Shown: positions 1 to 34,671 of the stretch, one piece after another
How positions within the stretch are numbered: position 1 is the stretch's first letter
How the letters are laid out: every line of letters starts with the position of its first letter
IMG/VR virus record: IMGVR_UViG_3300031578_000184
Location: 1-34,671 of that record
Reading direction: 5' to 3' (one strand)
Origin: a virus
Length of the DNA: 34,671 nt
Program-made: the position numbers and the translations under genes
Notes under the pieces: generated by a model
Database searches by the model: none
Seen by the model: the letters and a program-made list of their open reading frames with translations, nothing else
What the model was told of the DNA's origin: nothing

Positions 1-131
1 AATGTGGAAGCACAACGGACTCAATAAACGCCAGTGTTGGTTTTAGTGTAGTTGTAGCTACTTCAGGGGATAATTATGCAACTTTGACTAAAACTCTAGT
101 AACACCAATTGATTTAAGTGCTTTTACAGAT
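1..131. repeat. Terminal repeat, left copy (circular overlap)
   Basis: Positions 1-131 match 34541-34671 with one difference (t at 5, g at 34545); 6-131 and 34546-34671 are identical. The repeat lies inside a coding frame that is continuous across the join. This is what an assembler gives for a circular or circularly permuted molecule, so the real genome is about 34,540 bp. A true short terminal repeat is possible but would be odd inside a tail gene. Confidence 0.93.
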
Positions 132-1400
132 AGGGGGAATTTTGAATTGTCTTTAACTTTAGAAGACGTTTACTATATAACCTCAATAGATTTTAGAGTA
201 GGTAATGATTCAAGTAATTATTACTCAACCAGTTTTACTACAAATTACGAGGGCAAAGCACTTGAAAATGGTGTCAATTACTTTTCAGTACCATGGGGAA
301 ACGATGTACAAGGAAAAGTTATAACAGAAACAGGAACAGTTGCAGATAATTTAATTGATTATTTATATGTTAGAATAAACTACTCAAGCAGTGCCAGTGA
401 TTTTACTGGTAACTTAAATTTCTTTGGTCATGTACAAGAAAACTTTGTCAGAAACTACCCTTGTTATAGTCAAGGAGGTGTCAATTGGAACCCAAGTTGG
501 ATGCAAAACGTAGGGAATACCTCTAATAATTTTGAAGTCAACCTGTTAAACAATACAGGCTATGGTATTGCAACACACGATATAGAGCTTTTTAATGTTG
601 CAGGCATAACAAGTGCCTCAAGCACTCAAACAGTTGATTTAAAAGGCAACTTAGAGCCTCAGATTGCTAATACCTTTACTTTAAATACTATTACTAATTT
701 AACAGATTTAAGATACTCAAACTTAAACAAAAATGAATTAATCAGGTGGACAAATACTTGGGTGGCTGGTGATATTGTAAAATTTGATAAATTAAACACA
801 ATTGTTACTAGAAACGCGGAACCTCAAGATTTTAGTGGTAAATTGCCAGGTGCGGTCAATGGTAAAAATAGGTTGCAAATGTCGGTTGTGACAGGAAGCC
901 CAACGGTTTTATCACAAACAACTGTTACAGGGTATCAAACGATGTCAGGTAATAACATGCCACCAAGTCCTTTTGTAAATTTAGCATATCAAACTTTTAC
1001 AGCTACAATAAATGGAAGCATTACAAATATTAGACTTTTAATGTCTTATTTTTTCCAAGCAATTTATATTACTACAAATGCAGCAGGAGACGAACCAGGG
1101 ACAATACTTGAAACTATTACAAGCCCTAGTGTTGGATCTCGAGAATATGTAGATATTCCTTTAAGTTTTAATATAACATCAGGCACAGTTTATGGGTTAT
1201 ATATTGTGGCAAGCGCTTTGTCAGGTGGAGAGTTAGCTTTTAATTCAGCTGGAGGGTATGGAAGCGGAGTTGGAAAAACCAAAGTAAGTACTGCAGGAAG
1301 CTGGACAACGATAGGAGATTATTATTTCCAAATAACTCAAAGCCCAACCCCATCAACAAACATTGACTGGACAGCAACCTATAAACCTTTATATCTATAG
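1..1400 (+). CDS. Distal tail protein (Dit-like), C-terminal part
   Basis: This is the 3' part of the gene that starts at 34147; joined across the circle it encodes 597 residues. The frame is open from position 3, and the first ATG inside the window (84) is internal. In full-length numbering residues about 103-275 look like a carbohydrate-binding beta-sandwich inserted in the Dit core. The core resumes and ends near 388-425 with the short strands typical of the galectin-like Dit C-terminus. Residues about 430-575 form a second added beta-rich domain. Dit hexamers join the tail tube to the tip; added binding domains usually help adhere to cell-surface sugars. The gene is followed 5 bp later by the hub gene. 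The Dit call rests on position after the tape measure and general pattern. Confidence 0.75.
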   Translation, partial: CGSTTDSINASVGFSVVVATSGDNYATLTKTLVTPIDLSAFTDRGNFELSLTLEDVYYITSIDFRVGNDSSNYYSTSFTTNYEGKALENGVNYFSVPWGNDVQGKVITETGTVADNLIDYLYVRINYSSSASDFTGNLNFFGHVQENFVRNYPCYSQGGVNWNPSWMQNVGNTSNNFEVNLLNNTGYGIATHDIELFNVAGITSASSTQTVDLKGNLEPQIANTFTLNTITNLTDLRYSNLNKNELIRWTNTWVAGDIVKFDKLNTIVTRNAEPQDFSGKLPGAVNGKNRLQMSVVTGSPTVLSQTTVTGYQTMSGNNMPPSPFVNLAYQTFTATINGSITNIRLLMSYFFQAIYITTNAAGDEPGTILETITSPSVGSREYVDIPLSFNITSGTVYGLYIVASALSGGELAFNSAGGYGSGVGKTKVSTAGSWTTIGDYYFQITQSPTPSTNIDWTATYKPLYL

Positions 1401-1405
1401 TTTTT

Positions 1406-3250
1406 ATGGCTCAAAAAGAAGTTTATATAAAAACCTACCAGAAAGCAAAAACATATACTAATAGTTTAACTTTTGATGGGACAAATGATTACATAACAAT
1501 GGGCAACCCAGCTAAATTTCAGTTTGAGAGAACAAATGTTTTTACGATTGAAGCTTGGGTTTATATCACAGCTTTTGCGGTTGATAGGGATATTTTTAGC
1601 AAGATGGTAAATTCATCAGCATTTACTGGTTATGAGTTTGCAATTACCCCAAGTGGAGCTTTGTTGTTTTATGCAATTAATAATTTCGCTATTACTAATC
1701 TCATTTTGACAACATCTGTGGGGACAGTAAAATCAAACTCTTTTAACCATGTAGTCGTTACATACAATGGGGATTCTAATGCTAATAATGTTAATTTTTA
1801 TATTAATGGGGTTTTAACGACAAAAACAATTAATAATAACTCTTTGTCAGGCTCAATTCTTAGCAGTGCTAATGCCACAATAGGCTCGAGAAACGGGGTT
1901 GTGTCATTTTTCCCTGGCCAAATACAAGAAGTTAGAATTTGGAACACAGTTAGAACAGCTCAACAAATAGTTGATAATATGTTTACAAGCTTAACAGGAG
2001 CTGAAAGCGGCTTAGTTGGCTATTATAAATTAAACGAAGGCACAGGTACGACAGCTATTGATTCAGCACCAAGTCCAGTCAATGGAACTTTGACAAACTT
2101 TCCAGCAAGTCCTTGGTCAACAACTTTAATCAGCCCTTTATTTACCAGAACTTATAAAGGTGTTTCGATTGATTATACTTTTGATTCTATTACTGGACAA
2201 GTCAATTCAGGTTATGGAGCTTTAACTTTTACTATACCTAGACAATTTGATGTGTTACAAAGTCAAGATCCACAAAACCTAGAAAATTATGAATTAGATG
2301 TAATTGCTTATGATAACCAACAGACGTCAGGAGTTACCCTTTTTAGCGGTGATGTAGTAATTGACAATAGAAAGCTAAGCGGTAGCAGTGAAAGTGTTGT
2401 ATACACGGCAATAAGCCCTTTAGAAAGGATAGAAAAAATTGATTTGATAGGGACAACTCCAGTTGTAACTTATACCAGTACAGAAATAGCTACAATTTTT
2501 AGAGATATTATTGACAAATGCAATGCTAGGGCTAAACAACAAATACTTAAATATACTAGTACAAGCATAGCGACAACTGGGAAAACTTTAACAACTACTT
2601 TTAGAAATGCTTTTATTGGAGATGCTTTAAAATCAGTATTTAAAGCTACTGATTCAGACTGGGTATGGTATATTGACGTAGATAGAACAGTTTATTTAAA
2701 ACAATTACCGACAACCCCAACTCATTATTTCTTTAATACTAAAGACATTTCAAGCGTGGAAAGGTCAACAGATAAAACTAAAATAGTAAACACTTTAAAA
2801 GTATGGGACGGAAATACAAGCCCTACAGTATTAAGAGAATATGTAAATCAATCTAGTATTGATACCTATGGTTTAAGAGTTGAAGCCATACAAGACGGAC
2901 GGTTTACCACTACAGCTGGAGCTTTAGAACTTGGAACCCGTGAAATTAGTACAAATAAATTACCAAACGATGAATTAGAATTTACAATAATTGATTCAAG
3001 TGGCGGAGGCTATGATATTGATTCTATTAAATTAGGGGATACTTTCAAAGCTTTAAATTTTAGTACACAAACTAACTTGCCAAGTTTAATGGTGGTAACA
3101 AGTAAAACGGATTATTTAGATTATTGTGTAATCAAAGCTAGTGATAGAGCGGACTTTGTAGCTAGGGAATTAGTAGCTCTTAAAAAAGAACAGTTTCAAG
3201 TTAATAATTCAGACCATCCCGCGACAGCTTATACTATTGTGAATGTTTAG
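1406..3250 (+). CDS. Tail hub protein with inserted LamG domain
   Basis: 614 residues. Residues about 20-243 form a laminin-G/concanavalin-like domain: it opens with LTFDGTNDYITMGN, has FTIEAWVY, then FYINGV and IQEVRIWN, and closes with GLVGYYKLNEGTGT. The rest (about 250-614) resembles the hub/tail-associated lysin N-terminal fold of siphophages, with strands such as YGALTFTIPR. A few N-terminal residues (YIKTYQ) precede the LamG domain and a similar strand (FTRTYKG) follows it, so the domain looks inserted into the first hub sheet. The hub closes the tail tube below Dit; LamG probably binds cell-surface glycan. No peptidase motif was seen. It ends tail-to-tail with the minus gene at 3234, overlapping by 17 bp. 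Confidence 0.7.
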   Translation: MAQKEVYIKTYQKAKTYTNSLTFDGTNDYITMGNPAKFQFERTNVFTIEAWVYITAFAVDRDIFSKMVNSSAFTGYEFAITPSGALLFYAINNFAITNLILTTSVGTVKSNSFNHVVVTYNGDSNANNVNFYINGVLTTKTINNNSLSGSILSSANATIGSRNGVVSFFPGQIQEVRIWNTVRTAQQIVDNMFTSLTGAESGLVGYYKLNEGTGTTAIDSAPSPVNGTLTNFPASPWSTTLISPLFTRTYKGVSIDYTFDSITGQVNSGYGALTFTIPRQFDVLQSQDPQNLENYELDVIAYDNQQTSGVTLFSGDVVIDNRKLSGSSESVVYTAISPLERIEKIDLIGTTPVVTYTSTEIATIFRDIIDKCNARAKQQILKYTSTSIATTGKTLTTTFRNAFIGDALKSVFKATDSDWVWYIDVDRTVYLKQLPTTPTHYFFNTKDISSVERSTDKTKIVNTLKVWDGNTSPTVLREYVNQSSIDTYGLRVEAIQDGRFTTTAGALELGTREISTNKLPNDELEFTIIDSSGGGYDIDSIKLGDTFKALNFSTQTNLPSLMVVTSKTDYLDYCVIKASDRADFVARELVALKKEQFQVNNSDHPATAYTIVNV

Positions 3251-3548
3251 AAAATAAACTTAGATAAATTCCATAAATAAAAATAGCAACTACTAAAACG
3301 GGAAATACCAAATCTAAAGTACCTCCAGTTCTAACTAAAGCAGGTGTTTTTTTACTAGCGACTGAAGTTGTAGCGATAGGTTTTCCTGGATTTTTAACAA
3401 TTACAGGTTGGTTAGGTTGGCAATATGTAGTTTGACCAACTCTAGTGTAATTTACAGGACATCTTTGACTAGGGTTAGAAGCGGAGGTACAGGCTAAAAG
3501 TTGACCAGTCACAGAGCTATAAAAGCAAGGATAAAGTGTATTATTCAT
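3234..3548 (-). CDS. Cys-containing protein with sortase-like C-terminus
   Basis: 104 residues, alone on the minus strand among tail genes. The N-terminal half has four cysteines (C8, C20, C30 and C43). The C-terminus has LVRTGG, then a hydrophobic stretch (about residues 79-97) and a short tail with K and H: the order of a sortase sorting signal (LPXTG-like, P replaced by V). No N-terminal signal peptide is visible, so a plain C-tail membrane anchor is also possible. It has its own good promoter (3559-3587) that predicts a leader of about 4 nt. Being expressed apart from the tail operon, it could act in the infected cell, for example at the surface in exclusion; this is inference. Function unknown. 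Confidence 0.7.
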   Translation of the reverse strand: MNNTLYPCFYSSVTGQLLACTSASNPSQRCPVNYTRVGQTTYCQPNQPVIVKNPGKPIATTSVASKKTPALVRTGGTLDLVFPVLVVAIFIYGIYLSLFSKHSQ

Positions 3549-3558
3549 AATAAAAAAT

Positions 3559-3587
3559 AGTGTAAACTAATAATTACACTTTGTCAA
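3559..3587 (-). promoter_or_regulatory. Promoter for the 3234-3548 gene
   Basis: On the minus strand TTGACA (3582-3587), a 17-bp spacer, then TACACT (3559-3564). The ATG begins at 3548, only 10 bp past the -10 box, so the transcript would start about 4 nt before the start codon. Confidence 0.75.
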
Positions 3588-3600
3588 ATATTAAAATAAC

Positions 3601-3629
3601 TTGACTAATATTACAGATACTCTTATTTT
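3601..3629 (+). promoter_or_regulatory. Promoter for the 3638 gene
   Basis: TTGACT (3601-3606), 17-bp spacer, TATTTT (3624-3629), ATG at 3638. It diverges from the minus promoter next to it. Predicted leader about 2 nt. Confidence 0.55.
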
Positions 3630-3637
3630 GCTATTAA

Positions 3638-3976
3638 ATGACTAGAATACTAACTTTAAACGCTAAAAATAAAAATCGTTTTCCTTGGACCTATGATAAC
3701 GATTTGACAGGATACCAGGTAATATTTCGATTAAAACAATATGTAGAGGATACATCAGCACCTTTAATTGAAGTTTTAGGGACTAAAACAGCTACAACAG
3801 CAACTTTAACAACTGGATATTTTGATGTAGATTTAACAAGTACAGATTATTCTGGCAAATATTTTTTTGAAATTGAAATAAACGATGGAGCTAGCATAAA
3901 TGCAACCCCTACAACTCCACCACTTTTTAATCAAACGCCTACAGCTTGCTTAATACAAACCCGACTTGATAACTAA
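3638..3976 (+). CDS. Small baseplate/upper-fibre-like protein
   Basis: 112 residues, beta-rich, with no membrane segment. An N-terminal stretch (FPWTYDNDLTGYQVIFRLKQ) followed by a strand-rich domain resembles the first domain of Gram-positive phage upper baseplate proteins (BppU-type), in which a small beta-sandwich fastens fibres to the tail tip. It ends 2 bp before the receptor-binding protein gene, which supports a linking role. The family assignment is by general resemblance only. Confidence 0.5.
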   Translation: MTRILTLNAKNKNRFPWTYDNDLTGYQVIFRLKQYVEDTSAPLIEVLGTKTATTATLTTGYFDVDLTSTDYSGKYFFEIEINDGASINATPTTPPLFNQTPTACLIQTRLDN

Positions 3977-3978
3977 TT

Positions 3979-5232
3979 ATGGCTACTTTTAATATTTCCA
4001 CAACCCCAACAGATATAAACATTGACCAAGCCTTTTCTTTGTCTTTACCAATGTCTGGGGTAATAACAACAATAGCAACAATAGCAAGTAACGGGATAAC
4101 TTACATACAAACCAAAACAGATTTACCAACACCCGTAGCAGGGATAATAACTTTGCCAGCTGGTAATTATGTATTTACAGCTGATGTTGATTTAACGGGG
4201 GATAGAATAGTATGTGGTGGAATTGTAGCTATAAGAGGGGTAAGTTCTGAAACTTGCTATATTAGGAGTACAGGACTAACAGGAGCAAACCCTTTGATTT
4301 ACACAGAATACACAATTCCAATGCAGAACATAAGCATTACAGCTGATTATGCTATACACGTAAATGGCGATGGTATAAGAAATGTAGCTATTGACTGGTT
4401 AGCGGTCAACTTTGTAGATTGTGCTAGGGCTGGTATTGTAGATAATGCAACTAACTTTGTATATAAATTTTCAGCTTTTCTTAATTCCTCCGATTTAGAG
4501 TTTACAGGAACCATCGGGACTATTGCTATAGAAAACAGTTTATTAAATGGCCAAAGTGCAAATACAATTTTAAAACTTCCAGCTACTTTAACTGTTACAA
4601 GGCGGTTTAGAATTATTTACAGTTCTATAATTACCTTAGCAGGCGAAACTTCAATTAATGTAGATGTAGGGGCTACAATACCTACAGAAGGCTATATATT
4701 AGATACTGTTAGTTTTTCGGGTGGCGGAACTTATTTAGCAGGTGTTGACGATACATCAAATTTAACAAGGTTTAATAACAACACTGGAATAATTAATACT
4801 TCAGTAAATGGGCAGATGTACATGCAAAATAATGCAACAGCCACCACAATAAGCAATACAACAGGCTTTTTTAAAGTTGCGGGGACTACAACTGCCAGTA
4901 CAGATAACCACAAATACACTCATACTAATAATCGGTTGACTAATGAAGCGGTAGTTAGTAGAAAATTCTTAATACAAGCTAGTTTGTCTTTTACTTCAGG
5001 CAATAATAATGTGTGTGAATTTGGATTTTATGATTCAGAACTTGCTACAATTAGAACACCCTCAAAAACTAAGAGTACAGCCAACGCTGCAGGTAGGGCT
5101 GAAAATGTTACTTTTATGTGTGTAGTAGAGCATAAATCACCAGACTATATTGAAATACACGCTAGAAATACAAGTGCAACTAATAATATTACAGTAACAG
5201 ATATGAACGTTTTAATTACTGAAATTAATTAA
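3979..5232 (+). CDS. Receptor-binding tail fibre/spike protein
   Basis: 417 residues. Residues about 35-270 are short regular beta-strands with many N, G and T, fitting a beta-helix or beta-prism shaft. Residues about 290-417 form a separate C-terminal beta-sandwich ending in TVTDMNVLITEIN, like the trimeric jelly-roll heads of phage receptor-binding proteins. It is the last gene of the tail cluster, the usual place for the host-range protein. No catalytic residues for glycan cleavage could be picked out. The 3' end is overlapped by a small minus-strand frame (5212-5316). Confidence 0.65.
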   Translation: MATFNISTTPTDINIDQAFSLSLPMSGVITTIATIASNGITYIQTKTDLPTPVAGIITLPAGNYVFTADVDLTGDRIVCGGIVAIRGVSSETCYIRSTGLTGANPLIYTEYTIPMQNISITADYAIHVNGDGIRNVAIDWLAVNFVDCARAGIVDNATNFVYKFSAFLNSSDLEFTGTIGTIAIENSLLNGQSANTILKLPATLTVTRRFRIIYSSIITLAGETSINVDVGATIPTEGYILDTVSFSGGGTYLAGVDDTSNLTRFNNNTGIINTSVNGQMYMQNNATATTISNTTGFFKVAGTTTASTDNHKYTHTNNRLTNEAVVSRKFLIQASLSFTSGNNNVCEFGFYDSELATIRTPSKTKSTANAAGRAENVTFMCVVEHKSPDYIEIHARNTSATNNITVTDMNVLITEIN

Positions 5233-5316
5233 CCCCTCCAACACCTCAATTAATTCCTGATAAACAATTTCAGGTTCTCGGTCAAAGAGTGTATTTAATC
5301 CGTCTAGCCTGCTCAT
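5212..5316 (-). CDS. Small hypothetical protein (34 aa)
   Basis: Minus-strand ATG at 5314-5316, TAA at 5212-5214. It starts inside the 46-residue gene just upstream and runs into the antisense of the fibre gene's last 21 bases. The product is acidic and amphipathic (for example IVYQELIEVLEGLI). Together with the preceding small frames it makes a compact overlapping minus-strand series. Function unknown. Confidence 0.4.
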   Translation of the reverse strand: MSRLDGLNTLFDREPEIVYQELIEVLEGLINFSN

Positions 5317-5422
5317 CATCCGTTAGCACCTCCAAACAATCCTCCACAAGCTTATTAGACAGCTCATCAGGTACAATGTCAGGGTTTTGTTTAAATTGCT
5401 CTATGGCGGTTTGTGTGGTCAT
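5282..5422 (-). CDS. Small hypothetical protein (46 aa)
   Basis: Minus-strand ATG at 5420-5422, stop TGA at 5282-5284 (one of the few TGA stops). Acidic, helical-looking (for example LSNKLVEDCLEVLTDDEQAR). It begins MTTQT, like the MTTTQQQT start of the upstream gene at 5438-5692, so the two may share a duplicated start region. Function unknown. Confidence 0.5.
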   Translation of the reverse strand: MTTQTAIEQFKQNPDIVPDELSNKLVEDCLEVLTDDEQARRIKYTL

Positions 5423-5437
5423 AATAAAAAAAATAAA

Positions 5438-5692
5438 TTAAAATATTATTTCAAACTCATCAGTAGTAACATCGTGATAATCATCGTCTTTATAGTAACT
5501 ATATTTAATTTCAACGTATAGCCCTGATTTTGTTTTACTGGCAGATATGAAACCAATAAGATTGAAACCTTCTATATCATCACAATAAGTATCAATTGCA
5601 GTCTCAATTAAAGTTTTTATACTGTTTGGTAGGGGATATGATACATCTTTAAGCCAGTTATCTAAATCGGTTTGTTGCTGTGTTGTTGTCAT
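5438..5692 (-). CDS. Hypothetical protein (84 aa)
   Basis: Small acidic soluble protein with helices in the first half and strands rich in Y and D in the second (SGLYVEIKYSYYKDDDY). No membrane segment or known motif. It begins 4 bp after the 5697-6365 gene, so the two are co-transcribed. Not recognised. Confidence 0.6.
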   Translation of the reverse strand: MTTTQQQTDLDNWLKDVSYPLPNSIKTLIETAIDTYCDDIEGFNLIGFISASKTKSGLYVEIKYSYYKDDDYHDVTTDEFEIIF

Positions 5693-5696
5693 AAAA

Positions 5697-6365
5697 TTAA
5701 ATTATAATACCTAAATATTGTTTAAGCTCTTCTTGCGAATACTTAGCCAAGATTGTTTCGGCTGTTTTTTCGGACATAAATCCTGTTGTTCTGATTCTAT
5801 ACTGCTTAAGCTCGCCAATGCTAAAAAAACCTCTATCATAATTGTAGATAATGTAACATGTATCTTCATTTGTTTCTGCACTATAATTAGCAACCCACCC
5901 CTCTTCAGCATTCAACCGATCAATCTCAAACTGTATCTCTAGCTGTTTTGTAAGCTGTTGGGTTTTCTTTTCGGCTAGATTGATGTCTTCTCTAAGAAAT
6001 ATTAAACCATTTCGCAATTCGTTTTGATAGAGGCTTTTTTGGTACTTTGCGGTATTCATCCATCGCATGCCGTCTTTGTCTAATATTTCGGTTGTAAAGT
6101 TGCCAGAGTTACAATGTTGATTTATCCAAGTAACTTCTGTGCCCTCCTCAAGCTCGCTAATAATCGAGCCGTCAGGGCGTTTTAGTATGGCTGGTTTTTC
6201 GTATTCGATTTGGAAAAATTCGGGGTAATTTAAAATATCTTGTATGTTAACTTGCAGTAAATCAGGTAAATTAATCTCTGAATATTCTTTTACAGATTCT
6301 AAATTTAACTTATCTGAAAAAGGAAAGTTTTTAATTATTGTTATTGATTTGATTTTTTGGGTCAT
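5697..6365 (-). CDS. Hypothetical protein (222 aa)
   Basis: Soluble, with an N-terminal alpha/beta part, a helical K/Q/E-rich stretch (about 115-155) that could be a short coiled coil, and a C-terminal domain (RGFFSIGELKQYRIRTTGF, then a helix). No family recognised and no catalytic motif seen. A promoter-like pair lies upstream at 6394-6422, so it may head a short unit with the two or three genes to its left. Confidence 0.65.
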   Translation of the reverse strand: MTQKIKSITIIKNFPFSDKLNLESVKEYSEINLPDLLQVNIQDILNYPEFFQIEYEKPAILKRPDGSIISELEEGTEVTWINQHCNSGNFTTEILDKDGMRWMNTAKYQKSLYQNELRNGLIFLREDINLAEKKTQQLTKQLEIQFEIDRLNAEEGWVANYSAETNEDTCYIIYNYDRGFFSIGELKQYRIRTTGFMSEKTAETILAKYSQEELKQYLGIII

Positions 6366-6393
6366 ATATTGTTAGTTATTAAATAGTGTTGTT

Positions 6394-6422
6394 ATAAAAA
6401 TACATTATTATTATTTTGTCAA
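6394..6422 (-). promoter_or_regulatory. Possible promoter for the 6365 gene
   Basis: Minus-strand TTGACA (6417-6422), 17-bp spacer, weak TTTTAT (6394-6399). It lies in the 58-bp gap between the lysozyme-like gene and the next minus gene. Leader about 22 nt. Confidence 0.45.
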
Positions 6423-6423
6423 A

Positions 6424-7347
6424 TTATATTTTAAGGTGGGCTATAAAAGCCATTGTACCGTAAATTTGTCTTGTATTGTGCCTCCTACAACCGTCTACAG
6501 CACACTGTTTCATACCAGTGTTAGAAGTTAAAAAGTTTGCAGTATAAGGGCATTTATCCCAGCCTCTAGGCGTTCCATAATCACCTCGTGCAAAAGCTCC
6601 AATTCCTGGACTATAACAGCCATTGTATAGGGCAAGGGCTTTGCCGATCAGGTTAAAGTCATCTAGCTTTGATAAATCAGCACCCCCGACTTTAGCTCGA
6701 ATATGTTGGCAGGCTCGAATAGCTTGCTGGTCAAAATCTGTAGCTGGAGAATTAGCAGGGTATCTAATTTTACTAGAATAAGCCTGAAACGCTCCTTGCC
6801 CGTTAGACCCATTATTGTATTGTAACCCTGTTTCAGTGTAATGCATAGACATTAGTAAATAGGGGTGGCAACCTTCGATATTTTCATACCTAGATTGATT
6901 CTTTTTAGCTATTTCTAAATGGGTACCTTCAGGAAAGGTAGCTCCACGCCACGGATTTTGTTTTGCATATTCTGTAAATTCACTCCAACCTGGAGCTGGT
7001 TTGCTAGATAAAACATTAGTAATAGTTGTAAGGATTGCATTGATTGGATTCGGGCTAGATTCATTCTCCAGCCCTGAGGCTTTTAAACTTTCCTCCAACT
7101 CTTCACCTTTTAATTTATTTTCTGCAATTTCTTTCTCAATATTAGCTTCCTGGATTTTTTTATCAGCTTCTAGCAAGTCAGCTTCAATTTTAGCTCTTCT
7201 ATCGTCAAAGCTTGCTTCAGCTATTTGACCTTGTTTTGGTTGGAAAACACTTAAATTCTGGATTATAGTTAAAAAGACTATAAACCCTAAAATTAAGATA
7301 ATTAGTGTTTTTGGAGACATTTGTGTTTTTGTGTTTGTTTGAGACAT
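6424..7347 (-). CDS. Membrane-anchored lysozyme-like (transglycosylase) protein
   Basis: 307 residues. A transmembrane segment at about 14-31 (TLIILILGFIVFLTIIQ) comes first, then a charged coiled coil at about 45-92, a linker, and a C-terminal domain from about 120. That domain has HPYLLMSMHYTETGL, where E172 after the hydrophobic helix matches the catalytic glutamate of soluble lytic transglycosylases, and later GKALALYNGCYSPG, recalling the helix with ALAAYN. Six cysteines (160, 233, 245, 266, 282 and 288) could form disulfides outside the cell. It probably cuts peptidoglycan glycan strands, for entry or lysis. It is transcribed away from the M23 lysis module, so two wall-cutting activities sit back to back. 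Confidence 0.7.
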   Translation of the reverse strand: MSQTNTKTQMSPKTLIILILGFIVFLTIIQNLSVFQPKQGQIAEASFDDRRAKIEADLLEADKKIQEANIEKEIAENKLKGEELEESLKASGLENESSPNPINAILTTITNVLSSKPAPGWSEFTEYAKQNPWRGATFPEGTHLEIAKKNQSRYENIEGCHPYLLMSMHYTETGLQYNNGSNGQGAFQAYSSKIRYPANSPATDFDQQAIRACQHIRAKVGGADLSKLDDFNLIGKALALYNGCYSPGIGAFARGDYGTPRGWDKCPYTANFLTSNTGMKQCAVDGCRRHNTRQIYGTMAFIAHLKI

Positions 7348-7352
7348 ATTGT

Positions 7353-7499
7353 TTATTTTTTAAATTGTTTTTTTAGATTTTTTGCTAGTTCAGCTTCTTT
7401 TTCTGCTTCTGTTTTGTAGTTCCAAAAGTAGATTGCTCCTGTAATTGATAAGCCTAAAACGATTAGGTAAATAGATAAATAGCCATAATTGAATTGCAA
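7353..7499 (-). CDS. Small one-pass membrane protein
   Basis: 48 residues from a TTG start at 7497-7499, just after the upstream gene's stop. The membrane segment (about 8-26) is followed by a K/E-rich tail (TEAEKEAELAKNLKKQFKK): the make-up of a small holin or spanin-like helper. The open frame has an ATG as far up as 7553, but that start would overlap the previous gene by 49 bp. An ATG at 7501-7503 lies in another frame and gives a less protein-like product. It sits directly upstream of the membrane-anchored lysozyme. Confidence 0.5.
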   Translation of the reverse strand: MQFNYGYLSIYLIVLGLSITGAIYFWNYKTEAEKEAELAKNLKKQFKK

Positions 7500-7504
7500 A
7501 CATA

Positions 7505-7762
7505 TTATTTTTTCGGGGTAAAATGATAAATTGATAAAACTGGAATAACCCACTCAGCATCCGCTAGAGTTATAGAATATCTTTCACTAAAATAATTAAG
7601 GTCGTCATTTTCGTTTATTTCAGCAATTGTAATACCATCTTTAATACATTGCTGGCAGATTTCAACCAACCTGTCTTTTTCTTTAATTGTTTCTGATTTA
7701 AGAAATAAAGGGTCAGCCATAAAAGACAAATCAGCAAAAGCGGACGAATATAAAAAGTGCAT
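7505..7762 (-). CDS. Hypothetical protein (85 aa)
   Basis: Soluble and acidic; contains CQQC (38-41), which looks like a redox or metal-binding pair but lacks any wider motif. The start at 7762 sits in the usual A/T-rich context; a start at the internal Met 15 (71 residues) is the alternative. Not recognised. Confidence 0.55.
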   Translation of the reverse strand: MHFLYSSAFADLSFMADPLFLKSETIKEKDRLVEICQQCIKDGITIAEINENDDLNYFSERYSITLADAEWVIPVLSIYHFTPKK

Positions 7763-7763
7763 A

Positions 7764-7835
7764 TTATTTAGTAAATAAATTAGATTCTGAAAGTTGTGAG
7801 CTTTTAAGTTGCTCTAGTTTTTGTTGTAAAGACAT
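7764..7835 (-). CDS. Possible microprotein (23 aa)
   Basis: Minus-strand ATG at 7833-7835 directly after the stop of the upstream gene, ending in TAA at 7764-7766 two bases before the next ATG. It fills the gap exactly, as the neighbouring small genes do. The product is a charged helix (MSLQQKLEQLKSSQL). Too short for certainty. Confidence 0.35.
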   Translation of the reverse strand: MSLQQKLEQLKSSQLSESNLFTK

Positions 7836-7836
7836 A

Positions 7837-7980
7837 TTAGTTATTAATTAAATTTAGTATATCAACGATTAAATCATCTTGTTTGTATATCATATAAGAG
7901 GCTAAAAGACTTTCTAACTTTTCAGCTAGTTGAATATCTAAGTCTTTTTCTGACAGTAGGTTAAATAGTTTATCAGACAT
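7837..7980 (-). CDS. Small acidic helical protein (47 aa)
   Basis: The start chosen is Met at 7978-7980 (MSDKLFNLLSEKD), because the longer frame up to 8019 would run into the 35-residue gene before it. Acidic and leucine-rich, probably all helix. Function unknown. Confidence 0.5.
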   Translation of the reverse strand: MSDKLFNLLSEKDLDIQLAEKLESLLASYMIYKQDDLIVDILNLINN

Positions 7981-7984
7981 AAGA

Positions 7985-8092
7985 TTAAAAATTAAGATTG
8001 TTAAAATCCTGTTCTGCAAGTTGTTTTAAATCGTCCTGCTCGATTGTAGTTGGTAAGATGTAATCTAATACATCTAAGATATTTGTTTGCAT
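7985..8092 (-). CDS. Small acidic protein (35 aa), first of minus operon
   Basis: Minus-strand ATG 8090-8092, TAA 7985-7987. Acidic (IEQDDLKQLAEQDF) with a hydrophobic start. It is the first frame after the minus promoter at 8129-8156 and probably opens the leftward operon. The 70-codon frame 8001-8213 on the same strand is judged a shadow. Confidence 0.5.
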   Translation of the reverse strand: MQTNILDVLDYILPTTIEQDDLKQLAEQDFNNLNF

Positions 8093-8104
8093 AGAGTGTT
8101 TTTA

Positions 8105-8121
8105 ACCTTATTAAGTAAGGT
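8105..8121 (-). promoter_or_regulatory. Hairpin in leader of the minus operon
   Basis: ACCTTA and TAAGGT form a 6-bp stem with a 5-base loop, between the minus promoter and the 8092 start codon. It has no U-run, so it is more likely a leader hairpin or operator than a terminator. Confidence 0.4.
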
Positions 8122-8128
8122 GATTTAA

Positions 8129-8156
8129 TTATTACACTATTTTTATTGCTTGTCAA
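8129..8156 (-). promoter_or_regulatory. Leftward promoter of the minus operon
   Basis: Minus-strand TTGACA (8151-8156), 16-bp spacer, TAATAA (8129-8134). Its -35 is the mirror of the -35 of the rightward promoter: the two form the inverted repeat TGTCAA-atct-TGACA region at 8151-8165. A protein bound there could control both directions. Confidence 0.55.
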
Positions 8157-8159
8157 ATC

Positions 8160-8187
8160 TTGACATGTAAAGGTTATTAAATAAAGG
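8160..8187 (+). promoter_or_regulatory. Rightward promoter of the lysis module
   Basis: TTGACA (8160-8165), 16-bp spacer, weak TAAAGG (8182-8187), ATG at 8195. The -10 is poor but its distance from the ATG matches the other near-leaderless promoters here. AAAGGG might alternatively serve as a weak ribosome site. Confidence 0.45.
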
Positions 8188-8194
8188 GTTTTGT

Positions 8195-9238
8195 ATGCAA
8201 TTAGGCAATCCAATTATACCACCAGTAGATATTAGAAAATTTGATAAATTTGGAAAACGTGATTTAAACCATGATGGCGACTTCCTTGATTCTGGAGAAA
8301 ACCATCAAGGAGTTGATTTAAGACCTACTTCTGACAACATATTAGCTAGCCATGATGGGAAAATTACTTTTGTAGGTAAAGACCAATACGGTGGTTTGTA
8401 CATCGATGTTACAAACGGTAACTATAAAACAAGATATTTACATAATAGACAAAACCTAGTTAAAATTGGTCAAATAGTTAAACAAGGCCAGTTAATTGGA
8501 TATATTGGAAGTACTGGAAATTCTAGTGGCCGACACTTGCACTTTGAGGTCTGGCTTGACGGAAAAAGAATTAATCCTGAAAGTGTTATTACTTTTAACC
8601 CAAATAACAATATTATGTTTGACCAAGCTTTTAATGGATTGACCACATCAACACAAAAACTAAATTTACCAGCTCATGAAATTGGAAGGTTGCAAGGTTT
8701 AATTAATACACGTGATCCAAAACTAGTTACTGAATACTATTCTTTATATACAAAAGAATTAGAATTTAATGTAACTAATAAAGTTAAAACTGAAAGTCAA
8801 GCTACAATTGACGACCTTAAAAAACAACTAGAAGAAGCTAAAAAAGTGACTGATGCTAGGGTTGTGGAAAGTCCAACTGTAAACCAAAATTTGACGGTTC
8901 AAGATAGCATAGTAGAAATCCCTGTAAAAGGTGACTCTATAACATTAACCTTGCCAACTACACCAGAAGCCGAAACACTTAAATCAGATTTAGAAACTGC
9001 CTACAAAGCAATCCAAGATTTAATTAAGAAGAACGAAAAGTTTGACTTAAATATTTTAGTTACTGGAATAGTAAGTTTTAAAAATGCAATTGCAAACGTT
9101 GGTTTAGTTGGAATTTTGCCTGCTTTATATACTTTTTATGAAAGTCAACAAGCTAATTTATCGGCTGGCGTTTTTATGTTTGGGGCTGGTTTTGGTATTT
9201 TATACCCTTTAATAAATAAATATATTGCTAAGAAATAA
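8195..9238 (+). CDS. M23 peptidase with C-terminal membrane segments (endolysin)
   Basis: 347 residues. The M23/lysostaphin-type zinc peptidase at about 35-130 has all ligands: H37xxxD41, H83 and H114-L-H116. M23 enzymes cut peptide cross-links in peptidoglycan. Just before it, DLNHDGDFLD (23-32) looks like an EF-hand/dockerin-type calcium loop. A K/E-rich helix follows at about 185-225 and the end (about 283-345) has two hydrophobic segments split by a polar loop, so the enzyme looks membrane-tethered or carries its own holin-like part. It overlaps the next membrane gene (TAATG). No signal peptide. Promoter just upstream. Confidence 0.85.
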   Translation: MQLGNPIIPPVDIRKFDKFGKRDLNHDGDFLDSGENHQGVDLRPTSDNILASHDGKITFVGKDQYGGLYIDVTNGNYKTRYLHNRQNLVKIGQIVKQGQLIGYIGSTGNSSGRHLHFEVWLDGKRINPESVITFNPNNNIMFDQAFNGLTTSTQKLNLPAHEIGRLQGLINTRDPKLVTEYYSLYTKELEFNVTNKVKTESQATIDDLKKQLEEAKKVTDARVVESPTVNQNLTVQDSIVEIPVKGDSITLTLPTTPEAETLKSDLETAYKAIQDLIKKNEKFDLNILVTGIVSFKNAIANVGLVGILPALYTFYESQQANLSAGVFMFGAGFGILYPLINKYIAKK

Positions 9239-9441
9239 TGTCTAAAATAAAAATATTTAACCTGAAAAGATTTTTACTTGCCTATAGTGTAAGTTATTTA
9301 AGCTTGTATCTTTGGATATTACTAGATTATACTTACGAATATACAGCAAACAGAATTATTGATATAGTTGTAGTAAACACTTTTCTAGCTTTTATTTTGT
9401 CAATAATAATTGAAATTTTAGTTTTAAAAATAAAGAAATAA
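9238..9441 (+). CDS. Two-pass membrane protein, holin candidate
   Basis: 67 residues with hydrophobic segments at about 12-28 and 42-63 and a basic C-terminus (LKIKK). Its ATG overlaps the stop of the M23 gene. Position and size suit a holin that opens the membrane at lysis; no named family recognised. Confidence 0.6.
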   Translation: MSKIKIFNLKRFLLAYSVSYLSLYLWILLDYTYEYTANRIIDIVVVNTFLAFILSIIIEILVLKIKK

Positions 9442-9443
9442 TT

Positions 9444-9629
9444 ATGATTATAGATTTTTTAGTAATAAACCTTTTTGGAGCTTTTTTTGATTTAAAAGCT
9501 TTAATTGCTTGGATTATTTTTTATAGTGTATTTTATTATTATTTTGACACTGAAGAAGAAAAAGAGGACATTAAAATTTTAAAAGAATTAAATCAAAAAA
9601 TTGATTATATTTTAACAAAAATAAATTAA
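9444..9629 (+). CDS. Small membrane protein, holin-like
   Basis: 61 residues: hydrophobic at about 3-34, then an acidic/basic helix (DTEEEKEDIKILKELNQKID). It lies 2 bp after the previous gene. Membrane hairpin plus charged tail suits a holin or antiholin. No family recognised. Confidence 0.55.
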   Translation: MIIDFLVINLFGAFFDLKALIAWIIFYSVFYYYFDTEEEKEDIKILKELNQKIDYILTKIN

Positions 9630-9631
9630 AT

Positions 9632-9925
9632 ATGGAACAGTTACTAAATCAAATCTTATCTACTAATAACCTTGCTATTACCCTTTCAGCAGTTGCTATT
9701 TGGTTTTTTTGGGGTGAACGAAAAATTCTTTTAGAAAAAATAAAACAATTGGAAGTTAAGTTTGAGAATTACCACAATGAAAGCACTGATAGAATTTTAA
9801 ATTTGTCTACTGAAATTGCTAAAATTAAAGGTCGAAAAGATGGAGCTGAAACAGTAGCTAATAAAATTGCTAAAGAATTAAACGCTAAACTAGAAAAACT
9901 AACAAAAGTTATTGATAATAAATAA
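9632..9925 (+). CDS. Membrane protein with coiled coil (holin/XhlA-like)
   Basis: 97 residues: N-terminal hydrophobic segment (about 14-27, AITLSAVAIWFFW) then a long K/E coiled coil to the end. The single membrane segment plus coiled coil recalls XhlA-type lysis helpers, although in those the membrane segment is C-terminal. Last gene of the rightward lysis unit; it meets the minus gene at 9927 tail to tail. Confidence 0.5.
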   Translation: MEQLLNQILSTNNLAITLSAVAIWFFWGERKILLEKIKQLEVKFENYHNESTDRILNLSTEIAKIKGRKDGAETVANKIAKELNAKLEKLTKVIDNK

Positions 9926-9926
9926 C

Positions 9927-10100
9927 CTAATGTTTATAAAAATCAGCGTCACGCTTTAAAAGTTGGTTTGTATGAATTAAAAACAATAACTCTTTTCTTA
10001 AAGGGACTTTATTTTTTTCATACCGTTTTTTCTGAATTTTCTTAGCTAATCGATTAATTTCTCTAGTTAATTGCCTACTTTCTTTTTCAATTAAAGTCAT
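9927..10100 (-). CDS. Small basic protein (57 aa), isolated minus gene
   Basis: Minus-strand ATG 10098-10100, TAG 9927-9929. Highly charged and helical (ESRQLTREINRLAKKIQKKR), so it may bind nucleic acid or be a short coiled coil. It has its own promoter at 10109-10137 with the -10 box 8 bp from the ATG. Being alone and divergent from the early operon, it is a candidate small regulator. Function unknown. Confidence 0.6.
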   Translation of the reverse strand: MTLIEKESRQLTREINRLAKKIQKKRYEKNKVPLRKELLFLIHTNQLLKRDADFYKH

Positions 10101-10108
10101 GGAAGATT

Positions 10109-10137
10109 ATTAAAAACTATTTTTTGCTTTTTGTAAA
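10109..10137 (-). promoter_or_regulatory. Leftward promoter for the 10100 gene
   Basis: Minus-strand TTTACA (10132-10137), 17-bp spacer, TTTAAT (10109-10114); predicted leader about 2 nt. It diverges from the early promoter 20 bp away. Confidence 0.5.
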
Positions 10138-10156
10138 CTTAAAGTGTGATTTCTTA

Positions 10157-10185
10157 TTTACAATAGTTATTTTTTGTTTTAGAAT
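10157..10185 (+). promoter_or_regulatory. Rightward early promoter
   Basis: TTTACA (10157-10162), 17-bp spacer, TAGAAT (10180-10185), ATG at 10195. Predicted leader about 3 nt. It should drive the 10195-13235 gene run. Confidence 0.65.
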
Positions 10186-10194
10186 AAAAGTACT

Positions 10195-10446
10195 ATGTTT
10201 TTAAATTTTTTTAAAGCTTATATTGTTAAAAGCAAAGATTTACACTATAAAGTGCGTAAATTTGGTTTTTTTGGAACGCAAGAATTATATGAATGGGGTG
10301 ATGAAGTTCGGTGGATTGACACAATCATTATTCGAGGCAGTGAATTTTTATCGTATGAGAAAGCCCAAAAAGCCTTAAATAAAATTGAAAAGAAAGAAAA
10401 CTTTGCCAGGGAAATAGATAAACATAGGAATAGACGCTTTAACTAA
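10195..10446 (+). CDS. Hypothetical protein (83 aa)
   Basis: First gene of the rightward early operon, with a near-leaderless promoter. The N-terminal half is mixed aromatic and basic (KVRKFGFFGTQELYEWGDEV); the end is a basic helix (KAQKALNKIEKKENFAREID). No family recognised. Confidence 0.65.
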   Translation: MFLNFFKAYIVKSKDLHYKVRKFGFFGTQELYEWGDEVRWIDTIIIRGSEFLSYEKAQKALNKIEKKENFAREIDKHRNRRFN

Positions 10447-10489
10447 ATAATTATGGAACAACTAAATCAAATTAAAAACTTACTATAAT

Positions 10490-10912
10490 ATGAATAAACT
10501 ACCACACTTTGAAGACTTACAATCGAATGAGTTAGAAATTTTAGCTATTGAAAATACTGAATTTTTATTTTCTAAAATTAAAGAATATTCTGATATAACA
10601 AACTATACAGATATTTACGATAAAAGCCCAACCCCTCCAAAAGGTTATAGGGTTGGTTTTTTTCAGTTACCACCGATGGTTGACCTAACAGACCCAAACA
10701 CATGGCAAAAAAAATATTGCGTTATTACTAAAGAAAATTGGAAACGTAAATTTATGGCAGATAAACAAGTAAAAGAAGCTTTATACTGGGAGAAACGTTT
10801 AGAGAGTTTTAGAAAACAAAGATATAACATGACCTTCAATGAAGAAACAATGTTTGTAACTTTTGGCTATTTATGCCGTATATTTTGTCAAAGCTTTTTA
10901 AAATCTATTTAA
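10490..10912 (+). CDS. Hypothetical protein (140 aa)
   Basis: Soluble, with an acidic N-terminal half, a proline patch (SPTPPKGYRV) and a basic, aromatic C-terminal half (YWEKRLESFRKQRYN). The next gene starts 1 bp after its stop codon. Not recognised. Confidence 0.65.
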   Translation: MNKLPHFEDLQSNELEILAIENTEFLFSKIKEYSDITNYTDIYDKSPTPPKGYRVGFFQLPPMVDLTDPNTWQKKYCVITKENWKRKFMADKQVKEALYWEKRLESFRKQRYNMTFNEETMFVTFGYLCRIFCQSFLKSI

Positions 10913-10913
10913 T

Positions 10914-11864
10914 ATGGAAAAACTAACTCACAACTACTACATACCTAGCAACGAAACTGTAAACAATAAACCAATTGTTTTTACTGAGGTATTAGACCAA
11001 GTCAAAAAAACGATGATGGGTCAAATGTTAGCAAATCAGCCTCCTAGATGGTCAACCGACCAAAGACTAAGTGATGACGAACATATAGTTAACTACATTA
11101 CTAATCCAGATTTAATCCCCGAGCAGTACAGTGGTTTTAAACAAGACTTAATAGAAACACCTTTATCTGATGCCGATAGTTTCGACCATATGCAATTATG
11201 CTTAAAAGTTAGTCAAATCATAATGCTGGAGGAACAAAACAAAACTTACAAAGAATTTGACCGTGAATACTTGATAGCTATGAATTTAGCGAATGGTTTA
11301 CACGATATACAAGAGGCGTATGTCGGAGATAGTATAACTAAAGATTTAGCTTTCAAGATTGAAGAACATAGACTATTTGATGGTGAAGTTAGAGAACAGC
11401 TAAGACCGATATTACCGATAAAAGATTTTGACAAAGTGCTTACTGAAGCTTTTAGAGTATTATTTGCTGAAAAGAAACTTGATACAAAATACGGCGTTAC
11501 TAGAGCCGATTTAGAGCCTCTTTTTGAGGTCGCTGATATAAACAGCCGAAACAACACTAAATACCGTGATATGAATGAATTATACGAGTCTGCTCACAAT
11601 GTAACTTTTTTTCTAGGAGTTCTTAGTAATAAAGGTAATCATATTTCAGATTTTGCTTTAAAATATGATGTAATGCAGAACGCCTTGCCTAAATTATTTA
11701 ATGATGGACATCATATTGAATTTATAAGGCATTTTTTAAATCATAACGAAAACAAAATCCGAGAATGTGTAAATTATGGAAAGCTTTCAGTTGTTGAAAA
11801 ATGGCTAAAAGATAACGGGCGAAAGTTTACAGCTCCTAAAAACATTTTAAATCCTGAAATATAA
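10914..11864 (+). CDS. HD-domain phosphohydrolase-like protein
   Basis: 316 residues. The pattern H92 (FDHMQLCLKVS), H130-D131 (GLHDIQEAYVGDS) and D208 (FEVADINSRN) matches the H...HD...D metal ligands of HD-domain hydrolases. The GLHDIQEAYVGD segment is especially like the YfbR/HDDC2 group, which removes phosphate from deoxynucleoside monophosphates. It may thus act in nucleotide pools, which fits the kinase-like gene at 12708 in the same operon. Flanks (1-80, 215-316) are unfamiliar, so the substrate is uncertain. Confidence 0.6.
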   Translation: MEKLTHNYYIPSNETVNNKPIVFTEVLDQVKKTMMGQMLANQPPRWSTDQRLSDDEHIVNYITNPDLIPEQYSGFKQDLIETPLSDADSFDHMQLCLKVSQIIMLEEQNKTYKEFDREYLIAMNLANGLHDIQEAYVGDSITKDLAFKIEEHRLFDGEVREQLRPILPIKDFDKVLTEAFRVLFAEKKLDTKYGVTRADLEPLFEVADINSRNNTKYRDMNELYESAHNVTFFLGVLSNKGNHISDFALKYDVMQNALPKLFNDGHHIEFIRHFLNHNENKIRECVNYGKLSVVEKWLKDNGRKFTAPKNILNPEI

Positions 11865-11865
11865 T

Positions 11866-12321
11866 ATGTTCCAAATAACCCAATATCTCCAATTCAGAAA
11901 CACCTCAGACGGCAAGCCTAGAGTGCTTAGGGAGGTTGTAGATTATGATATGAAAGCTCCTAATAATTTATATCATATTTTACACAAAGAAACAGTTGCC
12001 AACCTCTCAGACTGCCGACCGCTTTTAAGTGTAGAGATTGAGCTAGGGGGAAATTATGAAAAATGGTTAGAAGGCGATATTTATACATTTCGACACCTTA
12101 GAAGATTTGACGGGATTGAAAAGGGAGATCAGGAAGGCGATTTAGGTATTGCAATATTCAACTATTTTGATTCAACTGAAATAGGACTCGTGCCTGATCA
12201 AGTTATTTCTAGGCTAGGCAATTTCTTTGACGACCCCAAAAAATACTCTAAAACTCTTTGGGATTGTAGTGAAGAAGAAGGGTGGAAAAAAGTTTATAAA
12301 TTGTTAGATATTGAATTATAA
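11866..12321 (+). CDS. Hypothetical protein (151 aa)
   Basis: Acidic, soluble, no known motif; the end is rich in D, E and W (LWDCSEEEGWKKVYKLLDIE). It begins 1 bp after the HD gene and its stop overlaps the next ATG (TAATG), so it is translationally linked to its neighbours. Not recognised. Confidence 0.65.
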   Translation: MFQITQYLQFRNTSDGKPRVLREVVDYDMKAPNNLYHILHKETVANLSDCRPLLSVEIELGGNYEKWLEGDIYTFRHLRRFDGIEKGDQEGDLGIAIFNYFDSTEIGLVPDQVISRLGNFFDDPKKYSKTLWDCSEEEGWKKVYKLLDIEL

Positions 12322-12704
12322 TGCCTAAACTCGAGCAAATTTGGAAAGCAACTGATATACAATATCTAAAAGATAATTACCCTGGGACAACTTACGTTGA
12401 ATTAGCTAAAACACTAGGCAGGTCAATGCCAGCAATTAGATTTAAAATCTTAGACTTGAAAGCTAAAAGAGAAATTGACTACATAAAAAAACCAATTAAC
12501 GGAACAGCCTATAAAATTTGGCTAACTCAAAACAACGAATTTGAATATTTAACAGCTATTTCTAAAGACATTGCTATAGAAACGTTTTTAAAGGCCATTA
12601 AAGACAAAAGAAAGGTTGTAGAGTGTTATGAACACGAAGCCCAATTAATATGCCAAGAAAGTGATATTAGACGGACAAAACACTTTTATAAATTTATTAA
12701 ATAA
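12321..12704 (+). CDS. Myb/SANT-like helix-turn-helix protein
   Basis: 127 residues. The first 45 resemble the SANT/Myb-like three-helix module of phage regulators and homing-nuclease accessory domains: W8, then IQYLKDNYPGTTYVELAKTL, then GRSMPAIRFKI as recognition helix. The remainder (about 58-127) is an unfamiliar alpha/beta part. It probably binds DNA and might regulate early genes. It is the only clear HTH in the window. Confidence 0.6.
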   Translation: MPKLEQIWKATDIQYLKDNYPGTTYVELAKTLGRSMPAIRFKILDLKAKREIDYIKKPINGTAYKIWLTQNNEFEYLTAISKDIAIETFLKAIKDKRKVVECYEHEAQLICQESDIRRTKHFYKFIK

Positions 12705-12707
12705 TAT

Positions 12708-13235
12708 ATGAAAATCTGTTTCACTTCAAGCCACGGTTGCGGAAAGACAACCCTATGCCAAGAGCTAACAAAACACCTTGATATACCCTACATAAAAGAA
12801 ATTGCCAGAACTGAAATAATCAGGACAGGAAAATTGCCCTATGAAATGACTAAAAAAGAAAGGTTTAAATTTCAGAAAAGATTATTTGAATTGCAACTAA
12901 TAGCCGAAAGTCAAAATCAATCTTTTATGTCAGATAGAGGTTTATTTGATATCTTAGCTTATAGTTATGATTTACCAGAATACCCGTATTTACTAGAAAT
13001 GGCTAAACAAGCTAATATAACAGGCCGTTACAGCCATATATTTTATATACCGATAGAGTTTCATTTAGAAGGTGACGCCCAGCGTTCCAGTGATATAGAT
13101 TACCAAAAAGAAATTGACAATAGGCTAGTCAATATTTTAGAAAGTTTAGATATTTGCTATTTTAAAATAACTGGAACTGTACAAGAACGAGTTGAAAAAG
13201 TTACCAGCACTTTAAAACTATTTGACCACAATTAA
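12708..13235 (+). CDS. P-loop nucleotide kinase-like protein (NadR/AAA_28 type)
   Basis: 175 residues with Walker A SHGCGKTT at 8-15 and ITGTVQERVEKV near the C-terminus, the layout of small NadR-type or phage nucleotide kinases. SDRGLFDILAYS at about 79-90 fits the DR-type motif that contacts the nucleoside in this family. Likely reaction: transfer of phosphate from ATP to a nucleoside, nucleotide or NAD precursor; substrate unclear. It ends the early operon that also holds the HD phosphohydrolase. Confidence 0.7.
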   Translation: MKICFTSSHGCGKTTLCQELTKHLDIPYIKEIARTEIIRTGKLPYEMTKKERFKFQKRLFELQLIAESQNQSFMSDRGLFDILAYSYDLPEYPYLLEMAKQANITGRYSHIFYIPIEFHLEGDAQRSSDIDYQKEIDNRLVNILESLDICYFKITGTVQERVEKVTSTLKLFDHN

Positions 13236-13250
13236 ATTATAATCAATAAT
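13222..13250 (+). promoter_or_regulatory. Promoter of the structured RNA gene
   Basis: TTGACC (13222-13227), 17-bp spacer, AATAAT (13245-13250), in the end of the kinase gene and just after it. Predicted start about 13257, three bases before the first hairpin. Confidence 0.5.
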
Positions 13251-13257
13251 AATATAT

Positions 13258-13505
13258 TTGCTACTAACGACCTGAAGTAGCTCGGCTTTGATAGTTTTAG
13301 GTGTTTAACTTAAAAGCTTAAAAATAATACCTTGCTCGTATAATCGTTGAAACTCTAGGCAAAAGTGGAGGTTATACTGGTAGAATATAAATTGCGGTTT
13401 GGTAGTTTTACGTAAACAACTACTTGTCTGTTAAATGACACTGATTTAACCAGTTTTGTAGCTTACTGCGAACGCTATATTATCACCCAGTTTGGGTGGT
13501 TTTTT
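13258..13505 (+). ncRNA. Structured non-coding RNA, about 250 nt, family unknown
   Basis: There is no frame of any length here, but ordered stems. GCTACT/AGTAGC (13260-13265 with 13276-13281) forms the 5' hairpin. GTAGTT/AACTAC (13402-13407 with 13418-13423) and GTTAAAT/ATTTAAC (in 13430-13450, extended by CTG/CAG) follow. TAGC/GCTA lies near 13459-13476. The gene ends in a terminator at 13484-13505 and a promoter lies just upstream. A free-standing RNA transcribed with the early genes is the best reading. No tRNA, tmRNA or known riboswitch signature was recognised. A long 3' UTR of the kinase operon is the alternative. Confidence 0.6.
13484..13505 (+). terminator. Rho-independent terminator
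   Basis: CACCCA (13484-13489), loop GTT, TGGGTG (13493-13498), then G and six T. It ends the early operon and the RNA gene. Confidence 0.85.
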
Positions 13506-13516
13506 GTTTTCTTTTT

Positions 13517-13771
13517 CTTTTAAATAACCATTTTATCTTTTAAATTTTTACAGTTAAGAAAAAAACTTTTATTGATTAAACAGCGGTTTACAGGCTTTCT
13601 TTTGTTTTTTTATTGTTTTAAATAGCCGTTTTTTCTTTTAAATTTTTGAGCTTAAAACAATAAGAATTCTTGCCTAGCCGTGATTGACTCACTTCGAACT
13701 TTTTAACCCAGTCGAATTCGAGGAGTTTAGGGTTTTGACCAGAAAAGGAAATTGATAGACAGTATAATTAT
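13517..13771. repeat. AT-rich gap with imperfect direct repeat
   Basis: No gene. A segment of about 36 bp at 13517-13552 recurs with a few changes at 13616-13650; both contain TTTTAAATA and CTTTTAAATTTTT. A perfect 10-bp palindrome TCGAATTCGA lies at 13712-13721 and TATAAT at 13763-13768, just before the next start codon. AT richness plus repeats directly upstream of the replication genes makes this a candidate replication origin, but no clear DnaA-box cluster was found. Confidence 0.5.
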
Positions 13772-14068
13772 ATGCAACAGCTTAACCACTGCCAACAAGT
13801 TGAAGCCCTTGAAAAGTTATTACAGGGTTTTTTAAGTGCTAGGTTTGATAATATAGCAGGACTAGATCCAAAAGTGGCTAATATGACAGCAACAGCCTTT
13901 GTAAATGAGATTGTATTGCCAAGATTAGAATTACTTAGACAAACAGGCCAAAAAATGGAAGATGGTTTAAAAATCCGCAAAACAATAATGGTTATTAAAG
14001 ATTTAGAGGATTATTATCAAAGCGAAAAAGCGAACCTAAAAGCAAGTTTGACAAAAACAAAAATATAA
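13772..14068 (+). CDS. Hypothetical protein (98 aa) before replication genes
   Basis: Predicted all-helical: two amphipathic stretches (CQQVEALEKLLQGFLSARF and NEIVLPRLELLRQTGQKM) and a basic end (ANLKASLTKTKI). No family recognised. It lies between the candidate origin region and the replication initiator gene, so a replication accessory role is possible but only by position. The promoter for the following gene sits in its last codons. Confidence 0.6.
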   Translation: MQQLNHCQQVEALEKLLQGFLSARFDNIAGLDPKVANMTATAFVNEIVLPRLELLRQTGQKMEDGLKIRKTIMVIKDLEDYYQSEKANLKASLTKTKI

Positions 14069-14076
14069 AGTTCTAT
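14048..14076 (+). promoter_or_regulatory. Promoter for the replication genes
   Basis: TTGACA (14048-14053) inside the previous gene's end, 17-bp spacer, TTCTAT (14071-14076). It would give a leader of about 75 nt holding the structure at 14094-14157. Confidence 0.45.
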
Positions 14077-14093
14077 TAGATAGATTAGTTGTT

Positions 14094-14157
14094 TTAGTGG
14101 AGTGGGTGGCTTAGCGGTAGCCCTTTCCACTAAGGCAATTAAGCCTTAAATACCGCT
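14094..14157 (+). promoter_or_regulatory. Pseudoknot-capable leader over a start codon
   Basis: TTAGTGGA (14094-14101) pairs with TCCACTAA (14126-14133), enclosing GGCT/AGCC (14108-14111 with 14119-14122). The hairpin loop AGCGGTA (14113-14119) is complementary over 7 bp to TACCGCT (14151-14157), which directly precedes the ATG at 14158. A competing hairpin TAAGGC/GCCTTA (14131-14136 with 14143-14148) also exists. The structure could hide or expose the start codon of the replication gene; a DNA-level role as an origin dyad is the other option. Confidence 0.6.
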
Positions 14158-14973
14158 ATGTATTTTAATCACCCCTACGCTTTGCGTAACACGCCAGAGA
14201 TTTTGGAACTTAGAGCCACGCTCGGTTTTGAATCTTATTCTATTTATTTAATGGTTTTAGAAACCATAGCTGAATCGCCAGAGCATTCTATTAATGGCAA
14301 ACTTATAAATGGTTTATCAATTAGCTTTGGTTGCGAATCAGATTTTCTAAAAAAAGTTTTAACAAAAGCTACAGAATTAAAGTTATTTTTTGTAAAAGGT
14401 GATTTTATTTTCTCAAGCCACCTACAAAACCATTTTGAAAAAAGGTTAGAAATTAAAGCTTTAAGAGCTGAAGCTGGAGCAAAAGGTGGCAAAGCTAAAG
14501 CAAATGCTAAGCAAACGCTAGCAAATGCTAAGCAAAATGTAGCTAAAGAAAGTAAAGTAAAGAAAGTAAATATTAAAGATAAAATAAATAACAAAGAAAA
14601 AATAGAAACATTTTTTGAATCCGAAAATTTAAAAGAAATAGTTGAATCAAAATTAATTCCATACGAAAATCAAACTTGGTTTTCAGAACAAGCTAACTCT
14701 ACTTTAGAAATTATTAAAAATAAAATGTTAGACTACTACTTGGATAGCAAAAAAGAAATTAAAGACATGAAAGCAACTTTTACTAATTGGATTTTAAAAC
14801 TAGATAGAAAACAATTTTATAAATATCAAAACTTTAATCAAGTACAGCCAACTCAAAATAACCTTCCAGAAAAAAAAGATTTAATTTTAAATCGAATAGA
14901 CTTTGAATCAGATGAACACTTTTTAGCAATGGTTGACCATAAATCAGAATTTTACAATGTAATCCAAAAATAA
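14158..14973 (+). CDS. Replication initiator-like protein (Lin1244/Lin1753-like N-terminus)
   Basis: 271 residues. The first 100 follow the Lin1244/Lin1753-type (DUF4373) pattern of phage and plasmid replication proteins: FNHPYALRNTPEILELRATL, then GFESYSIYLMVLETIAES. Next comes a basic A/K/G-rich linker (about 100-145; EAGAKGGKAKA), then a C-terminal acidic helical domain. It probably binds the origin and helps load the DnaB-type helicase encoded 2 bp downstream. No catalytic motif, as expected. Expression may be set by the structured leader that covers its start. Confidence 0.7.
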   Translation: MYFNHPYALRNTPEILELRATLGFESYSIYLMVLETIAESPEHSINGKLINGLSISFGCESDFLKKVLTKATELKLFFVKGDFIFSSHLQNHFEKRLEIKALRAEAGAKGGKAKANAKQTLANAKQNVAKESKVKKVNIKDKINNKEKIETFFESENLKEIVESKLIPYENQTWFSEQANSTLEIIKNKMLDYYLDSKKEIKDMKATFTNWILKLDRKQFYKYQNFNQVQPTQNNLPEKKDLILNRIDFESDEHFLAMVDHKSEFYNVIQK

Positions 14974-14975
14974 AT

Positions 14976-16184
14976 ATGACTAACTTACAAAAAACAATAA
15001 TCGGGAATTTAATTTTAAGTGATGAAACCCAAAAAGAATTTTTAGGAATTTTAGATATAGAATTTTTTGATGGAGATTGTAAATCAATAATTGAAGTTTT
15101 TAAAAATGCAAAAGGCTCTGTTGTAACTACAGCTAATTTTGAAAATCAAGAGCTAAGAACTTTTTTAGTTACGTGCATGTCAACAATTAGTTTATCACAA
15201 CCTTTTGGTGAATTATTAGCATTACTCAAAGATGAGTATATAGCTAAGGAGTTCAAAAAGCTAGTAAATTTGAAAGATATAGGGGAAGCTAAGGCTAGGA
15301 TACTAGAGATAGAAGAAAAGGGCAAAATATTGGATTTAACGAAGCCAAAAAGCTTATCTGAAGTTTTATCAATGGGAATAACAGAATCAATAAACAATCC
15401 GTTTGATTTAGAAACAGTACCAAAGACTGGATTTAAAGACTTTGATTATGATTTAGGGAAAAGTGCTTTTGGGGGTTTCCTACCAGGGCAACTCGTAACT
15501 GTAGGAGCTTACAGCGGAGGGGGGAAATCTACATTTCTAATTAGTCTTTTAAAAAATATAGCCTTTGAGCATGAAACTTTGATGTTTAGCTTAGAAATGG
15601 ATAATATAACTTTATCAGCTAGAATTTTAGCCAGTTTATCAGGTGTTAATTTTAAACTTTGTTTAAATCTTGGAAATGACAAAGTCCAGCAGTTAATCCA
15701 GAAATTACATTTAGGGGAACAATTAAATCAGGGTATTTTAGATAGTGAAAAAATGAAAGTTAAAATGATAGACAACGAATTGGATTTGGGATCAATTAAA
15801 GCTACAATTAGAAAGCAAGCTAAAGAGTCTAAACTTAGATTTGTATTTATCGATTATTTACAACTTATCAGGCCAGAAAATTCTAATAAAATGAGACATC
15901 TTGAAGTAGCCGAAATTACCCGAGAATTAAAACTGTTAGCTAAAGAGCTAAAAATAACAATTATACAATTAGCACAGCTTAGCAGGGCAACTCTAACTAA
16001 AGACGAACCCCAACTAAATGACCTAAGAGAATCAGGAAGTATTGAAGCCGATAGTGATACAGTGCTTTTAATCTACCAAGACAAAAGCCAGAATAGATGG
16101 GTAAAAATAGCTAAAGATAGAACTTTTGGAAAATACCACAAAGCAAAATTAAATTATAATAACGAAACACAGTCTTATGTTTAA
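14976..16184 (+). CDS. dnaB: Replicative DNA helicase, DnaB family
   Basis: 402 residues. The N-terminal domain (about 1-110) is shorter than in bacterial DnaB. The RecA-like ATPase carries Walker A GAYSGGGKST (177-186), the motif FSLEM, Walker B LRFVFIDYLQLI, then IIQLAQLSR and LNDLRESGSIEADSD: a full set of DnaB motifs. It unwinds DNA at the phage fork as a hexamer. It follows the initiator gene at 2 bp, the common pairing of loader and helicase, and overlaps a small basic gene at 16177. Confidence 0.92.
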   Translation: MTNLQKTIIGNLILSDETQKEFLGILDIEFFDGDCKSIIEVFKNAKGSVVTTANFENQELRTFLVTCMSTISLSQPFGELLALLKDEYIAKEFKKLVNLKDIGEAKARILEIEEKGKILDLTKPKSLSEVLSMGITESINNPFDLETVPKTGFKDFDYDLGKSAFGGFLPGQLVTVGAYSGGGKSTFLISLLKNIAFEHETLMFSLEMDNITLSARILASLSGVNFKLCLNLGNDKVQQLIQKLHLGEQLNQGILDSEKMKVKMIDNELDLGSIKATIRKQAKESKLRFVFIDYLQLIRPENSNKMRHLEVAEITRELKLLAKELKITIIQLAQLSRATLTKDEPQLNDLRESGSIEADSDTVLLIYQDKSQNRWVKIAKDRTFGKYHKAKLNYNNETQSYV

Positions 16185-16299
16185 ATCTAAAATAATCAGA
16201 ATTAAAAGAATTTGGCCAAAAATTCAGAACTTACCTTTTAGCTGGAGGTTACAAGTAATTTTTAAAATAATCACAGATAAATCAAAAATTATAAATTAA
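16177..16299 (+). CDS. Small basic protein (40 aa)
   Basis: ATG at 16177 inside the last codons of the helicase gene, TAA at 16297-16299, one base before the next ATG. Strongly basic (FKSKIIRIKRIWPKIQNL) with tryptophans, so it may bind nucleic acid or membrane. It fills the gap exactly. Function unknown. Confidence 0.5.
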   Translation: MFKSKIIRIKRIWPKIQNLPFSWRLQVIFKIITDKSKIIN

Positions 16300-16300
16300 T

Positions 16301-16744
16301 ATGGAAACAACTTTACCACTAGACAACCGCAAAATAGCCGAATATTACCGCCGTGAGTGTATTAGCCAGGCACATAAGAAAATAGCTGAATTTATAAAAG
16401 CTGAAGGCCACCAGATACAAAATGAATTAATATTCCCCCACTATGTAAAAAAGTTTAATCCATTATCAGTTGACTTTATGATTTTAGATTTAAATTGCTT
16501 AGTCGAAATTGATGGGGCTAGTCATGAAAATAGGAAACAAAAAGATCTAGATAAACGGTTACATATTTTAAAAATAGCTAAAGAATACGAACAGACCCCA
16601 AAATATATAAACCAGCCTTTAGATATCCCAGCTGATTTAATTTATGGCCATTTGCAAGGCAAGAAACGAGAGGCAGTAAAAGCTAAGTATTTACAATTCT
16701 TAAAAAATATTTCAGAATCTATTTTGATACAAGCTAAATTATAA
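16301..16744 (+). CDS. VSR/DUF559-like PD-(D/E)XK endonuclease
   Basis: 147 residues. VDFMILDLNCLVEIDGASH (57-75) supplies D58 and E69-I-D71, then H75 followed by a basic helix (KQKDLDKRL): the layout of VSR-like and DUF559 nucleases, in which E-x-D replaces the usual E-x-K. It would nick or cut DNA; position beside helicase and RusA suggests recombination or repair. Host-DNA breakdown or a homing role is possible. Specificity is not readable. Confidence 0.65.
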   Translation: METTLPLDNRKIAEYYRRECISQAHKKIAEFIKAEGHQIQNELIFPHYVKKFNPLSVDFMILDLNCLVEIDGASHENRKQKDLDKRLHILKIAKEYEQTPKYINQPLDIPADLIYGHLQGKKREAVKAKYLQFLKNISESILIQAKL

Positions 16745-16749
16745 ATACA

Positions 16750-16917
16750 ATGTTCAATAAATTAATCAATAAAGTCAAAAATGTTTTCAGAAAAAATAAA
16801 GAACCAGAGTTTTTTAAATATCTGGGGAAATTCAAAGAAGACAAGGAATTAAAAGAATTTGATAAACAGCTAAAACAAGATAGAAAAAAATTTAACTTAG
16901 ATAGAAAAATTGATTAA
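16750..16917 (+). CDS. Small charged helical protein (55 aa)
   Basis: ATG 16750, TAA 16915-16917. Basic, helix-forming, K/F/D-rich (LKEFDKQLKQDRKKFNLD), with no hydrophobic segment. It ends 1 bp before the next small frame. Function unknown. Confidence 0.5.
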   Translation: MFNKLINKVKNVFRKNKEPEFFKYLGKFKEDKELKEFDKQLKQDRKKFNLDRKID

Positions 16918-16918
16918 T

Positions 16919-17068
16919 ATGTTTAAACGTAATAAACAAGGTAAACTAGTAAAAGACCACTTTAGCCAAGTAAAGTGTTTTATTAAAAATTTATTTAAAA
17001 AAGATGTAAATAAAATTACAGAATTTTTATTAAAATCAGGAAATAAATATGGGAATAATAACAATTAA
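16919..17068 (+). CDS. Small basic protein (49 aa)
   Basis: ATG at 16919, TAA at 17066-17068; the last 20 bases overlap the start of the RusA gene in another frame. It begins MFKRNKQGKLVKDHF and shares the basic, F-rich style of the previous small gene. The overlap could couple translation of RusA. Function unknown. Confidence 0.4.
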   Translation: MFKRNKQGKLVKDHFSQVKCFIKNLFKKDVNKITEFLLKSGNKYGNNNN

Positions 17069-17468
17069 AACCCCACTTTTTGTAGAGTTGCCACGAAAAA
17101 CTAAAAAACCTAAAAAAGTCTGGCTAAATATGAATACTTACAGAAATTTACATAGATTTACTGAATCCGAATGTAAAAAAGAGTTTTTTAATATTATTCA
17201 AGATAAATTACCTAAAACAAAATTTGAAACAATCGAGGTTGCTTTTCAGATTTATAAATGTGCAACTAAAGCAGGGGAAATAAAGAAGCTAGATAAATCA
17301 AACGTGTATGCCGTGTTAAGTAAATATTTTTTTGACTCTTTGGTAGAAAATGGTAATTTATCTGATGATAACGACCAGATTATAAAGACAGAAACTATAC
17401 TACCAACCAAATATTTATTGTATGGATCAACCGAATATGCAGAGTTTACAATAATTGACCAAAGTTAG
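17049..17468 (+). CDS. rusA: RusA-family Holliday junction resolvase
   Basis: 139 residues, usual length for RusA. The conserved C-terminal part is present: KLDKSNV (D82), FFDSLVENGNLSDD (D96, D106, D107) and DQIIKTETI. These aspartates bind metal and cleave four-way junctions. Phages use RusA to resolve recombination intermediates before packaging. It sits downstream of helicase and nuclease genes in one operon. Confidence 0.85.
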   Translation: MGIITIKTPLFVELPRKTKKPKKVWLNMNTYRNLHRFTESECKKEFFNIIQDKLPKTKFETIEVAFQIYKCATKAGEIKKLDKSNVYAVLSKYFFDSLVENGNLSDDNDQIIKTETILPTKYLLYGSTEYAEFTIIDQS

Positions 17469-17499
17469 AAAATAGTTTAAGGTTTAAACAGTTATCTGT

Positions 17500-17537
17500 A
17501 CTCAAGACAGATATTATAGAGTGTATTTGTCTTGAGT
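17500..17537 (+). terminator. Perfect 10-bp inverted repeat after rusA
   Basis: ACTCAAGACA (17500-17509) and TGTCTTGAGT (17528-17537) with an 18-base loop. The stem is followed by TTTAGG rather than a full U-run, so it is a weak terminator, an mRNA 3'-end stabiliser or an operator. Confidence 0.55.
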
Positions 17538-17552
17538 TTAGGTAATTAATTT

Positions 17553-17750
17553 ATGATTAAGCTTAGAAAAATTAATCAGAACAGTTGGAAATATAAAGGT
17601 ATTTTTATATATTATCGCAAAGAAAAAAGTTCTATTTTTGTTTATTATATTTATAAAAACAACGAGCAAATCCTTTTAAATAAGCCATTAAAGACCAAAA
17701 ACTATTGGGAAATGTTAGACATAGTTAGTAGTTTAGCAACTATTACTTGA
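17553..17750 (+). CDS. Hypothetical protein (65 aa)
   Basis: Basic and aromatic (WKYKGIFIYYRKEKSSIFVY), mostly strand, then a short helix. Its TGA stop overlaps the -35 box TTGACA of the next promoter, an economical arrangement repeated at 21433. Not recognised. Confidence 0.6.
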   Translation: MIKLRKINQNSWKYKGIFIYYRKEKSSIFVYYIYKNNEQILLNKPLKTKNYWEMLDIVSSLATIT

Positions 17751-17775
17751 CAAAATGTATTTTATTTATTACACT
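17747..17775 (+). promoter_or_regulatory. Promoter with long leader
   Basis: TTGACA (17747-17752), 17-bp spacer, TACACT (17770-17775), the same boxes as the 3559-3587 promoter. The leader to the ATG at 17912 is about 130 nt, unlike the near-leaderless promoters. Confidence 0.75.
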
Positions 17776-17836
17776 TCTAATAACGGAACAGAAACGATTT
17801 AGTTTTTGAACCAAGTAACTATAAAACCCGAAACTC

Positions 17837-17865
17837 TATAAGCATAACATTCTTAGCTTATAAGC
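17837..17865 (+). promoter_or_regulatory. Inverted repeat in the leader
   Basis: TATAAGC (17837-17843) pairs with GCTTATA (17856-17862); the right arm is itself the perfect palindrome GCTTATAAGC (17856-17865). It could be a leader hairpin or an operator for the 17912 gene group. Confidence 0.4.
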
Positions 17866-17911
17866 CACCAACAGTTTTAAAAATTACAACCCAAACATTA
17901 TACTCTATCAT

Positions 17912-18286
17912 ATGTTTACAACCCAATTACTAAAAGCTGAAAAGAATTTAACAATTCTAGCTTTATCACAAAAAACACAGGAACAGTTAATGGTCGATTT
18001 AGTATCTGATGACAGTTTACTATTTGACTTTTTAAAAGAAAATACAGCACAACAAATTGTTGACAGTGTACACGCTACAATCGATAATGTATATCAAGCT
18101 AATGACTTTTTAATGTTATTATCTGACCCAGTTGGAAGCTCAATTTTATCATTATTAGAAGATGACAATTTTATTGATGATAATAATGAGGACGGGTTCC
18201 AATCAGAGTTTTATTCTGATTTAGAAGTTATTACTGAAAAATTAAAAAAAGTATATATTTTAACAATCGATAAACAATATGCCTAA
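17912..18286 (+). CDS. Acidic hypothetical protein (124 aa)
   Basis: Very acidic (DDNFIDDNNEDGFQSEFYSD), mostly helical, no membrane segment. First gene after the strong promoter at 17747, so likely abundant early. Strongly acidic small phage proteins often bind and block host proteins by mimicking DNA; here that is speculation. The next small gene overlaps its end by 8 bp. Confidence 0.65.
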   Translation: MFTTQLLKAEKNLTILALSQKTQEQLMVDLVSDDSLLFDFLKENTAQQIVDSVHATIDNVYQANDFLMLLSDPVGSSILSLLEDDNFIDDNNEDGFQSEFYSDLEVITEKLKKVYILTIDKQYA

Positions 18287-18374
18287 AATTAAAATTCCTG
18301 TAGTCGATATTACAGACTACCCAGATATTTCAGAAACTTTAAAAGAAACAATCTTAAAAATAAATTTACAATAA
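18279..18374 (+). CDS. Small hypothetical protein (31 aa)
   Basis: ATG overlaps the end of the acidic gene, TAA at 18372-18374, and the next ATG follows 1 bp later. Product begins MPKIKIPVVDITDYPDISE. Gap-filling position and coding-like composition support it. Function unknown. Confidence 0.45.
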   Translation: MPKIKIPVVDITDYPDISETLKETILKINLQ

Positions 18375-18375
18375 T

Positions 18376-18489
18376 ATGCAAAACTTATTACCAACATTTT
18401 ACGAGTTAGCTTTTTATGCCGTATGCTTAGCAGCTGGAGCAGTTTTAATTAAATTAATGTCCAATGAAACATGGACAGCTAAAAGATAA
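18376..18489 (+). CDS. Small membrane protein (37 aa)
   Basis: ATG 18376, TAA 18487-18489. One hydrophobic segment (LAFYAVCLAAGAVLIKL, about 11-27) with short polar ends. It precedes another small gene by 4 bp. A one-pass phage membrane peptide, role unknown. Confidence 0.5.
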   Translation: MQNLLPTFYELAFYAVCLAAGAVLIKLMSNETWTAKR

Positions 18490-18493
18490 TATT

Positions 18494-18652
18494 ATGGCTA
18501 AATTTACATCAAAAGAAACAATGTGGATACAACTAAAAATGATATTGTCTCATATAGCTTATCTTGACACTATTAACGAGAATAATTTAAACCCTAATGA
18601 TATTTATAGCTTGCAATCTACAATAATGCAAATGTTAAAAGATTTAAAATAA
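18494..18652 (+). CDS. Small helical protein (52 aa)
   Basis: The start is set at the ATG at 18494 (MAKFTSKETMW), four bases after the previous stop; the longer frame from 18464 would run inside the membrane peptide gene. Helical, with NPNDIYSLQSTIMQML near the end. Function unknown. Confidence 0.55.
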   Translation: MAKFTSKETMWIQLKMILSHIAYLDTINENNLNPNDIYSLQSTIMQMLKDLK

Positions 18653-18660
18653 TTATCTAC

Positions 18661-18690
18661 CTTAGCACTTTATCAAACTAAAGTGTTAAG
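18661..18690 (+). promoter_or_regulatory. 12-bp hairpin between genes
   Basis: CTTAGCACTTTA (18661-18672) and TAAAGTGTTAAG (18679-18690) pair over 12 positions with one G-U, loop TCAAAC. There is no U-run. Its core ACTTTA-NNNAAC-TAAAGT recurs at 24995 and 26574. Probably an mRNA processing, stability or protein-binding site. Confidence 0.6.
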
Positions 18691-18719
18691 ATTAGCTAAT
18701 TAACCGCTAAACATTTTTT

Positions 18720-19295
18720 ATGGCTATTTCCCCACTTTCCTCTTTTTATAGAGAACCAACCCAACCCAGTCAATTTGTAAAATTTGATTTTGATAAATTA
18801 ACAAGAATCCGAATACTTGACGAAGGAGTAGCAGGATTTGAAGCTTGGACACAAGCAGAAAACAAACCTATTCGATTACCGATGAACGACTTAGGTAAAA
18901 TGGAAGGTCAGTTTCCTGTACCAGTTAAAAAGAAAACAAAAACAGATCCGGTGACTAAAATAGTAACTGAAACTAACGAAGACAAAATCAGTATATTTTG
19001 GGCTTTTACAGTATGGAATTATGATTTAGAACAAATCCAAGTTTGGTCATTTACTCAAGCTGGAATCAGAAAAGCAATTGCAAACTATCGACAAGACCCT
19101 GATTATTCTGATATTCTAGCTTATGATTTTAAAGTTACTAAGAAAAAAACAGGTGAAAAAAATACTGATGTTGAATATTCAATTTTAGCTGGCAAAGAAT
19201 CAGAACTACCAGAAGCAGTTACAGAAGCAATGTTTGATATTGATGTTGATTTAAACAGGTTATTTACTGGTGAATATCCAATTAAATATAATTAA
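18720..19295 (+). CDS. ssDNA-binding-like protein
   Basis: 191 residues. The core KFDFDKLTRIRILDEGVAGF, W43 and later WAFTVWNYDLEQIQVWSFTQ resemble phage single-strand DNA-binding proteins of the gp32/gp2.5-like OB-fold type, in which similar strands and a tryptophan set appear. The C-terminus is acidic (FDIDVDLNRLFTGE), as typical for such proteins. It precedes the recombination exonuclease by 1 bp, a normal partner. The assignment is by pattern only. Confidence 0.55.
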   Translation: MAISPLSSFYREPTQPSQFVKFDFDKLTRIRILDEGVAGFEAWTQAENKPIRLPMNDLGKMEGQFPVPVKKKTKTDPVTKIVTETNEDKISIFWAFTVWNYDLEQIQVWSFTQAGIRKAIANYRQDPDYSDILAYDFKVTKKKTGEKNTDVEYSILAGKESELPEAVTEAMFDIDVDLNRLFTGEYPIKYN

Positions 19296-19296
19296 T

Positions 19297-20175
19297 ATGC
19301 CAATCTCCCCTTTCCAAATTATGGACACCCCTACTCAAGTAGTAGGGGAAATAAATTTAAAAGACTTTTCAGATTATAAATTCAATTGCCATTATTTAGG
19401 CGAATTAATTGGTAGCTTTATTAAAGATTTACAAAAGCCAGCTTTAACAGAAAAGCAAGAGGAAACCTATTTAAAATTAAAATCTAAAGATAAATTAACA
19501 GATTTACAAAATATTACTTTAGCAGAGTTTGAAGCAAAAATTAAAGAAAAAGAAACCCCTAGCTTTGAATTAATACAAGGTAGTAAATCAGTATTACATA
19601 AAGTTTGGAATAAAGAAGTTTTAGGAATTAAAGAGGTTTTAAAATCAAAAGCAGTTAGGCGGGGTAAAAGTCAAGAAAACGAAAGTATTGAATTAGTAAA
19701 CAATGTTTTTAAATTAAATTTATCTAAAAATACTCAAAGACTTGAAAATGATTATTTTACTGGTGAACCTGATTTAATTACAGATAAATCAATAATTGAT
19801 ATTAAAACTTGCGAATCTTGGGAAACTTTTTATTCAAAAACCGAAAAGAAAGCAAATGACGACCATTTTTATCAAGTATGGGCTTATATGCTATTAACTG
19901 GTAAAAAACAAGGATTTATAGCTTATACATTGCCTAGCTACGATGAAAGTTTTATTATATATGCTCAATCTTCTACAATTGATATAGAAGAAGAGAATCA
20001 AATATTTTTAAATTTAAATTTTGACAGAATCCCACAGAATAAAAGAATCAAAGTCTTTAAAATTCAAAACCAGGATATTGATTTAGAAGTTGTTTATCAA
20101 TATTTAGATAAATGCCGAGAATACCTAAATAATCTAAATATACAGTTTGAAAACCAACAACCTTTAAATTACTAA
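19297..20175 (+). CDS. RecB/Cas4-like PD-(D/E)XK exonuclease
   Basis: 292 residues from Met at 19297; a start at 19270 would overlap the previous gene. Nuclease motifs are clear: FTGEPDLI (D159), SIIDIKT (D168-I-K170) and FYQVWAYM, i.e. the QxxxY motif of YqaJ/RecB/Cas4-type enzymes (Q193, Y197). It should resect DNA ends for single-strand annealing. Its neighbour is a ssDNA-binding-like protein; no annealing protein of RecT/Erf type was recognised. Confidence 0.75.
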   Translation: MPISPFQIMDTPTQVVGEINLKDFSDYKFNCHYLGELIGSFIKDLQKPALTEKQEETYLKLKSKDKLTDLQNITLAEFEAKIKEKETPSFELIQGSKSVLHKVWNKEVLGIKEVLKSKAVRRGKSQENESIELVNNVFKLNLSKNTQRLENDYFTGEPDLITDKSIIDIKTCESWETFYSKTEKKANDDHFYQVWAYMLLTGKKQGFIAYTLPSYDESFIIYAQSSTIDIEEENQIFLNLNFDRIPQNKRIKVFKIQNQDIDLEVVYQYLDKCREYLNNLNIQFENQQPLNY

Positions 20176-20186
20176 TAAACAATAAA

Positions 20187-20214
20187 TTGACAAAGTGTAA
20201 TTAATAAATAACAT
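20187..20214 (+). promoter_or_regulatory. Promoter for the 20222 gene
   Basis: TTGACA (20187-20192), 16-bp spacer, TAACAT (20209-20214); CATAAT at 20212-20217 is an alternative -10. The ATG lies only 7 bp beyond, predicting an essentially leaderless mRNA. Confidence 0.6.
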
Positions 20215-20221
20215 AATAAAT

Positions 20222-20500
20222 ATGACTGAAATTATAAACGAAAAATACATCACTTTCCGAGACTTAGAAAAGTCTTTTAATAGTAATAGAAAACTAGCAG
20301 GTTTAATCACTGCAAATTTAACCCCCATTACTTTGGAAAACGTAAAAGGTGGGAATGGTCGAATATTACAAGTTTATTTAGTTGACAAGGTACACGATGA
20401 AATAGTCAAACATTACCATAACAAAGCTTTAGAGAGGAATTCTAAGCTATTAGAAAAAACAATGGCTAGGTTTTTAAAAGCTAAAAAATTTAATATATAA
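20222..20500 (+). CDS. Small possible DNA-binding protein (92 aa)
   Basis: The N-terminal ITFRDLEKSFNSNRKLAGLI and the strand pair around GNGRILQVYLV could make a small winged helix, followed by a basic helix (ERNSKLLEKTMARFLKAKKF). It has its own near-leaderless promoter, which suits a regulator. No firm family match. Confidence 0.5.
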   Translation: MTEIINEKYITFRDLEKSFNSNRKLAGLITANLTPITLENVKGGNGRILQVYLVDKVHDEIVKHYHNKALERNSKLLEKTMARFLKAKKFNI

Positions 20501-20505
20501 ATATT

Positions 20506-21198
20506 ATGCAAAAAACAAATTACGCTGTACAAATAAATAGCAAAGAAGAGTTTGATACATTGATGGAGTATTATGACAAGGTTGGTTGGATAAATAGATT
20601 CGGTGGGGTTGCAACACATGATCAGAAAATAAGTTGGTTAGTAAATTATAGCTTTAAATGCTATGTAGAGCTGCAAAATTACTTTTCTATCTATAATTAT
20701 CAACCAGCTGTAAAAATCGTCACCCTATCCCAAGCCAAAGAAAAAATAAGGCACATGAAAGCGTACAAGGAGTGGAGTAAGAAGCAAAGTCTAAAAGAGA
20801 GGATAAACTCTTTTAGTAATGTAGCTAATCAAACACCCTCTAAAGTAATAAATATTTTAGCTGAAGAGCAAGCCTTTAATCAAGAAAGTGATATTGATTA
20901 CAGCAAAATCAAAGCAGGTGATAAAGTTTTAGTTGAGATTGAAGTAAAAAATGTTGATTCTAGGTATAGTTATATTGAACATATAGGAGGCCAGCGATAT
21001 TATTTAGACCTTGTAAATATCAAAAAACACATCCCCGTGAAATCTGCTTTGGAGGTGGCGGAGGAGAGGTTATTAAAAATAGAAAACGACATAGAATACG
21101 TCTCCTCAACTTTTACAATTAGCAGGGATGATTTAGACCTCTACTACCAAGCCCGTAAAAAATTTGAAGAATTAAAAGCTAAAAATCAACATGACTAA
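20506..21198 (+). CDS. Hypothetical protein (230 aa)
   Basis: Three parts: an alpha/beta N-terminus (1-90), a basic helical linker (KEWSKKQSLKERINSF, about 95-115), a small beta domain at about 140-180 (IKAGDKVLVEIEVK, as in SH3/KOW-like barrels), and a C-terminal helix. Possibly a nucleic-acid-linked protein; not recognised. Its end overlaps the next ATG by 8 bp. Confidence 0.6.
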   Translation: MQKTNYAVQINSKEEFDTLMEYYDKVGWINRFGGVATHDQKISWLVNYSFKCYVELQNYFSIYNYQPAVKIVTLSQAKEKIRHMKAYKEWSKKQSLKERINSFSNVANQTPSKVINILAEEQAFNQESDIDYSKIKAGDKVLVEIEVKNVDSRYSYIEHIGGQRYYLDLVNIKKHIPVKSALEVAEERLLKIENDIEYVSSTFTISRDDLDLYYQARKKFEELKAKNQHD

Positions 21199-21433
21199 AC
21201 ACCATAAAACGAACAACGCCCTAACAGCCCAATTTCAAGGCTATACAGTAAAGCAAGCACTAGAAGTATTAAAACTACCTGGAAAGCTCAAATTAGGCAA
21301 TTGTATGGCTTATGGTAACTATATAAGAAGCAAGAAGCTAAAGCTTTGTTATTTAATAGACCAAGATACAAAGAATTGTTATGTAACTAGGGTTTTAGAT
21401 ATTGTTTATTCTAAGCATAAAGTAATAGCTTGA
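21191..21433 (+). CDS. Hypothetical protein (80 aa)
   Basis: Basic small protein with a helix (YTVKQALEVLKLP) and strands. Ends in TGA, which overlaps the -35 TTGACA of the next promoter, as at 17750. Last gene of the recombination block. Not recognised. Confidence 0.6.
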   Translation: MTKHHKTNNALTAQFQGYTVKQALEVLKLPGKLKLGNCMAYGNYIRSKKLKLCYLIDQDTKNCYVTRVLDIVYSKHKVIA

Positions 21434-21459
21434 CAAAATCCGTGTAACATTTTTAGATA
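21430..21459 (+). promoter_or_regulatory. Promoter of the long leader
   Basis: TTGACA (21430-21435), 18-bp spacer, TAGATA (21454-21459). The transcript would run into about 425 nt without a gene before the ATG at 21891. Confidence 0.5.
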
Positions 21460-21890
21460 CATTTAACTTTACCAATTTAAGAGGTTGATAAAGCCAAAAA
21501 GAAAACCCACCTTTTCGGGTGGGGCTTTAAGAAGTTGATAACTCAATCTTTTTAAATTTAATTCTTTTGTCAAGTTTTTTTCTTATTTCTTGATCAACTT
21601 CAATAATAAGAACGGCTTTAACTTACTACCGTTGGATAATGACAACGCTCTAGTGCTAAGATAAATTAGTAGGCCGTGAACATTTACTGCTCTTATTAGC
21701 TAACTAACCAAAAACTAATAACCAGATGACGATCCGATAGGAGGGGTGAACATAAGTAAGTCTCGTCAACTTCGCCAAATGAAAAAGCTCAAGGCTCATT
21801 CTCAGGTATAATTTCACTCCATTCTCTTAAAGTAATATTTAGGGGGATGGGGGGTGAAACAACCTTTTCAAAACTAAAACTATTCTAGGT
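21460..21890 (+). ncRNA. Long structured leader or RNA gene, no CDS
   Basis: No credible protein frame. GC content rises and stems appear. AAAGCC/GGCTTT (21490-21495 with 21523-21528) encloses CCCACC/GGTGGG. AACGG/CCGTT and CGTTG/CAACG near 21611-21647 overlap and exclude each other. TGACGA/TCGTCA (21727-21732 with 21763-21768) encloses AGGAGGGG. A G-rich stretch (GGGGGATGGGGGG) lies at about 21842-21854. Mutually exclusive stems suit a regulatory leader. Whether this is one RNA, several, or partly minus-strand is not clear. Confidence 0.5.
21492..21524 (-). terminator. Terminator, best read on minus strand
   Basis: CCCACC (21506-21511) and GGTGGG (21519-21524) with a 7-base loop. On the minus strand the hairpin is followed by TTTTCTTTTT, a good U-run; on the plus strand it is followed by GCTTTAAG, which is poor. 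It hints at a minus-strand transcript from the right, though no minus gene is evident. Confidence 0.5.
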
Positions 21891-22112
21891 ATGAACGAAA
21901 CAACTCATAATATTATAATTTATACACAGGATTTAAAAATACTAAATAAAATCAAATCTTTTTTTAGAAAAAGACATATGCTAGTTGATGGTGGTTATTT
22001 AGTTGTTTCAAACTATACAGAAATTCAAGTTTTTTTATATGAAAATAATATTAAAGGTCAATTAGAAAATAAAGGCAAAACTTTAAGTTGGTTATTAATA
22101 GACAAAAAGTAA
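21891..22112 (+). CDS. Hypothetical protein (73 aa)
   Basis: Small basic alpha/beta protein (KIKSFFRKRHMLVDGGYLVV). Its last codons (IDKK, stop) are made by the first copy of the TTAATAGACAAAAAGTAAAA motif, which in later copies lies mainly after stop codons. First gene of the small orphan block. Not recognised. Confidence 0.55.
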   Translation: MNETTHNIIIYTQDLKILNKIKSFFRKRHMLVDGGYLVVSNYTEIQVFLYENNIKGQLENKGKTLSWLLIDKK

Positions 22113-22114
22113 AA
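22095..22114 (+). repeat. Recurring 20-bp motif, copy 1
   Basis: TTAATAGACAAAAAGTAAAA. This copy forms the 3' end of the 21891 gene; its second TAA is the stop. Other copies: 22393, 22586, 22877, and a degenerate one at 23141. Confidence 0.85.
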
Positions 22115-22132
22115 AATAATACAAATTAAAAT

Positions 22133-22396
22133 ATGGTATATTTTATTAATCATTACATAAACAACGTTTTTCAGTTTTTTGGGTTTAATTTACGTTGCAG
22201 TAAAGTTGAATATATGTATAACTTTAAAAAAGACATTGCTATTTACGAAATACCAATGGACGCAGATAGATATTTAACTTTAAAAAGGAAAGGGTTTAAA
22301 AGTATAAATGTTTGGGAATTTAAAAAAATATCTAAAAGACAAAAAAAATCTAATCGAAAGCTAACACCAAAAGAATTAGATTATTTATTTGATTAA
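22133..22396 (+). CDS. Hypothetical basic protein (87 aa)
   Basis: Hydrophobic/aromatic start (FINHYINNVFQFFGFNL), an alpha/beta middle, then a basic tail (KKISKRQKKSNRKLTP). Stop TAA belongs to copy 2 of the recurring motif. Not recognised. Confidence 0.55.
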   Translation: MVYFINHYINNVFQFFGFNLRCSKVEYMYNFKKDIAIYEIPMDADRYLTLKRKGFKSINVWEFKKISKRQKKSNRKLTPKELDYLFD

Positions 22397-22412
22397 TAGA
22401 CAAAAAGTAAAA
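22393..22412 (+). repeat. Recurring 20-bp motif, copy 2
   Basis: Identical to copy 1 over 24 bp from its first T. Here TAGACA (22397-22402), 17 bp, and TTATAT (22420-22425) could also act as promoter for the RNA starting near 22433. Confidence 0.85.
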
Positions 22413-22432
22413 AATAGTTTTATATTATATCA

Positions 22433-22566
22433 GGAAGCTAAAAGGTTGTAGGTTCAAATCCTACTTCCAACGTTGGAATATCCTCGGTAGTGTTAGGTAG
22501 AGGAATTAAGAGCTTAAAAGGTTGTGGTAAAACTACCAGCTGCAACCTGCTCTTAATTGGTTTTTA
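22433..22566 (+). ncRNA. tRNA-like RNA with permuted order of parts
   Basis: A canonical T-arm, GTAGG-TTCAAAT-CCTAC (22448-22464), preceded by AGGTT like a variable loop, is followed by TTCCAAC (22465-22471). GTTGGAA (22472-22478) follows at once and is its exact 7-bp complement, as a 5' acceptor strand would be. Then come TA and a D-arm-like hairpin with stem TCCTC/GAGGA, whose loop ends GGTA (22481-22504). A long hairpin closes the RNA: AATTAAGAGC/GCTCTTAATT (22504-22513 with 22549-22558) enclosing AGGTTG/CAACCT and TGGTA/TACCA, then TTTTT. No normal anticodon arm or CCA was found. Possibly a permuted or decoy tRNA; an attP-like tRNA fragment is the alternative. Confidence 0.55.
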
Positions 22567-22585
22567 GTTACAAGCTTTTAGGTTC

Positions 22586-22605
22586 TTAATAGACAAAAAT
22601 TAAAA
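22586..22605 (+). repeat. Recurring 20-bp motif, copy 3
   Basis: Same motif with one change (AAAAATTAAAA); lies between the tRNA-like RNA and the gene at 22611. Confidence 0.8.
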
Positions 22606-22610
22606 CAATT

Positions 22611-22880
22611 ATGACTAAAGAACAAATTTACAATAAATATGATTTTGAAGCTGATTTTACAGATAAAAATTATGCACAAAAAGGAACACTTGCCACCAGA
22701 ACAGCTACAGATACAACTTATTCTGTTGTAATTAGTAAAACAACCCAAGCTCAATCTGCGACACTACTGCTCGAAATAACTTTACCTGGAGATGTAAATA
22801 GTAATATTATTACTAGATTACAGCAAGGCGAGTTTGATATTGACCAGGTTAGAATTACCAAGCGACCAATTGGTTATTAA
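22611..22880 (+). CDS. Hypothetical protein (89 aa)
   Basis: Beta-rich centre (ATLLLEITLPGDVNSNIITR) with polar ends, soluble. Its TAA stop is part of copy 4 of the recurring motif. Not recognised. Confidence 0.55.
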   Translation: MTKEQIYNKYDFEADFTDKNYAQKGTLATRTATDTTYSVVISKTTQAQSATLLLEITLPGDVNSNIITRLQQGEFDIDQVRITKRPIGY

Positions 22881-22896
22881 TAGACAAAAAGTAAAA
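22877..22896 (+). repeat. Recurring 20-bp motif, copy 4
   Basis: Exact copy of TTAATAGACAAAAAGTAAAA overlapping the stop codon of the previous gene. Confidence 0.85.
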
Positions 22897-22916
22897 GATA
22901 ATACAACAAAATAATT

Positions 22917-23150
22917 ATGACTCAAAATATAATCGATAAAGCCAAGATAGAAATAGCTGAAAAACTTAAAGAGATAGAAGCTTTAATTGTTAAACATGAC
23001 ATTGACGCTGTAATTGTTACTTGTATACATGATTTACAAGAGGCTTGTGATACTTGGGTTTCAGTTGGAGGTGATAAACAAAAGATAAGAGAAAGTTTAT
23101 TACCAATAACAGTTGCTTTAGAAGAAGAAATTGAGCAGCTGGACAATTAG
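22917..23150 (+). CDS. Hypothetical helical protein (77 aa)
   Basis: Acidic and helical throughout (KIEIAEKLKEIEALIVKHDI; VALEEEIEQLDN), with two cysteines. It directly precedes the small terminase gene. A degenerate copy of the recurring motif (23141-23160) covers its end. Function unknown. Confidence 0.55.
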   Translation: MTQNIIDKAKIEIAEKLKEIEALIVKHDIDAVIVTCIHDLQEACDTWVSVGGDKQKIRESLLPITVALEEEIEQLDN

Positions 23151-23160
23151 TAAAAAAGTA
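23141..23160 (+). repeat. Degenerate fifth copy of the motif
   Basis: GGACAATTAGTAAAAAAGTA resembles the AGACAAAAAGTAAAAAATA part of copies 1 and 2 and again spans a stop codon. Confidence 0.4.
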
Positions 23161-23174
23161 TTAAAGGGTTTATT

Positions 23175-23594
23175 ATGAAAGGTTTAACAGCGAAACAAGA
23201 AAAGTTCTGTCAATTAGTAGCGAGTGGCAAAGGTCAAAGTGATGCCTATAGAGGCAGTTATAACGCTGAAAATATGAGTGACCAGGCGATTTATGTTGAA
23301 GCTTATGAGTCAATGCAAAACCCTGACATAGCCCTTAGAATTAAAGAAATACAAGACGAAATGGCTGAAGCAATAAAAATAACTGTTTTTTCTGAAGTGG
23401 CAGATTTAAAGAAAATTGAAGAGTTAGCGAGTAAAGCAATTCACGGCAAATATCAAAATAGTTATGATTTATCCAATTGGATTAATGCAAAAAAAGAGGT
23501 TGCTAAATTATTAGGGTTGTATGCGCCAACTAAAACACAAGGTGAAATAACAGTTAAAGAGGCCCCAAAGTTGGAAATTGATTTAAATGATTAA
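23175..23594 (+). CDS. terS: Terminase small subunit
   Basis: 139 residues. LTAKQEKFCQLVASGKGQSDAY is the hallmark helix-turn-helix start of this family, followed by SMQNPDIALRIKEIQDEM and a helical oligomerisation region. It recognises phage DNA and hands it to the large subunit, whose gene overlaps its end by 8 bp. ATG follows AAAGGGTTTATT, one of the few sites with a weak ribosome-site-like stretch. Confidence 0.9.
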   Translation: MKGLTAKQEKFCQLVASGKGQSDAYRGSYNAENMSDQAIYVEAYESMQNPDIALRIKEIQDEMAEAIKITVFSEVADLKKIEELASKAIHGKYQNSYDLSNWINAKKEVAKLLGLYAPTKTQGEITVKEAPKLEIDLND

Positions 23595-24993
23595 ATTAAA
23601 ATACAAACCAGACCCAAAATGGCTTGACTTTTATAAAGGCGACTGGGATTTAGCTGTTTTAATTGGAGGCCGTGGAAGTGGTAAAACTTGGAATGCTGGA
23701 AACTTTACAACCCTAGAAACCTTTAAAAATCCTAGCTATAGGACTTTAGTATTGCGAGATGTTTCAAGCTCTATTAGTCAAAGTATCTTACAGAATATTA
23801 AAAGTCGGTTTAGTTTATTAATGACAAAATTAGAAGGAGCTTTTGACTATGTATTTGAAATACAAGAAAGTCAGGTCAAAAACAAACTTACTGATTCAGT
23901 AAACATACTAACAAAAGGTTTTAGACAGTCAAGGGTGGAACAACAAGCCGATTTAAAAGGTTTTGAAGATATTGACCTTGCTTTAATCGAAGAGGCTGAG
24001 GATTTACGAGATGTAGAGCGTGTAAACACTTTAATTGATACTTTAAGAAAGGAAGGCCACAAAGTAATAATTATCTTAAACACTCCTGATTTAGAACACT
24101 GGGTGGTTAAAAAGTATTTCGATTATAAAATAAGTAAATTTGGAGGATTCTTTAAATTGATACCTAAACAACTAAATAGAGTCTGCCAGGTTATAGTTGA
24201 CTATAGGGACAACCCACACTTGCCAGAACAGACTACTAATAATTATTCTAGCTATAATAACCCCGATAGTGAGAATTACAACCCCGATCATTATGCAGGT
24301 AAAATCTTAGGTTTAGCTACAGAAAATCAAAATGTATTAAGGAAATTCAACAGTCAAAAAGTATTAGCTATTAAAACAGTAGAGCCTATTGATATATTAG
24401 ACCAAGTGAAAATCTTTAGAAAACCAGAAGCAAATCAAATATATAGCTTAGGAATAGATCCAAGTTCAGGACTAGGAAAGGATTTTACAGCTTTTAGTTT
24501 AAGAGGCTTTTATGCCAATAGCGATGGTAAATACCCGTTGTATGCACAGATGAAAGCAAAGGTTGATGAAGAGACAACTGTTAAATTAGCATTGAACTTA
24601 GCTAATTGGTATAGTAAATTTGGCAGGGTATTAATAACACCAGAGTCAAACTTTGGGAGCTACGTCACAACTACAATTAAAAATAGCTATAACCAGGATT
24701 TAGTTTATAAAAGGTATATTCAAGATCCTACAGTTGCTTATGATAAGCAAATTGGAGACTTTGGATTTAAAACTACAAGTGCAAATAGGGACAATATAAT
24801 TAATGAATTTGTAACAATGTTTAAGACTAATAAGCTAGAAATAATCAATAAAGATGAGGTTGAAGAAATGCTTAATTTCGTATGGAATGACGAAAAGAAA
24901 AGATATGAAGCGTTAGAGCCAGCACATGATGATTTGCTTATGGCAGACTTTATTTGTGTTGCAGGGTTTGACTACATTAGACAATATCTTTAA
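23587..24993 (+). CDS. terL: Terminase large subunit
   Basis: 468 residues, usual size. ATPase: Walker A GGRGSGKT (27-34), Walker B LALIEE (131-136), coupling segment IIILNTPD. Nuclease (RNase H fold): SLGIDPSSG with D291, TPESN with E353, and AHDDLLMA near the end. It drives DNA into the procapsid and cuts the concatemer. The circular map means the end type cannot be read directly; headful packaging would fit circular permutation. Confidence 0.95.
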   Translation: MIKLKYKPDPKWLDFYKGDWDLAVLIGGRGSGKTWNAGNFTTLETFKNPSYRTLVLRDVSSSISQSILQNIKSRFSLLMTKLEGAFDYVFEIQESQVKNKLTDSVNILTKGFRQSRVEQQADLKGFEDIDLALIEEAEDLRDVERVNTLIDTLRKEGHKVIIILNTPDLEHWVVKKYFDYKISKFGGFFKLIPKQLNRVCQVIVDYRDNPHLPEQTTNNYSSYNNPDSENYNPDHYAGKILGLATENQNVLRKFNSQKVLAIKTVEPIDILDQVKIFRKPEANQIYSLGIDPSSGLGKDFTAFSLRGFYANSDGKYPLYAQMKAKVDEETTVKLALNLANWYSKFGRVLITPESNFGSYVTTTIKNSYNQDLVYKRYIQDPTVAYDKQIGDFGFKTTSANRDNIINEFVTMFKTNKLEIINKDEVEEMLNFVWNDEKKRYEALEPAHDDLLMADFICVAGFDYIRQYL

Positions 24994-24994
24994 A

Positions 24995-25012
24995 ACTTTA
25001 CTTAACTAAAGT
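24995..25012 (+). promoter_or_regulatory. Recurring hairpin, copy after terL
   Basis: ACTTTA-CTTAAC-TAAAGT directly after the terL stop codon; same stem as at 18667 and 26574, loop again ends AAC. Confidence 0.55.
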
Positions 25013-25022
25013 AAAACAAAAT

Positions 25023-26588
25023 ATGTTACCAAACTATATTCTCCAAGACAAGAAAAATCCACGCCACGAACGTTATACAGTAGCCAATAATCTATATTAT
25101 GGTCAACATTACAAAGTCTTTAATATTAACGAGCAGGAGCATAAAAACATTGCTTATGAATACCTTTGTTACGGTATTATTAAGCAAGCTATTGATACTA
25201 AAGTTGATTTGATTTGGCATGAAAAACCCTTGATTACTTTTGACAATGAACAGTTGCAAAAAGAGTGGGATGTACTTAGAGATACCACAGACTTTGATGA
25301 AACACTATCAGAATTTACCAGAAATATTTATTTAAATGGTGATTCAGTATTAAAAATAGTCATTGATAAAACAGACGAAACAGCTAAAGCAGATGATTAT
25401 CAAGTAGCTCTTTACAACATAAACCCTAGCAATTGGATTCCAGATTATGTACAAAACAATCCTAATAAATACCCGAGTAAACAATCTTTTAAAATGGAAA
25501 AAGAAGTTACCGACAGCCAAGGTAAGAAACTTTTTGAAGCTTATTTAATCGAAACACATATTCCAGGCCAGATAATTTGGACCGCTTACAGAGAATATGA
25601 TACAAACGATAACAAGTACCAAGAAATAAGTCCAATTGAAGATTGGGAAATGGAGTTGCAAGGCGTATTAGAAACCCTGGAAGGACGTCAAAAGAAAGGT
25701 TTAGAAATAGTTTATAACACAGAATGTGATTATTCTTTAATCCAGTTTGTTAGAAATAATATCAATTTTGATGACTTTTATTCCAAATCAGATTTATCTT
25801 TACCAGTTATATCAAAACTAAATACTTTAAACAACTATTCCAATTTAGCTGATACTGTTATAGTCAGCAATGTATTTCCGAAACTATTAGCTGGTGAAAG
25901 CTTGACTAAGCTGATGAACAGAATGGTAGAGGAAATGAACCAGAGCAGGAATACAGACGCTCCAAATAGTTTACTAGAAACACCAACGGTACAATTTGCT
26001 AATGCTAAAACTTACATGCAGACACAGATATGGAGGGATTTTGTAGCACAATCAAGAATATTGCCAAGCGATGGACGAGGTGAGACTAAATACCTACAAA
26101 ACGACTTTGACCTTGAACAGTTAAGAAAACAATCCGAAATATTTTTAAAAGCTATCATGACTGAACTTGGTATTTCCGAAGTTTTATATAATTCAAGTAT
26201 AACAACTGGGGCTTTGTCAGGCGTAGCATACAAAAGACTTTTGACTTTAACTATAAATGAAATTGAACACACAAAAAGAATACTAGAACCTTTTATTAAA
26301 AAGACTGTATTTACTTTGTTACAATTAGCAAAAACAAATGGATTGATTAAAGCCGAACCAGATAAACCAAGTGTTAAATTCTTTGATGGAATAGTAAACG
26401 ACCAAACTCAAGATTTAGCTGATTTAGTTTTAAAGGTACAAAATAACCTATTGCCATTAAAAGAAGCTGTTATGCAAGCTAACGATGTAACAGCTGAACA
26501 GGCCGAAACATACCTGCTAGATGTAACACCAGAGCCCGTTGCAGAACCCCTAGCTCTTGACAATAATGATAACACTTTATCTAACTAA
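25023..26588 (+). CDS. Portal protein
   Basis: 521 residues, with the pattern of SPP1/HK97-type portals: an N-terminal wing, a stem-helix region, a long acidic helix near the end (LADLVLKVQNNLLPLKEAVM) and ETYLLDVTPEP. Position between terL and the scaffold is decisive. It forms the dodecameric ring for DNA entry and for attachment of the connector. Its last codons form a hairpin that recurs elsewhere. Confidence 0.9.
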   Translation: MLPNYILQDKKNPRHERYTVANNLYYGQHYKVFNINEQEHKNIAYEYLCYGIIKQAIDTKVDLIWHEKPLITFDNEQLQKEWDVLRDTTDFDETLSEFTRNIYLNGDSVLKIVIDKTDETAKADDYQVALYNINPSNWIPDYVQNNPNKYPSKQSFKMEKEVTDSQGKKLFEAYLIETHIPGQIIWTAYREYDTNDNKYQEISPIEDWEMELQGVLETLEGRQKKGLEIVYNTECDYSLIQFVRNNINFDDFYSKSDLSLPVISKLNTLNNYSNLADTVIVSNVFPKLLAGESLTKLMNRMVEEMNQSRNTDAPNSLLETPTVQFANAKTYMQTQIWRDFVAQSRILPSDGRGETKYLQNDFDLEQLRKQSEIFLKAIMTELGISEVLYNSSITTGALSGVAYKRLLTLTINEIEHTKRILEPFIKKTVFTLLQLAKTNGLIKAEPDKPSVKFFDGIVNDQTQDLADLVLKVQNNLLPLKEAVMQANDVTAEQAETYLLDVTPEPVAEPLALDNNDNTLSN

Positions 26589-26591
26589 AGT
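26574..26591 (+). promoter_or_regulatory. Recurring hairpin, copy over portal stop
   Basis: ACTTTA-TCTAAC-TAAAGT; the portal stop TAA lies in the right arm. Third copy of the stem seen at 18667 and 24995. Confidence 0.55.
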
Positions 26592-26596
26592 ATCCG

Positions 26597-26619
26597 AAAA
26601 CAAACCCGCCGATTGTTTT
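26597..26619 (+). terminator. Weak hairpin after the portal gene
   Basis: AAAACAA (26597-26603) pairs with TTGTTTT (26613-26619), with a GC-rich loop ACCCGCCGA. The U-rich right arm might give partial termination before the scaffold gene. Confidence 0.35.
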
Positions 26620-26647
26620 TGTGTATTAAGGCAGTAATAAAATAAGT

Positions 26648-27244
26648 ATGGACACAACCACCACAACACTAGACGAGGATTTAAAAACTCAAACTACAGA
26701 ACAGAACACCACTGATTCAGTAGCAGAAACAGTCAAAACAGATGTCCCTAAAGTTTTACGAGAACAACTAAAAGCCAAATCCGATGAAATTCAAAAGATG
26801 AAAGCTGAATTAGACGCAATCCGACAAGCCGAAGCCGACAAAACTAAAACAGCTGAAGAGAAACTAGCCGAGAAAGAATTAAAGCTAAAAGAGTATGAAG
26901 ATAAAATGACTAAGGCAGAAACCTATTTCAATCTTGAAAGAAAGTTACTAACTGAAAACATTAATCCAGAACTTTCTGATTTAATAAATTCAAAAGCTAA
27001 GGACCTTTTAAATACCAATTCTAATATTGAAGAAGTCGTTGAAATGCTTAAAAGTAGCTACCCAACCGCATTTTCTGAAACAATAGCTAACAAGCCAATT
27101 GCTGGGAAAGTAGGATTAAGTGCTACAACAGGCACAACTACAAACACGATGACAAAAGAAAAAGCAATCGAGTTATTAAACTCGAAAGATTCAGGCGAGT
27201 ACTTAAAACACGAAGCTGAAATTGCAAAAGCTTTATATTCATAG
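26648..27244 (+). CDS. Capsid scaffolding protein
   Basis: 198 residues, highly charged. A coiled coil at about 35-90 (REQLKAKSDEIQKMKAELDA ... EEKLAEKELKLKEYEDKM) and a helical C-terminus (EYLKHEAEIAKALY) are typical of scaffold proteins in this position, between portal and major capsid protein. It shapes procapsid assembly and leaves before or during packaging. No protease gene or serine-protease motif was seen. Confidence 0.85.
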   Translation: MDTTTTTLDEDLKTQTTEQNTTDSVAETVKTDVPKVLREQLKAKSDEIQKMKAELDAIRQAEADKTKTAEEKLAEKELKLKEYEDKMTKAETYFNLERKLLTENINPELSDLINSKAKDLLNTNSNIEEVVEMLKSSYPTAFSETIANKPIAGKVGLSATTGTTTNTMTKEKAIELLNSKDSGEYLKHEAEIAKALYS

Positions 27245-27282
27245 TCAAAGGATTGTAGAAGGCCACAAACAATATTTACAAT

Positions 27283-28254
27283 ATGGCTATTACAACCGAC
27301 GCCTCAATCGCACAGGCAAAAACAACCCTTTTAGCTAACAGACTTTTAAAGCCTTTAGTTTTTTCAAACTTACTTAAACAGTTTGTAAAATCAGACACAG
27401 AATTTGCAACAGACACAGGAGCATATCAAAGAGGGGCTACTCTATCTATTCCAGTTGTACCTACAATTACAACTAATATTGTAACTTCTACAGGTGGAGC
27501 AGTAACATATCCAAAACAAACTTTGACTAATGTTGCTTTAACTTTAGATTCTATCGCTTCTACACCATTTTCTTTAAATGATGCTGATGTAACTTTAGCT
27601 AATGTAAACCCTAGCAATGATATCCTAAGCAATGCAGGCGCACAACACGGTAACTCTATTGAAAGCACAATGATGTTGAACACTTTCAACGATTCAGCTA
27701 TTAATGGAAATGTTATTGGTGCAGCCGCTACTGATACAAACTACAAACTTTTGAGAACTATTTGGAAAGCTTTTTACGATGCTAAAGTTCCAGATACCCA
27801 AACTAAAGTTGTAGTTTTACCTTCAGATCAATACTTTGAACTTTTAGGAGACAACACTGTTTCTAGATTAGTAAATCCAGAAGCAAGCTCAACCCTAGCT
27901 AATGGTGCAATTTTACCAACATTGAACATGATTGTTTTACCTAGCAATGCAACTCAAGTTGGAACAGCTTATACTAACCTTGCCGCGTTAGGTGCAATCG
28001 CAACGCCAGTAGGATTTGCCTTTACAACTGACTCAATCGTTGGAGCTATCCGAGAATTACCAACGGATGGAAATGGTTTAGGTGTTAACCAAGTTATTGT
28101 AAGAAATAACGAAGTAAACCTTGCTACTAGATTGTCAATTAGCTACGATGCTAATGTTATTGGCGGTGATAAAAACTATCATATGGAAACTCTATTTGGA
28201 ACTAAAATCTACAGACCAACTACAGTATTCCCAATTCTAGGAGGTGTTGCTTAA
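27283..28254 (+). CDS. Major capsid protein
   Basis: 323 residues, beside the scaffold gene. It begins MAITTDASIAQAKTTLLANR and has the mixed T/N/A-rich composition of P22/SPP1-like HK97-fold coat proteins that use a separate scaffold rather than a cleaved delta domain. Codon choice is smoother and GC slightly higher than in neighbouring genes, as for highly expressed genes. Position is the main evidence. Confidence 0.85.
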   Translation: MAITTDASIAQAKTTLLANRLLKPLVFSNLLKQFVKSDTEFATDTGAYQRGATLSIPVVPTITTNIVTSTGGAVTYPKQTLTNVALTLDSIASTPFSLNDADVTLANVNPSNDILSNAGAQHGNSIESTMMLNTFNDSAINGNVIGAAATDTNYKLLRTIWKAFYDAKVPDTQTKVVVLPSDQYFELLGDNTVSRLVNPEASSTLANGAILPTLNMIVLPSNATQVGTAYTNLAALGAIATPVGFAFTTDSIVGAIRELPTDGNGLGVNQVIVRNNEVNLATRLSISYDANVIGGDKNYHMETLFGTKIYRPTTVFPILGGVA

Positions 28255-28278
28255 ACTTTAATCTAACTATATATTTTT

Positions 28279-28440
28279 ATGTATAAAATGATTAATCAAT
28301 TTGGTAACAAATTTGAATGTAGCCTAAAAGAAGTCAAAAGATATTTAGAAGCCTTCGCCATTTTCGAAAATGACAAAGAGGAAGCTAAATATCAAAAAGC
28401 TTTGAAAGGTGAAGTCGAAACAAAAAAAGAGAGCGAATAA
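28279..28440 (+). CDS. Small protein (53 aa) after the capsid gene
   Basis: ATG 28279, TAA 28438-28440. It begins MYKMINQFGNKFECSLKEVK, then a charged helix (FENDKEEAKYQKALKGEVET). The place after the coat gene and before a terminator is typical of small accessory head proteins. An internal ATG (codon 4) is an alternative start. Function unknown. Confidence 0.6.
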   Translation: MYKMINQFGNKFECSLKEVKRYLEAFAIFENDKEEAKYQKALKGEVETKKESE

Positions 28441-28461
28441 ATTATACCGCATCCTACTTTT

Positions 28462-28483
28462 CCACCCTCACGGGTGGTTTTTT
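28462..28483 (+). terminator. Rho-independent terminator after the capsid genes
   Basis: CCACCC (28462-28467), loop TCAC, GGGTGG (28472-28477), six T. It limits readthrough from the head genes into the connector genes. Confidence 0.9.
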
Positions 28484-28485
28484 GT

Positions 28486-28514
28486 TTGACATCTATTTTA
28501 TAAAATTATAGTAA
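28486..28514 (+). promoter_or_regulatory. Promoter for connector genes
   Basis: TTGACA (28486-28491), 17-bp spacer, TAGTAA (28509-28514), ATG at 28524. Directly after the terminator, with a predicted leader of about 3 nt. Confidence 0.6.
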
Positions 28515-28523
28515 GTATATTGT

Positions 28524-29180
28524 ATGGCCAGACAATCACTAAGACGATATTTAACTCACGCACAATTACAAGAATACGAGCCAAGTATTGTAACTGTAGA
28601 TAACGATGTGTTAATCAATGCCGAACAGGATATTGACAATGTAATAGCTAATTTTTATCAAGGGAGCTTTAGAAAATCATTTAATAGGATTGATTTTTAT
28701 CAAGACGTAATATTGACCTCTACAACAGCCACTATTTCAAGCGTTAACCTAACTCCTGGACAATTAGCCTATACAGTCCTTGAAATCATCTCAGGTGCAA
28801 ATGCAGGTACTAGATTAGCAATTCAATCAAATACTGAAAATGTTATAACATATTTTGACACAAACGCTCTAAGTACTGGAACAGAAAACGTCAAAATCTA
28901 TCAATTTGGCAAATCTCCATTTCATAATCCTAACGATGAAAACCACGCCTGGGGCTCTTATAACAAATCGATTAGTGAACAGATAAAACAAGCTGTAGCT
29001 TATCAATATATTTTTAGGTTAGAAAATGATATTAATGTTAAAAATCCAGTTAGTAGCTATTCTGTGAGTAAAGATTCTTATTCTGAAGTTTATGCAGTCG
29101 ATAAACCTTTGTCTATTACCGAACGTATATCTCCACAAGCTATAGATATTTTAGGAGGTTTAATAATCCAAACTATTTAA
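28524..29180 (+). CDS. Head-tail adaptor (gp6/gp15-like)
   Basis: 218 residues. Helical start (LRRYLTHAQLQEYEP), a beta insert in the middle (about 60-125) and a helical C-terminal half (SISEQIKQAVAYQYIFRLEN). Size and position as first gene after the capsid suit the ring that docks below the portal. The beta insert is larger than in compact adaptors. Called by position and general pattern. Confidence 0.65.
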   Translation: MARQSLRRYLTHAQLQEYEPSIVTVDNDVLINAEQDIDNVIANFYQGSFRKSFNRIDFYQDVILTSTTATISSVNLTPGQLAYTVLEIISGANAGTRLAIQSNTENVITYFDTNALSTGTENVKIYQFGKSPFHNPNDENHAWGSYNKSISEQIKQAVAYQYIFRLENDINVKNPVSSYSVSKDSYSEVYAVDKPLSITERISPQAIDILGGLIIQTI

Positions 29181-29182
29181 TT

Positions 29183-29503
29183 ATGATTCCACGATTGAAC
29201 AACCTATGTAGTATTTACGATGTAACAAAAGACTTTCGTGGTGAATTTACTACAACATTAGTCAAAGATAATGCGAGATGTAGATTTTCAGTTAGCTCCG
29301 AAATAATAGAAAGTTCAGATGGTCAAAGTAATAAGTTTATTATGCAGGGTTGGATCAATGCAGGCTTTGAAGTAAATAAAGGGCAAATTGTAGTATTCGA
29401 AAACAGAACATTTATAATTGATTTAGCTAATACGACTAAAAATCTAAAAGGCAATGACTTTTTTCAATATTTAGAGGCTAGAGAATATTATGTTCCAACT
29501 TAA
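29183..29503 (+). CDS. Head closure/stopper protein
   Basis: 106 residues, beta-rich (YDVTKDFRGEFTTTLVKDNA; FENRTFIIDLANTT), matching the small beta-barrel of SPP1 gp16-type stoppers in size and position. It seals the capsid after packaging. Its end overlaps the next gene by 14 bp. Confidence 0.65.
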   Translation: MIPRLNNLCSIYDVTKDFRGEFTTTLVKDNARCRFSVSSEIIESSDGQSNKFIMQGWINAGFEVNKGQIVVFENRTFIIDLANTTKNLKGNDFFQYLEAREYYVPT

Positions 29504-29885
29504 TAAAAGCTTTTATACAGATATAGCTAAACTGGAAAAATGGTTTAAAAATCTAGACAAGGCCACAATATCAAGGGCGGTAAACTTTGCTTTAAGTAAA
29601 ATAATACTAGAGTTTAAAAGAGATGTTTTACCTAATACACCAAGAGACAAAGGCCAATTATTAAACTCCTGGGAGGTTTCTAAAAAAGAATTAAGTGTTG
29701 AAGCTGGTTACAACGAAATCTATGCAATGTATCAAGAAATGGGGATGAGACAAGACGGAACTCATATTATTCGGAACAGGCCAGCGGGGGGTAAAACATA
29801 TTTTATGAAAGAAACACTAGACGAGAATTTGCAAAAGTATTACAAAATATACGAAGAAGAAACTTTTAAACAATTATTCAAATGA
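29490..29885 (+). CDS. HK97 gp10-like neck/tail-completion protein
   Basis: 131 residues. It has the HK97-gp10 style: a helix (VNFALSKIILEFKRDVLPNT), then PRDKGQLLNSWEV and IYAMYQEMGM with a C-terminal charged helix. It acts at the head-tail joint. Stop TGA overlaps the next ATG (ATGA), a typical coupled junction. Confidence 0.75.
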   Translation: MFQLNKSFYTDIAKLEKWFKNLDKATISRAVNFALSKIILEFKRDVLPNTPRDKGQLLNSWEVSKKELSVEAGYNEIYAMYQEMGMRQDGTHIIRNRPAGGKTYFMKETLDENLQKYYKIYEEETFKQLFK

Positions 29886-30316
29886 CAAATTACTATTTAG
29901 ACGACCTAAGAACGATTTTAAGCCAAGATAATACTGATTTAGGGTATACAGGGCTTGACATAGATTCAATCAAGGTTGACACGTTAATAGAGCCTGAAAC
30001 AATAACAAGTCAAAACAATTTTGTCTTATTAATGTCTCAAGGAGGGACAAGTGAAAAAGTGTTTATTGAAAGCATGGATTTTGTCATTTATGTATATAAT
30101 ACAAGTCCAACTACAGCCAACGACAGAGCGAGAGCCATTTATAACTATTTACATAGATATACTGGGACACTTGGAACAGCCAACTCAATCCACTTTAGAA
30201 GGATAATTCCGAAGCAAAGCCCTATGAGATGGAACTCTACAAATAGTGCAGTCAATGTTTTTATGTTTACGATGACCGCTGAAATAAACAATGTTACAAA
30301 TTCAATACCTACATAA
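29882..30316 (+). CDS. Tail terminator protein
   Basis: 144 residues, alpha/beta, in the order stopper, gp10-like, terminator, tube, as in lambda gpU/SPP1 gp17-like systems. DRARAIYNYLHRYTGTLG is the helix often seen in these proteins. It caps the tail tube and joins it to the head. Call mainly by position. Confidence 0.7.
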   Translation: MTNYYLDDLRTILSQDNTDLGYTGLDIDSIKVDTLIEPETITSQNNFVLLMSQGGTSEKVFIESMDFVIYVYNTSPTTANDRARAIYNYLHRYTGTLGTANSIHFRRIIPKQSPMRWNSTNSAVNVFMFTMTAEINNVTNSIPT

Positions 30317-30329
30317 TTATGAAGTTAGC

Positions 30330-30377
30330 AACTAGCCTAGTCTTTAACCCCCTAGTTAGCCACTAGGCTAGTTTTTA
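30330..30377 (+). terminator. Terminator with perfect 12-bp stem
   Basis: AACTAGCCTAGT (30330-30341) and ACTAGGCTAGTT (30362-30373) pair perfectly, with a 20-base loop and then TTTTAATTTT. It separates connector genes from tail genes. Confidence 0.85.
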
Positions 30378-30399
30378 ATTTTATAATTAAAATATCTAT

Positions 30400-30576
30400 A
30401 TGTCTTTAAAAATCAAAGAAAACAGCCTAGTAACACTTTTTGACGGTTCAGTAGTACGAGTAACTAAAGTATTAGAAAATGGCGAATTTATGTGTGGAAT
30501 GACTATTTATAACGAAAGTCATCTAAAAAAAGAGGATAAAAAAGTTGACAAAAAAGTTGCAGATATTAAAAGTTAA
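30400..30576 (+). CDS. Small protein (58 aa) before the tail tube gene
   Basis: ATG 30400, TAA 30574-30576. A small beta part (MSLKIKENSLVTLFDGSVVR) then a lysine-rich tail (LKKEDKKVDKKVADIK). No family recognised. Set between a strong terminator and the tube gene; could be a minor head or tail factor. Confidence 0.55.
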   Translation: MSLKIKENSLVTLFDGSVVRVTKVLENGEFMCGMTIYNESHLKKEDKKVDKKVADIKS

Positions 30577-30621
30577 ATTATAACTAAATAGGGGTATAGT
30601 TTACAACAATAATAATATATT

Positions 30622-31224
30622 ATGGCCGTAACAAACTCCTATACACTTAACGACGTTTTAAGTTTAAACAACCACAGCGTAGTAGCTTTTTATAATTCAA
30701 TTCTAGTTGGTATTTTACAACCTGGTGAGCATAAAATCAGTTTTACTCCAGATGTAGAAATGATAACAAGTTCTTTACACGGTTCAACCCCAATTGGTAT
30801 CATCCAAAAAGGTGGTGAATTAAAAGTAACATTAGCTTTACAAGGTGAAAATAAAAATAGAATGAAAAATATCTATTCTAGACAATACACAGCTTTAGCA
30901 GGCGGAACAGCTACAGCAGATACCACTCCCGATGTTGGAGCAATTGCTTTAAAAGCAAATCCAAGCACGTTGCCATCTTTCCCATTAGTACTTTACCCAA
31001 TTTCAACTGATTCAGCTGGAGTTGCTAGTATTGACGATGTAGCAAACAAAGACGCCTGGACTTTCGCTCGATCAATTGCTACTAATGGCTTTGAATTTGT
31101 TTACACTACTGAAGATGTTATTAAATATGAATTAGAGTTTACAGTTCTTGGAGATGTTACCCAAGACGGTTTACTAGGAATTCATGACGATGGAATTGCC
31201 TCAACTGGGGTCCATACAATCTAG
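30622..31224 (+). CDS. Major tail tube protein
   Basis: 200 residues, beta-rich, in the standard place before the tail chaperones. Pattern FYNSILVGILQPGEHKISFT and later YELEFTVLGD fits the beta-sandwich of the tube family. Rings of it form the tail tube. Ends before a terminator, which may lower downstream expression relative to this abundant protein. Confidence 0.8.
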   Translation: MAVTNSYTLNDVLSLNNHSVVAFYNSILVGILQPGEHKISFTPDVEMITSSLHGSTPIGIIQKGGELKVTLALQGENKNRMKNIYSRQYTALAGGTATADTTPDVGAIALKANPSTLPSFPLVLYPISTDSAGVASIDDVANKDAWTFARSIATNGFEFVYTTEDVIKYELEFTVLGDVTQDGLLGIHDDGIASTGVHTI

Positions 31225-31247
31225 TCAATCCTAATACTTGACAAATT

Positions 31248-31272
31248 ACCACCCTTTCAATAGGGTGGTTTT
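31248..31272 (+). terminator. Terminator between tube gene and chaperones
   Basis: ACCACCCT (31248-31255), loop TTCAAT, AGGGTGGT (31262-31269), then TTTA. It ends just 3 bp before the chaperone ATG (31276). TTGACA at 31238 has no -10 that fits. The short U-run suggests partial readthrough, so the next genes would be made in smaller amounts. Confidence 0.75.
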
Positions 31273-31275
31273 ATT

Positions 31276-31599
31276 ATGCAAGAAATAACAGCAACTAGGG
31301 GCAAAAGACTACAACAAGTCAATTTGGCTGGTTTAGACGCCTTCTGTATTGAATTAGCAACAGGTGAAAGAGCTTTAAAGCTAAAAGAATTAAATAAAGA
31401 AGTGGATAAATTTGCGAAATCAAAAGAGGAAGACAAGCAAATTATGGCGATGTGTGAAATCATAGCTGAATTTTCAGATTTTGAAAACGCTGGTTTAGTT
31501 TATAATTCGTTAACACAATTTGAAATTATGGATGTTTATTTTTCAATTCAAGGTGATAACGAATCAATAAAAAAATTAATCTCCTTGACCAACAAATAA
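31276..31599 (+). CDS. Tail assembly chaperone, gpG-like
   Basis: 107 residues, helical. It lies between tube and tape measure, as gpG does in lambda. Codons 98-100 read ATA AAA AAA, a slippery run of seven A at 31569-31575, eight codons before the stop. A -1 slip there joins the frame to the 31647-31949 region. gpG-type proteins coat the tape measure and help tube growth. Confidence 0.85.
   Translation: MQEITATRGKRLQQVNLAGLDAFCIELATGERALKLKELNKEVDKFAKSKEEDKQIMAMCEIIAEFSDFENAGLVYNSLTQFEIMDVYFSIQGDNESIKKLISLTNK
31569..31575 (+). other. -1 programmed frameshift site (A AAA AAA)
   Basis: The seven A stand in the phase A-AAA-AAA with respect to the upstream frame. After a -1 slip the next codons are ATT AAT CTC CTT GAC and the frame is open to 31949. 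Seven-A heptamers in this phase are classic slip sites. Confidence 0.85.
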
Positions 31600-31949
31600 A
31601 AGTCAAAAAAGTCTATTTTAGATTAAAAGGTTTTTCAGAGGAAGAGATGGCAGATTGGACAGTCCAAGACTTGGCGATAGTAGAGCAGGCTATTGAAGAG
31701 GATAAAAAAGACAAAGCTCAAGCAATGCTTACGGCTATTGATTATCATAACTTTACAAATCAAAGCTCTTATAATAATAAAGGAGCTGTTGACAAAGTGG
31801 CCACTACTAAACTTAGACAGGAAGCTCAAAAAATATATAATAGAGTGTTTAACCTACCAGATCCGTCAATCTTGACAAAAGAAAAGTCAAAACCTTTAAT
31901 GGATTTAGAAACTCAGCTTCAATTGAAGTATGAAAAAAAGGCTGACTAG
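31575..31949 (+). CDS. gpT-like frameshift extension of chaperone
   Basis: Read in the -1 frame from 31575, it adds 124 residues to the first 100 of gpG, giving a gpGT product of about 224 residues. The new part includes LDQQIKVKKVYFRLKGFSEE and later LETQLQLKYEKKAD. The ATG at 31647 (MADWTVQDLA) could give an independent product, but no separate start is needed. The fusion binds the tape measure during tail assembly. Confidence 0.8.
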   Translation: MNLLDQQIKVKKVYFRLKGFSEEEMADWTVQDLAIVEQAIEEDKKDKAQAMLTAIDYHNFTNQSSYNNKGAVDKVATTKLRQEAQKIYNRVFNLPDPSILTKEKSKPLMDLETQLQLKYEKKAD

Positions 31950-31961
31950 GGGAAACAACTC

Positions 31962-34139
31962 ATGTCTTTTCAAGCTGGTTCAGTAACTGCCGTATTTAGT
32001 GCTAAAATAGAAGACCTTACAAATAAAATGAAAGGGGCGGGACGCTCTTTGGAAGAATTTGGCTCAAAAGGTAAAAAATTAGAGGATACTTTAAAGAATT
32101 TAGAAAGGAGGAAGCAACTAGTAGTAGATAAAATGAATTTGCTAGAAAGGGCAGGGCAAAAGAATACAGGGATGTATAACAGTTTAAAGGTTGGATTGGA
32201 AGGTTACAATGATAAAATAAATACTCATAATTTAAAGATTGGAGAATTTATAAATAAAAGCCAAAAGACAAATAGTGTTTTAGGTACGATTGGTGCAGGT
32301 TTTAGTAATCTTGGTAAAATAGGTTCTAAGGCAATGTCAAGCTTATTTGGCTCTATTACTAGAGTAGCTGAAATTGCTTTAGGAAACTTATTAGCAATGG
32401 GGATAGCAAAAGCCAGTCAAGGTTTTAGACTACTATTTGGTGGGGCAGTTGACAAAGCGGCCGAAGCTCAAAAAGCCTTTACAACTTTAGAGATTATATC
32501 TCCAAGATTTGGTCAAAGTGCAGAAAGGGCAAAACAAATAGCAAAAGATTTGAGCAAGTCTTTAAATTTAGATTTAGGAGCCAGTGCGGAAGGCTTACAG
32601 AATTTACTTAAATCAGGTTTAAACTTAGACCAAGCAAGCGATTTAATGAAAAGGTTTACTAACGAGGCTATAACTGGTAAAAGTTCAAGTATTAGTTTAT
32701 CTGAGGCCGTACAAAACTTGTCATTTGCTTATACTACGGGAAACTCAGCCCTTGGAAATTTAAGCGGTATTTCAGAAAACTTTAGTGATATTGAAGAGCG
32801 TGGAGCAAAGATGATGGGTAAGAAATTATCAGCAATGAGCGATACTGAAAAAATGCAAGCTAGATATAAAGGAATGATAGCATTGACTAATTTGACTTTA
32901 GGCTCAGCTGAAAAGTTTGAAGGGAGTTATATTGATACTACAGCTAAAAAAGATTTAGTTTTAGCAAATATTAGCCGTACTATTGGGGAAAGATTAATGC
33001 CAGCGATGAGCAAATTGAACGAGCTTATTATTAATAATGGGCCTAAAATTGAAGCGATGGCGATGGCTTTTGTAGATTTTGGGTTTAAATCAATTGAAGC
33101 TATAAAACAAATACCCGAATACTTTGAAAGATTTAAACAAAAATTAGGAGAATTAAAACAATTTATAGTTGATACAGCTACAGCAATTGCAACTTATTTC
33201 AAACCAGAGTTAGATCTTTTAAAACAAATGTTTGATGTTTTTAGCAATCAAGTGTTGCCTTTTATTATTGCTAATTTAGCTATTTTAGCAGGTGTTTTTG
33301 TTTGGATAGGGGCAAATGTAATAACAGCCTTAATATATGCCTGGGAACAGCTAAGAGAGCCTGTCATGCAGTTTGCTTTAGCTTTAATGGAAGTTTGGGC
33401 GGTGATTGCTCCAGTTGCTACTGTAATTTTAGGTTTAGTTGGGGTTTTACTAGTGGCTTTAATGCCTGCCTTGCAAATTGTTTTTTCTTATGTAGTGCAA
33501 GTCTTTAGTGGCATTTTACAAGTAGTAACTGGAGTTATTAATTTTGTAGTTGGAATAATTAAAACTGGAATTGGCTTAATTTATGGAATATTTACTGGAG
33601 ATTTTAGAATGGCTGGGGAAGGGTTTAAGCAAATTTGGAATGGTTTAGTCCAATTTGTATCAGGTGTTTGGACTATGATGAAAGCCCCAGTTGTAGCTAT
33701 TATTGACGGTATTAAAAATACTTTTAAATCAATTAATTTAATACAAGCTGGTAAAGATGCAATTCAAGGCTTTATAAATGGTATTTCAGGAATGGCAGGC
33801 CAACTAAAAGAAAAAGTAGATAATTTAGCAAATAGTGTTAAAGACGGTATTAAAAACGCCCTAAAGATTAGCTCACCTAGTAAATTAATGATGCAATATG
33901 GAGAGTGGACTGGTCAAGGTTTAGCAATGGGTATTGATAATAGTCAACGTGATGTAGCCACTTCAAGTGCTAACTTAGCAATGGCAACTACAGCCCCAAT
34001 TGCTAATAATACAGTCAATCAATCTAATAGTTTTAACATTTCAGGAACTCAAAACCCTCAAGGAATAGTCCAAGAAGTTGTCAGAACTTTATCAAGAATG
34101 AATAACCTAGCCAATTCAGGCGTTGGCCAAGCAATTTAA
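31962..34139 (+). CDS. Tape measure protein
   Basis: 725 residues, the longest gene. The N-terminal third is helical and charged (KKLEDTLKNLERRKQLVVDK), the middle (about 425-550) is strongly hydrophobic (ILAGVFVWIGANVITALIYA; ILGLVGVLLVALMPALQIVF), and the end has ISSPSKLMMQYGEWTGQGLA, the frequent SPS..F/M...G..GI motif of tape measures. It sets tail length; at about 0.15 nm per residue a tail near 110 nm is expected. The hydrophobic part may enter the host membrane at DNA delivery. No hydrolase domain seen. Confidence 0.92.
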   Translation: MSFQAGSVTAVFSAKIEDLTNKMKGAGRSLEEFGSKGKKLEDTLKNLERRKQLVVDKMNLLERAGQKNTGMYNSLKVGLEGYNDKINTHNLKIGEFINKSQKTNSVLGTIGAGFSNLGKIGSKAMSSLFGSITRVAEIALGNLLAMGIAKASQGFRLLFGGAVDKAAEAQKAFTTLEIISPRFGQSAERAKQIAKDLSKSLNLDLGASAEGLQNLLKSGLNLDQASDLMKRFTNEAITGKSSSISLSEAVQNLSFAYTTGNSALGNLSGISENFSDIEERGAKMMGKKLSAMSDTEKMQARYKGMIALTNLTLGSAEKFEGSYIDTTAKKDLVLANISRTIGERLMPAMSKLNELIINNGPKIEAMAMAFVDFGFKSIEAIKQIPEYFERFKQKLGELKQFIVDTATAIATYFKPELDLLKQMFDVFSNQVLPFIIANLAILAGVFVWIGANVITALIYAWEQLREPVMQFALALMEVWAVIAPVATVILGLVGVLLVALMPALQIVFSYVVQVFSGILQVVTGVINFVVGIIKTGIGLIYGIFTGDFRMAGEGFKQIWNGLVQFVSGVWTMMKAPVVAIIDGIKNTFKSINLIQAGKDAIQGFINGISGMAGQLKEKVDNLANSVKDGIKNALKISSPSKLMMQYGEWTGQGLAMGIDNSQRDVATSSANLAMATTAPIANNTVNQSNSFNISGTQNPQGIVQEVVRTLSRMNNLANSGVGQAI

Positions 34140-34146
34140 TATTTAT

Positions 34147-34671
34147 ATGTCATCATACTCAAACAACCACATACTATACGGAAACAGAATGCTTTCTAAT
34201 AGGAGAATACAAATTACAGATTTAGAGTTTTTAAATTCAAGCCCTGTAGATATACAGCAGATTCCAATTAGTCGGGGTAGTGGGTCAAGTGTAGTTAGGA
34301 CTAGAAACGAGGCCAGAAATATTAAAGTTTCTGGTGGAGTAACTTTGACTAATTATACAGCAGATAACGATTCTGTTTTATACATGTCTAGTGATGTAAA
34401 TAAAATATTTAATCAGCAAAACAGATACTTGCGAACAGTACCAAAAGACAAAGTTACTGTATTAGATGATTGCCAAGCGACAACAGGCTGGACAGCTAGC
34501 GACGACGCTACAAGTATTGTTTTAGACACTACTAATTTTGAATGGGGAAGCACAACGGACTCAATAAACGCCAGTGTTGGTTTTAGTGTAGTTGTAGCTA
34601 CTTCAGGGGATAATTATGCAACTTTGACTAAAACTCTAGTAACACCAATTGATTTAAGTGCTTTTACAGAT
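34147..34671 (+). CDS. Distal tail protein (Dit-like), N-terminal part
   Basis: The ATG at 34147 lies 7 bp after the tape measure stop. The frame continues without a break through the window end into position 132 onward, for a total of 597 residues ending at 1400. The first 100 residues (RRIQITDLEFLNSSPVDIQQ, VVRTRNEARNIKVSGG) follow the N-terminal beta-barrel of siphophage distal tail proteins; from about 103 (VLDDCQATTGW) the inserted carbohydrate-binding-like domain starts. The single mismatch between the two overlap copies changes W to C here. Confidence 0.78.
   Translation, partial: MSSYSNNHILYGNRMLSNRRIQITDLEFLNSSPVDIQQIPISRGSGSSVVRTRNEARNIKVSGGVTLTNYTADNDSVLYMSSDVNKIFNQQNRYLRTVPKDKVTVLDDCQATTGWTASDDATSIVLDTTNFEWGSTTDSINASVGFSVVVATSGDNYATLTKTLVTPIDLSAFTD
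34541..34671. repeat. Terminal repeat, right copy (circular overlap)
   Basis: Same 131 bp as 1-131, with one difference at 34545. Confidence 0.93.

Follow-up and report, generated by a model that had tools for sequence, protein, structure and literature searches.

A noncoding segment closed by an intrinsic terminator ahead of phage replication genes as a possible source of a regulatory RNA

We propose that positions 13258 to 13505 of a phage genome may be copied into a loosely structured noncoding RNA of ∼225 to 265 nt, acting as a phage regulatory RNA by base-pairing, a reading that we favor tentatively and with a little less than even confidence. Given that the segment codes for no protein and is closed by a real terminator, its transcription into noncoding RNA is probable, and a noncoding transcript that ends at the terminator at 13482 to 13506 is likely. 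The transcription of this RNA, its 5′ end, any function, and its mechanism of antisense pairing are what we infer from the DNA sequence.

Genome and gene neighborhood

The window analyzed here is the whole of IMG/VR virus record IMGVR_UViG_3300031578_000184, a stretch of 34,671 bases, of which the first and last 131 are 99% identical; this terminal overlap indicates that the genome is near complete, at ∼34.5 kb. Among the genes found are those for TerL (Terminase_3), an SPP1-type portal, a capsid protein, an exonuclease, a DnaB helicase, an M23 peptidase, and a tail protein with a lectin-like domain, and with this gene content the virus is a tailed phage. The GC content of the genome is 32%, and inspection of the start contexts showed that the Shine-Dalgarno sequence is missing at most start codons. 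Compared with the proteins of annotated phages, the best matches are ∼31% identical or less. The phage collection searched contains no close member of this lineage.

The segment forms the left half of a noncoding gap of 536 bases (13236 to 13771), which lies between a thymidylate kinase-like gene and a 98-amino-acid open reading frame (ORF) preceding the genes for a Lin1244-like initiator and DnaB. The right half opens with a T-rich tract bearing two direct repeats of 73 nt. The features of this neighborhood are as follows.

12708 to 13235, plus strand: thymidylate kinase-like/AAA_28 protein, 175 amino acids (PHROG 2107, E = 1.6e-23; Pfam AAA_28, E = 2.4e-22); its stop codon opens the gap
13222 to 13250, plus strand: promoter-like TTGACC-17-AATAAT (10/12 match), which overlaps the kinase gene at its 3′ end
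13258 to 13506, plus strand: candidate noncoding RNA segment, with no ORF of at least 29 amino acids
13482 to 13506, plus strand: intrinsic terminator, ATCACCCA-GTT-TGGGTGGT TTTTTTG (−9.5 kcal/mol, pair probability ∼0.99)
13502 to 13574, no strand assigned: copy 1 of the T-rich direct repeat, 73 nt, 77% like copy 2, in the low-GC tract past the terminator
13600 to 13672, no strand assigned: copy 2 of the T-rich direct repeat
13772 to 14068, plus strand: downstream ORF of 98 amino acids without a family match
14158 to 14973, plus strand: replication initiation-like protein (Lin1244_N; Pfam PF14297, E = 3e-5; PHROG 2562, E = 2.6e-6)
14976 to 16184, plus strand: DnaB-like replicative helicase (Pfam PF03796, E = 3.4e-51)

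Since the gap adjoins the initiator and helicase genes, the segment could be a DNA element, i.e., part of a replication origin or of a regulatory region beside the initiator gene, with the T-rich repeats, which are 98 nt apart, as its easily melted part. The low GC content just downstream of the segment (0.21 to 0.23) agrees with such a role. However, the repeats lie almost entirely outside 13258 to 13505, no iterons were found inside it, and the cumulative GC skew has no turning point at the gap, and we consider this explanation quite improbable.

Absence of coding potential and of known RNA classes

The longest ORF inside the segment measures 28 amino acids and lies on the minus strand, and the six stop-masked frames of the gap gave no PHROG family at an E value of ≤0.1, so that no decayed gene was detectable. 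This agrees with a preliminary description of this DNA, which had reported no coding frame. The same description had recognized no known class of RNA and named Rfam as the place to check; Rfam 15 returned no match at the gathering score in the whole window and nothing up to an E value of 10 in 13150 to 13800. ARAGORN predicted no tRNA or tmRNA at default thresholds, with low-scoring spurious calls only at relaxed ones.

A recurring terminator far from the preceding stop codon

The strong terminator that was said to close the RNA is genuine. Its design, CCACCC..GGGTGG followed by a run of T, is shared by three terminators on the plus strand (at 13482, 28462, and 31249), and a version with a variant stem is found at 21523 on the opposite strand. 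The strongest indication that the terminator at 13482 to 13506 works is this reuse of one design in a single genome. At 28462 and 31249 the hairpin follows the stop codon after 21 and 24 nt, respectively, versus 248 nt at 13482. In a compact genome, such spacing is the main reason to suppose that the segment has been kept for a purpose, although with two comparator terminators it is an argument rather than a test.

The same spacing bears on the alternative that the segment is a nonfunctional spacer, either a long 3′ untranslated region (UTR) of the kinase operon or the unrecognizable remains of a lost gene, closed by the operon terminator. This alternative, which we rate as rather unlikely, is at odds with the compactness of the genome, with the short distances at the other two terminators, and with the stop-masked frames, which hold no trace of a gene; the evidence from folding, considered below, falls on both sides of it.

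Folding of the segment

The minimum free energy of 13250 to 13510 was −55.1 kcal/mol, compared to a mean of −54.7 kcal/mol for shuffled sequences (z = −0.09), so that the fold is as stable as those of shuffles, by a test of energy that would miss a pseudoknotted or protein-held RNA. In sliding windows of 100 nt, z stayed at ∼0 and fell to about −2 only close to the terminator. Three stretches elsewhere in the genome reached z values of −6.1 (17465 to 17560), −4.0 (14080 to 14165), and −8.6 (30300 to 30400), which shows that the test does register strong hairpins against such a sequence background. The folding energy thus lends no support to the earlier designation of the segment as a structured RNA gene, and its equality with shuffles is what a spacer would give.

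The count of perfect hairpins speaks against a spacer. The segment contains four perfect hairpins with stems of 6 bp or more, versus 0.84 expected from dinucleotide shuffles (P = 0.016); when the terminator is left out, there are three versus 0.76 (P = 0.04), and 9% of other windows of the genome hold at least three. The following elements precede the terminator.

13260 to 13281, plus strand: first hairpin, GCTACT-(AACGACCTGA)-AGTAGC, a perfect stem (pair probability ∼0.8)
13376 to 13454, plus strand: long hairpin of the minimum-energy fold, closed by ACTGGT/ACCAGT (13376 to 13381/13449 to 13454; pair probability 0.44 to 0.57)
13402 to 13423, plus strand: hairpin GTAGTT-(10 nt)-AACTAC inside the long hairpin, a perfect stem (pair probability 0.55 to 0.68)
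13430 to 13450, plus strand: perfect 7-bp inverted repeat GTTAAAT/ATTTAAC, competing with the ACTGGT/ACCAGT helix (pair probability ≤0.17)

Three elements are stable in the ensemble, namely, the first hairpin, the GTAGTT hairpin, and the terminator; the remainder is diffuse. The several perfect stems noted in the preliminary description are present, in mild excess and with the first at 13260 as stated, but the GTTAAAT/ATTTAAC stem is hardly formed in the ensemble.

Transcription start and readthrough

A promoter before 13258 is possible. The promoter-like boxes at 13222 to 13250, from which transcription had been proposed to start, match at 10 of 12 positions, and sites of this kind are no more frequent than chance, with 7 found in a 3-kb region versus 11.8 in shuffles. 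The claim that the RNA gene is free-standing depends on this promoter, and a promoter at chance level is a further point in favor of a spacer. An 11-mer, TTTGACCANAA, has exact copies at 13221 and 13734 only; with one mismatch allowed, it is no more frequent than shuffling can produce (7 of 100 shuffles have at least as many copies). Exact TTGACA boxes are found in other gaps of the genome, two of them with TACACT 17 nt on, and these are putative promoters. The Bacteroidota-type promoter (TTG..TANNTTTG), tried as a clue to the host, was not enriched.

The segment lies directly upstream of the replication module, on the same strand and with the terminator in between, an arrangement that would also suit a cis-acting leader, in which transcription begun before 13258 would end at 13500. 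Only by the action of a factor from phage or host, or of the RNA itself, would it continue into ORF 13772 and the replication genes. In favor of such a leader, ACTGGT at 13376 has two potential partners, ACCAGT at 13449 and CCAGT of the terminator arm. However, two exclusive folds of comparable stability, as expected of an attenuator or antiterminator, were not obtained; at −48.2 kcal/mol, the antiterminating fold lies 6.7 kcal/mol above the terminated one (−54.9 kcal/mol). Moreover, the downstream genes have putative start sites of their own past the terminator, namely, TTGACC followed 22 nt later by TATAAT, immediately ahead of 13772, and TTGACA at 14048. A leader function is improbable on this evidence.

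Relatives of the phage

We sought relatives in viral contigs with the 316-amino-acid protein, DnaB, the kinase, TerL, and the major capsid protein, and searched genome contigs with the capsid protein and TerL. Two contigs, L002 and L174, are the same virus (L002 is 99.98% identical) and cover it from 15985 on. Three relatives have only head and packaging genes in common with it: L091 (TerL, 55% identity; capsid protein, 76%), L171 (capsid protein, 89%), and L173 (capsid protein, 75%). The segment is covered by none of these five contigs. Distant blastn searches gave no homologous DNA in phages or plasmids, matches to the DNA pattern of the 3′ part of the RNA did not go beyond chance, and nhmmer over the fetched loci found no homologue of the segment. 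Its conservation is thus not demonstrable among the relatives found, a further point that fits a spacer.

The comparison also yielded observations on the capsid region. The capsid gene (27283 to 28254) is 75 to 89% identical in L171, L173, and L091, in contrast to just 21 to 55% for neighboring genes, which may be a sign of mosaic exchange or of strong constraint. Past this gene, we noticed an overlooked ORF of 53 amino acids at 28279 to 28440 (plus strand), where the DNA is conserved in L171 and L173. The gap at 28255 to 28460 had been considered as a second long 3′ UTR parallel to ours and was dropped because it contains this conserved reading frame.

Proposed RNA and its possible target

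Returning to the reading as a regulatory RNA, the intrinsic terminator would set the 3′ end of an RNA of ∼225 to 265 nt, which might arise either as the processed tail or readthrough product of the kinase operon transcript or by initiation at its own weak promoter. Such an RNA would be loosely structured, with a hairpin at the 5′ end, a long irregular one further on, and the terminator hairpin last. Its role would be regulatory, probably through pairing with mRNAs of the phage or the host. Besides the spacing of the terminator and the lack of a reading frame, the mild excess of perfect hairpins favors this reading, as does the GC content of the segment (∼0.33), which is close to the genome mean (0.32) and well above that of the DNA just past it. 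Against it count the fold energy, the chance-level promoter, and the lack of an Rfam match or of a homologue in the collections searched. Among 50 start regions, the best predicted antisense duplex joins 13361 to 13408 to the start codon region of ORF 18720, across the start codon itself (−31.0 kcal/mol); this ORF sits upstream of the exonuclease gene. For that single target, the duplex beats all 600 shuffled RNAs, and when all starts are counted, the family-wise P value is 0.095 against shuffles and 0.03 against other windows of the genome. As a modeled target, ORF 18720 is borderline after correction and suggestive at most.

Other structured or noncoding sites in the genome

Several other sites drew attention in the course of this work. 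At 14080 to 14165 (plus strand), an 18-bp hairpin topped by another stem (z = −4.0) ends just before the initiator start codon at 14158; AGCGGTA/TACCGCT beside this ATG could possibly pair instead, which would make the site a candidate translation switch. A nearly perfect 24-bp hairpin (z = −6.1) is found at 17490 to 17547 (plus strand), just ahead of a small ORF at 17553, and a long, near-perfect palindromic hairpin of 15 + 12 + 5 bp (z = −8.6) at 30314 to 30389 (plus strand), directly 3′ of ORF 29882 to 30316. A second large noncoding gap, of 457 bases (21434 to 21890), carries TTGACA boxes at 21430 (plus strand) and 21573 (minus strand), a minus-strand terminator at 21523 to 21506, and a GTG frame of 21 codons (21746 to 21811) behind GGAGGGG, a type of sequence missing at most starts of this genome. 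Between 22088 and 22906, a 37-nt repeat, TTGGTTATTAATAGACAAAAAGTAAAAAATAATACAA, occurs in four copies near junctions of small ORFs.

Also among small ORFs, positions 22422 to 22600 (plus strand) contain a T-arm-like hairpin (GTAGG-TTCAAAT-CCTAC), then TTCCAAC/GTTGGAA, and then a D-arm-like TCCTC..GAGGA. This order of elements is that of YrlA Y RNAs or, alternatively, of the 3′ end of a tRNA, such as attachment sites may carry. The YrlA model scored 17.5 bits there (gathering score, 69; E = 0.28 in a search of 241 bases) and was not reported for the site in a one-genome search at an E value of ≤10; weak YrlA matches also occurred in 13 of 14 control genomes. The site folds far better than shuffles (z = −4.6), with the T-arm absent from the best fold, and no TROVE/Ro60 domain was found among the proteins scanned.

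Comparison with known phage RNAs

Similar sizes have been described for phage small RNAs (sRNAs), with ∼225 nt for CfrI of cyanophage S-PM2, 220 nt for aQ of lambda, and 217 nt for IsrK of Gifsy-1 (PMC12197685). The RNA proposed here resembles them in size, in being noncoding, in its intrinsic terminator, and in its location between gene blocks, and 13258 to 13506 presents one feature expected of a phage trans-acting sRNA, a noncoding sequence closed by an intrinsic terminator. In contrast, CfrI, aQ, and IsrK have been seen as transcripts, some with mapped targets, whereas our segment is known from its sequence alone, and no family model or homologue connects it to them. Given that phage sRNAs of similar size are known, the RNA would, if confirmed, join an already known kind.

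The put RNA of HK022 is a nascent leader RNA that suppresses termination (PMC9378689). The likeness consists in a hairpin-bearing segment ahead of a terminator, near early genes; unlike put, our segment has the terminator directly after it and disfavors the antiterminating fold, in a comparison made by sequence only.

That the segment represents a novel class of phage noncoding RNA, with a structure maintained by pseudoknots or proteins and invisible to energy models, expressed early, acting on replication or recombination genes, and without an Rfam relative, strikes us as very improbable. GOLLD and ROOL occur in phage genomes, and both of these, as well as OLE, are much longer than our segment and strongly structured. 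All three are described as large ornate RNAs (PMC12286853), and the likeness is that of large noncoding RNAs; the segment differs from them in having no Rfam match and a fold energy as in shuffles.

Implications

The main lesson is that a noncoding gap, even together with a terminator, does little to establish a structured RNA gene, and the segment taken alone leaves existing knowledge unchanged. If it is transcribed, it would add one more phage noncoding RNA, from this lineage without a close member in the collection searched, and, lying ahead of the replication genes, it would be a candidate for an early regulator.

Follow-up and report, generated by a model that had tools for sequence, protein, structure and literature searches.

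Genomic context of the RNA element

The window, by which we mean the whole stretch of 34,671 nucleotides analysed here, belongs to a siphophage, with the terminase at 23175-24993, the portal at 25023, the major head protein at 27283 and the tape measure protein at 31962. On its plus strand, a gap of 214 bases (22397-22610) between two small ORFs (22133-22396 and 22611-22880, both without Pfam or PHROG match) contains the RNA element described below. These flanking genes are co-oriented and the gene for the terminase small subunit is found about 0.6 kb downstream. No integrase match was found among the selected ORFs annotated in the window, and the TROVE domain of Ro60 (PF05731) gave no match at E-values up to 10 in the record, which may be incomplete.

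The RNA has a slot to itself, with a copy of the TAATAGAC repeat (TAATAGACAAAAAGTAAAA) on either side. This repeat has four matches in the window against 0.08 expected, one of the copies with one base changed. The copies start at an ORF stop codon, overlap the end of an ORF or come directly after the RNA, and resemble a cassette boundary or a phage-specific promoter or leader. Within IMG/VR this repeat was present in one near-identical contig and in no other. A candidate promoter detected by a consensus scan (Table 1) would place the start of transcription near 22431-22434, and the scan of the region found no terminator-like site 3' of the RNA. Another gap of the window, of 457 bases (21434-21890) and with no listed ORF of 50 or more amino acids, contains a minus-strand, terminator-like hairpin (21523-21506).

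Searches for relatives using the terminase, the portal, a neighbouring protein and the TAATAGAC repeat recovered only the near-identical contig, which has 3 differences in 8.1 kb and none within the RNA. The terminase could be aligned with those of Bacteroidota phages at 25% identity or less, so these relatives are too distant to share the RNA. The collections searched contain no independent relative of this RNA from which covariation could be read.

Table 1 Features of the RNA element and its surroundings in the window
Feature	Coordinates	Strand	Basis
Repeat TAATAGACAAAAAGTAAAA ahead of the RNA slot, 19 nt	22394..22412	+	Further copies at 22096, 22587 and 22878
Sigma-70-like promoter match, TAGACA-18-TATATT	22397..22426	+	Consensus scan; sites in the region no more than expected by chance
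Long closing stem, 5' strand	22428..22450	+	Inverted repeat I1 (23 nt); complementarity of 83% with 22569-22591
Module-closing stem P3, 5' strand AAGCU, at the anticodon-stem position	22435..22439	+	Unconstrained MFE of 22428-22518
Variable-loop-like AGGTT	22443..22447	+	Sequence; aligns with the R1 columns for the V-loop
T-arm GTAGG-TTCAAAT-CCTAC	22448..22464	+	Sequence; R1 match
Capped acceptor-like hairpin TTCCA-ACGT-TGGAA	22465..22478	+	Inverted repeat I13; pair probabilities 0.73-0.97
D-arm TCCTC/GAGGA (22481-22485/22500-22504)	22481..22504	+	Pair probability ~0.97; R1 match
Extra long hairpin, 55 nt, perfect outer stem of 10 bp	22504..22558	+	I6, D3; MFE
Module-closing stem, 3' strand AGCUU, overlapping the long hairpin	22511..22515	+	MFE of 22428-22518
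Long closing stem, 3' strand	22569..22591	+	Inverted repeat I1

Structure of the RNA

The first-pass annotation had described a tRNA-like RNA with the 3' half preceding the 5' half, and the T-arm, TTCCAAC, its exact complement GTTGGAA, TA and the D-arm are indeed contiguous at the positions it gave. The two 7-mers (22465-22471 and 22472-22478, I13) follow one another with no gap and, on one linear strand, a palindrome of 7+7 bases can form only a stem of 5 bp with an ACGT loop. The resulting capped hairpin of 14 nt has the same size in four other viral contigs (L136, L151, L204 and L229). TA(T) adjoins its 3' side and is followed by the D-arm, the loop of which has 14 nt and ends in GGTA; this D-loop is long, and the spacing ahead of the D-stem is irregular. 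The structure extends past 22566, where the first-pass annotation had ended it, since the inverted repeat I1 encloses the whole region. The TAAAAGGTTGTGG of the V-loop and T-stem recurs in the extra hairpin, on its inner arm (22515-22527, D3), and the repeat TAAAAGGTTGT has copies at 22439 and 22515. The TAAAAGGTTGTGG copy is followed by a hairpin that resembles a T-arm, though its loop is shortened, and this may be a second T-arm in decay.

Compared with shuffled sequences, 22430-22590 folds into a much more stable structure (z = -5.1). The unconstrained MFE structure of 22428-22518 is a module of the Y type in which a closing stem of 5 bp surrounds a V-region of 8 nt, the T-arm, the capped hairpin of 5 bp and the D-arm of 5 bp. 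In the full-length ensemble the T-stem has a probability below 0.01; it can be imposed at a cost of 3.6 kcal/mol, which tertiary contacts, modification or a protein might make up for. The module and the long stem are mutually exclusive in these predictions, and two forms appear possible for the full-length RNA, a long rod with the D-arm and the capped hairpin but no T-arm, and a permuted cloverleaf of five helices with the long hairpin at the anticodon position. The suggestion of the first-pass annotation that this RNA may be a switch agrees with the predicted competition between the T-arm and the long stem, which in the full transcript would disrupt the T-arm, and the RNA may thus be a conformational switch.

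Searches for tRNAs and attachment sites

Neither a tRNA nor a tmRNA was found in the window by ARAGORN, and no Rfam family matched the region at gathering thresholds. ARAGORN was also run on the two halves in 2352 rotations, with CCA appended, and gave no convincing tRNA: most matches began away from the acceptor and all of them leaned on the appended CCA. The few that spanned both halves (tRNA-Leu aag, intron mode) did so solely with an invented intron, and a complete cloverleaf with an anticodon was not obtained by rotation. A true circularly permuted tRNA gene, with a transcript that is circularised and then cut to a working tRNA, would explain the order of the halves, and circularisation could produce a 7-bp acceptor. 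Against it stand these rotation results and the absence of an anticodon arm, a discriminator and an intervening sequence. Known circularly permuted tRNA genes require bulge-helix-bulge processing, which is not known from bacteria. We regard this explanation as highly improbable, and the algal or archaeal kind of permuted gene evoked by the first-pass annotation gives way to the order of the bacterial Y RNA YrlA. What does hold from that annotation is the permuted arrangement of tRNA parts in a mimic instead of a working tRNA.

A simple origin, which the first-pass annotation had named as a refutation, was a tRNA-derived attachment site or a captured 3' end of a host tRNA. In a GTDB collection of 84,980 species we found no tRNA with this acceptor and no such T-arm plus acceptor end, so the attachment site reading is left without support. 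There are 30 viral stretches with the 18-mer GGTTCAAATCCTACTTCC. Viewed in context, all but the window and its near-identical contig look like ordinary 3' ends of tRNAs.

Relationship to YrlA and to other viral Y-like RNAs

Y RNAs are the partners of Ro60, and YrlA is a tRNA mimic. In the permissive mode of the Rfam search YrlA (RF02553) was the top match among 4227 families, at 17.5 bits (E 0.27), well below its gathering threshold of 69 bits. The alignment covers the full length of the model (1-114 of 114), and the T-arm, the capped hairpin, UA and the D-arm all fall in register. In the YrlA consensus the two ends of the RNA pair into a long stem that surrounds the T-arm, a hairpin replacing the acceptor stem, UA and the D-arm, in this order. 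With default filters, the search of the whole record with RF02553 missed the element, which was detected by the local search alone.

As this score was weak, we built an independent model. The matches to a first generic pattern were tandem tRNAs, and among those listed no hairpin was fully paired. A pattern of a T-arm, 17-19 bases and TAGCTCA was then searched in IMG/VR, giving more than 100 viral stretches among the matches listed, and after removal of tandem tRNAs at least 35 candidates were left, including the near-identical twin of the window. At least 31 distinct viral modules with the same order could be extracted. They have AGGTC-like V-loops, and the capped hairpin frequently ends in a GNRA, UUCG or CUUG-type loop. 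The T-arm and the capped hairpin show covariation: in 28 of the modules 99.8% of the pair cells were paired and all 6 pairs of the capped hairpin had changed on both sides; the pairing of this hairpin was partly selected because it belonged to the filter, which did not include the three variable pairs of the T-stem. TROVE was found in the same record for 16 of the 35 candidates among the matches listed, which identifies the set as Y RNAs. Most of these records had best RF02553 scores of 33-51 bits, and none of the 35 passed the 69-bit cut-off, the 16 linked to Ro60 included. The first-pass annotation had considered this order new to phages, which no longer stands, since the same module is carried by about 30 viral contigs, 16 of them with Ro60/TROVE, among the matches listed.

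The covariance model R1 was made from 28 modules of other viral contigs, leaving out the window, which does not fit the selection pattern. It matches 22443-22504 along its full length with 31.8 bits and an E-value of ~1e-7, which is rough because the calibration was short; the next best match in the window has 14 bits. Ordinary tandem tRNAs score 30-45 bits with R1, so that the score alone cannot separate them from a Y module. It is the exact complementarity without a spacer that sets the window apart from tandem tRNAs. Complementarity of 7/7 between the 3' acceptor strand of one tRNA and the 5' strand of the next was found in only 4 of 969 distinct consecutive pairs of phage tRNAs (0.4%), all four of them duplicated tRNAs. 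These pairs, together with the z-score and the R1 match, place the observed arrangement beyond chance. With this evidence, the RNA of the window is very probably a tRNA-mimic module of the Y-RNA type.

The tandem tRNAs lead to another explanation, a nonfunctional remnant in which the 3' half of one tRNA precedes a second, degenerate copy with its parts in the normal order (22472 to about 22545), the complementary 7-mer having arisen by duplication of a single tRNA gene. The repetition of TAAAAGGTTGT, the match of R1 to tandem tRNAs and the 5 of 7 acceptor pairs that hand inspection retains in the normal-order copy all agree with it, while the 5' half of the first copy is missing, ARAGORN sees no tRNA, and the CCA, discriminator and spacer are all absent. 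Full complementarity is rare even in tandem tRNAs, and neither the strong extra inverted repeats nor the stability of the fold would be expected from decay. We consider such a remnant, duplication origin included, quite unlikely, and keep it because the TAAAAGGTTGTGG repeat within the long hairpin may be a trace of duplication.

It is somewhat less unlikely, although still improbable in our opinion, that the element acts in cis within the late gene block, as a structured leader, a processing site, a message switch or a packaging palindrome upstream of the terminase, its tRNA likeness being incidental or serving host RNases or modification enzymes in cis. Its position among small co-oriented genes shortly before the terminase small subunit, the mutual exclusion of module and long stem and the lack of a downstream terminator-like site are in line with this. 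But the fit of T-arm, capped hairpin and D-arm to R1 goes beyond what a packaging palindrome needs, and the element has a slot of its own between two repeat copies. The Y-RNA-type module is for us the preferred reading.

A phage tRNA array with interleaved halves was observed in contig L057 (5728-6060), and similar series of R1 matches in L049 and L072. The order in L057 is the 5' half of A (AACTCTG, D-arm), the 3' half of B (T-arm, TTGGCCG), GCACTAT, the 5' half of B (CGGCCAA, D-arm), the 3' half of A (T-arm, CAGAGTT) and ACCTA, and 5895-6060 contains a second interleaved set (AGCGCTG/GGCCCAT). Permuted order with 7/7 acceptor pairing is seen in the inner tRNA-like units. In L049 ARAGORN detects one odd tRNA only.

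Viral Y-like RNAs without Ro60

A GTTACTTC-like motif located upstream of the T-arm, which would correspond to the Ro60-binding part, was found in 15 of the 16 viral Y RNAs with TROVE and in 2 of the 16 without detected TROVE. Motif and TROVE were thus concordant in 15 + 14 of 32 viral Y RNAs and discordant in 3 (Fisher p 7e-6, for a motif defined after viewing the sequences). The motif is absent from the window. Since motif and TROVE go together, a group of viral Y RNAs without Ro60 probably exists, in records of 31 to 265 kb of which none is proven complete. In five of the contigs without detected TROVE (L164, L180, L214, L215 and L246) the flanks of the Y-like modules look like tRNA genes, and the modules are seemingly within or beside tRNA arrays. 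A limited literature search found no description of phage Y RNAs without Ro60.

Possible function

The TTCAAAT of the T-loop and the GG of the D-loop would form a tRNA-like elbow. Host proteins that recognise this elbow might bind the mimic; candidates are the pseudouridine and dihydrouridine synthases, and PNPase, which binds YrlA. With a capped acceptor end and no anticodon the RNA cannot be charged or translated, and so would be a decoy or a tether during infection, while the long stem, by competing, may set when the mimic is exposed. By analogy, it may act like the effector module of a Y RNA. A decoy or tether working in trans on a host enzyme that binds the tRNA elbow is our tentative proposal, and we hold it with less than even confidence. 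A broader version is more doubtful, namely that phages have tRNA mimics of the Y-RNA type independent of Ro60, of which the RNA of the window would be an extreme member, with a fourth arm at the anticodon position, an elbow switched by the long terminal stem and a role in trans as a decoy for the host enzymes that handle tRNA. About a dozen other viral Y-like RNAs come from records with no detectable Ro60, and along with them this RNA suggests that the tRNA-mimicking module may exist independently in phages.

Comparison with known systems

The circularly permuted tRNA genes (Soma 2014, PMC3978253) also have the 3' half ahead of the 5' half, but they give functional tRNAs upon circularisation, whereas in the window the acceptor is closed by a loop of 4 nt and no tRNA model fits. 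Closer to it are the Y-like RNAs of the viral contigs L181/L183, L187, L214, L215, L239 and L246, which have the same module and likewise lack a detected TROVE and the GTTACTTC-like motif; several of the records without TROVE are fragments. Unlike the window, these contigs have the standard TAGCTC...GAGC D-arm, in a scan that required TAGCTCA.

The structure of the tRNA-like module of Salmonella YrlA is available (PDB 6CU1, cited in PMC8394870). YrlA serves as a substrate for DusA and TruB, PNPase binds to its tRNA-like domain and Rsr/Ro60 to its basal stem, and a role as PNPase tether has been published (all PMC8394870); it has also been proposed as a competitive inhibitor against anticodon nuclease (PMC7790460). 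Phages with YrlA have been mentioned (PMC7765460), and some jumbo phages have TROVE proteins, the cellular function of which involves a tRNA-like partner (PMC7824862). In comparison with YrlA, the record of the window has neither Ro60 nor the GTTACTTC-like motif, its D-loop has 14 nt and the extra hairpin of 55 nt is missing from the YrlA model. On the other hand, V-loop, T-arm, capped acceptor-like hairpin, UA and D-arm come in the order of YrlA, and the putative ends of the transcript are predicted to pair into a long stem. On sequence and folding, the small structured RNA that the locus would encode is probably of the bacterial Y-RNA type (YrlA), and the siphophage record carries no Ro60; we give this reading less certainty than the module itself. 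Counting against it are the low YrlA score, the comparable R1 scores of tandem tRNAs, the long D-loop, the irregular spacing ahead of the D-stem, the near absence of the T-stem from the full-length ensemble and the extra hairpin. Since the module order and end stem are those of YrlA while the Rfam threshold is not reached and the motif and the Ro60 gene are absent, the RNA is a variant, a Ro-less Y-RNA-like tRNA mimic that falls outside YrlA membership.
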